DNA of 64,000 nucleotides from Rhizophagus irregularis (taxonomy: Eukaryota > Glomeromycota > Glomeromycetes > Glomerales > Glomeraceae): NCBI RefSeq assembly GCF_026210795.1, contig NC_089430.1, forward strand, positions 2,046,001 through 2,110,000. The letters run 5' to 3'. A program made the translations under genes and the position numbers. The notes beneath the pieces were generated by a model. That model saw only the letters and a program-made list of their open reading frames with translations, did not search any database and was not told the origin of the DNA. Shown here piece by piece: positions 1-64,000 of the stretch (positions within the stretch are counted from its first letter, which is position 1; every line of letters starts with the position of its first letter).

Positions 1-1702
1 ATCATTGTGCATAATTATGGGACTAATGGGAGCAGTTTGATATTTGAAATTTCCGTTATATCAGATCAAAATGTGGATTAATAGTCTATTCTAGAATTTC
101 TCGTTTGAATGATATCCATTTTAGTGATAGAATGACGAAATAATTTTTTTGTTTTGTACAACAGAAAATTAGAAATTTCGAAGTTCGAACAATAGTGTTC
201 TTTACTTTTTTCTTAAAAGCGTAAATTATGGAAATTTTTTTCTTTTTTTTTCGATTATTTAACAAGCCATGATGACATTTAACCCCATTCGAAATGTAAT
301 TGAAAATAAGAAGAATAATAGTAATTACATCATTATGTTTATTTAAGCAAATCAGATGATAAGCCGATCATAAAGAAATTTAGTTAAACAGTAATTATCT
401 TTCATGCATATTTTTACGTTTAACTGTTATCGATTTCTAGATATGGGTTTATTCTAAAGCCTTTTTTCTTTTGCCTTTTATATTCGAAAATTACAATCGA
501 AAAAAAAATAGTTGAATGTCTCCATTTAGATAAAAGCTCCAACTATCAACCGATACCATCATTATAACTATTATGTAACCCAAAAATAGTCAAGACGAAA
601 TATGGCTTTTTCGGAAATATATAGAAAAGTGTCCGGGTGAGTTACAGGAAGTGTCGAAATTCGATCCCATTTTCCGATATCCACGGATCTACCTGGACAT
701 TTCTCAATTTTCATAGGAAAAATTATAAGATTATGATCTGTACTACATGATTTAAGAGACGTTAGAGACGTCCAAATTCATACTAATCATGAAGATCTAT
801 ACTATTTTTTTTTTTGAAATTTCTTTAGTTCTGTTTTATTTTATTCGTTGATTACAAATTACAATTTAAATTGTACCGTATAAGGTTTTTTATTATATTT
901 TTTTCAGATTACAAAAAGACTTACGTCACTTTATCACTTTATTTAACGATAATTTTTATTTTTTATGTTAGTACATGGTTTGGTTAATATGAAAATTTGA
1001 AATCGAATTTTGAGACAATGGTCTGGAAAAATCGAAAAAAAAAATCATATAATTCAATAAAAGAACAAATAGGACTCATCCATGATGGTTTTGGTACAGC
1101 TTTAAAAGAATTTGTTGAATGTTAAGCGTTATTAAATATTTTATCAATGTCGATGGTTTATACAAAGTATGACTAGCTATATGAGATAGCGGAGAGAGGC
1201 TTTTTTATTAAAAAAATGCTCTTATTTGTTTGTTTACTATGAAGATACAATCCTGATAATTGAAATTTTTTCTATAATCTATACTTTAAGGATACATTTT
1301 AATCAATAAAAAAGATATTATTCATATCACCAAAAAAAGAATAAAACAAGTTTTTCTTAGGTCCAATAGACCGTTATTCAGATAGTTTTTTAAAAAAATA
1401 TGCGTAAATTTCAAATTCTTTTTTAATCACATTTTCAAACTTTGCATATTTAATATTTAAATTATAAGAAAAATAATTTACGATATTTAATGAAAAAAAA
1501 AAGTTATATAAAATAATAAAAATAAAGATAAAATAATATATGAAATTCTGCTATAAAATACAACATGTACAGTATATCAAAAAAGTAGTCTATAAAATTT
1601 GTATTTAAGTTTTAATACGTTTCCCTATTTATTATATAGAAAAAAACAAATAAATATATTAATTATTATTATAGTTAATAATATGTAAAGATTATGATTA
1701 TT
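1..1702. other. AT-rich intergenic region
   Basis: No convincing coding sequence is seen on either strand. The stretch is AT-rich with many A and T homopolymers. An open stretch of about 40 codons near 590-710 on the plus strand has no recognisable motif and no splice context. It lies beyond the 3' end of the minus-strand kinase that follows. Confidence 0.6.
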
Positions 1703-4088
1703 TTACTTACTATCGTTTTGAGTTTCAATTCCTAATTCTTCAAAATGACGTTTTCTCGAAAAATCTCGAGTAGTAGAATTAGTACTTAGTAAAGATGACC
1801 TAAAATGTTTTAAAAATAATTAAACCTATTTTTGCCTTTTTTGCAAAATTATAAATTATGTGATTACCTTTGCTTGCTTTGCATATCTATATCAAAATCA
1901 TATTCTTTTGTAATATATTCTAAATAATAATGATAATATTAAATTAATAAAATTCATCAATAATTTCTTTAAAACTTAACTAAAATATTTTACATACCTT
2001 GTTTCGTAGTCACTAAGTTTGTAGAGAAATATAGATTATTAAATATAGAATTAGTACTCCTAGATCCTAATGATCTAGAAGTGTAAATAGCGCCAGAATG
2101 AGATTTTCCTGTATATTCGGGGCCAAGTTTCTTCAATTTAATTAACTCTAATCGTTTTTCTTCAGCCCGATCAACTTGTAAAAAATTTGATACTTCTATA
2201 GAATGCAAAGCTTTAGCAACTTCTAATGCGGAAGGTCTTTCCGCAGGATTAGAATCCCAACAACTTTTCATTAAATTAGCAAAACATTCAGGAGTATCAT
2301 GTGTAATTTCGGGTCTTTCTCCATCAATAATTTCGTAAACAAGGTTAGCATCATGCCTAATACTGGCAAAAGGTTTACAACCTGTTGTTAATTCCCACAT
2401 GATCATACCCATACTATATATATCGGATTCTTTTGAAAAAGTAGCACCTTTAAATATTTCTGGTGCAATATATGGCATTACTCCATATATTTCATTATTT
2501 AATAAAGTACTATTTGCAGATTGTGATAACCCTAAATCACCAATTATCCATCTTTGGTCTATTTGCCCCGTTTTTTCTAATAATATATTTCCACTATGGA
2601 AATCTCGATGTATAAAGTTTCTTCTATGAATAATAGTAAGTCTATAATTAAGAGTGATTAATTAGTGAATTTATATATATTATATAATATTAACAATAAA
2701 TTTATCCATTAAAATTTAACACTGACCCTCTAGCAATATATGATAAAATATTTAATTTCATTTCCCATGTAATATTTCTAAAATTTTCTTGTAAATAATT
2801 ATGTAAATTTCCTCCATTTGCATATTCCATTATTAGCATACATTCCTTTGTTTCAGGATTTTGTGTAATTCCGTAACAACCAATAATGTGATTTGCGTCA
2901 TATTTGTAATTATAAAGTGACTTTAACTAAAAAGTTAAAATTATCATTATAAAATGCAATTAAAAAAATATGTTATTCATACAATATATACTATTTACCT
3001 CATTTAAAAAATATTTGTCCATATCCCACGAGTTAAGAAATCTTTTTATAATAACTGTTTTTTTATAATACTCTACTTGATTAAAGTGACGCCACTGTGC
3101 TTTATAAATAATGCTAAACCCTCCTTCTGCTATTTTTTCCAAATTTGTAATTCGAGAATATGGAATCCATCTAATCCATTTTACTGATGATTTATAACGA
3201 TAATAATCATTTTTAAACCTGAAAAAAGCATCATATATCTCAAGAGAATTTAAATCTTTAACGAAAGAATCAAATATTCTCCGATTCAATATTACTCTTG
3301 TAGAGGCAAGGAATTTTTCTATATCAAAATTCTCACTGTCGATATATGTGATAGTAATAAATGATAGTAGTCTATTGCATTTTTTACATTGAGATTGAGC
3401 AGTGTTTCCAAAAATAATATTCGTTGTTAAACAATATCTACATCCAGTATAAGTTGCAAAACAATCTGAACACCATTTTTGACAATCGGATATAAACTCT
3501 AGGGATAACTTGCAGTTTATACAAATATTACAATTATCCCACCATGGTAAACATAGAATTGGAATAAATTCCTTAGTCAAAGTTGATTTTAACCGTCCAT
3601 GAGAAATTTGATAACAATCTGGGCATATTTTGAACGAACAGCTCTGTTCGGGGAATAATTTTCCACATAATTTGCAATTCTCACTTTCTTGTACTTTTTT
3701 GCTTTTCATAACGAAAATAGTATGAAAATATTTGTTTAAAATATAAGATATCACAGCGACTATCAAACTTTTCTTGAATATTTTGTGTACAAAAATTCAC
3801 ATTTCTGCTTGTCTCATTCTTATTATGACGTATATCATTTGTACTCATACGTATATCTAAGTACATATCACTATTATCACTTATATTTTCAATATACTTT
3901 ATTAAGCATATTTTACAATATTTTTGATTAAATAAAACCGTTACGGAATATTCATTTCCGCAATAACTACATTCATTTTGGAGCCGATTAAAAGAAATAA
4001 ACAAAATCGGTATAGGGCTAGATTTTAATTTTGGAGTTGGGTCAAAAGAATTTTCATTATTTTCATTTGTAGATTCCAAGCGTGACAT
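1703..4088 (-). CDS. Cys-rich TKL-like protein kinase, one frameshift
   Basis: Five exons are inferred: 4088-2999, 2926-2727, 2641-1998, 1919-1868 and 1799-1703. The protein starts MSRLES. It has four CxxC...CxxC pairs, including CKLCGK and CRYCLTTNIIFG, then a kinase domain: lysine in VIIKRF, HRDFHSGN catalytic loop, DLG in place of DFG, APEIFKG, and a W-x-L-T-T-G region. These match the family fold of an active Ser/Thr or TKL-like kinase; substrates are unknown. Exon 1 carries a one-base shift at the run of six T (3697-3702 on the plus strand, A on the coding strand): upstream the frame is in register with paralogues at 28103 and 60594, and downstream the register moves by one. This may be a true pseudogene or a homopolymer sequencing error. 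Exon structure matches those two paralogues, including the small 3' exons; the last exon could also splice onward at its GTAAGT. Confidence 0.8.
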
Positions 4089-5196
4089 AATGATAGGTTT
4101 TTGGGTAAAAGTGAATTTTTTTTCTTTTATCACAATAAAGTAAGATATGGAGAACCAAAAAATTTCATTAATGAACTTTTTTGGAATTTTTATCCAAAAG
4201 ATCAACAGTACTAAACAAATTTGGTCCTTAGGCTACAATTCGTACAACCAAAAATACGGACATCTGGCTTATTTTTTGCCGATCGCGATCATTAAAAAAC
4301 TACAAAGGTAATTAAATGGCAAAAAAAAAATTTCAATAATAATTAACCAAAATCAGGAGATATACTATTAAAGGGTAATTAAACACAAACAAGCTAAAAT
4401 CAATAATATACCAAATCAAGAGTGAAAAGTGATGAGAAACATTGATGAGGGACGGACGATTGGATGAAAAAAGAAATAATGGAGAATGAAAAAGAGAGAG
4501 AGAGAGATGAAATTAATTATGGAAAAAATATAATGATAGAAATAATGATGGGAATCATGAAAAATGAAGGAAAACCAAGTAAATGATATAAAGTTAGTGA
4601 TGAACAACATGTAAGAATGAAACAAAAAAAGAAATTAAATATCTTCGCGGATGATAAAAATATAAATGAGAAAAGAGCCCAATGGGTAAGGAATATACAA
4701 AAGGGCGGGGAGTGAAGGAAAAATAATTTTATCTGATTAACCATAGTTAAAAGTCACGTGATACACGTTATAAAAGATTTCCAACATAAATTTTATAGGT
4801 TAATAGTTTTTTTTTATTTTAGTTCGTTTTATTTTTTTGTTACTTTTGTTTTTAGTTTAGATATTGGGATTGTCCGATTGAAAAATGCATGCAAATGTGC
4901 AACTATAAAAAACACTTCGGCCTTGAGTTCAAACAAAATAAAAAGTTTGAAATTAATTAATTATTTTCATTTTCATTTTTTTTTCCTTTTTTAAATTCAA
5001 ATCTTTTTTATATGCAAATTCTATATTTATAATTTTTATCAATTTCACGTCTTATAAATTGAACAGATTGAATTCCTTTGCTCTTATTTAATTTATTTTT
5101 TTTTCTCCATTCCTTACTTCTTTCTTTTTTTCTCTTATAAAGTGATTTTAATCTTTATTTTTTTCAAATATACAGTAATAATATTAATATATTAAT
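4089..5196. other. Intergenic region between kinase and glycosyltransferase relic
   Basis: Divergent promoter space between the minus-strand kinase and the plus-strand relic. It includes a GA-rich low-complexity stretch (about 4480-4630). Open frames here are made of poly-Phe/Ser/Lys caused by base composition and show no domain. No TATA box could be assigned with confidence. Confidence 0.5.
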
Positions 5197-7355
5197 ATGT
5201 CCCTGCAAAATCAATCAACTACAGGGCAAAAAGCTTATCGACATAATACGAGCATAAATAATACACTTCTTGAAAATCCCGTAACTAATCCTACATATCT
5301 TAAAACCAATTGATATTTTTCCGAAAAAAATCTCATTTAAATAATGTATTAGATGATACTCCACCTTTAATTCCTCCCCCAACTCCATCAAAATCTAAAA
5401 AGATCGATAAGAATGATGGTAATTTTGATATAAGAAATATGTTCTTTATTCTCATATTTTGTGGTTCTCTCGTGTATTTCTTGGTGCTTTAAGTGGATTA
5501 GGTCCTCCATTTGATGATGAAATTGATATTTCTATTGTAAAAGTTAATATTACAAATACTGTAAATTGATACTAATAATATTATAAATGATTTAAATGAT
5601 AATAATAATAATATAGAAATTATTGATGAAAAAGATGATGAATTTTTACAAATTTCGGACGAAATTCATCATGTGATAATGATGACGTAGTTAATAATAA
5701 TGATGGAATTAAAAAATGAAAATGTTGATTTTATCGAAAATACGGCAATTGATATTGAAAATGTAAATCCTGAATTAATAATTAAAGAAGAAAAAGAAGT
5801 TGATCAGGATTTAGAATTACCACCTGAAGATGTTATTAAACCTGAATCCCCAAATGAGATATCTGATGATATGAAATCTGAAAAGAAAGAAGATATTATA
5901 GATGATATAGAAGATGAAGGTTTAGATCCTATTCCTTTAAATAATGATGATGTTTCAAATAATAATGATGAAAATAAACTTGATCAAGATGATAAAAACA
6001 TTACTTTTAACATTGTAGATGGTTTACCAAATAAACTTAAAAATAAGAAGAATAGTTATCAAAAGACGATTCCGGCCAGATATGGTGAATCAGAGAATCA
6101 AGATCAAGATTATCCTAAAAATGATTATTCTAATTATACTTATATGAGACATACTGTAAGACTCATTTCACTTATGATGATGTTGTTGGATCACTAACAG
6201 ATGAAGAACGTGATGATATTAATAAGACTCAATTATTAGAAATGAATACAAATGAAAGTTCGGATTCTTCTTGCGGTACATGGCAAGGTAATTACTCGAT
6301 GTTACATTAGAAAATCTTATCAGGAAATGAAGCGCAAAGATATGTTAGTTATATTTGTGATGACAAAATAATTGTGGAGGATTATCTGACAGGTAAGTAA
6401 AGGTTCTTTTTTAAAAAATGAGTACACCTAAATTGGTAATTGACGTCTTAAATTTTAAATTATTAGAATTCTTGAAATGACATCTGCATTTGTATTCGCT
6501 TTACTTACAAACCGAGCGTTCCTTGCAGATTGGCAAACTCCTTTCCACTTGAAACTATTTTTAGCTCACCAAAGTCATGATTTCATTAAATCCATCATCT
6601 AATATTAGTGAACTTGAGACAAGTGAGATCAATGTTATTGATTTCGATGCAAAAAATTTAGATCAACAATTCATGCTTTCTAATTGGACAACAAAATATC
6701 CAAGTACTTTTATAAAGTTTTATTCAAATCGTGGAATGAATATAAGATCTTTTGATTCAAAATATTATTCACAATCATTAAAAGATATAGGTTTAAGGCC
6801 ACATACAATATTTGGTTGTGTTGTTGATTATTTATTCCGACCTGCACCTTCTGCTCTATCATTTATAACTCAGTATACATCATTATTGCTCTTCCAAGTA
6901 TATTTACGGTTGGAATACAAATTAATGCTCAGAATAGTTTCACTTCATTACAAGATTATAATCATTTTTTAATTGCGCAGATCAACTTACGCAAACTTAT
7001 GCTGCACTTAATCAAAAGTTATTTATTATTTTGTAACGGGTTCATCAGAATTAAGAAATAAAGCAGTACAAAAATTGAACATTTTGTTGTTTCCGAATTA
7101 CCCGCCAATTCAAATCTCGATAATCTTCATAATCCTGATAATGTAATCAATGCTATGATTGAAAGTTGGATTTTTAGTAAAACTGATTATAGAGTAGGTA
7201 GACGAATAAAAATTATATGCGTGTATCTAATATATTTAATATATAAAATAATTAATTCTTATCATTTTTTTTTAGATAATTTCATCAGGAATTATGGTAA
7301 ATTGTCAGCTTTTCATTCAAAACAACTTCACACCACAATTTCCATTTGCAATTAG
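5197..7355 (+). pseudogene. Degenerate type II membrane glycosyltransferase (fucosyltransferase-like)
   Basis: The reading passes through at least five frame changes, so this is a relic. Pieces in order: a start MSLQNQ at 5197; a cytosolic Pro/Lys segment (PPLIPPPTPSK) and one membrane span around FFILIFCGSLVYFL; a long acidic stem (5700-6170); a block reading CGTWQGNYSMLH; then GG-x-S-D-x beside a possible GTAAGT donor near 6392; then TSAFVFALLTNRAFLADWQ; then a body ending in VGIQ-type and YFVTGSSELRN blocks and SKTDYR ... YGKLSAFHSK near 7150-7340. This order of a G-L-x-D-R-like loop, an ALLT-x-R-x-x-L segment and a C-terminal YGKLSAF segment resembles xyloglucan-type alpha-fucosyltransferases. 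Acceptor sugar and location (Golgi expected) are inferences. The assignment rests on motif memory, not alignment. Confidence 0.55.
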
Positions 7356-7869
7356 AAAAAGTTGATTTTGAATATTTTGTAGAATAATGAAAGTTCGGGA
7401 CTGCGGTATTTGTAAGATTATTAAAATTATTGATTCAAAATATTTATTAATTGATTTGATTTTTATTTAAAAAAGTTATTATTTTCTGTTTGCATTCTAA
7501 AAAAAAAATCTTAATATATTGTTAAGTATATAAAAAATTTTTGAAATTTTAGTTTTAAAAAAAAAAGATTTAACTATATTAAACTGAGTTATTGATAATT
7601 AATACATAATTCATTGGAAACTATCATACTGGATTTAATTTTCTTCGTATCAAAGAGAGAATGAAACTATTGGTTTATAAAATACTGTATGAAGTGTAAA
7701 ATATTTGAGTTAGACTCGGGCATCACAATTTATCATGTGTTAATTAAAGGTTCACATGTACCGATTCTTGTACATATCAATGATCATATGCATAAAAGAT
7801 AGGGCCAAACAATCATTTCATCATAATAATCAATCGTGTGTAATGACATTTTTATAAAGGGAGAAAAGG
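7356..7869. other. Intergenic, no gene seen
   Basis: AT-rich DNA between the glycosyltransferase relic and a short coding-like fragment. It could include part of the same decayed locus, but no frame is open for long. Confidence 0.4.
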
Positions 7870-8154
7870 GTTTCTTTACTTGTAAATGGAAATGTTTTAG
7901 CCTGTGTAGACGCATATCACAACCAGTATTGTCTCGAATATTTTTATTCTGGAATTGAAGAACTTTCTAAATCGTACAATGAATGTTTGGAAATGAATAT
8001 AAATCTTGATGAAGAATTTGAAGAATCAATGCAAAAAAATGAAGAGGATGAATTATCAGATGATACTGATGAGTTTCGAAACAATAATACAATTGATGGA
8101 CTTACAAAAGCAATATTAGGTACATTTGCTAATTTTATAAAAGTAATGAAATAA
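7870..8154 (+). pseudogene. Orphan coding fragment with acidic tail
   Basis: An open stretch without a start codon runs VSLLVNGNVLACVDAYH, then a 40-residue Glu/Asp/Asn-rich segment, and ends IKVMK before a TAA. Codon use and the sensible hydrophobic start suggest a real but 5'-truncated exon. No family is recognised. The antisense open frame over the same interval is taken as its shadow. Confidence 0.3.
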
Positions 8155-9103
8155 ATATATTTTAATCGAAAATACAAACGCATCCTGTATTTCAAGATAT
8201 AACTAATATAATTATCTAATTAAATAAAGTTAAATAAAAGTTTATACGACACTGTGTTTAATTTAATTGATTAATGTTGATCAACACATGAAATCAAACC
8301 AATCGTTGGATTTGTGTGCCAGGTTAATGGCGCAGGCGCAACGCCACAGCCACCTGTCACGTGACATGTGACAATAAACATCACCTCGGTTACACCACGG
8401 GTGCGGGATTATAGATCCTCAATGAGTTAATAGTAAAATGCAACGGTACCAGTGAAAGATCTGCCGATAATCAATATAATGAAAAAAAAATGATAAATCA
8501 GTGATGAACTACACGAAAATATTTTTTTTTTTTCGAAATATTCTGTCTATATTTTTTAAAATTTTGGATCGGCTGTTTGAAATACCTCAAAAACATATAA
8601 AATTTTATTACACACTTGAAAATAATACTAATAAAAGAAGAAAAGGCTATTTTAAAACGTTTTACATAAAAGTATTTAGTATATACTTATTGAAATCTCG
8701 AAAAAAAAGGATGTAATCTTAACTTTCTATCATAAAAGAGCAAAAAACATACAAAATTAAGAACAAAGCAACCAGTGGTCTAATTTAATAAAAAAAACTT
8801 CGCCTATATAGAGCTAGCATATATAACCTTGACTTTTGAGATCGGCTGCTTTTCTATGCGTTCGCGTCGAAAGTAAAAATTTGCGCAATTTTATAGTAGA
8901 TTTCTATCATGTAACCAATTTATGGTGACAGTTCTGGTTATTATTGATCAGTTTGTGTAACTAGAATTGTCCCCCGTTTATTTAACCCCTAGACATTATA
9001 CTGTACTCCATTCGTTTATATAATTAATGTAATTAATATATATGCTTTTATATTAAAATCGAAGTATTTTATTCGTTATTTAAATTTTTTAGAAATAATC
9101 ATT
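8155..9103. other. Intergenic with GC-richer patch and possible TATA boxes
   Basis: Contains a short GC-richer patch around 8320-8400 and two TATA-like motifs near 8804 and 8819 (TATATAG and ATATATAA). These lie about 290 bases upstream of the ATG at 9104 and could be core promoter elements, but this is only a consensus match. Confidence 0.3.
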
Positions 9104-10110
9104 ATGGAAGGCGATATTACCGAAAAAACACCGGTTAGTTAATTATCTAGATTTTTAGAGTATTTATACTATAGAAACAAATAAAAAAAAAACGCGATTT
9201 TTTGGTAAAAGTGATATAATTTATTTGTATTTATTATATTATGTACTGTAGCATATTTTCGATTTTTGTGTTTATCTGTTATTTTATTATTAATTTATCG
9301 TGTATTTATTTTTGTTAATGTTATCTTTTTTTTAAATCATGATACGCTTTTATCATCTTTTATCATTAAATATCATCGTAGAATATTAATTTGTTTAATT
9401 TTTATTAATTATCTGTTGTAAAACTTTAATTATTAAATTTTTAATTGTTAAATTTATCGTGAAGCTTTTAATTTGTTAGATGATATTGAATTATTATTAA
9501 AGAATGACATTAATAAAAAAATTCATTTATAGATCATTTCTTGGGATACCTTACCCGAATTTTTAAAACAAATACTTCCTCAAAATTATACATATTTAAT
9601 AAAAAGATTTAATGAATTACCATCATTTTGAACTGTTGAGGTTTTGAAATTCCACAATTTGATTAGGCAAGCGAATGGTTTAAAGATTTCGAATCAAGAT
9701 CAAAACTACGATGCCAGAAACTAAACGCTACGAAATAAAAGAAAAGTGTGTACTTTTTCGAGAGAAACAGCGATATGGTTAAGAAGAAACAGGAAACGAA
9801 GCGTCCACAATCATCGCGAGCATGAAATGTTGGATGCACTGCAATGATTCATCTTCGTTTAGAGAGTTGGGGCATCGAATTGAGTCACCCACTAGAGATA
9901 AATTTAAAATTCACGCATAATCACGTAGTTAACTCGGCGGAATTGTTGAGCTTTTGACGTGTAGACGGAGCAGTTCGTGAAAAATACTTGGAGTTATTCA
10001 AAGATGTGCACCAGCAATGTATGTTGAACTTCACTTTAGCGCAACCATCAAGAATTATTAGAACTACTTGCCGACCGAGCATAAAACCCTGATTACAATT
10101 ATATTGTCAA
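9104..10110 (+). pseudogene. Decayed transposase, probably MULE-type
   Basis: A 10-codon first exon (MEGDITEKTP) ends at a GTTAGT donor at 9134. It joins in frame to an exon at 9533 reading IISWDTLPEFLKQILPQNY, but a TGA follows at 9629-9631. Beyond it, coding-like pieces continue in changing frames: KFHNLIRQANGLKIS, then RRNRKRSVHNH, then HLRLRE, then NLKFTHNHVVNSAELLSF followed by VDGAVREKYLELF. The combination of an H-N-H block, an S-F-R-R-like segment and V-R-E-x-x-x-x-x-F resembles the N-terminal part of Mutator-like (MULE) transposases. No DDE domain or terminal inverted repeat was found, so only a 5' remnant remains. Confidence 0.4.
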
Positions 10111-11644
10111 ATTGTCTGAGTGAAAATGTATTAAAAAATCAGCCAAATTGATAGAGTTTCAAGATTTGTTCAATGTTTACAATAGAATTTATTCAATTTT
10201 TGCTTATTTTACATTTGTTTATATTACATATAATTATTAAATTTATAATTACAATTGTTTTACTATACGAAAAAAAAACCAATTACACATTAGTCAACAA
10301 TTATGAAAATACTAATATTGTCTATATAATATTTTAATCGTTATGATAAAATTATTAATTTTAGCCTCGAAAACAAAAAAAATAAAAAATGGAGTATAAT
10401 AATACAATACTAATTTCCGGTACCACTGTGCTTTAATAAAAAGTGTAAGATTGTTATCGGGAAAAACGGGACAGACAACGGTACAAGATGTCCTATTTTT
10501 ATTTTTTATTTGTAAGAGAGTTCATACAATCTAAGAATTTCTCATCCATAGTTTATAGGCGTATTTTTTATCAAAATTTTTATATGTAAAAATTAGTTTA
10601 CGTATTTTTGGCCTAAATTTGGCTAATCTTATATATTTACTGTACGTTTACCGCATTGTAATATTTAGTTTTAATTGAAAGTAATTTCTAAAGGTAAAAA
10701 GTGAAATTATAGAAAAATATTATTGAAAAAATGGTAAATTAGAATAAATTCTATTTTTTCACAATTAGTATTTGATTTTATAAATAATATAGAAGTCATG
10801 ATAAAATAATTAATAATGTCTGAAATTTTATTTGCGTACTTTTGCAGGATTTTCAATATCAGGTGTCAATTATGTGTACTACCATACTCAAATTGATTTT
10901 TTTTGTCGCACAAATTTACTCAAGTAATCTATATTCTGTGCGAGTAGAGAAGACCAATCATCTCTATTTAACGGGCACGTTATAATTGTCGCACCTAACA
11001 TCTATTCTCTAGAGTTACTAAAAAAAGCCCTTGGCCACTTTTTGTTCACATATTAGACCTAATATCATTATATTTTATTTACCTCCGTTTGGAATTAGAT
11101 AGTTGAAAATTCGCTTACTAAGGGAACGGCACCACAAAAACGATTTTTTCTTGTCATCTATTCTCTATAGTCTACCAAAAAACAACCCTTTAGTTGCTGT
11201 CTTGGTCGCATATAAAACTTAATACCGTTAGAGTATTTGTTTCTTAATATCACGGTAGAAACAAAGAAACAAATGTAAATAAATAAATAACGAGGAGCAT
11301 CTGCAATAATATAAAAAGTGAGAAAGACGGTTTACTATTATTTCAATATTGTACTTTCCGTTTCTTTTGTTTTCTTGTCAATATTAACACATATTTTGAT
11401 CTCTAGTAGTTAAAAATAACTATATAGTTGGTTGACTTGTAACTGCGCCACAAAAAAAACGAAGGAAAAAAAAGCGAAAACCCGATATTTAAATGGTTTT
11501 TTTTTAAGACACAGCAGAAAACTTTGCATAAGTCTAACCATCTAGAAATTCACCACAAATATAATTATCAGATATGCTCATATGCAATAATGCTGTGTCA
11601 ACTAATTAATATAGTAATAGTAATTTGAATTCCTTATACTGTGA
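10111..11644. other. Intergenic; upstream of kinase
   Basis: No coding sequence recognised. It contains a diverged direct repeat (listed separately). The bases just before 11645 end in GTGACAG, a plausible 3' splice site, so an unseen 5' exon of the next kinase may lie here. Confidence 0.45.
10985..11240. repeat. Two diverged direct repeat copies of about 85 bp
   Basis: Copy one (about 10988-11068) and copy two (about 11147-11239) share CATCTATTCTCTA, a TCTACCAAAAAA/TTACTAAAAAAA block followed by CCCTT, then TTCACATAT/TCGCATATAA and ACCTAATATC/ACTTAATACCG. They lie about 160 bases apart and have drifted. Origin unknown. Confidence 0.4.
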
Positions 11645-12891
11645 CAGCTGCGTCTCGAAGAGTGTCATACCGACAAAATAAGGATATTATTGGATGGCGA
11701 GGTATCACAAATAATTAAATATTATGATCCTCAAAGTTTTAAGATTCTTGGTAAGATAGCTTCTGGCCAATCAGCCTTGGTTTATAATGTACGTTGGAAA
11801 AGTACGTCAAAGTTCGCAATTAAAAAATTCTTCGAGAGTTCTAGTAAAGAGGACATAATTAATGAGGTACTTACTGATACAATATGATAAAGCTTATTGT
11901 ACAAATATTTACGATTTTTATTTCTAGATTTTCCTAACGGGAATTATTAATTATCATCCGAATATAATTCAATTCTGCGGACTTACGAAATTACAAGGTA
12001 AATAATGACAATTATACAATAAATCTACAATAATTGCTTTTTGACATGCTCTATTATTCTTTAGATGAAAAAAATTACTCGCTTGTCCTTGAATACGCAG
12101 AAGGGGGGACATTGGGAAAATATTTAAGAGATGATACTATAAGTTTTGAATGGGAAAGTCAATTAAAATTTGCTAAGGATATCGCAAGTGCAATTTCATG
12201 GTTACATGATGATGTGGGAATAATACACGGTGATCTTGTAAGTGTAATATGTTCGTGTTCGTGTTATCTCATAATTTATTATATTAATATCGTGAACACT
12301 ATTCTTTTTAGCATCCAAATAATATCTTAATTAATAATGGTACAATAAAAATAGCAGACTTTGGATGTTCATATCTCAAAAGATCAAACCGTAATGCTCA
12401 AGTACAAGGTGTAATACCTTACATGGATCCCAATCTTTTTGAGCAAAGTCCATGTTCGTCCGAAACCCGAGAACATCCATATATCTTAACCGAAAAGGCC
12501 GATATATATAGTCTAGGGGTATTGTTCTGGGAGTTAACAAGTCGCAAATCACCTTTCGATTTTGAGAAAAAAACCACAAAAGGCGACCATTCTTCCATTA
12601 AAATGAATATTCGTAACGGTATTAGAGAAAAACCTGTTAAAGACACAAATGATAAATTCATCGCACTTTATGAAAGTAAGTATGAATTAAAGAATAATTT
12701 TCTGCAAACAATTTTTATAATTATTTTACTTTATTTTATTAGAATGTTGGCAACACGAAATAGATGATAGGCCGAATATTCAGCAAGTAAATTCAGAACT
12801 CAATCTTATTAACCCTGAAAAAAACAATGTATCAACTACTTTTACTCCCGGGAAAAGTGAAGCAAATGAGGATTTATACTTGTCGGATTAA
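11645..12891 (+). CDS. TKL-like protein kinase, 5' end not found
   Basis: Five exons join in frame: 11645-11866, 11928-11997, 12065-12237, 12312-12675 and 12743-12891, giving 325 residues. The first exon follows a CAG acceptor and holds no ATG before the kinase domain, so the true start is in an unseen upstream exon or lost. Kinase landmarks in order: glycine-rich loop IASGQSALVY, lysine in FAIKKF, a hinge near VLEYAEGG, catalytic loop IIHGDLHPNN (Gly replaces the Arg of HRD, Asp kept), ADFG metal-binding motif, an APE-equivalent region reading PYMDP, and DIYSLGVLFWEL. The C-terminus ends at a clean TAA. HGD kinases lack the arginine that normally contacts the phosphorylated activation loop, so control may differ. 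It belongs to a different subfamily from the Cys-rich kinases nearby. Confidence 0.82.
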
Positions 12892-14230
12892 TAAGATTTG
12901 TCACATTGTCGGTTCATACCTTCCGCTAACCGACTAAAATAGATATATATAAAAGACATTTTTTTATGACATCGATTCTATTTTACGTTTTTTATCATTT
13001 AAAGTATTGAATACCTTACTACTCGCAACATAATCTTTAAATCAAAAAATTTTATTATATATTATCGGATTATCGGAATATATACTTTTAATGAAAAAAC
13101 AAATCCCCCTCATCGGCCTCGCTACAACCACTCTCACTTCATTGTCGTCAAAGCTGAACAAAGGAGGACTGGGCGCTTTCCTCTGAAAGGATGTCACACA
13201 TTCACACATGGATATGGGCTATTTTTTACTTTAAACCAATTTATCCTCACACCAAACAAGTGGAAAATTATAGAGGTTATTGAAGCTGGTCACTGTCAAC
13301 TTATTCGATTCCTAAGGATGTAATCAACGCTGGGTCTACGCTCAGCATACGGTGCCGCTCAGCATACGGTGCAATCGTATTCTCTGATTAAGAATCGAAT
13401 TGGCACACGGAGCTAGGTTTCTTTGATTTTTTGCAGCATGGGGTTTCCATTTTTTCTTATATTATGTTGGCTATGTTTCTTGTGGGTGGTTCGATTAGTT
13501 CTAGCCGAACTCAAAAATGTATCTGACAAGTCCATGGTGTTATTTGACGTTTTTTCATTTGAACATCTATTCTTTTCTTTTCTTTTGTTTCGTTCTCACG
13601 ATTTGTACGATTTGTGAAGTTAAAACTTCCGACTTTAAAAAAAAATTAACATACTCAAACAACAACAAAAAATTAAGTTTTGGAAATCCCGTATTACAGT
13701 TATTTTTAAATCATAATTATGAACACCGTAAATTTTTTTTCATATTTTTCCAAACCTCGAATTTTTTTTTCTTTATTCGGATTTTGTTGCTTTTATCACA
13801 ATTTCTCTTTTTCACTTTTTTATTTTCTTTTTATTTTATTTATTTCAATCTTCTAGATTATAAAGTACGAAATTTAGATTTTTTGCCAAAAAAAGTACAA
13901 GCGGTTAATAAAGTGATTAATGAAGTGTTAATGGAGTAATTTTATAAGTGAAAATGTAGTATTGTGACTACAAGTGTTATAATTACGAAAGTGTTTTTTT
14001 ACAAGTATTACAAAGTGCAAATGTTACTTTTCAAAAGTATTATGTACAAGTTATTTACGAAGATTTATGTTTACCAGGAAATTTTTATTTCCTATTTAGT
14101 AACGATTTCCCCCAAACAAAATTTAGAATAATTCTGGTCCATATTGATTTGATGTAGTTACGTCAACATTTGTAATTGATTACGATTTGTAGTAATTCTT
14201 TTACAATACTGCCAGCGCAAAATATACACT
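12892..14230. other. Intergenic, low-complexity
   Basis: No supported gene. The open frames at 13423-13939 translate to poly-Phe/Leu and reflect T-rich composition. An exact tandem pair of a 17-bp unit (CGCTCAGCATACGGTGC) lies at 13339-13372. Confidence 0.5.
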
Positions 14231-14284
14231 AACCTCATTTGGATTAGATTGGTCTGTTCAGACCGATCTAATCCAAATGAGGTT
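14231..14284. repeat. Near-perfect 26-bp palindrome
   Basis: Arms 14231-14256 and 14259-14284 are separated by two bases (TT) and differ at one position. The arm begins AACCTCATTTGGATTAGAT. It could extrude as a cruciform or fold as RNA. It is too short for an ordinary DNA element and may be the fused ends of one. Confidence 0.85.
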
Positions 14285-17200
14285 AATAATAAAAGGGAAT
14301 TAAAAAAAAAATCTTAATCGCAAATTTAGAACCAAATAACCTAAAAAGAAAATGAATGAGGAATTGAAAATCGAGTGTCAAAGTAAAGGAACAAAAGTAA
14401 AAAAAGAATGGAAATAAAACATACCTTGATCACAAAATACCATAAAACTAGAAGAGTTTAACAAATGAAATGTTATCAAATTATCATGTGACCAGGAGGT
14501 GTACACCAACTATCATTTGAAAGCCAATCAGATTGATCATCATCACATCTTGTGTGATACGTAGCTCATATTTTTATTTATTAGAGCCGATGTGGAACCG
14601 AATTAGAACGACGAACCGATTTCCATCCCTAAATACGGGTGGACAATCATTCAAGCCTTAGTAAAATAATTAGTATTTTTGAATCGATGATCGATGATTT
14701 TAAGTATGGATCACCTGCATCATATTACGGAAAAAACATGACTTTATATAATAACTATATATTAATAAATAATCCATTTGAGTACTGGAAAAAGAGATCC
14801 AAAAATAGCTGTATCGAACCCTTTTTAAAAAAAATAATTATATATATATACGGTAAAAATATTTCGTTTTTCATCATCACCTTTCGTTGTATTTCATTTT
14901 TCACCATCATTTTTCATTGTATTTCGTTTTTCTCATCACTTTTCTTTTAGTTCATCTCCATCTTTTTAATTTATCTTTTCTTCCTTTATTCTCCCTTGAT
15001 CTTTCACTTTATCCTTCCTTATTGTATTTTTTTTGTTCTTACTTTATGTATTATAACACCTTTGTACCAAAGCATTATGTAGTGTGATTTAATAAAACCA
15101 ATTTTTATTGCCGGATTTAATAATTAAATTAATAAAATCGAAAAAATTACCCAATAAAAAATTTTATATGATCACGTGATACGACTGATACACACTAGTG
15201 GTTTATTTTTTATTCTATTTTATCTTTTAATAACCGAAATTTTGCACTAAATTTGCATTAGGTTTAATGATATCGCAGTATATAGAGCAATATAAATTAA
15301 ATCAATATCACTAGTAAAATGTAAAATCACTAAATTTATCGAAAATTTTTATCTAAAAAAAAATATCAAATTTGAAATCAATCAGACTTACATTTTTGGA
15401 ATTTACTAAATTCGTCATATACCGTATTTACAATTTTTGCATTAAAACTTGGATTCGAATCAGGACAAATTAGTCAATAATGAAGAATAGCGACTAGTAT
15501 GATTATATATTTATTTCAAATAATAAGCGTATAATGAACTCTATTGCTTACAGCTTACTGTATATGGCTGTCAAATTAAGAAATTTATTAAATTAAACTG
15601 CACAATTTCTATCGTGATTTGGATTATTAAAATATAATTGCTGGAAGCGATGCGGGATGACTGATCCGGAAAAAAATTTAATAAAAAAAAACTCTTTTCT
15701 TTCTTAATTTCTTACGAAGATAATTTCAAAGGTGAACATTGAAGGAAGCCTAAAATCATCTTTTTATTCTTCTACTACTTTATCCTGCAGAGGATTTATG
15801 AACGAATTTTGAATGGAGCGGCTTATCAAATTCGCCAATATGTATTTTTAGTTAAATGATTACCTTATTAGAAACTAGTTTAACACAATCAATTATTTCT
15901 TCGCAGATATAAGAGTTTATGGGGTTTCTCCTAATTCCCTTGCTATTTATCAAGGTATATTTTTACGATGCGTCCTATGTTTTTATGCGACATTTGATAT
16001 TGCCTTTAGATTTAAATAATAAATAAATATATACATATACAGTATGCATAAAAACGAAAAAAATATAAAATTTATAATTCGCAGCATTTTACAAGTATTT
16101 AGTGCTTAAATATTTTCATTAAACTTCTATTTGGAGCATTTCTCACTGGAACGTATACTCCATAAGTCCTCCTAAATTTTCAAATCCTTGTACAAGATTA
16201 TGCATGCATCATACCCTTAGGCCGCAATCTTTTTTTTTGTTTAGCAATTTTTTTTATTTCTTTTTTATATTTGCAGTTTTATATTAGATTTCTTTTTCTT
16301 TCCTTTTTATTTAAAAGAATAAAAACTGTTCCGGATGTAATTAATAAGAATTTTTTTACTACCTTTTTTTTTTGATTTGTAAAAACCTGCAACTTCCAAT
16401 TGATCATTTGATAAGTCACGTGCTCATTCATTATTATCCTGGTATGCGGTGGTCACTGGTCAATAACTTAACCTATTTTTGGGTACACATCCTTTATAGA
16501 CTCGTATTTTTTTTTTTGTCTCGATTCCTTTTTTTTTATGAAGAAAATCATTTTAGCTCATATAGTTATTTATTCCAGCGACCTTACAAATATATATATA
16601 TTGAAGATCGCGAAAAAAGTTCTCAACAAAAAAGAAAGCAAGGTAAATCTTTATATTATACTTTTATATTTTAATGTTATTATTTACTTAAAAAAAAAAT
16701 GCTGTTAACTAAAATAACCTATTTAATAATAATACAGACTAACTAAACGTAGATTATATGAAACAAAGGAGTTTTAGTTTCAAAATTTCAAAATTACTTT
16801 TTAAAATAAAATTGAGTAATAAATGAATTAATTGTTTTGCTTTATTAAAGTTTTCTTTATTACGCCAAATCTAATTATATTTGTTATTCGCTTACATTTT
16901 TTCCTTTTCCAAAAATTGTCTTACCGATACACCATTATTCACCAGCCAAAACGAAACTTGGATAAGATTTTTGTCAATAATTACAAAATTTAAACTTGAA
17001 ATTTTATATTTTTGGTGTAAATGTGAAATCATGTCGGTTGGCAGAATTGCATTTTGGTACTATCTTATTTGCTTCAACATTTTACTCGAAAAAGAACAAT
17101 GATCAAAATCATCCAATTTTGTCAGTTTTGTTTTGGGAAGCCTTTCTTGATAGAATTTTTTTTTGTTTCTTTTCGTTTTACGAAAATTCATTAAAAAATA

Positions 17201-17322
17201 TGACTTTTTGAAAAAAAAAAAATTTCTAAAATTTTCTAAAATTAAATAAATAAATATCATATAAATAATAATAATTATTATTACTACTTCGAAAAAGAAC
17301 CATATGATTTTTTCTATTCCAT
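14285..17322. other. Long AT-rich region without a recognised gene
   Basis: About 3 kb with no recognisable coding sequence on either strand. Several T-rich open frames (14639-15087, 16372-16674, 16881-17260) give Phe/Ile/Ser/Tyr-rich translations without domains, mostly with no ATG. Confidence 0.5.
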
Positions 17323-17516
17323 GAGGACACAGAAATATATAGGGGTCAGGTGATGAAAAAAAATTTTACTATGATTTTTTCAGGGCCGGAATTATGATAA
17401 TGTCAGTCGGTTATTATAATATTATAATAGGACTGACTGGAATTATCAAAAATTATCTAAAAAGGAAAGATTTTCATGATTTTTTTAGTTCAAGATACGC
17501 AAATTCAAATAGGACC
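17323..17516. mobile_element. Small inverted-repeat element, AGGACC family, copy 1
   Basis: Starts AGGACACAGAAATATATAG and ends at AATAGGACC. Its body (CAGGGCCGGAATTATGATAA, then ATGTCAGTC, later GGAATTATC) matches the better-preserved copy at 33297-33529 in reverse orientation. It carries no coding capacity. No target duplication is visible here; the right end looks trimmed. Confidence 0.65.
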
Positions 17517-18277
17517 GTACGGTAACGCAAATTAGTACATACGTGTGTTTTTTTTGTTCGTACGTAGGTCCGTTGAGATGTCGTTAATATTTTATGTTTG
17601 TATTTCGTGACTCACGCCGACGTAATAGCATTGTCAAAATTGCTACGAATACTTCAAACTTCTTACTATATGATACGTTTCCTGTCATATTTCTATAATA
17701 ATTTTTTTTTTGAAATTCTAATTTGTAAATTAATCTATAATTTGAAACCATAAAATAATAAAATTGTTGAAAAATTAATTTCCTAGCATATTACTGAAGA
17801 CATTTTGTGCTACACTTACCTTTCAAATATGTAGCAATTTCGGCGTGGCGTGAAAGGTTTATTTCTTAACGAAGTAAAAAAAAGTAACCAGATTGAGAAA
17901 AGGCTTTATATTGGCAGAACTCAGTTACACGAAAAATTCGAGCGTTGTACAGTACAACAGTACGTACTTGTGGCATTACATCATCAAAAAAATTAATTTG
18001 TAGCACAAATTTTTTAACGAAATAATAAATACTGATGTTAATTGTTCTGAAATCGGATCACATTTATCCATTTATCACGGAAAGAATACGTTATTATTGT
18101 AATCTGGAGTTTATTATTTCAAGGAGTAACCCAATAAGTTAGTTAATAACATTTTAAGGACACAATTACGACTAGCAAAATCGTATTTTTAGAAATAAAT
18201 TTTGCAATTGATGCGAAATCGGATCACATTTATCATTATAATTACGAAAAAAATATTACCCTTTAGAAGTATCCAAA
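17517..18277. other. Upstream region of the Uma2-like gene
   Basis: No gene seen. Contains a direct repeat GAAATCGGATCACATTTATC near 18049 and again near 18212. The second copy lies about 70 bases before the start codon of the following gene, so a regulatory role is possible but not shown. Confidence 0.4.
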
Positions 18278-19491
18278 ATGTCTAGTCAAAATCATCGTTT
18301 ACATTATATTCCTGGTGTGTGGTTAGCGAAGGAGACTCTAAAAAATTTAAAGAAACTACTTAAACCACATCCAAAAATAAAAGACGAACCACTAAGTGAA
18401 AGCAGGTGAGTGGGCATCATACACAAGTTATTTTATATCTGTTCAGTATTAACTTGTATGAATGACAGTTTTCCTTTTAAGATTGGCTCAAAAATAACTG
18501 CAGAAGAGTACAATAATTTTCTTCAACGTAAAGAATCTTCTGGGTACAAATACGAACATAAAACTAATGGTGACGTGTATGTGATCGATATGAGCGACCC
18601 AGAACATGGTACTATTGTCGAGGTGCTCCGAGACTATTTTAACATTGCAAATGGCGGAGTCATTCGTAACAAACCAATACGTGTATCCGGTGATGAATGT
18701 AAGAGAACTCCTCTAGTATATTTGGTTCTCAATCTATATATAATTGATTCTCAAATATTTTACATCCCTCTTTTAGTCCATTATAATCCTACTGTAATGG
18801 GACAATTCATAGCTTCGGATGTTATAGTTAAACCAAATGGGAATCATGTCCAACAACCTATTGTTCCATACCCTGGCCCTCCTCCTGGAGATAAAAATGT
18901 ATTTTTTTAGATTTGTAATACCTGATATTTGATTTACGATTTTCTAACATTAATATTTTTCATCTAGGGGAATCCACATGCTCGAATAATTTGTGAAGTA
19001 GCCAATAAACAAAGTATTGGTAACTTGAGAAATAAATGCCAAAATTGGCTAAATCAAGTTTATGTAAGATATGTACTTGGTATTAAATTACATGAAAAAA
19101 GGACAACGCGGGATCTCCAAAGACGTTTCTACAGATCAATGACAGCGATGTTATTTCAGCAAGGAGTACCTGGATATATAACGGTAAGTTGCTAATTTAT
19201 AATTTTTATTTTTGATCAAAACGTCTTAATAACCTCAATATATTTTAGTGGGATTTCGGTACTCACCAATTAGGACGTCCAACAGACAATGCTTACCTCT
19301 CTGGTTGTAATGCTCCTAATATCCCCGCATTTCAAATAACTATTCCAGTAAATGCAGTTTTCTGGGACCCGCCGACGATTCCTGCTGCTGCTGGATATTT
19401 CCCCGTTGTTCCCCCAACAGTTACTCTTTGTAACTTTACTATTGACCTATTTGAAATTCAACAGGAAGTCTTGAACCAACAAGAAAATTGA
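18278..19491 (+). CDS. Uma2-like PD-(D/E)XK nuclease-fold protein
   Basis: Five exons (18278-18405, 18469-18698, 18777-18898, 18968-19183, 19249-19491) join without a stop to give 312 residues. All introns are GT..AG and 63-78 bases long. The middle of the protein reads SDVIVKPNG and, about 40 residues on, ARIICEVANKQS followed by LRNKCQNWL and YVRYVLGIK. This spacing matches the D ... E-x-x-x-x-S-x-x-x-L-x-x-K core of the Uma2 (DUF820) group of the restriction-endonuclease-like fold. Such proteins are abundant in Glomeromycotina; their substrate is unknown, and the nuclease activity is an inference. The first exon is basic (KETLKNLKKLLK). The C-terminal exon (WDFGTHQLG onward, Pro-rich) is not part of the core fold as I know it. 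Confidence 0.7.
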
Positions 19492-19929
19492 TAAAATTAA
19501 ATAATAAGATGTGGCAGAATTGTTGCTCTTGGAATGTTTAATTCTACAAATACACCACCCTATAAAAAAATTGGATACGTTTTTTATAAAGTTTTTATAC
19601 GATTTTTTTCCTTAGAAATAACGTATCATAATAGGATACGGAAAAATGCACAATTCTCTATCACTAAAAATATGGTTTGGATACGGAATTTGCACGGAAT
19701 TCATATGGAATTTACATGATTTGATCACTGATTTTATCACGAAATTTATACGATTTGGTCACTGAATTTACTACTTGTATTAGTTTACTATAATTATATT
19801 TACATAAATCTAATTTTACTTTATTAAATTAAATAAAAAATAAAAAATAAACAAAATGCAAATACATTATGAAAATTCCCTCCTTATTAAAAACACCTAT
19901 TGCAACCAAAATTATCTATAAGTTCAGGT
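19492..19929. other. Downstream region with GGATACG/CGTATC repeats
   Basis: Non-coding. From about 19549 (CCCTATAAAAAAATTGG) to about 19740 it holds repeated GGATACG, CGTATC and ACGGAATT words like those at 20900-21102, suggesting a decayed copy of the same small element. Confidence 0.35.
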
Positions 19930-20790
19930 TCATTTGGAGTCAAACAACCTAAAAAAAAACAAAAAAAAGAAACATAAGAACGTCTAACTTAATTGGAAAC
20001 AAAACCCCCCCTTCATATAGTATCTGCAATTGACCAAGTCACCAAAGGTCAGCATTCCTACAAAAAAAGAAAGAGAACTCCGTCCAGAATGTCTGACCTA
20101 CATAAATGAAAAGAATTATGAAGCATCTGATGAAAAAGAAACCAAAACAACAAAATAAATCCAAAACTGACCTACAAAAAAAGAAGACTCTGAAGCAACA
20201 AAACTGAAACAACCTACAAAAAGAAAAGAATCTGAACCCAACTTACAAAAAAAAAAAAAGAAAATTTGAACTGACCTAAAAAAAGAAAAAAATCCTGAAC
20301 AATCCTACAAAAAGGAAAGGACTCCCAAACTGATCTACAAAAAAGAAAAAAGAAACTGAATCTTCTCACAAAAAAAAATCTGCTGGCCTATGAAATAAAA
20401 AAAGGGATAAATATAAATTAAAAAGAAAGGGGAATAAAGAATAAATCAAAAAAAATATTTTTTTAAAAAGAGAGTAACGAAGTTAGGAAAGTTAAAAAAA
20501 TTTTTTTTTTTAAAGGGAGGACGTCAAAGTTAGAAAAATAAAAAATTTTTTATAAAGAGGAAATAGAAATAGAAAGAAAATTTTTTTAAAAAAAAAGAAG
20601 AGTGGGAATAAAAGAATAAAATCAAAAAAAATTTTTTTTTTTAAGGAGAGTGATGAAAAAAAAAATTTTAAAGTGAGGTACGAAAAAAAAAATTTTTTTT
20701 TAAAAAGGGGGTGACGAAAAAAGAAGAAAATTTTAGAAAAAATAACAAAAGAGAAGGAAGGGAAAGACAGAAAGGAAGATCGGAAGATCA
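19930..20790. repeat. Purine-rich degenerate minisatellite
   Basis: From about 19940 to 20380 a unit of roughly 30-40 bases recurs: CCTACAAAAAAAGAA, then GACTC or similar, then TGAA. From about 20400 to 20790 it changes to alternating A and T tracts with GGGAG or GGAAAG spacers. It is strongly purine-biased on the plus strand and has no coding value; antisense Phe/Leu/Ser frames are shadows. Confidence 0.6.
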
Positions 20791-20799
20791 AACTCATCA

Positions 20800-21102
20800 A
20801 AGTAAGGGTTTATATAAAAACAAAAAACGTATCATAACAAAACAATAAACAATCACGTGATCTCATGTTAATGATACGAGATTTTTGTAAAATTATTTTC
20901 TAAAAATATCAAGTTTAAAAATTCCGTATACATTCCGTATGATTAATTTTTTCCGTATACATTTCGTATACATTAGTTTTTTAAAAAAATGTTCAAAAAT
21001 GAATTGCTTATTAAATATACGGAATTTGTATACGGAATCTATAGAAACGTACATAAAATGTATACAAAACGTATCCTTTCCGTATACATATTTCTTATAG
21101 GG
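20800..21102. repeat. CCGTATAC-rich small element remnant
   Basis: Dense CCGTATAC, GTATACGG and CGTATCC words on both strands, ending in TTCTTATAGGG near 21102. The ATAGGG end resembles elements starting CCCTATAA. Probably a non-autonomous DNA element; ends and target duplication are not resolved. Confidence 0.35.
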
Positions 21103-21193
21103 CCACAAATTCCTTTGATGCCTCAGGATGATATTGATAAAAGTTCTGATTTCGTGGGGATTGTAATGTTTGATTTTTCATCCTAGACATTCT

Positions 21194-21510
21194 TCATAAT
21201 TCCACTTTCTCCAGTTTTTTTGCTATCTCATCTAAAGGAAAGTCTTCTCTGATTCGCATGACTTCATCCTGCCATTCTTCATGTAGACCATCAATACGGA
21301 TTTCTTCGTAACCTAAATTAAGTCTACATGCACATTTTTTTAACTTTTCATAATAATCTATTGTTGTACCATATCCCTGTTTCATTAAACCTAAGGAAAA
21401 CAATTGCTTTCTCTTCAATGGCAGGGAGATGATTTTTTGCACGAAATTCCCACGCTATTTTGTAATAATAAGTTTGTTGCCGCAAATTATTATTAGTACA
21501 TATGTTTTGT
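21194..21510 (-). pseudogene. Retrotransposon gag-like fragment
   Basis: The minus strand reads GLMKQGYGTTIDYYEKLKK then CACRLNLGYEE, IRIDGLHEEWQDEV and FPLDEIAKKLEKVEL before a stop at 21194-21196. Upstream, past about 21440, a second frame continues sensibly (QQTYYYKIAWEFRAK). The pattern Q-G-x-x-T-T-x-x-Y-Y-x-x-L ... G-L ... P-L-D-E-I resembles gag proteins of LTR retrotransposons. No pol, LTR or primer-binding site was found nearby, so this is a short, frameshifted remnant. Confidence 0.45.
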
Positions 21511-22369
21511 TTTTCCATTTATGATAACGGTCAAAAATCCTGTCAAATCCTATCACGATTATATTCCAAGAGAGCTATATCATTTACGGAATTAATGTAC
21601 AATGCCTTCCACCTTCGTTTTTTGCTTGTTATTCTATTATTTTTTTACTATCTATGGACAATGATTATAAAAAAATTATCACTATATTAATAAAATAAAA
21701 TAAGGAAAGGAGTCATTTATAAAAATTTAAAACGTCATGATCTGTTTAGGTAGACAAAGATATTTACTAAATTAATTTATTATCAAACGTAATTTAACGT
21801 AATTTTGCATAATTTATCCGTTATATAATTACAAAAGAAAAGCAAAAAGTATAAAGGAACGTGAACAAGTGAACGTACCGATTCTTTCAAAGGTAGTAAA
21901 AATATAAATTAAATTGATGAAACATAATCTCTTGCGGATATATTGACCAATTTGGGCGAAATGGCAATTAATTTCATAACTGATAATCGTAAATAATACG
22001 TCCAGATTCAAAGAGATATAATAAGGAATATTAAGTTGATATACCAATTTTAATAAAATCTAATCCCGTACAGGATAACAAAATGACGACGTGATCAAGA
22101 AAGCAAAGTACCTGATGAAATGGTGCTATATGCTTTATACTATCAATCCAATCACTTTGTTTATAATAATTTAATACTATAATTATAAATTTTAATCATA
22201 ATAGAAATATTTCAATAATAATAGTACATAGTAATGTAGAAACAATAGCTACAAGTAGGACATTTATATTCTGAATATTTTGTAAGCTTCCTTTCCTTTC
22301 CTTTATTCAGTTGTTTTATCTAAAAAATCAAATTATTAAAGTAAATTGTTAATATTAATATTAATAAAA
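21511..22369. other. Intergenic, no gene seen
   Basis: AT-rich stretch after the gag-like fragment and beyond the 3' end of the next minus-strand kinase. No domain or structured repeat recognised. Confidence 0.5.
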
Positions 22370-23984
22370 TTAGCCATATAAAGTTAATACAAATGGAGTG
22401 CCTAGGTTGAGTTTAGTAAAATCCATTGCTTCTATGGACTCTACAATGCAAAAAAAAATAATTTCAAATTAAATTTATTTCAAGAACGTTTGATAAAATA
22501 TTCTAGGACATTAATAAGTACCTGAATATTCCCCAAATGAGTTATGTCCAATCCCGTTATCAATAGCATTTTTTGGTTCTGGAAGATTTTTAAAATCTAA
22601 AAATCTACTCGTGTAAACTGCTTGAGGATTTGTAGTATATGAAAGAGTAGTACCGGTATATATTAATGAAGAGGAAGTTAATTTCTCATTAATTTTATCT
22701 GCTTCTTTAATTTGCTTACTGATTTCACAACTAATATTTTTTAATTCATCACGTAATATGACTAACATATCACATAATTCATTTGCTTTAGGTCGTTTTA
22801 AAGGGCCTGCATCCCAGCATCGTTTACTTATATCCAAAATTAGTTGAGGAACTTTATAATCAGATTTTGGTCTAAGCCCTTGACAAATGCTAATAGTTAA
22901 TAATTTATTATGAGCAATATTATGATAAGGAGGAAGCCCCGTACAAACTTCATATGCAATAATCCCAAATCCATAAAACTCACTTTCTTGAGTATATTCT
23001 TTTCCTCTCAAAACCTCAGGTGCTACGTAAGGTAATACTCCATATATTTTTTTATATTCATCTTGGGATGGTTTTTCATTTGCTGGTTGACATAATCCTA
23101 AATCAGTGATAAAAATATACTCATTAGCATTACTTACTAATATATTACCACAATGAAAATCACGGTATATTCATGAATACTCTTAAGGCCTTCTGCAGTC
23201 CTTTGTAAATATATAACTTTTCATCCCAGTCTATTGAATTAAAACTCTTATTTAAATGTTGTCTTAAACTACCATTTTTTGCGTATGGAATTACCATCAT
23301 AAAATTATTGGATTTTGGATCTTTAGTAATGCCATGACATAAAATTATCGGACCACTACACACAGTATATAATTCAATCTAAAAAAGAATTCATAATAAT
23401 AAATAATAGTCAGTTTAGCATTTATTATTAAAAAATATTAATTAGTAACTTACTTCTCTTAAAAATTCGGCTGTAATATCTTGTGAGTTATGTAAACATT
23501 TTAAAATAACTGGAAAATTTTTATGTGACCCACACCAATATTTACTTCTTTTCCATTGATTAAGTTCAAAATCCAAAGAATCTATAAAACCATCTTTCCA
23601 AATTGCTTTATAAATAGTTCCAAACTCTCCTTTGGCCAAATATTTAACATTTTCAAATCTATCATATTCAATACACTCTAAAATTTCATAATTACACTTA
23701 GCGTTAAGTTGTGATTTTTGAATAAACTTATCAACTTCATTATTTCCACTAGTCCAATTTTTGAAATTTTGTTGACAATATTTAGCATTACATGATTGAC
23801 ACCAATCATGACGAATTCTAGGCTGATTACATTTTTTGCATAATCCATTTACTTTATAACATTTTTTTAATTCTTCATTTAATATTAGCTTATCAATTAA
23901 CAAACTTTGTTCCTTTGTTAATCCATAATATTTAAAATCTTTTATCTGCTCAATTACATCATCACTGAGCTTAAATTCCTCCAT
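22370..23984 (-). pseudogene. Protein kinase disrupted at the catalytic loop
   Basis: Exons are 23984-23454, 23378-22522 and 22440-22370. The protein starts MEEFKLSDD and has a C-x2-C...C-x2-C pair (CKKCNQ, CQSCNAK), the block WTSGNNEVDKFIQ, a glycine-rich loop LAKGEFGTIYK and lysine in PVILKCL. Later come DLGLCQ, YVAPEVLRG and FGFGIIAYE; the last exon reads ESIEAMDFTKLNLG, a tail I associate with this fungal kinase group. Between about 23150 and 23230 the frame changes twice. The first change falls in a TATATAT run. The second loses the residues expected between I-H-E-Y and R-D-F-H-C-G-N, so an intact HRD loop cannot be read. Unlike the paralogous kinases there is no intron at this point. 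A pseudogene is most likely; sequence error is possible. Confidence 0.75.
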
Positions 23985-26182
23985 ATCAGATTAATTGATG
24001 TATAAACAACGTGAAAAAAAAAAATGGCAGCTTTATTAAATGTACCACAGTTCATGGCAGCGATCGACAAATTTTATTTCTATTTGGGTCAAACAATAAA
24101 AATCAATAGATATCTAAAGTTGCAAATAGAATAAATTTCATTAATTAAAGAATTTTTTTTCTTTTTTCGAACATGTGACACTCTGAACAAATGTTCAGGG
24201 TATCATGTGCTTTGTGTGACCTGTCAAGAAATGACAATTGCACTGAAAATCCGAACAAAAAGAGTTATCACAAACTATAGTAACTATCGTTATATGATCT
24301 TTATTGTAACCATAGTTTCCAAAAAAATTTACGAACATCGTTACCAAGATTCACTGTAACAATCGTTACCTGTACTTTGCGGTATTCATCGTTTCCAAAG
24401 AACATGCGAGAATTGGTGAAAAGACAGTAAAATGATAATATAGCAATTCTCATTATAGAATAGGGAAGTATCACTTGCAATTATCTAGTGTTCTCTTAAT
24501 ATTATTAGTTGGTTTGAGAAAAGCTAATTTATTACTTGGCTTATCAGAAGGAAGATTTACTTTCAGAATCTGGAGTCTATTGTGTTTTTAAAACCAATTT
24601 TTCTTCTCTTGATGCTTAATGGTTTCCATGAAATTGTGAAAAGTCTCATTTTCATCAACTTTGATTTCAAAAATGTCTTCAGAAGAATAATTGTCTAAAA
24701 CAAATAGCTCAAATGATATGTAACTATTTTTTTTTCATTGTAAAACTGGATGATGATTTAAAAAAAATATCCATTTCCAGTTATAATACTACATAATTTT
24801 GTTATAATTGATGTAGAAGAATAATGCTTATATAATATATATTAATCATATTTCTACTATGAGTTCATAGTATGATTTGTCAAATGCAATGTATAGGCTT
24901 TCATCATAATATTATAAAGATATTACATAATATAATTTTATTAAATTTTGCATTGTTCGCTTTGCTTGTTGCTTGTTGCTTGTATAATTTCAACTTCAAC
25001 TATTATGCACTTTATTATTACTGAACATTCATAAATTAAGCAGTCAATTGTGTATTCTCTAATTATATGATTTAATTGTCTAATTATAAGTAAAAATCTT
25101 GACAAAATTGGTGCTTAATACAATTGAGACTTCTTTTGAATTCTATGAATAATATGAAGGATTTTAATTAATTAAATATGAACAATTTTTGCTCAAAATC
25201 ATTGAAAAGATCATATAAATTGTGTAGGATGATCCAATTTCCAATGAAATAAGTATGTAATCTTTTATACATAAATATTGACTTTATATTAATTGTAGTA
25301 TTATGACATTGTAACAATTCTATGTAATTTAATAATTCTGGCTTTCATCAGTAATACTTGAAGTATTTGAACAGTAAAGTGTCGACCAGCAGGATATTGT
25401 ATTGTAATTATTGAATCATAATATTATGTTTGAATTACTATTATAAGTTGAAAAATATGTGTTTGCATAAATTAAATGAAGTAACCTAATATTATTATTT
25501 AATAAATGTCATATACAACAAAATACAATATTTTTTAAAAACCTATTAACTATTTACTAAATTTTATAATTTTTTTGATTTGAATAAATTTATTATGTAT
25601 TATGTTTACAGATATTCTAATTACAATTATTATTATTAGGTATAAAATTAGTCTGATATTTTTTTTTTTGTGAAATGATATATCTAGAAATAATAATTGC
25701 TTTTCATTATTTTAACATTTTCTAAAAGAATTGTAAAATTTTTAAATTTTTTGTATCCCTGTATAATTATAAATAAATTCTTAAATAATATAATATATTT
25801 TTTAGTTGGTTTCAAAGATAATTCCTTAAATACATTTAACATATTTACAGGATAAAAAATAATAGAAACTGTTGAATGTTGTCATTTCAAAGAATTTTTA
25901 ACTTATATAAAAAACCACATTTTACTTGATTATTTCAGATTAAAATATCAGTAAACTGCAAACATAACATATCACCTGTTTCCATAAATATTGATATACT
26001 GCATCATTATATCACTATTGGATTGAAATTATTATTATCAACAATTGTGTCAAACAATTTGTTTTGGAATAAATAAAATTTAGTATTATTGAGATCTTTT
26101 TCATATATTTCAAAATAAAATAAATTAAAATATTAAAGTGAACTTCGAATAAGCTCCGAAATAATAAATAATAACATAGATC
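23985..26182. other. AT-rich intergenic region
   Basis: About 2.2 kb without recognisable genes. Contains a short TTGCTTG tandem near 24966-24983. Open frames are short and low-complexity. Confidence 0.5.
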
Positions 26183-26376
26183 AGGTCCCCCCAAAAGTCT
26201 CATATAGGATGCAATGTGCAACAAAAAAAAAAATTTACTATTAGCTCTTTCAGGGCCGGAATTATAATAATGTCAGCCAATATCTAAAAAAGGAAATAAT
26301 TTCCCGACTAAAATTATCAAAATATCCATCGAAGGAAAGATCTAGATTACCTCAGACATGAGACTTTTCCGGGTCC
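26183..26376. mobile_element. Small inverted-repeat element, AGGACC family, copy 2
   Basis: Starts AGGTCCCCCCAAAAGTCTCA and ends in reverse complement of AGGACCCGGAAAAGTCTCA, giving terminal inverted repeats of about 20 bases. The body has CAGGGCCGGAATTATAATAA and ATGTCAGCCA, the family signature. Non-coding. Target duplication not evident. Confidence 0.65.
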
Positions 26377-26903
26377 TATATTCCTATTTCAGAGGTAATC
26401 ATTATTTGATTATATGATTGAAGAACGGAAATTACTAATATATTACAATATCACTTAGTTTCACATGTAATTTATTTATAATTGACTGATTGGCATTTGA
26501 TCACGTGTACCAGCGGTCCATTGGCTAACCCAAATTATCGTACGACCTGACCATTCTATATAAAGTTTATTTTATTTTAATAAGACTCTCTTAAAAAATT
26601 TTTACAAGGAATACTTTTAATAATTGTAATATTACTTATTATAAATAATATGCAGTATATTGTATATCGATATCTAAAATTAAACTATTTTATGGTCATA
26701 TGTAGTTGTACCGATAATATTAAATAAATTTATTATAGTCAAATGACATGTGATTACGCAAATTCGCCGATATGTTAAACTGGATAGAATTTATATGGCT
26801 AAATACTCACAATTCTGAACTTTATTTTTTTTGAGAAAACTTCGTATGAAAATTTATTCACGGATGTTTAATTGCTTTTAGTAAATGTGAACACAAATAT
26901 TTT
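26377..26903. other. Intergenic, no gene seen
   Basis: AT-rich; contains no supported feature. Confidence 0.5.
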
Positions 26904-27087
26904 CCTGTAAAAAAAGTCGGTCCGTTTTTTATATTCCATCTTTTTCCGTAAAAGGCTCATATTTCCGGAATTAATAACAATGTATCAACGGATTTTATCG
27001 AATTATTTAAATTTTCCGTGAATAGATCCGGGAAAGGCTTATTTTTACGGAGTTTTTACAGAAATAACGAATAAAATTTTTTATTGG
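26904..27087. mobile_element. Diverged small element related to the CCCTRTAAAAAAT family
   Basis: Starts CCTGTAAAAAAAGTCGG, contains several CCGT/ACGG words (TTTTCCGTGAATAGATCC, TTACGGAG) and ends near AATAAAATTTTTTATTGG. Order and words follow the cleaner copy at 44423-44621. Diverged; ends approximate. Confidence 0.4.
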
Positions 27088-28102
27088 TTTTAAAGATTTA
27101 TTATAGATGTTTCTTTTTTTTATAAAAATTTTTACATGTCTAGCTGTTAGTTTTTATTCCACATACTTTGGACAATCTCGGAAGATTATTGGTATTTTAT
27201 ATAGTGATTCTAACTGTATAACATTTATGAAGTAATTTAAAAATATATCGTGTTTTATAATGGCATAAGTAGATCATTTTAAAATACTGTATAAATATAG
27301 ATATTGATTGTTTTATCGTTTCTAGATGTTACACGATTACTAATAGCCAATCACCTCAATCTTTCGGTAAATTATTTAGCCGGTTGTCAGCTGATTTTCA
27401 TAATGTATGACACTTGAAAATAGCTCAAATAAATACCACCATTCTCGGAATAGTACTCCAAAATTAGCGTATTTTATTTTATATCAAGCTTTACCGAATA
27501 TTTCCGAGTTCTTTAAAATTTGTTAAAGTGTCCGGTACATTATGAAATCAGCTGTAATCCAAATACTGTTATCTCGGTGACTCGGTGGACATTTCCTATA
27601 ATAAAATTAATTAGGGGAAATTATAAATAACATCCCTCCTTATTCTCTCATTTGAATAATAATAAAAAAATTAATTAATTTAATTAATTAAAAATGAATT
27701 ATTTTACTCAATTAATTAAAGAAGGGATGAACGAGATCCAAATTATATCAGAATTATGTAATTAATCGATAAATGTGCTTAATAATTATACTAATCTGTA
27801 AAACAAATAAAATTGTACAATGTAATACAAAATCATTAATACGGAAAGGCTAATTCTACTAAAAAAAAAAATTTATGTTTTCCGGTATTTACTAATTACA
27901 GTTTAATAAATTTTTAATCCAAATAACTAAGTTTGGCGAACAAAGTGGTTTTAAATAAAAAATATATCAATCAGGTCCATACGGGCTCGATGATCTGGAA
28001 ATGTCGATTGGCCAAATGATCGACATTCCGAATTCTGAGCTTTTCATTATAAGATGAGCTTTTTCATTATTTATAAGGTGTGCTTTCAACCTTAAGCAAA
28101 AA
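27088..28102. other. Upstream region of Cys-rich kinase
   Basis: No gene. Contains an ATTAATT-rich palindromic patch near 27670-27720. No clear TATA box; a TTATTTATAAGG stretch lies about 35 bases before the start codon at 28103. Confidence 0.4.
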
Positions 28103-30710
28103 ATGGATCCAACCCCAAGATTAAAACGATTAAAATCTAGTCCTATAATAATTTATTTCCTTCCTTTTAATAATAACGAAAATCATTGTAATTATTGTAA
28201 AACAAATTATTCCAAGACAATATTATTTAAACAAAAATATTGTGAGAAATGCTTTTTTAAGTATATTAAGGAAATAACTAAATATGACAAACCTATGATT
28301 AATATAATTAATGAGTATTTGAACGTATATAACGTATATACAAATGCAAACTGCGAGAATATTCGTTCGGATAATATCCAAGAATGGTTTAATGAATTCT
28401 CATATTTTGAACAAGTTGTTACAAATTATTCGTTCCATCCTATTGATATTAAAGAACAAAATAATTATAATATTATAATTGAAAATGAAAGTTATTGTAA
28501 ATTATGTAAGAAATCAATAATTTATCGGCAGAATGATCAAATTAATTTTAAACTATGTAAAAATTGCTATATAATTACTACTGATTTGATTGAATCATCA
28601 TTGACTAAAAAGCCTATCCAAATTATTTATTTACTATGGTGGGATGCTAATAGTCAATGTATGATATGCAAATTGGACTTAATGTTTATATCAGATTGTC
28701 AAAAAATATGCTCTTTTTGTTATCTAATTTATATTGGATGTAGGTATTGTTTGACAACCAATATTATTTTTGGAATTACAAATAAATCTCAATGCAAAAT
28801 ATGTGAAAGAACATCGGAAATTTCCATAAATATTGATTTTGATAATATCAATAGTGAAAATATTGATATTGAGAAATTCCTTATTTCTACAAGATCAAAT
28901 AATAAAAATAATAGTAAAATTGCAGATTATATAAATAATAAAAATTACGATAACCCATTAGATATATACAATTTTATTGAAAATAATCTTAAGAATACAC
29001 AAATAATGAGATGGATTCCATATTCTCAAATTAAAAATCTTGAAAAAATAGCAGAAGGAGGATTTGGTATTGTTTATAAAGCAACGTTGTTAGACGGTAG
29101 TAAATACAAACATGATGATTTTTTAAGTATTAGAAACAAAAATAAGCTTGTTGCCATTAAAAAGTTTCTAAATATACAAGATATAAGCAATGATTTTTTG
29201 AATGAGGCATGTCATATTCTATAATTTATTTTACTTGTCACTTATCAAATTTATCAAATTTATTTTAACATTAATTTTTTTTTTTTTAGTTAAATTCACT
29301 TCATCAGTGTTATAATAATCGTATAATTAAGTACTATGGTATTACAAAAGATCCAAAAACAAAAGAATATATGATTATAATGAATTATGCATCAGGAGGA
29401 GACTTACATAATTATTTACGGAAAAATTTTAATGATATTACGTGGGATAAGAAATTATATATTTTATGGCAAATTACAGAGGGGTACTTATATTTTTTTA
29501 ATATTATTATTTTTCAGGGCCAGAATTACGATAATGCCAGTGTTTTCTAAAAAAGGTAATAAAATTCTACTGGCATTATAAGTTATCCATAATTAATATG
29601 TTATCAATATTTTTTTTAATTTAGACTTAAATCTATTCACGAAAATGATTTTATACACCGAGATTTTCATAGTGGCAATATATTATGTGAAATAGAAACT
29701 ATTGGAAAATGGCAAATTGGTGATTTAGGGTTATCCCAACCTGCAAAAAATACTTCAATTAATAACGAAATTTATGGTGTTATACCTTATATTGCACCAG
29801 AAATATTTAGGGGTTTTGCTTTTTCAAAAGAATCCGATATTTATAGTATGGGTATGATCATGTGGGAACTAACAACAGGGTGTAAACCTTTTGCTTATAT
29901 TGAACATAACATTAACCTTATTTATAAAATTATTGATGGGGAACGACCTAAAATTACATGTGATACACCAGAATGTTATGCTAATTTAATGGAACGTTGC
30001 TGGGATCCTGATCCTTCAAAAAGGCTTTCCATAAAAGAGATTTGCGAAACTATTTATTCTTGGTCATTTAATTCATTTAAGGATGATGTTATTAGTGGTC
30101 AATTTAAGCAAGCCGAGAAAACCAGAGAAGAATTAATAAAATCAAAGAAAATTAGTCCTGAATTTAATGAAAGTTTGCATGCAAAAGCAATTTATACGAG
30201 TAGACCTTTAAGGTCTTTTATTTCTAAATCATCATTCATTAATTCACTATCAAAAAGTACTTATATATTATCATAGTTTACTATATATTTTTCATTTAAT
30301 TAATTAATGCTTTAATACTTTTATTCTATTAGGTGATAAGTTGCAACCATCGATTGGAAGCAATAAAGGTACTTTAATTCAAAAATATTTTTAATGATTA
30401 ATGTTAATTAACATTTTTCATTATTTGTTTATTAGAATATGTTACAAAAGAATACTTGCTTGATATAAATCATATTCAAAGGTACTTGTATGAATTTTTA
30501 TATTACATGAATTTAATTCACAAATTTAAACGCAATATATTATTTAGTAAAACATCGAGTTCACTGAATTCTTCAAGAAAACGTAATATTGAAGAATTAA
30601 CATCCGAAGTTCAGTGTAATGGTAATTATAATTGTATAATTAAGTCCAGTTTATGTGTTTTTTACGTTACTATTCTAATACAAAAAAAAAAAATTAGTAA
30701 AACAGGTTAA
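28103..30710 (+). CDS. Cys-rich TKL-like protein kinase (intact)
   Basis: Seven exons join in frame: 28103-29206, 29290-29483, 29625-30256, 30333-30368, 30436-30481, 30548-30621 and 30706-30710, predicting 696 residues. The first 290 residues hold four CxxC...CxxC pairs (CNYC/CEKC, CKLC/CKNC, CMIC/CSFC, CRYC/CKIC), each able to bind a zinc ion; this is inference. The kinase domain follows: AEGGFGIVYKA loop, lysine in VAIKKF, HRDFHSGN, DLG instead of DFG, APEIFRG, GMIMWELTTG. The tail is basic and Ser-rich. Intron 1 starts GCATGT, a GC..AG intron; the paralogue at 60594 has GT there. Intron 2 contains a small transposon remnant. Downstream small exons match those of the paralogues. Target and pathway are unknown. 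Reading through the last intron also reaches the same stop. Confidence 0.87.
29515..29588. mobile_element. AGGACC-family element remnant inside a kinase intron
   Basis: CAGGGCCAGAATTACGATAA, ATGCCAGTG, AAAAAAGGTAATAAAATTC and CTGGCATTATA match the family body at 17384 and 34087. It sits wholly inside intron 2 of the kinase, between donor 29484 and acceptor 29624. Terminal repeats are missing. Confidence 0.55.
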
Positions 30711-31480
30711 AATGGATAATAATTTAAACTCTGAATCTATCAATTAATGGGATTTATACAACTAATACAAATTATGCTGACGTCAGCATCTCTAATTTTA
30801 TTAATATGTTTTTATTTATTTAAGATTTTATTTAATTAGGAATTTTATTATTCTATGAATTGTATCATTATGAAATTAAGATTTATTTTTTACGGTACCT
30901 TCCATTTTTCATTTCGGCTTATACCGCGTCAAGGAGTTTTTTTACAAATTAGTAATTTTACTTTTATTATTTAATTAATAAATAGTATGAATCGGATTAA
31001 TTAAATTTATGACGTTTATTAATGTTGCACTTACCTTAATGGTCGTTAAATGAGATAATTGTATCATGGTTCAAATACCGCAATTCCCCTTGAGTAACTT
31101 TCGGTCATTCTTAATTGTCCTACAAATTTTTGGAAAAATATAGAAAATTGGGCGCTGTGCAAGGGATATATATGGGTACATGGGTTGGAGATTAGATTAT
31201 AAATTAATATCGTCATCGGATTACGTGCTAACCATTCTATATTAGGATAAAACTGGATCATACCCAAACAAAAAAAGGTGTTACCCACGGGTATTACCAT
31301 TTTTTACCCGTTTATCACTTATCAGTGGTGACCCGAGTATACCCGGGCTATTACCAATTATTTTTCTCATTAGATATACAAATCAAAATATTTATTGAAT
31401 TCATAAACTTTTGATATTGTTCGTAAAATAAAAGTGTCTCATAGGGGCATTATTCAAGCTTGAGAGATTTACTTTACTTT
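30711..31480. other. Intergenic, no gene seen
   Basis: Beyond the 3' end of the kinase. A patch at about 31275-31350 carries several ACCCG/CGGGT words in both orientations (TACCCACGGGTATTACC, GAGTATACCCGGGC) and may be a transposon end, unassigned. Confidence 0.4.
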
Positions 31481-31596
31481 AGGACCAAGAAATATATATA
31501 AATTTGGTATAACTGTGTAGATCTTTCCTTTTAACACTATAATAATTCCAGCCCTGAAAAAAAAAGAAATTATCCCCAGCTTTTGCTGTACGGGTC
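31481..31596. mobile_element. Small inverted-repeat element, AGGACC family, short copy
   Basis: Starts AGGACCAAGAAATATATATA and ends at a GGGTCC block; the inner AATAATTCCAGCCCTG is the reverse complement of the family signature. About 115 bases, internally deleted. Confidence 0.5.
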
Positions 31597-33296
31597 CCCA
31601 TATATAATTGGTAAAAAAATGCAAGAAGAAAAAATTAAGTTATTAGCCAATAGTGAATTAAATAAAGGATAAATTTTAATTAATTTGTTTAATTTGTTTG
31701 ATTGATGTACGCAATCAATAAAAAATTTTTTTATGGTTAGAAACTTATAAATCTAGTGATTAATCTACTTAATTATATTCAAATTTCATTATTAAATTTA
31801 TAACGTAAAATCTCGCCTTGGTAATTCGGGCCAAATATGTAATTCCGGCCAGAATTAAACTTCGTGTAACAAAGCAAATCATAAAGTTACACTATTAGTC
31901 ACGTAACTGTTAGTTATAGGATTATGCTGTTAAGATGGGTTCGGTACACATTTTATTGTAAAATTCGTTATAACTTATAACCAATGTAATTAATTATAAG
32001 AAAATCGGATCTGGGAACCTTGTTCAATATAACGAGTTTTCAGTATATACAGGTTCGGTATAACCAGTGGCGACTGTAAATAGTAATTTAATCTCGGATA
32101 TTTCATTATCATTAAATTCGAAATAAAAAAAGAAAATAAAATTACGATTAAACTTTCGTGGTTTTGTTTTTTAATCGATTATACGAATGAATGATGAGTT
32201 TGTTTAATAGTAGCTGATTATCAAAACGAATTGGTATAACTTTTAATTTTTTGTAATGTTCATGACGCTATAAATAATTCACATAAATGTGGTGATTCAT
32301 AGTAAAATCATGATTCAAATTAATTGCAATAAATAGTTTTTACTATATCTCATTATATAAAATATGATATCAATTTTTTTTTCAAAATTTAAAGATACAA
32401 TTCTATATATCACGTTTTATAGTAGAAAATCAAAACATTTTATTTTAATAAAGAATAATGAAAAGTGATTATAACTCATAGAAATTTATCAAACAAATCA
32501 TTTTTATTACTAGTTCAATCATTATTTTTTTTTACAATAGCATCGGATCATGTTTTGAATATATTATTATTTAAGAGTTCTGATTTCATATAAAGTTCAG
32601 TTTTTCCAATAAATTTTTAATGATGAAAAAAGCTTAATTAATTAATGTATTAAATTTATGTCATAAAAAGAATGATTTTTTAAATATAATGAAAGTTATT
32701 ATTACTAATATAAAATTTATTACACTTGTGTATTATTTACTAGTTGAGGAAGCTTATTGTAAAATATGATCTGGACAAATCGCTAATAAATGGTGCGCAA
32801 TCCTTGGGAGGCTGTTCGGTCGAGGGTCAGTATCAATCAAATTCCACCAGTTTAAAGGATCATCTAGAGAGCAAGACTCGTCGAGATCGAAGGGTCACTA
32901 CAGCATCGTGACCAATTTTTCTGTCAATGCGATCTTAAACATTAATTTTATTTTGAACATTAAGACGTGTTGGAATTCTACTTATCTATTAATGTTACTA
33001 TGCATCTTTGAACTTTGGGAAGTAAGTAATATTACAATTAACCATATTTAAATAATTTTCAAAGTAAGTAAAATTCAGCCTGGGGAACAACTTTTACTAA
33101 TACCATGGGTTGATTAATAAAAAAAAAGTTTATATAGAAGTACATTTGTACAATAATTGTACTGGGCACTGTCCATACACATAGATATATATGTTAAAAA
33201 ATCCAACATTAAATCTATTTTATGTTATGCCTTATATACAGTCTCTATTTTCATATTATTAAAATGTAGGCGAAATCAAAAATTCGAAGTTAAAAC
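31597..33296. other. Intergenic, no gene seen
   Basis: No supported coding sequence. A patch with TTATAACCAA, CAATATAACGAG and GGTTCGGTATAACC (about 31935-32065) has pogo-like words but no clean inverted ends. A GC-richer stretch at about 32790-32930 keeps one frame open for about 40 codons with no recognisable domain. Confidence 0.45.
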
Positions 33297-33529
33297 AGGA
33301 CCCAAATATATATATAAGGGTCAGGTTTGAGTTCGCGTATTTTGAACTAAAAAAAATCATGAAAATCTTTACTTTTTTAGATAATTTTTGATAATTCCGG
33401 TCAGAATTTTATTTCCTAATATAGTAACAGACTGACATTATCATAAATTCCGGCCCTGAAAAATGCGTACAGCTCATAGTAAAAAAATTTTTTCATCACC
33501 TGACCCCTATATATATATTTCTGGGTCCT
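33297..33529. mobile_element. Small inverted-repeat element, AGGACC family, best copy with 8-bp target duplication
   Basis: The left end reads AGGACCCAAATATATATAT and the right end is its inverted counterpart, AGGACCCAGAAATATATAT, running inward to GGGTCAGG on both sides; the arms are about 30 bases. The exact 8-bp sequence GTTAAAAC flanks it at 33289-33296 and 33530-33537. An 8-bp duplication fits hAT, P or Merlin superfamilies; the ends do not decide which. Non-coding. Confidence 0.85.
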
Positions 33530-34061
33530 GTTAAAACTTCATCTTTCAGTGATAAAATCTGAAACTTTTTTTTTTTTGAAGGGTCGATACCGAAAGAGTC
33601 TGCATTTTAAAATACTTCAAACCTAACCCTCTGTCTTATTATTTATTATAATTAGAATGAAACTATAAATATTGGCTTTTGTCCTTGTAAAATTTCAGGA
33701 CAAGATAAAACATTGCGTACCTTAATTATGATGTGATTATAATCCACAGGTTACATAATCTCATGTCAGTTACTGCATCCTGAAAAATGCTAATATTAAG
33801 CAGACATATTAATTTCCTATTTAATAAACGTTACTTATAGTATCTTGCGTAATACAATTTTGTCCTTCTTGTTTGGTCAATATAACTGATACGAGTAATT
33901 TTTTTTACGACATATTGTAAATATTGTAAGTTAGTGAACTGTGGCAAACAGTAATTTAATTACATTAATTTGATTAGTTTATTTGTTCTTTGATATGTAA
34001 ATATTTACATTTGCTGTTACGGAAAAGTCCATTGCCATGTTAAATAAAAAATAGGTAAGGT
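33530..34061. other. Intergenic, no gene seen
   Basis: No supported coding feature between transposon copies. Confidence 0.5.
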
Positions 34062-34202
34062 ATAGCAGAAAAAACGCATTTTTTGGGGGCTAGAATTTGA
34101 TAACGTCAGCCAGTATCTAAAAAAGGTAATAAAATTTCTGTAGGAATTATAACAAAAGGAAAAAACTGCATTATTATTTTAATCACATATATTTCTGGTC
34201 CT
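34062..34202. mobile_element. AGGACC-family element remnant
   Basis: Contains GCTAGAATTTGATAACGTCA, GCCAGTATCTAAAAAAGGTA and a right end ATATATTTCTGGTCCT. The left end is degraded. Confidence 0.45.
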
Positions 34203-34774
34203 TATTACAAGAATCTCGGTATCATTTTCCAATATTTGAAAAAACAACAATAATGAACTCGTATAGTGATTGGAACAACTTTGCATGGTAATTTTGTAAT
34301 ATAATCAAGTTTAAACAGCTACATGGCAAATGAGTAGGAAGATGCTACTATTTTTATAATTTTTTTTTTTTAAAATAAATATTCCACAAATATATTGAAT
34401 TTTCCTTGACATTACATGACCAGGATTCCATAAACATGGAGAATTTCTCAAATTTTCAGAGGATCTTAAATGTCACGATCAGAATTATACTGTTAAATGT
34501 GGTTTTATTTGCATAGAAAATCAATTACATGATTCAATAATATATAGGCGTTTCTATACTATTTCCTACAGACCACACCAGTGTTTCGTTCATCTAAAGT
34601 ATTTATACTAACGCAATATTACAACATTAACTCTAATTTGATTTCATTTGTTATTTTTATCAATAATGCCTGTTTTCCAATATCGATATTCTGGTGAATA
34701 AAATGGTCATCAGATACATAAAACATGCAGAGTCAGACAATATTTATTGGTAACACATTTTGCGATGATATAAA
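34203..34774. other. Intergenic, no gene seen
   Basis: AT-rich spacer between two small elements; no coding feature recognised. Confidence 0.5.
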
Positions 34775-34907
34775 CCCCATAAAAAATTTTTATCCATTAT
34801 TTCTCCGTATCTTCTGTAAAAATTCTGTGAAAATGATACATTCATGGATATCTGATTAGCGAGATGAAAATTTCCAAGACAAAACACGGATCAGATTTTT
34901 TACAGGG
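34775..34907. mobile_element. Small element of the CCCTRTAAAAAAT family, 3-bp target duplication
   Basis: Starts CCCCATAAAAAATTTTTATC and ends TCAGATTTTTTACAGGG. The internal GTGAAAATGATACATTCATG matches the copy at 44423-44621 in the opposite orientation. AAA flanks both sides, so a 3-bp duplication is possible. Confidence 0.55.
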
Positions 34908-34933
34908 AAAGTGACATAATTTTTCTATGTATT

Positions 34934-34988
34934 AGCCTGGACGGAATTATAATGACGTCAGCCAGTAATTAAAAGGTAATTGCTGTAA
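34934..34988. mobile_element. AGGACC-family core fragment
   Basis: Only the core is left: GCCTGGACGGAATTATAATG, ACGTCAGCCAGTAATT and AAAAGGTAATTGC. It lies about 180 bases beyond the 3' end of the Hsp70-like gene. Confidence 0.4.
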
Positions 34989-35165
34989 ATTTTATTAATT
35001 ATATAACATTATAACAAAAAAAAATATTGTAAATTTATTCAAATATTAATTAAATATTCCAATACAAACATGACGTATAAATTACAACAACCTCTAAATT
35101 CTATAACTTTGATAAGATATTTTAACGGTAACAAATAATTTAATTGATTAAATTATTTCAATAAT

Positions 35166-37274
35166 CTAAGAACCATCTAATTCATTTAATACATTTAATT
35201 CAAATTTGGTATAATAATTTTGCCCATTTACTTGATTAAATACTCTAGCTTTAATTTCCATATCACTAAATGATAAAGAAAATGAGCATGGTTTTTTATT
35301 TTCTATTTCTACATCGGGAAGATCAGTAAGTAATTTTCCAAGTAATTTCATGCCAGGTTCATCATCATCACAATAAATAGTATCTTCTTTTGTATAATAA
35401 ATATCAAAACTCATTCTTGTTTGATCTGAATAAATAGGAATTAAGTTTTCAACTTTAAATTCTTGATCAATTGTAACTGTAGATTTACGTTTTGCAATAC
35501 AATAAAATTTATGAATTCTTCCATCACTTTTACGTCTATCTATTGGATCTCCATATTCCCATAAAGGAGATATTCTAATTCCAAATGTATATTTTAATAC
35601 ACGAGTTGCAATAACACATTTTAAATTATTCATATTTTTCATATTCTTTGATTCTTGTAAACTTTTTCCATATATTGCTGCACCACGTAAAACTGCCGCA
35701 ATAGGTTGGTTCGGAATTGAGACATTTTCTACCAAGTCACTAAATTCTTCTTTAACTCTTTTTTGTAAATATTTTGATTGACTGAAACTTCCAACTAAAA
35801 ATATTGCTGAACATTTCTGAGAATTAATTAATTGAACATGAATCATTTTAATAATTCTATCAATAATAGGATCAAACAAAGATTTAACAGTTTTATAATT
35901 AAGATCAAGCATCCATTCTTTTATAAGCATTGAATCTCTCTCCGAACCAGTAATATATGGTAATAATTTAGGAGCTAATACTTCAAGATCTAACTCATAT
36001 TTACAATCTAGATTATCTCCTGTGAAATTTAACTTGACATCTTGACAAAAATTTTGAACCAAATAATGCAATTGACCATAATGCTCATTGATAAATGAAT
36101 TTATGGCTGAATTTCCAACTTCACGCTTTAGTAATTCTATAAATTCTTTATCAATAAAAGTACTTCCACAAAAGTCACCTGCCCGTACAGTGATTTCACC
36201 TAATTGGTATTCTTTCAATAATTTACGTGTTGTTAAATCTACCGTACCACCACCACAGTCAACAACCATGAAGTTTGCTTTATTAGTAAAGAATGAAATA
36301 ATATTTAGTATTTTAATATAAATTGTTTGATAAATACTTTAAACATACTTCCGGGTTTTGCAAGTTCATGTCTTTTTAGGTTGCTATGCATACAATAAAT
36401 TGCTGCAGCTTCAGCTATATTTATTTTAAAGAATAATTCTGTTAATATTTCATCATTAAAAACATAATAAAAATTAAACTTACGTTCAGTTACAAATTGT
36501 AATTTTTCTGAATGTATGTCACTTATCAAACCAGCATTGAATATACATTCTCTCATTATAGCCTTATCACTTTTTGAATATTCAGCTGGTACAGTAACAA
36601 TTAGAAGGACATTTTCCATAAACTTCACATGTATCCAGTACGATTCAACAGTTTTTTTGATTAGCTTTATTAATTAAAACGAATAAAATTAGTGATTATA
36701 GTATATTATATTATATTTAAATTAATTAAAATTTGTTTACCTTTCCAATTTCATGAAGATAATCAGTAATCACTTTTTTATAATTTAATGGTTCGGGCAA
36801 AACTGGCTTATACTTATCTAAACAATTACCTAAATATAATTTAAATAATTCTATTGGTCTTGTTTCATTATCTTTGCCTTTCTTATTTGGTTTTTTAAAT
36901 AAGGCTGGACGACCCCATAATTCAACTTCCTCAAAGCCATCTTTGTATTGAAGTACAGTATTTGTCCTCGATGCCCCCAGTTCATCACCAGGCCATTCAT
37001 GATTTACTTTGATACATCCGACATCTTTTTCCTCGCAATGATAATAAGAAAATCCCTATCAAAAATATATAAATATTTAATTTTATAGCCACATCTAATC
37101 TAATATAACATAATGAAACTACATTTACCGAATAAGTGGTTCCGAAATCTATTGTTTTAATATGTAAAATAATTAATTTAATACTAAAAAAAAAAAATTC
37201 AAATCAATATGTTTTAATTGCTATAACTATATATACCTAAACCAACCACAACACGAATATTGCTCCACGCCATA
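35166..37274 (-). CDS. HSPA12-like Hsp70-family ATPase
   Basis: Five exons (37274-37238, 37148-37129, 37055-36741, 36664-36349, 36277-35166) total exactly 600 codons, giving 599 residues with no stop. The actin/Hsp70 ATPase landmarks are present: phosphate-1 loop DFGTTYSG near residue 13, phosphate-2 VDCGGGTVDL near 233, and an adenosine loop FLVGSFSQSKYL near 395. Length and the early end after the ATPase fold fit the HSPA12 branch rather than canonical Hsp70, whose substrate-binding domain is not recognised here. A cytosolic role is expected; the client is unknown. Two introns end in AAG rather than CAG or TAG, which is weaker but keeps the frame. The second exon is only 20 bases. This family is very large in Rhizophagus. 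Confidence 0.87.
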
Positions 37275-37846
37275 ATTTTTTTTATAATTTGATATGTAAA
37301 GTAATTACTAGAGAGGTCGAAATTAATAAAATATGTTATTAATCATACAGTATTTATAAAAAAAAAAAAATTAATAATATTTATTATTTAATTAGGTTAC
37401 TTGAAAAATTCTTCATCTGTAAATCTTTTTAAAATATGAAAAATACAAGTAAAAAGTTTTTTCTTTCATACATTTTATTTTTTGATTTTAATAATTTCTT
37501 TATATGGTTACATAAAATTTAAAAAAGGAAAATTTTTACACCATGGATTTATATTTTTATTAATTAAGTACATTCATTTAAACTTTTTTAATTTCATTCA
37601 TAAATGTTTCTGGTAAGGAGCACCAGAAAAATTATTTTTTCCAAAATGGACCATCATGCAATATGACGTCCACATATTTTTAGCAGATAAGATTCGTTGC
37701 ATATTTGGATGCAAAACTTAGGGGAGTTTCCAGAAATTACATCATTTAGGGTTTAAGGTTTTGAGACCTCCCCTCCCCTGTCATTATCTATTTTAGGAAA
37801 TCTAAAATTATTATGTAATTTGGTCGGAATTAAATACTAAAAATTA
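37275..37846. other. Upstream region of the Hsp70-like gene
   Basis: No coding feature. No clear heat-shock element array (repeated nGAAn) was recognised in the 300 bases upstream of the start codon. Confidence 0.45.
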
Positions 37847-38291
37847 TGGCATGCCAGGCTGGACAGATGTTTAACGTAAAAGCTAAATCATTTGACATTA
37901 ACACCATATCATTTGACTTTGGAATACAAAGCATTTGGCGTTAAATATAAACCATTTGTTATTAATTCCAAAGCATTTGTCATTAATTCCCAAAGCATTT
38001 GCCATTGATTCCAAAGTATTTGCAAATCTATAAACAAATTTCCTATAAAGGAAATAGGATTTCACGAGACTTTTAAAAAGAAAATTATTACTTAAATTGC
38101 ACCATTTGAATTTTAACCAAATATGGAAAATTATTTTCATATCGCCAAACTGTTTGACAGTATTGGCAAAGAATTTAACTATAAAATCAAACAGTTTGTC
38201 GGTACAGCAAATCATTTGAATTTCGCAGTTAACCTTAAACGTCAAATGATTTAGCTTTTACGTTTAAACATCTGTCCAGTCCGGCGTGCCA
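37847..38291. mobile_element. 445-bp inverted-repeat element with TA flanks
   Basis: The ends are inverted copies: TGGCATGCCAGGCTGGACAG and TGGCACGCCGGACTGGACAG, continuing through ATGTTTAACGTAAAAGC and AAATCATTTGAC, about 55 bases with few mismatches. TA flanks both ends (37845-37846, 38292-38293), as for Tc1/mariner-type insertions. The inside has a repeated CCAAAGCATTTG word, four or more times. Any open frame inside is a by-product. Confidence 0.8.
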
Positions 38292-38990
38292 TAAAAAATA
38301 GCCTCCCCTCAGGAAATTGCGTAATTTTTTGGCACTCCCCTTATTATACTGTAGTCCATATATCATATCCACAATTGGAATGTAGTCTTGGTAAAAAGTA
38401 AAAACGTTATTCTGCTGACATTAAGATTTTAGTACAACTTTAGTTAAAATGATAGTTTATGATTTATTTGTAACTTTTTTCTATTTTGTATAAATATCAA
38501 AGATACGAATATGTTCACAAATATGGAATACGTGAATTGATTAATTGCATTTTTCTTGTATACTTGATGGAATACAAGATCATAGAAATGTAATGTGAAA
38601 TAATCACAAAAATTGAATTTTTTTTAAGAAAAAAGGTCCTGCAAGTTTTTATTTTGATAAATTATTCGCATATAGTAAATAGTACATATAATATTCATAT
38701 AACATATTATTAAACATAAAAACTTCACCATTAGTCATACCACAAGCAATTAAATATTTGGCTCTGCAATGAAAGATTTTGGGTTCTGAACTTCATATCA
38801 TGGTCCAGCATAACCTGATAAACTGCACCACAATTCCACAACTCTACAAAAATTAGAGACAAAACCAGTTTTAAATAAAATTAAAGTAGGGCTCAAATAT
38901 GAAAAAATTTAATTTTAGGTAATTTATTTAAAGTTATATCAAATTAAATAATATTATTATATATATATTAATATTTTAATTTTGTTATAG
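38292..38990. other. Spacer upstream of hAT relic
   Basis: No recognised coding exon. The earlier exons of the hAT transposase that begins at 38991 would be expected here, but were not found. Confidence 0.4.
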
Positions 38991-39103
38991 CGGTTGATGG
39001 ATGGTGTGATCCTTTAGGAAGATCCATTTATGCATTTATAATAATTACCCCAAGTAAAAGGCAATATATTCATACTTTGAAAAATACATCAATATATTCT
39101 CAT

Positions 39104-39501
39104 TAGGGATGGCAATGGTCACGGTCATTAACCAGTTATGGCCGGTCATAGTTGTAACCAATATTGGTCAGTCAAAGACCTCTGACCGACTGTTTGACCG
39201 ACCATTTGACTGACCATTTAACTGATCCTAAAAATGTTTGCAAAACGTAATTTAATAAAAAAAATGTTTTGCAAACATTTTTTTAATTATTTTAATAGAA
39301 AACGTTGCGAAAATGTTTTTTATTAAGTATTTCAATTAAATTACATTTCGCAAACATTTTCAGGATCGGTTAACCGGTCAGTCAAATGGTCAGTTAACTG
39401 GTCGGTCAGACCGGTCAGTCAACAATCAGTCAGTTGGTCAAAGGTTCTTGACCGGCTATGACCGATCGATGACTGACCATGACCAACCATTGCCATCCCT
39501 A
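39104..39501. mobile_element. Non-autonomous hAT element 1, exact 8-bp target duplication
   Basis: The ends are TAGGGATGGCAATGGTCA and its inverted copy TGACCAACCATTGCCATCCC+TA. The exact 8-bp ATTCTCAT flanks both sides (39096-39103 and 39502-39509). The body is built from repeats of GGTCAGT-type words in both orientations around an A/T core with GCAAACATTTT inverted arms, so most of the element is one large imperfect palindrome. It interrupts the hAT relic just after its first block. No coding capacity. Confidence 0.9.
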
Positions 39502-39915
39502 ATTCTCATACCCTATGAAAATACAATTTCCATAAAATGTATGTAAAAAAATGTTATTTGACCATATATTATTCGAAAAATCATTATTTGTTTATAATTT
39601 AAACATAATTTTATTTGATATAATATTAAATATTCGTAAGTTGTATTGTAAACATAAACAAGCATTAACTTAACGTACAAATAATGTTCAAATAACATGT
39701 TTAAACATGCAATCATTACATAATAAGGTCAATTTCGTATAGTAAATTCCTATTGTAAAATTTATGACTTTTATTATTTCCTTTTATATTGTCATTTTTT
39801 GACAGGTTTGCTTGAATTATTATCTTTTCCAACATTTGTCTTTTTACAAGATGATCTACGAAATACAAAAATTTTGGTCATGTGACTTTGGCTTCGAAGT
39901 ATAGCCGGCAATCTT
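39502..39915. other. Spacer between two small elements
   Basis: No coding exon recognised. A 12-bp word ATAGCCGGCAAT ends at 39912 and returns as ATAGCCGACAAT just after the next element. Confidence 0.4.
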
Positions 39916-40124
39916 CCCCAGTATCACTGACACTTTTTCCATCCCACGTGATTTTGTAATATTCATCACCGGCATTACACCCCACCGCGTTTTCACTGTT
40001 TATATTTATCTGAGGGACTTAGTTTTTTTTTTGCCTCACAAAATTATTTTTTTCACATCCCTTTAAATTTTCACCGGTCACGTGGGGTGGAATTTTAATT
40101 ATAAAAGTGTCAGTGATACTGGGG
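39916..40124. mobile_element. 209-bp inverted-repeat element (CCCCAGTATCACTGAC family)
   Basis: Ends are perfect 22-base inverted repeats starting CCCCAGTATCACTGACAC. Inside are two CACGTG/CCCACGTG words, also roughly inverted. Related 12-bp words (ATAGCCGGCAAT, ATAGCCGACAAT) lie a few bases outside each end; they are not directly abutting, so a simple target duplication is not proved. Non-coding. Confidence 0.75.
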
Positions 40125-40195
40125 TAAATATAGCCGACAATGATTATCACGTATATATGTGATAATCTTTTTTAAACTTTTTTTTATTTAATTGA

Positions 40196-41280
40196 TACGG
40201 GTTTTAGATAAAGTTTCATTTCGCTTCGAAACTTTAAAAAAATGTTTTTAAAGCTTTCGCTTTGAAACTTCTATATTAAAAAAGAAATATTTTTTATTTT
40301 TTATTTTTTTTTCCTTTTATTTGTTTCAGCTTCAGTTCTTGGTGTTAGATAGGTGAGTTTCGAATAACACTTAATTGGAAACTTTGTAATTTTTTTTAAA
40401 AAAAATAATTTTAGTTTTTTTTCTATTTCGTAAGTCGTAAGTTTCGGCTTTGGTTCTTAGACTTTGGATAGGTGAGTTTCGAAGATTTTGCTCAAAACTT
40501 TTTTATTAAAAAAAAATTTATTTTTTTTTCTTTTTTTATTTTGTAGGTTTTAGCGGTTCTTGAGTGTTGGATAGGTGAGTTTCATTTCGAATAACACTTC
40601 GAAACATTTTTTTTTTTAAAAAAAATAATTTAATTAATTAATTTTTTTTTCTATTTTGTAGGTTTCATCTCTGATTCTTGGACATTGGATAGGTGAGTTT
40701 CGTTTTGAATAACACTCAAAACTATTTTTTTTAAAAAAAATAATTTAATTAATCTTTTTTTCTATTTTTGTAGGTTTGGCTCAAGTTTTTGGTGTTAGAT
40801 AGGTGAGTTTCGAATGATTTTTTTTTATTTTGTAGGTTTTCGCTTCGGTTCTTGGGTATTGGATAGGTGAATTTCATTTCGAACAACACTTTGAAACTTT
40901 ATTTTTTTTTTAAAAAAAAAATAATTTAATTTATCAATTTTTTTCTATTTTGTAGGTTTTAGCTCTGGTTCTTGGGCATTGGATAGGTGAGTTTCGTTTC
41001 AAATAAACCCTTCGAAACTATTTTTTTTAAAAAAAATAATTTAATTAATTAATCTTTTTTTCTATTTTGTAGGTTTTGGCTCCAGTTCTTGGTGTTAGAT
41101 AGGTGAGTTTCGAATAACACTTTGAAACTTTATTATTTTTAAAAAAAAAATTTAATAAATTTTTTTTTTCTATTTTGTAGATTTTGCTTCAGTTCTTGGG
41201 TGTTGGATAGGTAAGTTTCATTTTGAACAACACTTCGAAACTATTTTATTTTAAAAAAATTTAATTTATTAATTTTTTTA
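40196..41280 (+). repeat. Tandem array of nine splice-site-bounded micro-exon units
   Basis: Nine units, mostly 110-130 bases apart, each contain a T-rich tract ending TATTTTGTAG (3' splice-site consensus), a 23-31 base core with GGTTCTTGG and a TTGGATAG or TTAGATAG end, then GTGAGTTTCG (5' splice-site consensus). The cores are 40330-40352, 40442-40471, 40547-40574, 40662-40692, 40774-40802, 40836-40866, 40956-40986, 41073-41102 and 41181-41210. Between cores lie AACACTTCGAAAC, an A-run and TTAATTAATT. Only unit two has a poor acceptor (CGTAAG); unit six has GTGAAT and unit nine GTAAGT as donors. A partial unit precedes the first. Whether it is transcribed and spliced cannot be told from sequence. 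Confidence 0.85.
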
Positions 41281-41287
41281 TGGACAG

Positions 41288-41407
41288 GTTGAATATCATC
41301 TTGCTTACGAACTTGATAAAGTAACTTATATGTTGGAAGTGCATGAATTCATTGATGCGTTTGCTATAGACCATTGTCCATTGTGTAGATTAAAACGTGA
41401 TAGATAA
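41288..41407 (+). CDS. Possible terminal exon after the micro-exon array
   Basis: After an acceptor-like ATGGACAG, a 39-codon open stretch reads VEYHLAYELDKVTYMLEVHE, then FIDAFAIDHCPLCRLKRDR and a TAA. It has ordinary composition and a CPLC motif, unlike the surrounding DNA. It could be the last exon of a transcript using the array, or a remnant. No family recognised. Confidence 0.3.
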   Translation, partial: VEYHLAYELDKVTYMLEVHEFIDAFAIDHCPLCRLKRDR

Positions 41408-41453
41408 GGATGTAGACTATACGGGTGATGAATAATAGAATGGGTTATATATA

Positions 41454-41649
41454 CAGTCAAAGCTCGTTATAGTGAATCTCGTTATAGTGAACATTAAGTA
41501 AAATCGCGTTATAGTGACCTATTGATTTTTTTTCCTTATAATTAATTTTTCTCGATATAGTGAATTTTCTTAATAAATCTCGTTATAGTGAAAAAAAGGG
41601 AAAAAATTACATAGTGGAATGGAAAGTTCACTATAACGAGCTTTGACTG
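41454..41649. mobile_element. Pogo/Tigger-like small element with TA flanks
   Basis: Ends CAGTCAAAGCTCGTTATAG and its exact inverted copy form about 24-base terminal repeats; TA flanks at 41452-41453 and 41650-41651. The word CTCGTTATAGTGAA recurs inside. The CAGTCAAA start and TA target fit the pogo/Tigger group by family knowledge. Non-coding, 196 bases. Confidence 0.85.
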
Positions 41650-42332
41650 TATACTACTAGTGAATAGTACATTTAATAAGCAAATAATTTACATTTAGAT
41701 TACAAACATAAAACGGATGGGCTCATTTTTCCGTATATTTAACATTTAAAATACATATATAAAATGGTTAATTATTAGACATCTATATAACCATTATTTA
41801 TCAATTATTTACTATTACATTTTACGGACAATTAATTTTTATAGGGATATTGGAGCCTTTAATGCTACTGATATTAAAAAGGTTTTGACTTCAATTGATC
41901 CAGAGAAAATGTGGCTATAGTATCAGATGCTGAGGCAGCTATGCAAATGGCAAGAAGATTAATTACTGAAAAGTACCCTTATATTTTATCTATACGTTGC
42001 ATGGCACACCATTTAAATCTAATAACAAGTGATATTATCAAATTGGGTTTTGCAAAAAATATATTAAAAAATGCCAATCTATTGTAACTTTTTTTAAAAC
42101 ATCATATTGTGCAGTAAATATCTTCAAAATAATATTATTCAAACTTTAACAAAAGGAGGTGGTCTTAAAATATCAGTAAAAAACAAGATGGTCTACTGCA
42201 TGGGATTGTTTTGACTCAATTATCTGTTTAGAAAATAATCTCAAGAATGTAAGTTAACAAATAATGATACATTTAACAATAAACTAAAAATTAATTAATT
42301 ATTTAATTAATTATAATTTAGGTTCTTGAAAC

Positions 42333-42750
42333 TAGGGATGGCAATGTTTATGGTCATAACCGGTCATGACCGGTTAATAACTGTGACCAATATCGGTTGG
42401 TCAAAGGCTTTGACCAACCATTTAACTGACCATTTTTGACTGACCATTTGACTGACTGTTTAACTGACCATTTAAATGATTGTTAACTGACCATTTAATC
42501 AAACCTATTCATTTAACACTTTTTTTATAAACTTAATCAATAAAAAAAGTTGGTTAACATTTTTGTTAGCAGGTTTAATCAAAAAAAAATACTTTTTAAC
42601 GTTTTTTCTTAATTAAATTCACTAAAAAAATGGTTAAACAGTCAGTTAAATGGTCAGAAAAATGGTCAGCCAAAATGGTCAATTGGTCAAAGACCCATAA
42701 CCGGTTATGACCAACTGATAACCGACCATGACTGACCATTGCCATCCCTA
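42333..42750. mobile_element. Non-autonomous hAT element 2, exact 8-bp target duplication
   Basis: Ends TAGGGATGGCAATG and CATTGCCATCCCTA are inverted. The exact 8-bp CTTGAAAC flanks both sides (42325-42332 and 42751-42758). The body is again repeats of ACTGACCATTT-type words, with inverted halves. It splits an exon of the hAT relic: removing the element and one flank restores a sensible reading V-L-E-T-Q-P-E-I across the site. Same family as element 1. Confidence 0.9.
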
Positions 42751-43939
42751 CTTGAAACTCAACCTGAAATTGTTATTAATGCAATTGCAATAAAAATATT
42801 CTTCAAAATCGCCAATTTTTTCAAAATATTGAACAACTTCAAGCAATTCTTGCACCTGCTAAAAAAGCAATTCAAGCTGTTGAAGCTAATTCAAGTAATA
42901 TGGCTTTAATTTTTTTGGAATTAATTCAAGATGGCAGTTGCAATTAGACTAATTTAAATTATCTTTGATCTGAATTTCAAAAAAAAATTGTATTAATATA
43001 TTTAATAAATGTTGGGCACAGTTTGATACTGATATATATCTTGTTGACTTTTTTTTTCATTAAAACATAGGGGTAAAGTTGGTTATTATTTTGTTTAATT
43101 TTACTAATTATATATGATATGTTTATTATTCATATTTTTCACATTAGAAAAGAAATTTCAAGACAGTACATTCCATTAACAGCTATAATAATTTGGTCAA
43201 AGGTAATAAAGAAAATTGCAGAATTTTATTATTACTACTTCGGTCATATAGTGATGGTGAGCCGCCTTATGATATGGAATATACTGATGATTATGATATA
43301 CCTGAACTTTGGTAGTCAACATGTCAACAGCCAAATAATTATATCCAGAAATTAGCTTTAAAGTTATTTGCTATTACTCCTCATTAAGCTGCATGCAAAT
43401 GAGCCTTTTCAGTATTAAATTGGATGATAGAAAAGCAGAGAACAAGATGTTATATAATTTTTTAATAATAATAATAATAATACAATATTATATTAATAAT
43501 TTTATCTTTTTTAGGTTAGATATTGATCAAATTCAATCTATGGCCCAGATGCACTTGTACTACATCACAAATGCAAAAACAGAGTTAAAATTTTCTAGTA
43601 GTGGTTTAAATGAAAATGAGCTTGAAACTGCATTACAAGAAATTACTGCAGCTATGATTAATAACAATGATCTTTTCATTGATGATGATGATGATGATAC
43701 TGTTTCAGATAATGAAAGTATTAATTTGAATGAAGATAATACTAATAGTGATTTAATTATGGAAAATACTATGAAATTAGATAAATTTAATGAACTAAAT
43801 AGGGATAATTCAAATTCAGATATTTTGGACCAACGACCTGATGAATCTATATATTATGAGGATTCAAATATTGATTTTGAAGCAATATTTGATGAGGAAT
43901 CAGAAATAAATCAGTAGATGATGTTATGAAGGATAATTT

Positions 43940-44105
43940 ACATTATAATTGGCAAATAAACATTATAATTATTAGTAAATGAACATTAATTATATTTAGT
44001 AAATAAACATTAATTATATTTAGTTAATCAGCATTAATTATATTTAGTTGATAAACATTATATTTTACATACAAATAAACATTATATTTAGCAAATAAAG
44101 AAATA
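43940..44105. repeat. Short minisatellite downstream of the hAT relic
   Basis: Five to six copies of a unit of about 28 bases, containing AAACATTAATTATATTTAGT with variation. Non-coding. Confidence 0.65.
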
Positions 44106-44422
44106 ATTAGAAAAAAATCATTTTCTGTTTTAATTGTTTTTTGATAACATGTAATACATAATCTATATCTTCTACAAATAAATTTAAAATTATAATAAAG
44201 AATAAATGAAGTTATTTTTCATTTCCTAAAAATGAATTTCAGAGAAAAGCAGTATGAGAAATTATTGGAGTAGAGGATAGTCAAGATAGAAAAAAACTTA
44301 AAAAACAATAAAACTAATTTAGATAATGCTATTCAAAGGCTGTTGGATCAACAAGAAGCCAGGCAAATGAAATCTGAAAAAGGAGAGAAGAGCAAGGAGC
44401 AGAATTGCTTCAAATGAAGCAG
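44106..44422. other. Spacer with short coding-like debris
   Basis: Around 44320-44422 a basic Gln/Glu/Lys-rich reading (AIQRLLDQQEARQMKSEK) is open, and a related one continues up to the element at 44423. It looks like the tail of a coiled-coil protein, too short to identify. Confidence 0.3.
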
Positions 44423-44621
44423 CCCTGTAAAAAATCTGATCCGTGTTTTATCTTTCCATATTTTTTCCGTGAATGTATCATTTTAATGGAATTTATAGCC
44501 TTAAATTATGGAAATTTTCATCTCGCTAACACGGATATCCGTGAATGTATCATTTTCACGGAATTTTTACGGAAGACACGGAGAAATAATGGAAATATTC
44601 GGATAAAAATTTTTTATAGGG
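44423..44621. mobile_element. Small element, CCCTRTAAAAAAT family, 3-bp CAG target duplication
   Basis: Ends CCCTGTAAAAAATCTGATCC and CCCTATAAAAAATTTTTATC (inverted). CAG flanks both sides (44420-44422, 44622-44624). A 3-bp CWG or TWA duplication is typical of PIF/Harbinger, so this assignment is suggested. Inside, CCGTGAATGTATCATTTT occurs twice. Non-coding. Confidence 0.72.
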
Positions 44622-45390
44622 CAGTCAAGCATCAAAATGATTTTATGCTGTTTAATTTATTACAAATTGTTTAAGTACTTTGAGTTCTTTGCATAGAGAA
44701 TTAAATGGGGTATGTAAAATTAAATTCTAATTTAGAATTCTCCAATTTTGCTTGATACATTACATATTATAATACATTGCGTATACACATTACACATTAT
44801 ACGTTACAAGTTATATGTTATACAATTTTAATTACAGATAATTTACCTCAGTTCTTTGCACCTCCTACTCCTTTTCCATAAATTAATAATAAATTTTTAA
44901 TAATGATTTTTTTTATTGAATAATTTGTTTGTTAAATATTTTCTTAATAATTAACGCTATACAATTCTTTTATAATTATCCCGTAAAGATCGTCACGTTA
45001 TCAAATATCAAATGTGATGTACTATAGTTACACAAGATTCCATTTATGATAAGAACGACAATTAAATGCTATTTTTTTTTTGAAATTCAAAGAAAGCTCA
45101 TTCGGGATAAGAGGTATAAGCTTTTTATGGCAAAAATCAGAATGATGAATAATAAGACAATGTTGTGTTAGTGAAAGGACCATTCATAAATTTTACAAGA
45201 AAATCTCTAGTGTGAAGAAATTTTATTGAAGGTAACGTTCAAGACATACATATTTTATTTTTTTATTTTTAAGGAAAAAAAGAAAATTATAATTTATAGG
45301 TTGTAACGAGTATACTGTAATATCTACTAAACTTATTCATAGTTTCCATAAGTTGCGAATTTTCAAAAATTAAGATTATTAATTAGTATT
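44622..45390. other. Intergenic, no gene seen
   Basis: AT-rich, with a stretch of TTACACATTATACGTTACA-like near repeats around 44760-44825. No gene. Confidence 0.45.
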
Positions 45391-45529
45391 ATCTCCGTTT
45401 TTAAAATGGTGTGGGCAGATTTGTTTGTGATTATATATTCGAATACCATATACCTTCATCCAGTTTTCATCCACGTTTTGGTTTTCTTTTTTTCTTATTC
45501 AAATATATTATTTTGAAGACGGCGATAAA
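45391..45529. mobile_element. Diverged CGCCGTTTTCAAAATG-family element
   Basis: Starts ATCTCCGTTTTTAAAATGGT and ends in the inverted copy, ATTTTGAAGACGGCGAT. It shares an internal TTTGTTTGTGATTAT with the copy at 46281. More diverged; no target duplication seen. Confidence 0.5.
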
Positions 45530-46280
45530 CTAAATAAACGTGAATTAATCAATAAAAATTTTTCCGATCAAGAATTTTTTTTTTTTAAAATAAAATATTA
45601 AGAATAAATAATGATTTCATCGTAGAAGCATTAATTTAAAAAATTATATATAATAAATAATCAAGAAATTCTGGATGTTAACTTTATTATTAGTATATTT
45701 TAACCAATACGTTCTATCAATGAAAATTATTACAGTATCTGGTTTTGTAAAACTTTTTATTTTAAAAAATAATCTATTACGGTAACTTTTAAAATTGATT
45801 CGGTCAAAAGAAAAGAATTATAAGAAAATCAGTTAATAAAAAAAAAACCCTTTTAAGAATTTTTGTAATTCGGGATTAAAGAGTTAATTATTATTATTAT
45901 AGTTGTTATTATCTATTAATACTTTTATGATATTAGTTTTAATGTTATTACTGTACTTATTATAATAAATTATTTGAATTTCAATAATTACATGGTTTAA
46001 TGAATAAAAAAAAAAATATTTAGCAGACATTGTCTAATATTATGATACTGAAAATATTTAAGGTATATGAGAACTTAAAAAATTAAATCATAGCATAATT
46101 TATATAAGCAATATAAAAATTACATCTAACGCTAATTATTGTCAATATCAAAGAATACATGGTATTACAATAAAAACAGTTGATATAACAAATTTTGATG
46201 CTCGATATATAAATATCAATACTAGCTACTTATTGTGAAATTAGTTAACAATTTTAGTAAAATGGTCATTAAGGAACGAA
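45530..46280. other. Intergenic, no gene seen
   Basis: AT-rich spacer with ATTATTATT runs; nothing supported. Confidence 0.5.
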
Positions 46281-46404
46281 TTTATCGTCGTTTTCAAAAT
46301 AGTGTACGCAGTTTATTTGTGATTGTCCAGTTTTTGTTCGGTTTTCGGCTTTCTTTTTTTTATTCAAATTTAACTGCGTACATCATTTTGAAAACGGCGA
46401 TAAA
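46281..46404. mobile_element. CGCCGTTTTCAAAATG-family element
   Basis: Ends TTTATCGTCGTTTTCAAAAT and TTTATCGCCGTTTTCAAAAT (inverted), continuing inward through TACGCAGTT. About 124 bases. An open frame crossing it is incidental. A single end-like copy also occurs near 56013. Confidence 0.65.
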
Positions 46405-46652
46405 TCGCAAAATAATTGTTCCTGTATTTGGGATTCAGTCCCATTCCTACTTGATGAAATTAGTAATTAAGAACATGTTTACCCTATGTAAAAATCTACA
46501 AATTGACAATTTGACTAGGCTTCAAGATATTAAACCAGCAGAAATTAAATTTGGTTAAATGATAATTGATAAATATTATTGATACGGTCTAATTGAGTTT
46601 TCTGTATGAAAATTTTATTTTTTTTTTATTTATATATTACTGCGGATTTTAT

Positions 46653-49600
46653 CAGTGTTGTGAAGTGATATTAAATGACACAAATGACATTAGTGACATG
46701 TCACGTATCATTATGTCATTTCAGTGAGTAAATGACAATATTATGTCATTTGAAATTATGTCATGTGAGCTGTAATGCCGGCCAAAATTATTTAATATAA
46801 TAAATCTTTATTATAGCGTATTATTTAATAAAAGTAAAAATTACTTAATCACAAATTCACAATTTATTATTAAAACATATTAACTGGAGCTTCTAAAGTC
46901 TCATTAAACAAATCAAGTAACTTCCATTTAGCCAATGGATTATCTGCTGGATGAATACTTTGTCCACCTATTTCAAATTCATATGTTTCTTCGCCTATAA
47001 CTTCTGTATTATTTATATTAATTTCTGCATTAACCATTTTAATCCAATCTTCAATTATTTTAGTCCATTGTTCAGAATTAATATTATCACTATTATTAGT
47101 TTTTTCAAAGGTATCATTAACATTACATTCATCAATAACAGAAGTTTCTTCTAGTTCTTCAGTATCACTATCGTTAAAAGCATTAAATGTGAACTCATTA
47201 TCATTTGTGTCTTCTTCATCTGATTGGTATTCTTGGATTGGTTCAGCAATATGTAATCGTTTATATTGTCGTTCAGAAATTTCTATATCATCACGTTTTC
47301 TTTTACATAATATATCACTTCGCAATTGAGCCATAGCCAAAACTTTCTTATGCTACAAAATTAAAAATGTATAATCTTTTGTTAATGTGATTTTGCATAA
47401 TATAAATTTTGGTAAAATACACTTACATGTAATTTATTTCGGCGGGTTGAATGTAAAAAACCCATATTTGACCAAAGACGTTCCACTGAAGCTGCATTAA
47501 CGCAGATCCCAAAAAGATGTAAAGCTAATTTTGAGAGTTCAGGTGCCAATCCTTTGGCAGATTCCCAGAAATCAATAATATTTTCTTCAAACTGATTATA
47601 AGTTTCAGAATTAAAAGGAAAAAGCTCACGTTGATATGATAAATAATCACGAAGGATTCTTTTTGGTGTTTCATTAAACCATGCTTGATAGTAATATATA
47701 AGCCATTGTCCAAAATGTGTATAAGAAATATTTTTAGCAGAAGAATTAAATTTTGAAACTCGATATTTTGGATGAAGAACAATTGAAAGTAATAGTAATG
47801 GCTGTTCCCACTGTGCCCAGCGTGATTCTAATCTTGCTATCATGCAATTACCAAATTCTACGTTTTTGTGAGAAGAAAATATTTTAATTATCCAACCAAA
47901 GCAGTGTGCAATTTCATATAGGCGCGCAATATCCTTTTGTAATTTATTTAATGCGCTGCATATTGGTAATAATAAATTTTGAAGTTCAAATAGTTGGATC
48001 CAAAATTCTGGATCATTAATAATTTCAATTATGTCTGAAGGGAGACATTTGTTTTCATTATTTGAATTAGTTCTATAACGTTGACGAGATACTCCAGCTC
48101 GAGAAGTACTTGGAGTTCCAATACGTTCAGGAGAGCATTTTGTTATTAAAGTCTAAAAAAATTAATAAAACAGGTATAAAAATTTTATTTATTGATTTAT
48201 TGAGCAACTTGCCAAAATTATAATTCTCACCTTTAATGCTGCTTCTGTTTTTAAAATACTGTGAAAACAAAAGTAGTAACTATTCCAGCGTGTTTCCCCT
48301 GGAGTTATCAATGCTATTGTTTGACCATAGCATGAAGTTTGTTCATTTCTTAACAATCCAGTGAAATAAGGAGAGGAGTGAAAATAACTAACAATACGAA
48401 CTGCATTTTTTGATACTTGCTTGTATTGAAGTGATTCTTTAAAAATATCTCCTACAACCAAATTCATCTGATGGGCCATACAAGGTAAAAATACCTTACT
48501 TGGATATTCTACTCTTAATTGACGTCTAAAAAAGCAAAAAATTAAGATTTTATTAATAATATTCTATACCATAAAATATATAATATAAAATTGTACTCAC
48601 CTTGCTGCAGCATATTCTCCAGCTGAATCAGAAACAAAACAATTGATTTTTATTTGTTTCAATTCGGCATTATTCATCAAATTTTTAATTAACATTTTAA
48701 CATCTTCAGTTTTAGATCGTTGATCACTAATATCCTTAGCTCCCCAAATTAGTGTTTTACCAGATGAAGTAATAAGTACAACCCCAAAAAGATGTTCTTG
48801 TTTAACATTTGTCCAGCCGTCAAAAGCTGCAGTAACACCAATTGCATCACCTTTTGCCTGCTCTACAATTGATATAGATAGTTGGTTTGCAGATTTAGAA
48901 AGAATACGATTACTGATGGCATGACGTCCTGGAAGTTTCAATGCTGGAGCAATAAATCTAAAAACTTCTTGTGTTTCTTTATTTTCCAGAAATGTAAATG
49001 ATAAACCATTTGATACCATCATTAGTAATACCAGATTTTCAAAATGAGGAATGTCTTTCTTAGAAAATGGCCGGGATACATATCCTGATAAGGTTGATTG
49101 TTTAATAATTGAATTAGATGGTGCAGCAGTTGTAGATTTATCAGTTTCCATCTCACTTTCATTTATTATTGCTTGTGTTTTATTTTTTTTCTCATCTTCA
49201 GGTACTTTACGTGATAAAATTTCTTCTCTTTCACTCTCATGATATTCATGAGCAAAATTTTCACATTTTTTCAGATGATTACGGCATAATAATGCTTTAT
49301 TAGATACGAAACATTCAGGTTTAGAAATAGCAATAGGTAAAGTATGTTTTCTTATACAAGAAAAACACACTGCTTTTTTATTTGCTTTAGGATTATCTGG
49401 TGTACATAAATAAAAAAATTCACGAAAATTATGCTTTTCTTTCATTTTAATTTTATACAAACTCGTATATATTGAAATAAGAAATTTGTTATGAAAAATA
49501 ATGACGAAACGCGAGAATCACAAAAAAGATCGATAAATCTTAGATTTAACAAACAAATAATAATAAATTGTTAAATTTCCAGATTAAATAAATATCACAC

Positions 49601-49871
49601 ACTTGTCATTCCATTTTTGGATATCATCAATTTTAAGTTATGCTTTTTGGAGTTTCGATCAACAAGTTATTATGAAATGTGCCACTAAATAGATTAATCA
49701 TCATAATGACAATCATAAATGATATTGTCACTTAGAAATGACATATGTCATTTTGTCATTTGTCATTTGCAAATGACATTTTTTTTAAATGACATAATTT
49801 CTTATATCATTTCAATGTCATTTAAGGTCATTTGAAATTTGGTCAAATGACAATGTCATTTAACATCACTG
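46653..49871 (-). mobile_element. Complete autonomous hAT transposon
   Basis: 3,219 bases flanked by the exact 8-bp target duplication GATTTTAT (46645-46652 and 49872-49879). Ends start CAGTGTTGTG on the left and CAGTGATGTT on the inverted right, both continuing to TTAAATGACA. Subterminal zones of about 100-200 bases are packed with AAATGACAT/ATGTCATTT words, presumably transposase-binding sites. Inside is one intact four-exon transposase gene on the minus strand. The exact duplication and undamaged gene suggest a fairly recent insertion. Confidence 0.92.
46870..49445 (-). CDS. hAT transposase (intact, four exons)
   Basis: Exons 49445-48601, 48525-48231, 48152-47427 and 47352-46870 total 783 codons with no stop, predicting 782 residues. 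The ATG at 49445 starts MKEKHNFREFFYL. A BED-like zinc finger is suggested by CFSC and, later, RNHLKKCENF. The RNase-H-like core gives AAFDGWTN (first Asp, about residue 210) and FVSDSAGEYAAARR (second Asp, about 272), then CMAHQMNLVVGD and TRWNSYYF. The hATC dimerisation block reads LHLFGICVNAASVERLWSNM near residue 600, with SVERLWS the conserved acidic segment. A Glu/Asp-rich tail follows and ends PVNMF. The protein should bind the element's ends, excise it and reinsert it in nuclear DNA. All three introns are GT..AG and 74-78 bases. Confidence 0.9.
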
Positions 49872-49879
49872 GATTTTAT

Positions 49880-50376
49880 TGATATTTTTTATAATCGAGC
49901 GTTGTTTACGCAATCCACTCTATCACGTGTCTATTAAAATACGTTATTTTCTTCACTACATTATTTATTTTTCTTTTTAGGATAATTTAAGATAGGATTG
50001 TTTGGAACAATAGATAGGTTTCATTTTTTTTGCTTTTTTTTACGCTTTTCTTTTTTTTATGATGATCTTTTTTTTGTGATTCTTTCCATCATTATCATGG
50101 GTTTTCATGATCGGGATTCATTTTATTATTATTTTATATGTTCTTATTAAAAAATTCAATGATGAATAAAATTCGAAAATTATAAATATTCTCAATCTAT
50201 AAGAAAAATGATTTTTTTTAAACATAAATTTATCATTAAAATTGACCAATCAAATTTCAAGGTATATCACGTTAACGGTTTATATCAAACCCGTAATAAA
50301 TTTTATTTATTTTTTTTTTAGAAAAAAAAAAGGAATGAATTACAAATATTTGTAAAAAGAAAAATAATTTTAAAAA
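49880..50376. other. Intergenic, no gene seen
   Basis: T-rich spacer between the hAT element and the 3' end of the acyltransferase gene. Confidence 0.5.
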
Positions 50377-51771
50377 TTACATATAATCTTTAAGAAAATG
50401 TTTTGAAATAGTTGAAATATCAGAAAAATTAATATTTCTTATTGAAGGTTCAACAAGTGCAGGAAGTAATATCAAATTAATAATTAATAATAAAAACCAT
50501 TTTAAAAATTTTTCAATAATCATATCCTTATTTTTACTATTAAATATAGCTTCCCATAAGATAAATATTACACCATGAGCCATAAAGAAAAAGAATTGTT
50601 CACCTGTCCAAATATTAAAATTTGCAATTATAATATATTCATGTAATAAAGCACTAACACCAAAAGCACCTAATACACCCATAATATTTGAAATTTTCCT
50701 TGAAAATATTGGTATAAATAAATTTTTAACAGGTAAATAACCTAATTCTTTAAAACTTTCATTAAGCAATAATTGCCAACGAGTAGACCAAAAATCACGA
50801 GGACTTGATGAAATAAATGGTACACTAAATAAATGTTTAGTGTTAAATAGGAATGTAATAAGCCATTCTTTTATAGAAACATAAACAGAAGGAGTAAGGA
50901 TACCATATTGAATTAAAATAGATTTGCGATCATTTTTCTCTGATGTGAAATGAAAGATGAAACGAAGGACGATCGCAGCAATGATAGTAATAATATCATA
51001 ATTTAATGAAAGCCATAAATATATTACTCCAAGGAAATTCAAATATAATCTTAATGAAGAAATTGTAAAAGGAGGAATTCCACTAGTAAAAAATTCTATT
51101 AAACGAATTTGATAAGCTTTTTTTGGAATTTCTGTTTTGTAATTGGCTGAAATTAAAAGTGTAAAAATACAAAATTCAAAAATTAAGTATTTTGCAATGA
51201 AAATTAATGAACGATTGATTAATTTTTTGTTAATTTGTGAAGTTGTGGGTGATTTAATAATCAAGGGATTTTCTTTTTCATTTGAATTTTTTGATACGGG
51301 AGGAATTATATAAGAATTAAAACGCCAATTGAATAATGTTGAGATGTATGATTTAAATTCTTTCTTTTGATCCAAATTTTTTTGATCTAAATACAGTCTA
51401 TTAAATTTTAAGAATAATAACATTTTTACACCCAAAAACATAGTAATAGCTACAAAATTATTTTGAAGTGAAGTAGGATAACCTTTTTCACGGTAACTTA
51501 TTGGAATTGAAATAACTAAAAGTGCTAAGGATAATAATGTGTAAAAACGTTTCCTTGTTTGAATTGGTTCGAATGTAAGCGATATAAATAATAATATTGG
51601 GGTAAAAAATACTGAAGAATAAACTGAATTAGGTAATTTTGGTGGAAATTCTTTCCATGTTGATAAAGGTGAATTAATGATGAAATTTAATGTATGAGCG
51701 ATTGTTATTGACAATGGTATATAGATCAGATTTGATTTTGTAAAAATTTTTGATTGAGAATCTAATGACAT
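50377..51771 (-). CDS. MBOAT / wax-synthase-like acyltransferase
   Basis: One uninterrupted 464-residue frame with an ATG start, rich in hydrophobic spans (about eight to ten, for example LLSLALLVISIPI and VIYLWLSLN). Near residue 327 it reads FWSTRWQLLLNESF, and near 374 ALLHEYI. The F-W-x-x-R-W block followed by a membrane His is the hallmark of the wax-synthase-like MBOAT group; the His is the presumed catalytic residue. Family members move acyl groups from acyl-CoA to alcohols or other lipid acceptors in the endoplasmic reticulum. Substrate is not deducible. Lack of introns is unusual among its neighbours. A TATATATAG box lies about 240 bases upstream. Confidence 0.87.
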   Translation of the reverse strand: MSLDSQSKIFTKSNLIYIPLSITIAHTLNFIINSPLSTWKEFPPKLPNSVYSSVFFTPILLFISLTFEPIQTRKRFYTLLSLALLVISIPISYREKGYPTSLQNNFVAITMFLGVKMLLFLKFNRLYLDQKNLDQKKEFKSYISTLFNWRFNSYIIPPVSKNSNEKENPLIIKSPTTSQINKKLINRSLIFIAKYLIFEFCIFTLLISANYKTEIPKKAYQIRLIEFFTSGIPPFTISSLRLYLNFLGVIYLWLSLNYDIITIIAAIVLRFIFHFTSEKNDRKSILIQYGILTPSVYVSIKEWLITFLFNTKHLFSVPFISSSPRDFWSTRWQLLLNESFKELGYLPVKNLFIPIFSRKISNIMGVLGAFGVSALLHEYIIIANFNIWTGEQFFFFMAHGVIFILWEAIFNSKNKDMIIEKFLKWFLLLIINLILLPALVEPSIRNINFSDISTISKHFLKDYM

Positions 51772-52005
51772 TTTAGTAATTTTATTGATGCTATTTGCTA
51801 TTTGTCTATTTTTATATATTGAAAAAAATTACTAATGATTATAATGATTATGCTTTCTAAGTTATGTTTGTATGTGAAGAAAATGCAAAAAAATGCAAAG
51901 TAATTATAATGTATGATGAAAAATATATGAGATTTTATATGTGAATCTATTTATCTATTTTAATGAATTGCTTGTTGGAAAAAACCTCTTTGAATTCCAT
52001 CGCTC

Positions 52006-52015
52006 TATATATACT
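52006..52015 (-). promoter_or_regulatory. Possible TATA box of the acyltransferase gene
   Basis: On the minus strand AGTATATATAGAGCG lies about 240 bases before the ATG at 51771. Consensus match only; no start site can be located from sequence. Confidence 0.3.
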
Positions 52016-54806
52016 TTTTTTTTCTTATTTTTCGGAGTATTAAAATGCTATTTATAGAACAATGAAAATCATTATTATAATGATGGTATTACGATAGACA
52101 AGAAAGTTTACTAAAAAAGGGGAAAAGGTAAAAATAGAATATTGTATGACAAATATAAGGCTTAGATTTACATTGGCGTTCCGCAGAAATTTCTTGGTGT
52201 AAATAAATTTCTTCGATAGAGCATTATATAATCATACTCATTCACAAATAACGAAATAACGTAGAATCAAAGAATGAAAAAAAATTTCTATTATGCGGAG
52301 AGTTTACTACGAAACGAATTTTCAATACAATAAGACGTCACATAAATTTGTACTTCGGTTTTTTAAATTTTGAATTTTTGGATTTTCGATATTTTATTTT
52401 AAAATAAGAAATAGAAGTGATACTAGTTTTCGTTTAGTTAATTTTTTACGACAAAACTTAATTTTTTTAATAGTAATAATAAAACAAATTTATAAAGGGA
52501 AATTTGATTCTTCTTATCCCGGAGTCAATTATTTTATAAATTCCTTTTAGAGAATCTATTCAACTTAATTAGATATCAAGACAAAGAACATACAGCAGCT
52601 ATGTTTTATATAATTGATTTCTTTTTCTTTTTAGTTTATTATAATTATTATTAGTTTATAATTATAAATAAATAATTAGTTTTTAATTTTTAAAATAAAA
52701 AAAAAGGCGATTTTTTGATTTTATATATGTAAATATATAAAAGGCAATTTGATATTCGATATAGTTTTCCTTTTTAGATTAGAAAGAATTTTTTGAATTT
52801 TTTTTTATAATGATATGTATATAAAAGGAATTTGATTTCTTATTATTCGATTTTTTAGTTTGAAGTTTGCTACGTCAATTTTTATTCCAAATAAATAAAA
52901 TTTGGTTTTTTTTTTACTTTTTCAAAATTTAAAAAAAATTGATTTTTTTTCAAAAAAAAAAAAATAAAATATAAATAAAATAAAATAAAAAATTTTTGAA
53001 ATTTTTTTTTATATTTACATATTTTTCTTTTTTGATAGTTTTAATTTTAATGTAATATTAAATGTAAATGTAATAACTAGCAGAAATCTTAATTATTATG
53101 TAATTGATTTAATTAATTAAAAAATTTTTTAATAATGAATAAATTTATTAATACTGTAATAATATTAAAATAACGAATTAAACTTAATTTATTTCAATAT
53201 AAAAACATTTAAATAATTATCAAATACTATCGGATTATTTTATAGTATAGAAATTCTAGCGTTTCTTACGTTTCTTAGTAACAAATTTTTCATACTTATT
53301 AATTAAATATACTATTTATTTGATTAATTTGATTATTTTAATTTAAAAAATAAAAAATAAAATAATTTAAAAAAATAAAAAGAATTAATTATAGCCAATC
53401 AAAAATAGATAAGTTTTTCGTTAAGTATTAGATCGTCATGTAGTACGATCATTTTGACGTCTCACTCGTCTCAGTCGTCTCACGTTGACAATTTTTTTTT
53501 TAAATAAATATATCATTTTACTTAATATTCATATTTAAAAAATGTTAACCTAATTAAAGTTTGTTTTTCCGAAATCTAATTATTATACAAAATTTTGTAT
53601 CGAAATGAATAATCAATAAATAGTTCCAAGGAAACTTGTATAATAAAAAATTGTAACTTATTTACCAAATACATTAAAAGATGAGTTAGTAGTTTCCATT
53701 TTTATTATCAATTAAGTGAAGTGAATTTATCCTCACGAAAAGAGTTAGATCAAAAAGTGGAAAATGATTTCCATTTTCATTTTTGAATTTTTTCAAGAAA
53801 ACTTCATTCTTACGAAAAAAGAAAAAAAAAACAATTTAGATCAAAAATGGAAGGTAATTTCCATTTCTAATGAAAAAAAGTGGGTTTACATATTAAATCA
53901 GAAAAAAGGACACTCTTCTTTTGACATAGCATAATGTTTAATAATATTTCATACTTGTAATCAAACTATTTAGCATTAATTATATTACAAATAAAATACA
54001 TGATCTATTATAGCGAAAGTAAGTAAAATGTAGTATCTTAATAGTTTATTTTATTAAATAATAATATTAAAAGTGCATAAAAATAACTTTATAACATTTT
54101 CTTGCTAAATAAAAATTTATTCTAGGGTAGCGTGAATTTAGTTAATATAAATTTGTATAACTATACTTTCACAGGTAAAATAGCTTTTTTTTAATCAATA
54201 TTTTTTTTATTTTTATTTTAACATATAGACTGCAACGGGAGTGCTACAAATTTTGTAGTTGAACGCTTTACAAAAATTTTTTTAATCAATAAATAATATT
54301 ACCGAAAATAATCGTCCGAATCATGTGCGCAGATCATGTGTAACCTGGCAACAAATCCGGCTTTGTGATGTTGGAAATGGTTGGAAATCACGTGATACTA
54401 TTTTTACAGACGTAATAAGATTTTTAGCACAAAAAATCCTTGCGTGTTTTTGCCAACATCTTACATGATCAATATCAATTTCAACCATTTTGAAAATATA
54501 TATCATATATTCAACGAATAATCCTGATTACGGTTCTATAGTTTAGGGAATAAAATAATTGTTTTAGTTTCGACAGTTATACTAACTTACTACCTTAGAA
54601 TTATTATGATACTAACAATTTATTTGTCTGATTTGAAATTTTACAATGAATTTTTTAGACACTTGGAAAAATATACAAATAAACGGCTGATATTCAAATT
54701 ATGATTCAGTCCAGTTATATATTTTAATAGGAATTTTTATACATACTTAACAGAATAAAGCATAATATGGTACCATCTGTCTTATTTGAAAAGCTCATTT
54801 CAATTA
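52016..54806. other. Long AT-rich intergenic region
   Basis: Nearly 2.8 kb with no recognised gene. Contains homopolymer-rich stretches (52650-53010) and, around 54320-54500, a somewhat GC-richer patch whose minus-strand frame (GHC-poor, Cys/Arg-rich) is short and unassigned. Confidence 0.5.
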
Positions 54807-55490
54807 CTATGTAGACATATTATTAATAGGTTGTGATTTGATAATATCTAAAATTGGTGTAATAATTTCTTTATTTGTTTGGAGTATCCATAATTTAAAC
54901 TTAACAATTCCATTACAGACTTTAGACAATATGCTTAAAAATTTAATAGTATTCTGCCATCTTATATCATACATTATTTCCACTTCTAAATATTTTAGAT
55001 TTGCAATTCCTGAACTATAAGTCGTAACATTGGAAATATCTGGTAGGTTATAGCTTTCATGATCCAGGAAAATGACAAATTCTTTCATGTTTGATCTTGC
55101 TCTCATAAGCATATGATATATAACATCAATCAACTTTTGAATTATAAAGTATTGATCAACCATAGGAGGAAGCCAACTTAGTATTCTTATTACACAATAA
55201 CAATGATCAAATTTTCTTACAAATGTTTCATATTCAAATAGAGGAGTCTGATGATTAATATTTATTCCGTAAGGGATTAATGAAGAAATTTCATCTTCAT
55301 TAAGACACTTTAGTAAAGTATTTATTAACAACCCATTAGTACATGAATTTCCAAAAGGATTTCTCCAAATTATAGGAATAGAAAGTTTACAAAAATATCT
55401 ATTTACAAATAGACATTTATGTAAAGTACTTCTATTAAGAAAGGAGAGTATATTATTAAAATTCTCTTCAGGTAATGGAGATAAAGGCAT
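54807..55490 (-). CDS. Short F-box protein
   Basis: 227 residues with an ATG start. The N-terminus, MPLSPLPEENFNNILSFL followed by HKCLFVNRYFCKLSIPIIWR and NPF, matches the F-box pattern (L-P-x-E ... L-x-x-x-L-x-V-N-R-x-W ... P-x-L-W) that docks on Skp1 in SCF ubiquitin ligases. The rest (about 60-227) is the start of a leucine-rich-type region, for example LKYLEVEIMYDIRWQ and ILDIIKSQPIN. Fungal relatives I know in this clade are about twice as long with more leucine-rich repeats, so the gene appears truncated after IKSQ. No further frame continues downstream. Confidence 0.78.
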   Translation of the reverse strand: MPLSPLPEENFNNILSFLNRSTLHKCLFVNRYFCKLSIPIIWRNPFGNSCTNGLLINTLLKCLNEDEISSLIPYGININHQTPLFEYETFVRKFDHCYCVIRILSWLPPMVDQYFIIQKLIDVIYHMLMRARSNMKEFVIFLDHESYNLPDISNVTTYSSGIANLKYLEVEIMYDIRWQNTIKFLSILSKVCNGIVKFKLWILQTNKEIITPILDIIKSQPINNMST

Positions 55491-56897
55491 CTTAAGAAAA
55501 AGAAGAAAAGTAACAGAATTTTTAGAAGTAAAGAATTGTAAAAAAAAAAATTTGGAAAGAGTTATTTGAACTTAAAATATTTGGAAAATTACCCCTACTT
55601 TATACTATTTTAAGGCAACACCAGAGTTTATTCTTTTATCAAGAAAGGTATTTTTTTTTTTGATATTATCAATAGAGTATTCAGATGACTTTTAAAAAAT
55701 AACATACTCAAAATAACTAGATGAGTTTTATTATGATCAAATATCATATCTAATAATCATATATAAACTGGAAACTGTATAGTACATAAACAAGTATGTG
55801 AAAATAACATGTGGCTTATTGATTGATACGGACGTTAGCGTTCGCTAACCGAGGAAGATTTCTTCGTTATTGATGGTATGTTATTTTACTTTACTTTTCG
55901 TTTTTTTTCCTCCTCCTATTTTCTTTTTTCCCGTTTTATTATTTTATTTTGTTACAATTGTATTTTATTTTCTCTATAACATTAATATTTTGATAATTTT
56001 TATAAATAATTGATCGCCGTTTTCAAAATGGTGCGACCTTTAATCATGTGGTGTCGTAATAAAAATTCTCAAATTTTTCGAATTTTTGCGAACTTTCTTA
56101 AAAAACACTGCGAATTTCTTTACAGTTACAAAATATAAGTCCTCGATTTACTAAAGTCTAAGTTTTGTAAGTGTAAAGCAGTTTTATTCCTTCGAATTTA
56201 TCTCTTACTAAACGAATTTCCACAAATTTTCACGATCTCTTTCGAACTCTTTGTAAGGTTCATAGTTAATTCCTTTACAACAAGAAAATGTAAGTACTCT
56301 AGTTTCCTTTAGTTTAAAGTTTTATGAGCTGAAGTTTTAAGTCTTTAACTTTTAAAATAAATACTTTATTTTTATTCCAATTAAGTGTGATGTTTTAATA
56401 TTTTATTAAAATTTAATCAATAAGATAAATAAACTAATTTTAACATCTTGTAAGTATCTAGATTTTAATTTTTAAATAGAAGAAATGTAGTAGTTATTTG
56501 CTTTTATATTTTTAAAGAATTTTTCGTTCTTTGTCACGTGATCAAAATTAAATTATGATTGGTCAAAGATGTTTAATGTTGCGCGAATTTGAAATTCGAA
56601 TTGCTATTTTGAAGATTGCAACGGCGATTGTACTTTTTTTTGGGGGGCCAAAATAATCATCATAAGTCATATAAGCAACCAAATTAAATACTAATTTCCG
56701 ACTAAATCCCGTGAGTATGATACATTTATGGAAATAACATGGAATAAAAAAACGGAATAAAGTTCTTATAGAAAACATAATAAATAACTTTTATTATTTA
56801 ATTTATCAAGAATATAAATTTTTACTAATTATTTGATTTTAAACATTAAAATTTTTATTTTAAAAAAAAAAATGTAATTAAACATAATTTTTATTGA
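55491..56897. other. Intergenic region
   Basis: No gene. A lone CGCCGTTTTCAAAATGGTG at about 56015 is one end of the family at 46281. A patch at about 56690-56770 has CCGTGAGTATGATACATTTA, like the CCCTRTAAAAAAT family interior. From about 56822 on, ACTAATTATTTGATTTTAAA recurs near 60091. Confidence 0.45.
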
Positions 56898-57046
56898 TTT
56901 AATCAATCAAAAATAAGAAAACGCATTAAAATTAATTCCAGTTATTCAAGGACTTTTTTCACCATCTCAAAAAACAATAATGAGGAACTAGTAAGAGATG
57001 GAAAATAATTTTCATATTAAACATGTATTCTATATTATATATTGAT
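56898..57046. repeat. Duplicated 150-bp segment, copy 1
   Basis: From AATCAATCAAAAATAAG to ATATTATATATTGATA this is almost identical to 63051-63202. It covers the stop codon and 3' flank of the nucleotidyltransferase-like gene. Confidence 0.8.
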
Positions 57047-59075
57047 AGATTTTCTATTCAATTTATAATTCCAAGCATAATACCAAGGATGTTGATTTGG
57101 TTCAATTGGAATAGTTCCATTACTTTTCAACTTATTAACCCAATGTTTAAGTGGTGTATCTCCATCACATATTAAAGTTGGTTTCAAACAATCCAAAACA
57201 TATTTAAATAATAAATCACCAGTAATATCAGGGATTTCAAGTAAACTAGCAACATAATCAGCTGATTTAACTTTAATATTTATTGGTTCCCAAATATCTT
57301 CATCAACACTCCAGCGGTTCCAGGAAGCACTTGCACCAATTCCAAGTACAAATGTATGCTTAGAGACAAGTTTTGAAAATTTGCCACTGCGACTCTGATA
57401 AGGATGAATTTCCAATGGATCTTCAAATGAAATATCCACATTATCAATGTCAAACGAATCACTGAAATAAATGTGATTTGTGATTAGCATCAATTTATTT
57501 TAAAAATAATATAATTATTCTTGATAAATTAGAACGCATACCTGTCATCTTCATCTTTGTCTTCATCACTTAAAAAATTAAGTAATTGTTAAATGCTAAG
57601 TAAGAAATAAATAATATAATTATTCTTGATAAATTAGAACACATACCTGTCTTCATCTTCATTTCTCAATTATATTATGAGCAATTGATAATATATCTTT
57701 ATCAAGGTTTGAAAGTCGAGGATAATTATCAATTGCAAATTGATGAAACCAGCCTTTGGTTAATTTAGTACAGATCCTAACAAGTGCCAATTTATAAGAA
57801 TTTTCTTGATCTTTGGAGATCATTGGAATAAGATATCTTTCAAGTGCAATAACCATTGCTACTTCTTTTATACAATTAATTTTTGTTTGATAGTCAAGTT
57901 TTTCAAAAAGGGATTTTTTTATCAATGCTTTAGACTATATTATAATTATTTAATTAAACAATTAGTATTTAAATGAAATTTTAATTAAAATACATAATCA
58001 TTATTTTCCTTTATGTAATTACCTGGCCATCCCTTAAACCTTGATAAATTGGATGATCACCATATTTTACAAGTTCATATAAATCCTCATGGGAAATACA
58101 TTGTTGTACAAAAAGATTATCTTCATATTCCAAGAAATCATTATTGGACATATTTAAGTTGATATATGCATCTGATTTACCTTGTATAATTTCAGTTTCT
58201 TTAATACGAGTTTCTAATATAAGTTCAATTAACTCATCACGTTGTGGACTATATAGTGGTTGAATTATTGAAACTTTATCTTTATTATAATCTAATAAAA
58301 TTCTCAACAAATGTAAATCTGAAATATTTTTATGAAAATCTGCTGGCCAATAAATTTGAGATGTTTTCAAAGCTTCAAGAATTTTCAATGGAGCAATAAT
58401 ACATAAGAAATTTGACAATAATGGAAGCATTATTTTATCTTCAATATTACGACATAATTCTAAAATCATTAGAGCACTCATTTTTGGGTGAACATCATTA
58501 AACCTTTCAAATTCAATTTCATTGATTTCATCATCATCTTGCATATCGTCATCTTGCATATCATCATCTTTCATATTATCTTCAGAATCTTCAGCATTAG
58601 ATTTTTTATAATTATCTTCAAAAATGTCAAAATTGAATTCATTATCATCTTGCATATCATCAACTTTCTCATTATCTTCAGAATTATATTCAAAGATGGA
58701 TTTCATGTTTCTGAGATCCACTTTCTCGGAGACAAGTTCAATATCAAAGCTAATAAGTTTTTTATCTGCTGTATATTGATCAATATACTTTCCAGCAAGT
58801 TTTAGTCCACCTCCTGGATAATAAATTAATTTTATATATTTAAAAGTAGCATTAGATTCTTTAACTTTATTAATAAATAAAGTTGTTTGTAAAGGAGTTG
58901 CCATCAAATCCCAATCATTAGGTTCACGAAAAGAAATAATATGCCATTTTGCAGCGCGTGAGCCAATAAGAACAGGATAATCTATAAGTGAATTGTTGTC
59001 TTCATTCTTGATTATATTATTTAAAATGATTAATATTTTCTTATAATTATCAGCAAGGATTTGAGGATTAGTCAT
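57035..59075 (-). CDS. Nucleotidyltransferase-like protein, frameshifted
   Basis: Exons 59075-58023, 57934-57647, 57568-57542 and 57461-57035. The N-terminus reads PVLIGSRAAKWHI, then EPNDWDLMAT. G-S-R followed by D-W-D-L is the usual metal-binding arrangement of the nucleotidyltransferase fold, close to the DUF7275-like group; enzyme activity is an inference. Next comes FDIELVSEK (possible third Asp), then an acidic insert with a tandem DDMQDDDMQDD, then HPKMSALMILELCRN and IYWPADFHKNISDLHLL. Exon 2 runs into a TGA at 57661-57659 unless one base is removed at GAGAAATGAAG; with that correction the acidic micro-exons and the 142-residue C-terminus (FVLGIGASASWNRW onward) join in frame for about 597 residues. 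So it is either a recent pseudogene, a sequence error, or a shorter protein of about 447 residues. Confidence 0.65.
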
Positions 59076-60593
59076 TTTTTTTTTAATAAAAAATTAAAGG
59101 TTCAGAGTTGAAAAAAAAGTTATATCTGAAAAAAAATTATCTTATATATAAATATATATTATATTAATTGTTTTAAATATGAATCATTACTATAATAATA
59201 TGATTTATTTTTAATCATCAAATACTTGTCATATAAACTTTATTTAGTCAGTACAAACATTACATCATGAAGATTAATTATATATTCTTGTCCAGAAATA
59301 ATTGACCAGCTTTTATCTTTAAAAATTCAACTTTATTTTAAACCAAATGTGATTTACCCTGTTGCAATGCAATAAGTATTTCAATTAAATTTTTACACAT
59401 TAAAATTTATTAATAATGATAAAATTTTGATATTTAATAAAGTAATATTATAGAAATAAAATTTTAGTCACTTGACATAACTCATTATTTTTGCAACACA
59501 TTGTATTTTGATACTAAGGGAGAATAACCTTAGTATTTACTCATCGTAACAAAGAAATAAGTCCATCAATACGAAAATAATTATGATTAATCAGTTAAAT
59601 CAATATTTGGTTTTAAACGATAATCGGTTTTACCGTAAATCGCTATGCATTAATTACGTAAAAGTTAAACAATTCTAATTGGCTAATAAATAAACCATGT
59701 GATATTTACTATTTATCATTAAAATATATTTATTATTTTACTTTTTATTTGAATATTTAATAGGTTTATTAAAAAATATTGGAGTGTTTTCACTACCTCC
59801 AACACTTCCATGAATTATATAAAAATTTTTCAGAAAAATGATCATGTGCCTACTTTTCTTCAGAATGAAAACTAGAAAAATTTTTTTATAGGGCATAATC
59901 CAAAAGGATGATTGTGATAGATGGTTGACATTATTAGAAGTTGCAAAAAATTAACACTTTTTCAAAATTTTTTCCATATTATTATTTTTTTTTATTTTTA
60001 TTTGTGAAAGACGTAAATTAGCGGGTCACGTGCAATGATGCAATACCTGTGCAATATACGGGGTGACCAATATTTTATAATATAATTTTTAACTAATTAT
60101 TTGATTTTAAACATAAAAATTTTTATTTTAAAAAAAAATAATTTTTATTGATTTTAAAAAAAACGTAACTAAACAACCGTTTTTTAGTCATTGATATTGC
60201 ATAATAATTTTTTTGTGTAGATAAAGAATTACTTTATTTTATTTTTTTTTTAATTTTACTAAAAATTAATATCCGTGCTTGTTTGTAATTAATTATAAAA
60301 AAATCTATTATCTGTTATATAAAAAAAAAAATCTTTACTAAAAAATATTAATTCTCGATATTCGTAGAACATACCAGAACCTTCGATCTAAAAATTAATC
60401 TTCCGTAAATCGGAATATGGCGTAATTTATTACCCATAAATGGTGGCGATCAGGGGACAATTACAATTACATACCAGATACAGTAATTACCGTGATCAGC
60501 TAATTTTTTTTATCTGAAGTTTGCATAATATTTAAATTGATACAATTTAATTTTTGATTTTGTTAAAAATAATAAATTATTTATTTTACTTAA
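59076..60593. other. Intergenic between divergent genes
   Basis: Non-coding. Contains ATTTTTTTATAGGGCAT near 59880, like one end of the CCCTRTAAAAAAT family, and a patch near 60091-60145 similar to 56822-56900. Confidence 0.45.
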
Positions 60594-61742
60594 ATGGAAC
60601 TTATTAAACTTGTTAATACAATAGATGAAAGTTCTTTTGACCCAACTCCAAAATTAAAATCTAGCCCCGTACCGATTTTTTTTGTTTCATTTATTAAGGA
60701 TGATAAAAATTGTATTGATTGTGGAGAAGAATATACACAAACGATTATTTATGATCAAAAATATTGCAAAAAATGTTTATCGTGTTATTTAACTAATATA
60801 ACCGATAACAATTTATATTTGGACGTATATTTATTAACAAAGGAATTAGAATGTAGTAAGCATGAAATAAATAGAACGAAAGTACCAAAAAATATTCAAG
60901 AATGCTGTAGAAATTGCTTGACAATATTATGTTTTAAACAAATAATTGGATATAATACTTATATTTATCGGCAATTGAAATCTTTTATATACAAAAACGT
61001 GTTCGAAAGTGAAAAATGTTGTAAACTATGTGGAAAATTATTATATAAAGGAATAGACGATGATATTATAGATGAATTTAAATTATGTTCAGATTGTTAT
61101 CTATTTCATCTTGGACGCATAGAATCGACCTTTAATAAAAATATTATTGAAATGATTTGTTTGCCATGGTGGGAAAATACACCTTTTTGTTATTGTAATG
61201 AAAAATTAGTAGTCACATCAGATTGTCAAAAGTATTGTAAGAATTGTTTCATATTTTTTATCGGATGTAGATATTGTCTAACGACAAATATTATTTTTGG
61301 AATTACAAATCAATCTCAATGTAAAAAATGCAAGAGAGTATCAACCATTATTTTAGATCTCACTAATATTTATAGTGGGAATAGTGTTTTAGATGATTTT
61401 CTTTTCAATATAAGACATGATCAATTGAATATATCTAAAGTTGTTAACAACTTAAAATGTATTGATAAATATTACATTCCATATAAAATATGTTATAATG
61501 CTTTAAGTGATAAAATTGGATCAGGAAAATTTATGAAATATATACCATATTCTCAATTTACAAATGTAAAAGAAATAACAGAAGGAGGATTTAGTATCGT
61601 ATATCAGGCAACTTTGCTAGATTGTTCAAAATATGATGAAGCAGATATGCATGATACGAGAGTTGTCATTTTAAAAAGATTTAAAAACCCTCAATATGTT
61701 AACAAATATTTTTTAAATGAGGTAAATATTTTTAATAATTCA

Positions 61743-61782
<40 letters not shown>

Positions 61783-63010
61783 TTAATATTATAAAACAAT
61801 TTAATTTTAATCTTGAAATTTATAGTTAAGGTCGAATCATCATTGTTATGATCGTTTTAGTTATAATATTATTAGAACTTTTGGTTTTACAAAAGATCCC
61901 AAATGGGATGGTTACATGTTAGTTATGCAATATGCATCGGAAGGAGATTTACATAAATATTTACAAAAGAAATTTACAGAAATTAATTGGGAACAAAAAA
62001 TATCAATCTTATATGATATTTCACTTGGGTATTTATAATTTAAAAATATATTAGTAAATGATTAATTTATTATACTGATTTATTAATTGTTTTTATTTTA
62101 AAAGACTTCAGAATATTCATCGGACAAATTTTGTACATCGAGATTTACATAGTGGTAATATATTGGTAGATTTACCATCTTATTACGAAACTTGTAAAAT
62201 CGGGGATCTAGGATTATCGCGACATGCAAATGGTACCTCTTCGGATAATGAAATATATGGAGTAGTACCTTATATTGCACCAGAAATATTTAAAGGGTCT
62301 GCATTTTCTAAAGAATCTGATATTTATAGTCTGGGTATGATCATGTGGGAACTTACGACAGGCTGTAAACCTTTTACTGACGTTGAACATGATCATAGTC
62401 TTATTTTTAATATTCTTGATGGCGCACGACCTGAAATTACAGAAGATACACCAGAATGTTATACTAATTTAATGAAAAGTTGTTGGGATTCTGATCCCGA
62501 AAAAAGACCTTCTATAGTCGAAATTTGTAATATTTGTAATTCATGGATTAAAGATCATGCTAAGAATTTTACTCATGCTGAATTAAAAAGGAAAAAGTTA
62601 ATTAAATCAAAGAAACTTGGTCCCAAGTTTGCCAAAAAACCTCATCCAAAATCTATTTATATAAGTAGATCATTAAATTCTTACATTTCTAAATGTTCAT
62701 CTATCAATTTTTCATCAAATGGTATGTACGATATTATTTTATTAAAATTATCTTTGGATAATTAAATTAAATATCTTTTTTATAGATTACATTTCAAATG
62801 AAATAGAATTTGACATAGATATCGAAAGGTATTTTAAATTAAAATATTGGTTAAATTATTAAATTTAACAACGAAAGCCTTTTAATAAATAAATACAATT
62901 TTTATATTAGTAATGGATCCAACGTAATCAAAACTAAGCGAAATATTAAAGAATTAAGTATTAATTCTTGTGAAAATAATGGTAATTATTTTTATTTGAT
63001 TAAATGTTAA
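60594..63010 (+). CDS. Cys-rich TKL-like protein kinase (intact)
   Basis: Exons 60594-61721, 61826-62028, 62105-62721, 62786-62828 and 62911-63010 join in frame to 696 residues. Start MELIKLVNTIDES. The N-terminal 290 residues hold four CxxC...CxxC pairs (CIDC/CKKC, CKLC/CSDC, CYCNEK/CKNC, CRYC/CKKC), the third partly altered. CRYCLTTNIIFGITNQSQC is nearly the same as in the kinase at 28103. The kinase domain has EGGFSIVYQA, lysine in VVILKRF, VHRDLHSGN, DLGLSR in place of DFG, APEIFKGSAF and MWELTTG. The C-terminal small exons give DYISNEIEFDIDIE, then a basic stretch KTKRNIKEL. A GT at 62982 could add a further exon, as in the paralogue. Intron 1 holds a long ATT microsatellite. Substrate unknown. 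Confidence 0.87.
61743..61784 (+). repeat. (TAT)n microsatellite in kinase intron 1
   Basis: About 14 perfect TAT triplets within intron 1 (61722-61825). Reading through the intron would give poly-Tyr; the clean GT at 61722 and AG at 61825 argue it is removed. Confidence 0.85.
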
Positions 63011-63050
63011 AGAATGTTTTTTGTTAATAATTTTTTTTTTATTAATTATT

Positions 63051-63202
63051 TTTTAATCAATCAAAAATAGGAAAACGCATTAAAATTAATTCCAGTTATT
63101 CAAGGACTTCTTTCACCATCTCTCAAAAAACAATAATGAAGTACTAGTAAGAGATAGAATATAATTTTCATATTAAACATGTATTTTATATTATATATCG
63201 AT
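63051..63202. repeat. Duplicated 150-bp segment, copy 2
   Basis: From AATCAATCAAAAATAGG to ATTATATATCGATA; a handful of differences from 56898-57046, in the same orientation, 6.15 kb away. It lies just downstream of the kinase's last exon. Confidence 0.8.
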
Positions 63203-63458
63203 ATGTGTATTTTATTTAATGATTAGCTAGTGATTAAGCTTTTGTAAGAATAACTCATTTTATATGTAGATATCACAAGACGTGTTTGTTACGATAAATC
63301 TTGCCAACACACATATTCTTTCAATATATTAAATTTATAATAAACATTCTTGATCATGATGGTTGTGATGAAGTATTAATGCTAATGAATTATCGTCCAT
63401 GTCATCATTGATTAATAGATGCATAAGTCGTAAAATTATGTCAGGTTGATTTAAAGAT
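63203..63458. other. Intergenic, no gene seen
   Basis: Non-coding spacer. Confidence 0.5.
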
Positions 63459-63790
63459 GTTCAGCCGGTCTTTCGGTCTTATTCGGTCCTGTACGGCCTT
63501 TATAGAAAAAATCCCTGATCTGGCATCTAAAATTTTTGTGTCGCAGCGGGATTGGCAAAAATTGGTCTCTATTCTGCTTTTTCTAAAGCTAGCAGAGACC
63601 AAATTAGCCAAAGACCGAGAAAAGAAAAAAATAGATTTCGATCATGAAAACTAATCTAATCTTGAATTGGCTGATTGGATTAAAACCAAACTTTACCACT
63701 TTTCAGTCCTTAACGAATCTACTGCGACACAAAAGTTTAGAGGCACAGTTCCTAGAAAATTTCAAGACCGGTCTTTCAAGATATTTGTAG
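63459..63790. repeat. Nested inverted-repeat region, possible DNA element
   Basis: TAAAATTTTTGTGTCGCAG (about 63527) pairs with CTGCGACACAAAAGTTTA (about 63721), and ATTGGTCTCT...AGCAGAGACCAAAT forms an inner hairpin around 63560-63605. Outer parts carry CCGGTCTTTC and AAGACCGGTCTTTC. An open frame at 63457-63654 falls within it and is probably incidental. Ends and target duplication are not resolved. Confidence 0.45.
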
Positions 63791-64000
63791 AAAGCTATAG
63801 AATGTTACAAAATAATCAGTTATGATGATTAATAATGTTAATTCATTATTTCATTTTTACCGCACAAAGTAAATACAGCTTAAGTAACTATTACAAAGAT
63901 ATACTAGCACCGAAGCAATAAATGTCATGAGTAAACGGTCCATGTACCAAACACGTGACATTTATCTATTACACGTGACGAATTAAATTTTGATCGAAGC
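63791..64000. other. Window end, no gene seen
   Basis: AT-rich, with two CACGTGAC words near 63950 and 63973. Confidence 0.4.

Follow-up and report, generated by a model that had tools for sequence, protein, structure and literature searches.

Do rows of very short, splice-flanked units in a fungal genome represent exons, or do they merely resemble them? The question is raised by a tandem array in Rhizophagus irregularis, an arbuscular mycorrhizal fungus, within a stretch of 64,000 nucleotides (NC_089430.1, positions 2,046,001 to 2,110,000; hereafter the window). The original prediction described each unit as a candidate micro-exon with its own splice sites. Following the array through its immediate surroundings, its copies elsewhere in the genome and its substitution patterns, we conclude, with a probability of roughly 0.7, that a non-autonomous CACTA/EnSpm-type transposon carries it as its internal cassette, a passive filling that most likely has no role for the host.

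A row of nine splice-flanked units

The array was confirmed as nine units of about 115 bp (Table 1), which Tandem Repeats Finder reports in two rows, one with a period of 115 at 40389-40812 (score 375) and one with a period of 120 at 40813-41273 (score 494). The anticipated succession of T-rich acceptor, core of 23-31 bases and GTGAGT-like donor was borne out, with GTRAGT-like donors in 9/9 units (GTGAGT in seven, GTGAAT in one and GTAAGT in one) and AG acceptors in 8/9. The donors of units 1-9 start at 40353, 40472, 40575, 40693, 40803, 40867, 40987, 41103 and 41211. The acceptor reads TTTGTTTCAG in unit 1 and TATTTTGTAG in seven units, one of them with an extra T; in unit 2, where a script-based search gave no acceptor, the core start was placed by alignment. 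Core lengths in units 1-9 are 23, 31, 28, 31, 29, 31, 31, 30 and 30.

From each donor to the next acceptor the distances are, in order, 88, 75, 87, 81, 33, 89, 86, 78 and 77, that is, 75-89 bases in 8/9 spacers and 33 in the ninth. As a rule of thumb, the 33 bases that separate unit 5 from unit 6 probably fall below a workable intron size. Frame junctions of a hAT-like gene elsewhere in the window reveal two introns of 75 and 78 bases, which start with GTGAGT and GTGAGA and end with TTTTTTAG. Since both the spacer lengths and the borders of the array match these two introns, its likeness to introns is not fanciful.

The hAT-like transposase gene itself lies at 47382-49517 on the minus strand, with two short introns, a PF05699 hAT dimerisation match (E 1.4e-7) and a DUF659 match below the cut-off. 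The window also holds a protein kinase frame at 29620-30276 (PF00069, E 2.8e-25) and minus-strand frames at 35166-37055 that look Hsp70-like by eye (VVDCGGGTVD); a Pfam search of one piece of the latter, 35166-36338, gave no match at E 0.01.

Table 1. Features of the array and its container, in window positions.
Feature	Position	Strand	Description
Non-autonomous CACTA/EnSpm-type transposon holding the array	39511..41846	+	CCCTAT...ATAGGG ends, target duplication ata
5' part common to the window element and L015	39511..39862	+	352 bp, 86%
Cassette foreign to L015: leader and tandem array, split by nested insertion	39863..41280	+	L015 matches at most short, weak and AT-rich
Nested short insertion, inverted ends	39905..40138	.	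gap in alignments of all five near-identical copies; empty site in L001
Nine tandem units	40311..41280	+	T-rich acceptor, core of 23-31 bases, GTRAGT-like donor, spacer of 33-89 bases
Transposase C-terminal relic	41281..41407	+	GQVEYHLAYELDKVTYML / HEFIDAFAIDHC, then rearranged sequence
Nested short insertion, CAGTCAAAGCTCGTTATAGTGAA inverted ends, TA target	41453..41650	.	present in the window and L001; absent in L003, L004 and L005; empty site visible in L003
3' end common to the window element and L015	41662..41846	+	185 bp, 95%

The array is contained in a deleted transposon

The limits of the element that holds the array are recurrent in blastn comparisons with copies on contigs 3 and 8, and its terminal inverted repeat is imperfect, matching over about 45 bp. 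Target-site duplications of 3 bp were found in 8/8 copies with both ends located (ata in the window, ctt in L001, cgg in L003, cta in L004, tag in L005, aag in L013, ttc in L015 and ata in L016), a count that excludes L002, L006, L008-L010 and further copies in which at most one end was located. Unit number differs even among near-identical copies, with 9, 9, 9, 12 and 7 units in L001-L005.

A longer relative, L015, measures 5641 bp, is 98.6% identical to L016 and has the same CCCTAT...ATAGGG ends. It shares both outer parts of the window element and matches the intervening cassette at most in short, weak, AT-rich stretches. The transposase frame was read in a locus overlapping L015, namely L008, where it matches Transposase family tnp2 (PF02992; E 9.9e-11, 41.7 bits against a cut-off of 28.6), and a profile of the window's units found none at E 0.01 in L008-L010, L015 and L016. 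Given the ends in common with L015, the tnp2 transposase of this relative and its lack of units, the window element is, judging from these alignments, a deletion derivative that carries a foreign filling. The name CACTA/EnSpm-type is based on transposase and duplication and does not denote a CACTA element in the narrow sense, since the ends read CCCTAT and show no CACTA or CAC terminal motif.

Close to the element, at 39098-39501 and about 42333-42752, we also noted by eye two stretches that are bounded by GGGATGGCAATG...CATTGCCATCCC and enclose short repeats of the TGACC type.

The apparent terminal exon is a transposase relic

According to the original prediction, the array ends at an acceptor-like ATGGACAG followed by a 39-codon open exon with a CPLC motif. 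Here the comparison with relatives led to another reading. The C-terminal transposase frame of L008 can be aligned with the window from 41282 onwards as GQVEY..DKVTYML, a 22-residue gap and then HEFIDAFAIDHC (28/54 identities, 22 gap positions, E 2e-15), so the open exon is better described as a deleted transposase relic; a Pfam search of 41288-41404 gave no match at E 0.01. The acceptor-like letters are inherited coding sequence as well, since L015 has TTTTATGGACAGGTT there, which encodes F-Y-G-Q-V within an open frame; from its letters, ATGGACAG could still serve as an acceptor despite this ancestry. Nor is CPLC a conserved motif, as it begins at about the last homologous residue, a cysteine, and continues into rearranged sequence.

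The unit recurs in several repeat families

Compared with its own genome (146.7 Mb, 32 contigs), the array gave at least 119 matches, 40 of 157 candidates having been scored. We examined 39 loci, which are the stronger array-match places and not every one, and a profile search of these recovered 456 units: 88 in 13 loci of set A, 179 in 7 of set B, 133 in 11 of set B2 and 56 in 8 of set C. These set names are our own; A comprises the window family plus two further loci, L030 and L036, and B2 is a mixed, unclassified group of array loci.

Seven copies of a repeat some 4.8 kb long make up family B, and their flanks are 96-99% identical. Its 5' end starts with TTAGCG, not TC, and at its 3' end the hairpin GGGGGACGAAGTCCCCC is present in 7/7 copies and CTAG followed by TT in 6/7; judged by this hairpin and 3' end, the family is Helitron-like. 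Copies of family C have at least 3.3 kb in common within the 4-kb stretches fetched, and their long, internally repeated inverted ends are the reason for calling them foldback-type. Judged by these matches, the splice-flanked unit is present in at least three repeat families. The guess that the array is a selfish intron-exon amplicon comes close, as mobile DNA carries the array and amplified copies of the unit occur at the 39 loci examined and in three or more families.

Families A and C also have the pre-array leader in common, at 68-70% identity. This leader recurs in L059, where it stands with two units and is preceded by some 518 bp from the 5' end of the transposase element. A leader pattern search of the genome returned two exact matches, both family-A copies, and was uninformative. 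Relative to the transposase relic or 5' end, the units run in the same direction in 13/13 family-A loci with both parts read (the window, L001-L007, L011-L014 and L059), and one weak opposite unit match (15.9 bits) lies outside the array in L013. One single capture may account for this agreement.

A separate repeat of about 454 bp with many near-identical genome copies occupies about 430-885 of L017; by eye, CCAGCATATTATAATATTT stands on both of its flanks.

Conservation is block-wide and the splice sites are mostly intact

In the profile consensus, TCTATTTTGTAG is followed by a core some 31 bases long, by GTRAGTTTCG..CGAAACT and finally by runs of T and of A. Of the 432 scored units, 353 retain both AG and GT (A 62/77, B 154/173, B2 98/126, C 39/56), a proportion biased towards intact units because the unit-finding profile contains the splice columns, and from which 24/456 units with a gap at a border column were dropped. 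The core and splice signals had been described as better conserved than the spacer. This is true for length but not for substitutions among near-identical copies: summed over five copies of the window element, changes number 38/1247 in cores and 27/1897 in spacer interiors, compared with 3/258 in donors, 9/409 in acceptors, and 40/2237 and 38/1581 in two non-array flanks. With the core no slower than the spacer, the uniform divergence that the original prediction had set as its own refuting condition speaks against selection on the core in the window family, and purifying selection there was rejected.

Such uniform divergence, together with the array shape, the changing unit number and conservation that is block-wide rather than splice-specific, would fit a plain satellite or minisatellite seeded within transposons, with a splice likeness that is accidental and favoured by an AT-rich genome and T-runs before AG. 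This is the least unlikely of the alternatives, but a T-rich acceptor and a GTRAGT donor lie 23-36 bases apart in most units of the four sets, and the spacer length equals that of real introns. Accident in every set is unlikely, although the sets share ancestry.

Constraint on the splice sites themselves was assessed column by column. Among the 34 G/C columns of family B, the splice Gs are the three that mutate least, whereas they rank 1/8/12 of 33 in A, 2/6/8 of 30 in B2 and 1/5/11 of 29 in C. Without CpG, splice Gs changed in 3/185 comparisons versus 61/1063 in one B-locus pairing (p 0.017), with p 0.39 and 0.07 in two other B-locus pairings; the corresponding counts are 1/51 versus 11/334 in A and 2/62 versus 17/385 in C (both p 1), 6/65 versus 86/355 in B2 (p 0.005), and 3/24 versus 28/139 in a diverged family-A pairing (p 0.57). 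Pooled without CpG, they changed in 12/363 comparisons (odds ratio 0.35, p 7e-4), in a test of non-independent pairs that includes the first B pairing only and excludes the two other B pairings and the diverged A pairing. Donor position +3 changes more freely (12/90 versus 12/363, p 6e-4). By column, the splice Gs changed in 4.2, 4.1 and 1.6%, alongside 3.0% at core position ex13, 1.9% at ex20, 2.0% at ex27 and 1.3% at int+23, and the non-splice G at acceptor -4 does not differ from the splice Gs (p 0.56). A splice-specific constraint is at best suggested, the Gs being conserved but not clearly beyond other Gs of the block. We conclude that the whole block is alike by ancestry, and that some selection specific to splicing is possible in view of the family-B splice Gs, the pooled odds ratio and the proportion of intact borders.

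The same observations bear on the idea of a functional splicing module, in which serial splicing through mini-exons would protect the element's RNA, for example against RNAi that senses stalled spliceosomes, or would remove the element from host transcripts. The intact AG and GT, the slow splice Gs, the freer donor +3, the presence of one unit in unrelated repeat families and its transposase sense in all family-A loci read would agree with such a function. We nevertheless consider it unlikely, since two of the three B pairings and the A and C sets are individually non-significant, several core Gs and int+23 are as slow as the splice Gs, the acceptor -4 G is no different, and the common orientation may stem from one capture. 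The broader version, that leader and mini-exon array form a mobile splicing module acquired by several unrelated mobile elements, whose transcripts would be aided by serial splicing (through escape from RNAi that senses poor introns, for example, or less damage inside genes), seems to us improbable.

Other forms of constraint were considered within the same columns. In B, a mutation at +9 is seldom accompanied by one at the neighbouring +10 (p 1.8e-4; p is 0.05 in B2 and 0.22 in A), and in C the association runs the opposite way (p 0.04); the strong B signal is as CpG decay predicts. CpG sites changed in 14-17% of B comparisons versus 3-7% for other core G/C sites. They are also the faster sites in A and in C, and hardly so in B2 (31/132 versus 48/230). 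For R. irregularis, CpG methylation at transposons and transposon silencing by small RNAs and DNA methylation are reported in PMC8647823. An RNA hairpin kept by covariation found no support, as the pairing is mostly without paired changes: the +9/+27 association has p 0.013 in B2 and is not significant in the other three sets, and no +10/+26 association is significant in any of the four. Known RNA families gave no match on 39500-41900 up to E 1, and spliced-leader genes were dropped as a candidate since the cores vary and sit after an acceptor.

Most cores keep no reading frame

Core lengths leave remainders of 0/1/2 modulo three in 17/51/9 cases in A, 56/60/57 in B, 62/27/37 in B2 and 0/32/24 in C, so that 17/77 are divisible by three in the window family and 62/126 in B2. 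Joined cores of the window copy, read in each frame in turn, contain 5, 3 and 5 stops, and the nine cores with the relic allow at most 52 stop-free codons. Compared at the 5% level with shuffled exon orders, the joined-core frame had no excess length at any of the 39 loci, a control that is blind to frames common to every core. Compared with base-shuffled cores, a lack of stops was absent in 28/28 A, B and C loci (13 A, 7 B, 8 C), with all fractions above 0.05 and the lowest at 0.153. With no frame kept and no lack of stops, coding exons were rejected for these three sets.

In B2, joined cores are stop-free in one frame at 4/11 loci, and the fraction of base-shuffled cores with as few stops is 0.047 for L022, 0.013 for L023, 0.17 for L028 and 0.05 for L035. 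L025 has four stops, still few (0.027), so that 4/11 B2 loci (L022, L023, L025 and L035) lie at or below 0.05, uncorrected for 39 loci. The stop-free frames carry repeats such as GFRFLG (e.g., GFRFLGVGYM). L022 and L023 are hardly two cases, as they match each other closely and have similar joined frames. That the cores encode a repeat protein varied by alternative splicing is hardly credible, even with these stop-free frames, which are why we leave it a small non-zero weight, with the many B2 lengths in multiples of three and with SP7 effectors of R. irregularis being repeat proteins (PMC11333574), since the low fractions are uncorrected and partly duplicated, two frames of the same DNA occur within a single product, and A, B and C neither keep a frame nor lack stops.

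Retro-copies with joined cores, sought with one pattern that gave 26 matches, were also rejected; the best match, with one mismatch at C1:680039, lies inside array L055, in a T-rich tract, and reads as an acceptor variant.

A probable passive cassette in selfish DNA

The array is best read as part of a repeat cassette that several repeat families have in common, in which it would hitchhike with splice sites that look competent. Comparison with L015 and L059 shows that most of the tnp2 transposase gene of an ancestral element was lost and that the leader-plus-array cassette came between the 5' end of this element and the last transposase part; the capture of the cassette, and the order of gene loss and cassette arrival, are steps that we infer. 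The window element presumably spread by means of transposase made elsewhere, and slippage or unequal exchange presumably produced the variation from 7 to 12 units. The same unit also resides in the Helitron-like and foldback-type families. As 8/9 spacers measure 75-89 bases, compared with 75 and 78 for the hAT-like introns, the splice-like borders probably descend from a real exon-intron segment, and sense transcription of the element, if it occurs, may make them usable. The role of the cassette in this selfish DNA would be passive.

A class of splice-flanked tandem repeats is thereby linked to several mobile repeat families in an arbuscular mycorrhizal fungus. Gene prediction could invent many-exon genes at such arrays, and the arrays offer a concrete case for asking if transposons gain from carrying introns. 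If spliced, they would be a natural test object for serial splicing in a fungus.

Comparison with known systems

Satellites can be seeded by tandem repeats that lie inside Helitron-type and other elements. The array resembles Helitron-type internal repeats in having tandem units copied within mobile DNA in variable number, but differs in the splice-like borders of each unit and in the occurrence of the same unit in several repeat families. Non-autonomous CACTA/EnSpm (CMC) elements and those of the fungal Plavaka lineage are like the window element in their inverted ends, 3-bp duplications, tnp2-type transposase (here in the relative) and internal deletion, and unlike it in their filling, which here is a splice-flanked tandem array. 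Target duplications of 2 or 3 bp in PlavakaB and 3 bp in EnSpm are given in PMC12730594, and Plavaka is described as prevalent in R. irregularis in PMC11075540. Compared by terminal motif, the CCCTAT...ATAGGG ends differ from Plavaka's CATCA..TGATG or TGT..ACA and from CAC..GTG, the motifs listed in PMC12730594.

Introners, as portrayed in PMC9860276, are also mobile DNA with competent-looking splice sites. However, each of them enters a gene as a single insertion and is removed by splicing, whereas the splice-like borders described here are in tandem inside a larger transposon; the terms "Rhizophagus" and "Glomero" are absent from the main text of that paper. The titles and abstract openings of the literature searched contained no description of splice-flanked tandem arrays of this kind. 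Micro-exon genes of parasitic worms likewise have many tiny exons in a row. Their micro-exons keep frame and code for protein, whereas the cores of the window family do neither, in line with the small share of their lengths divisible by three.
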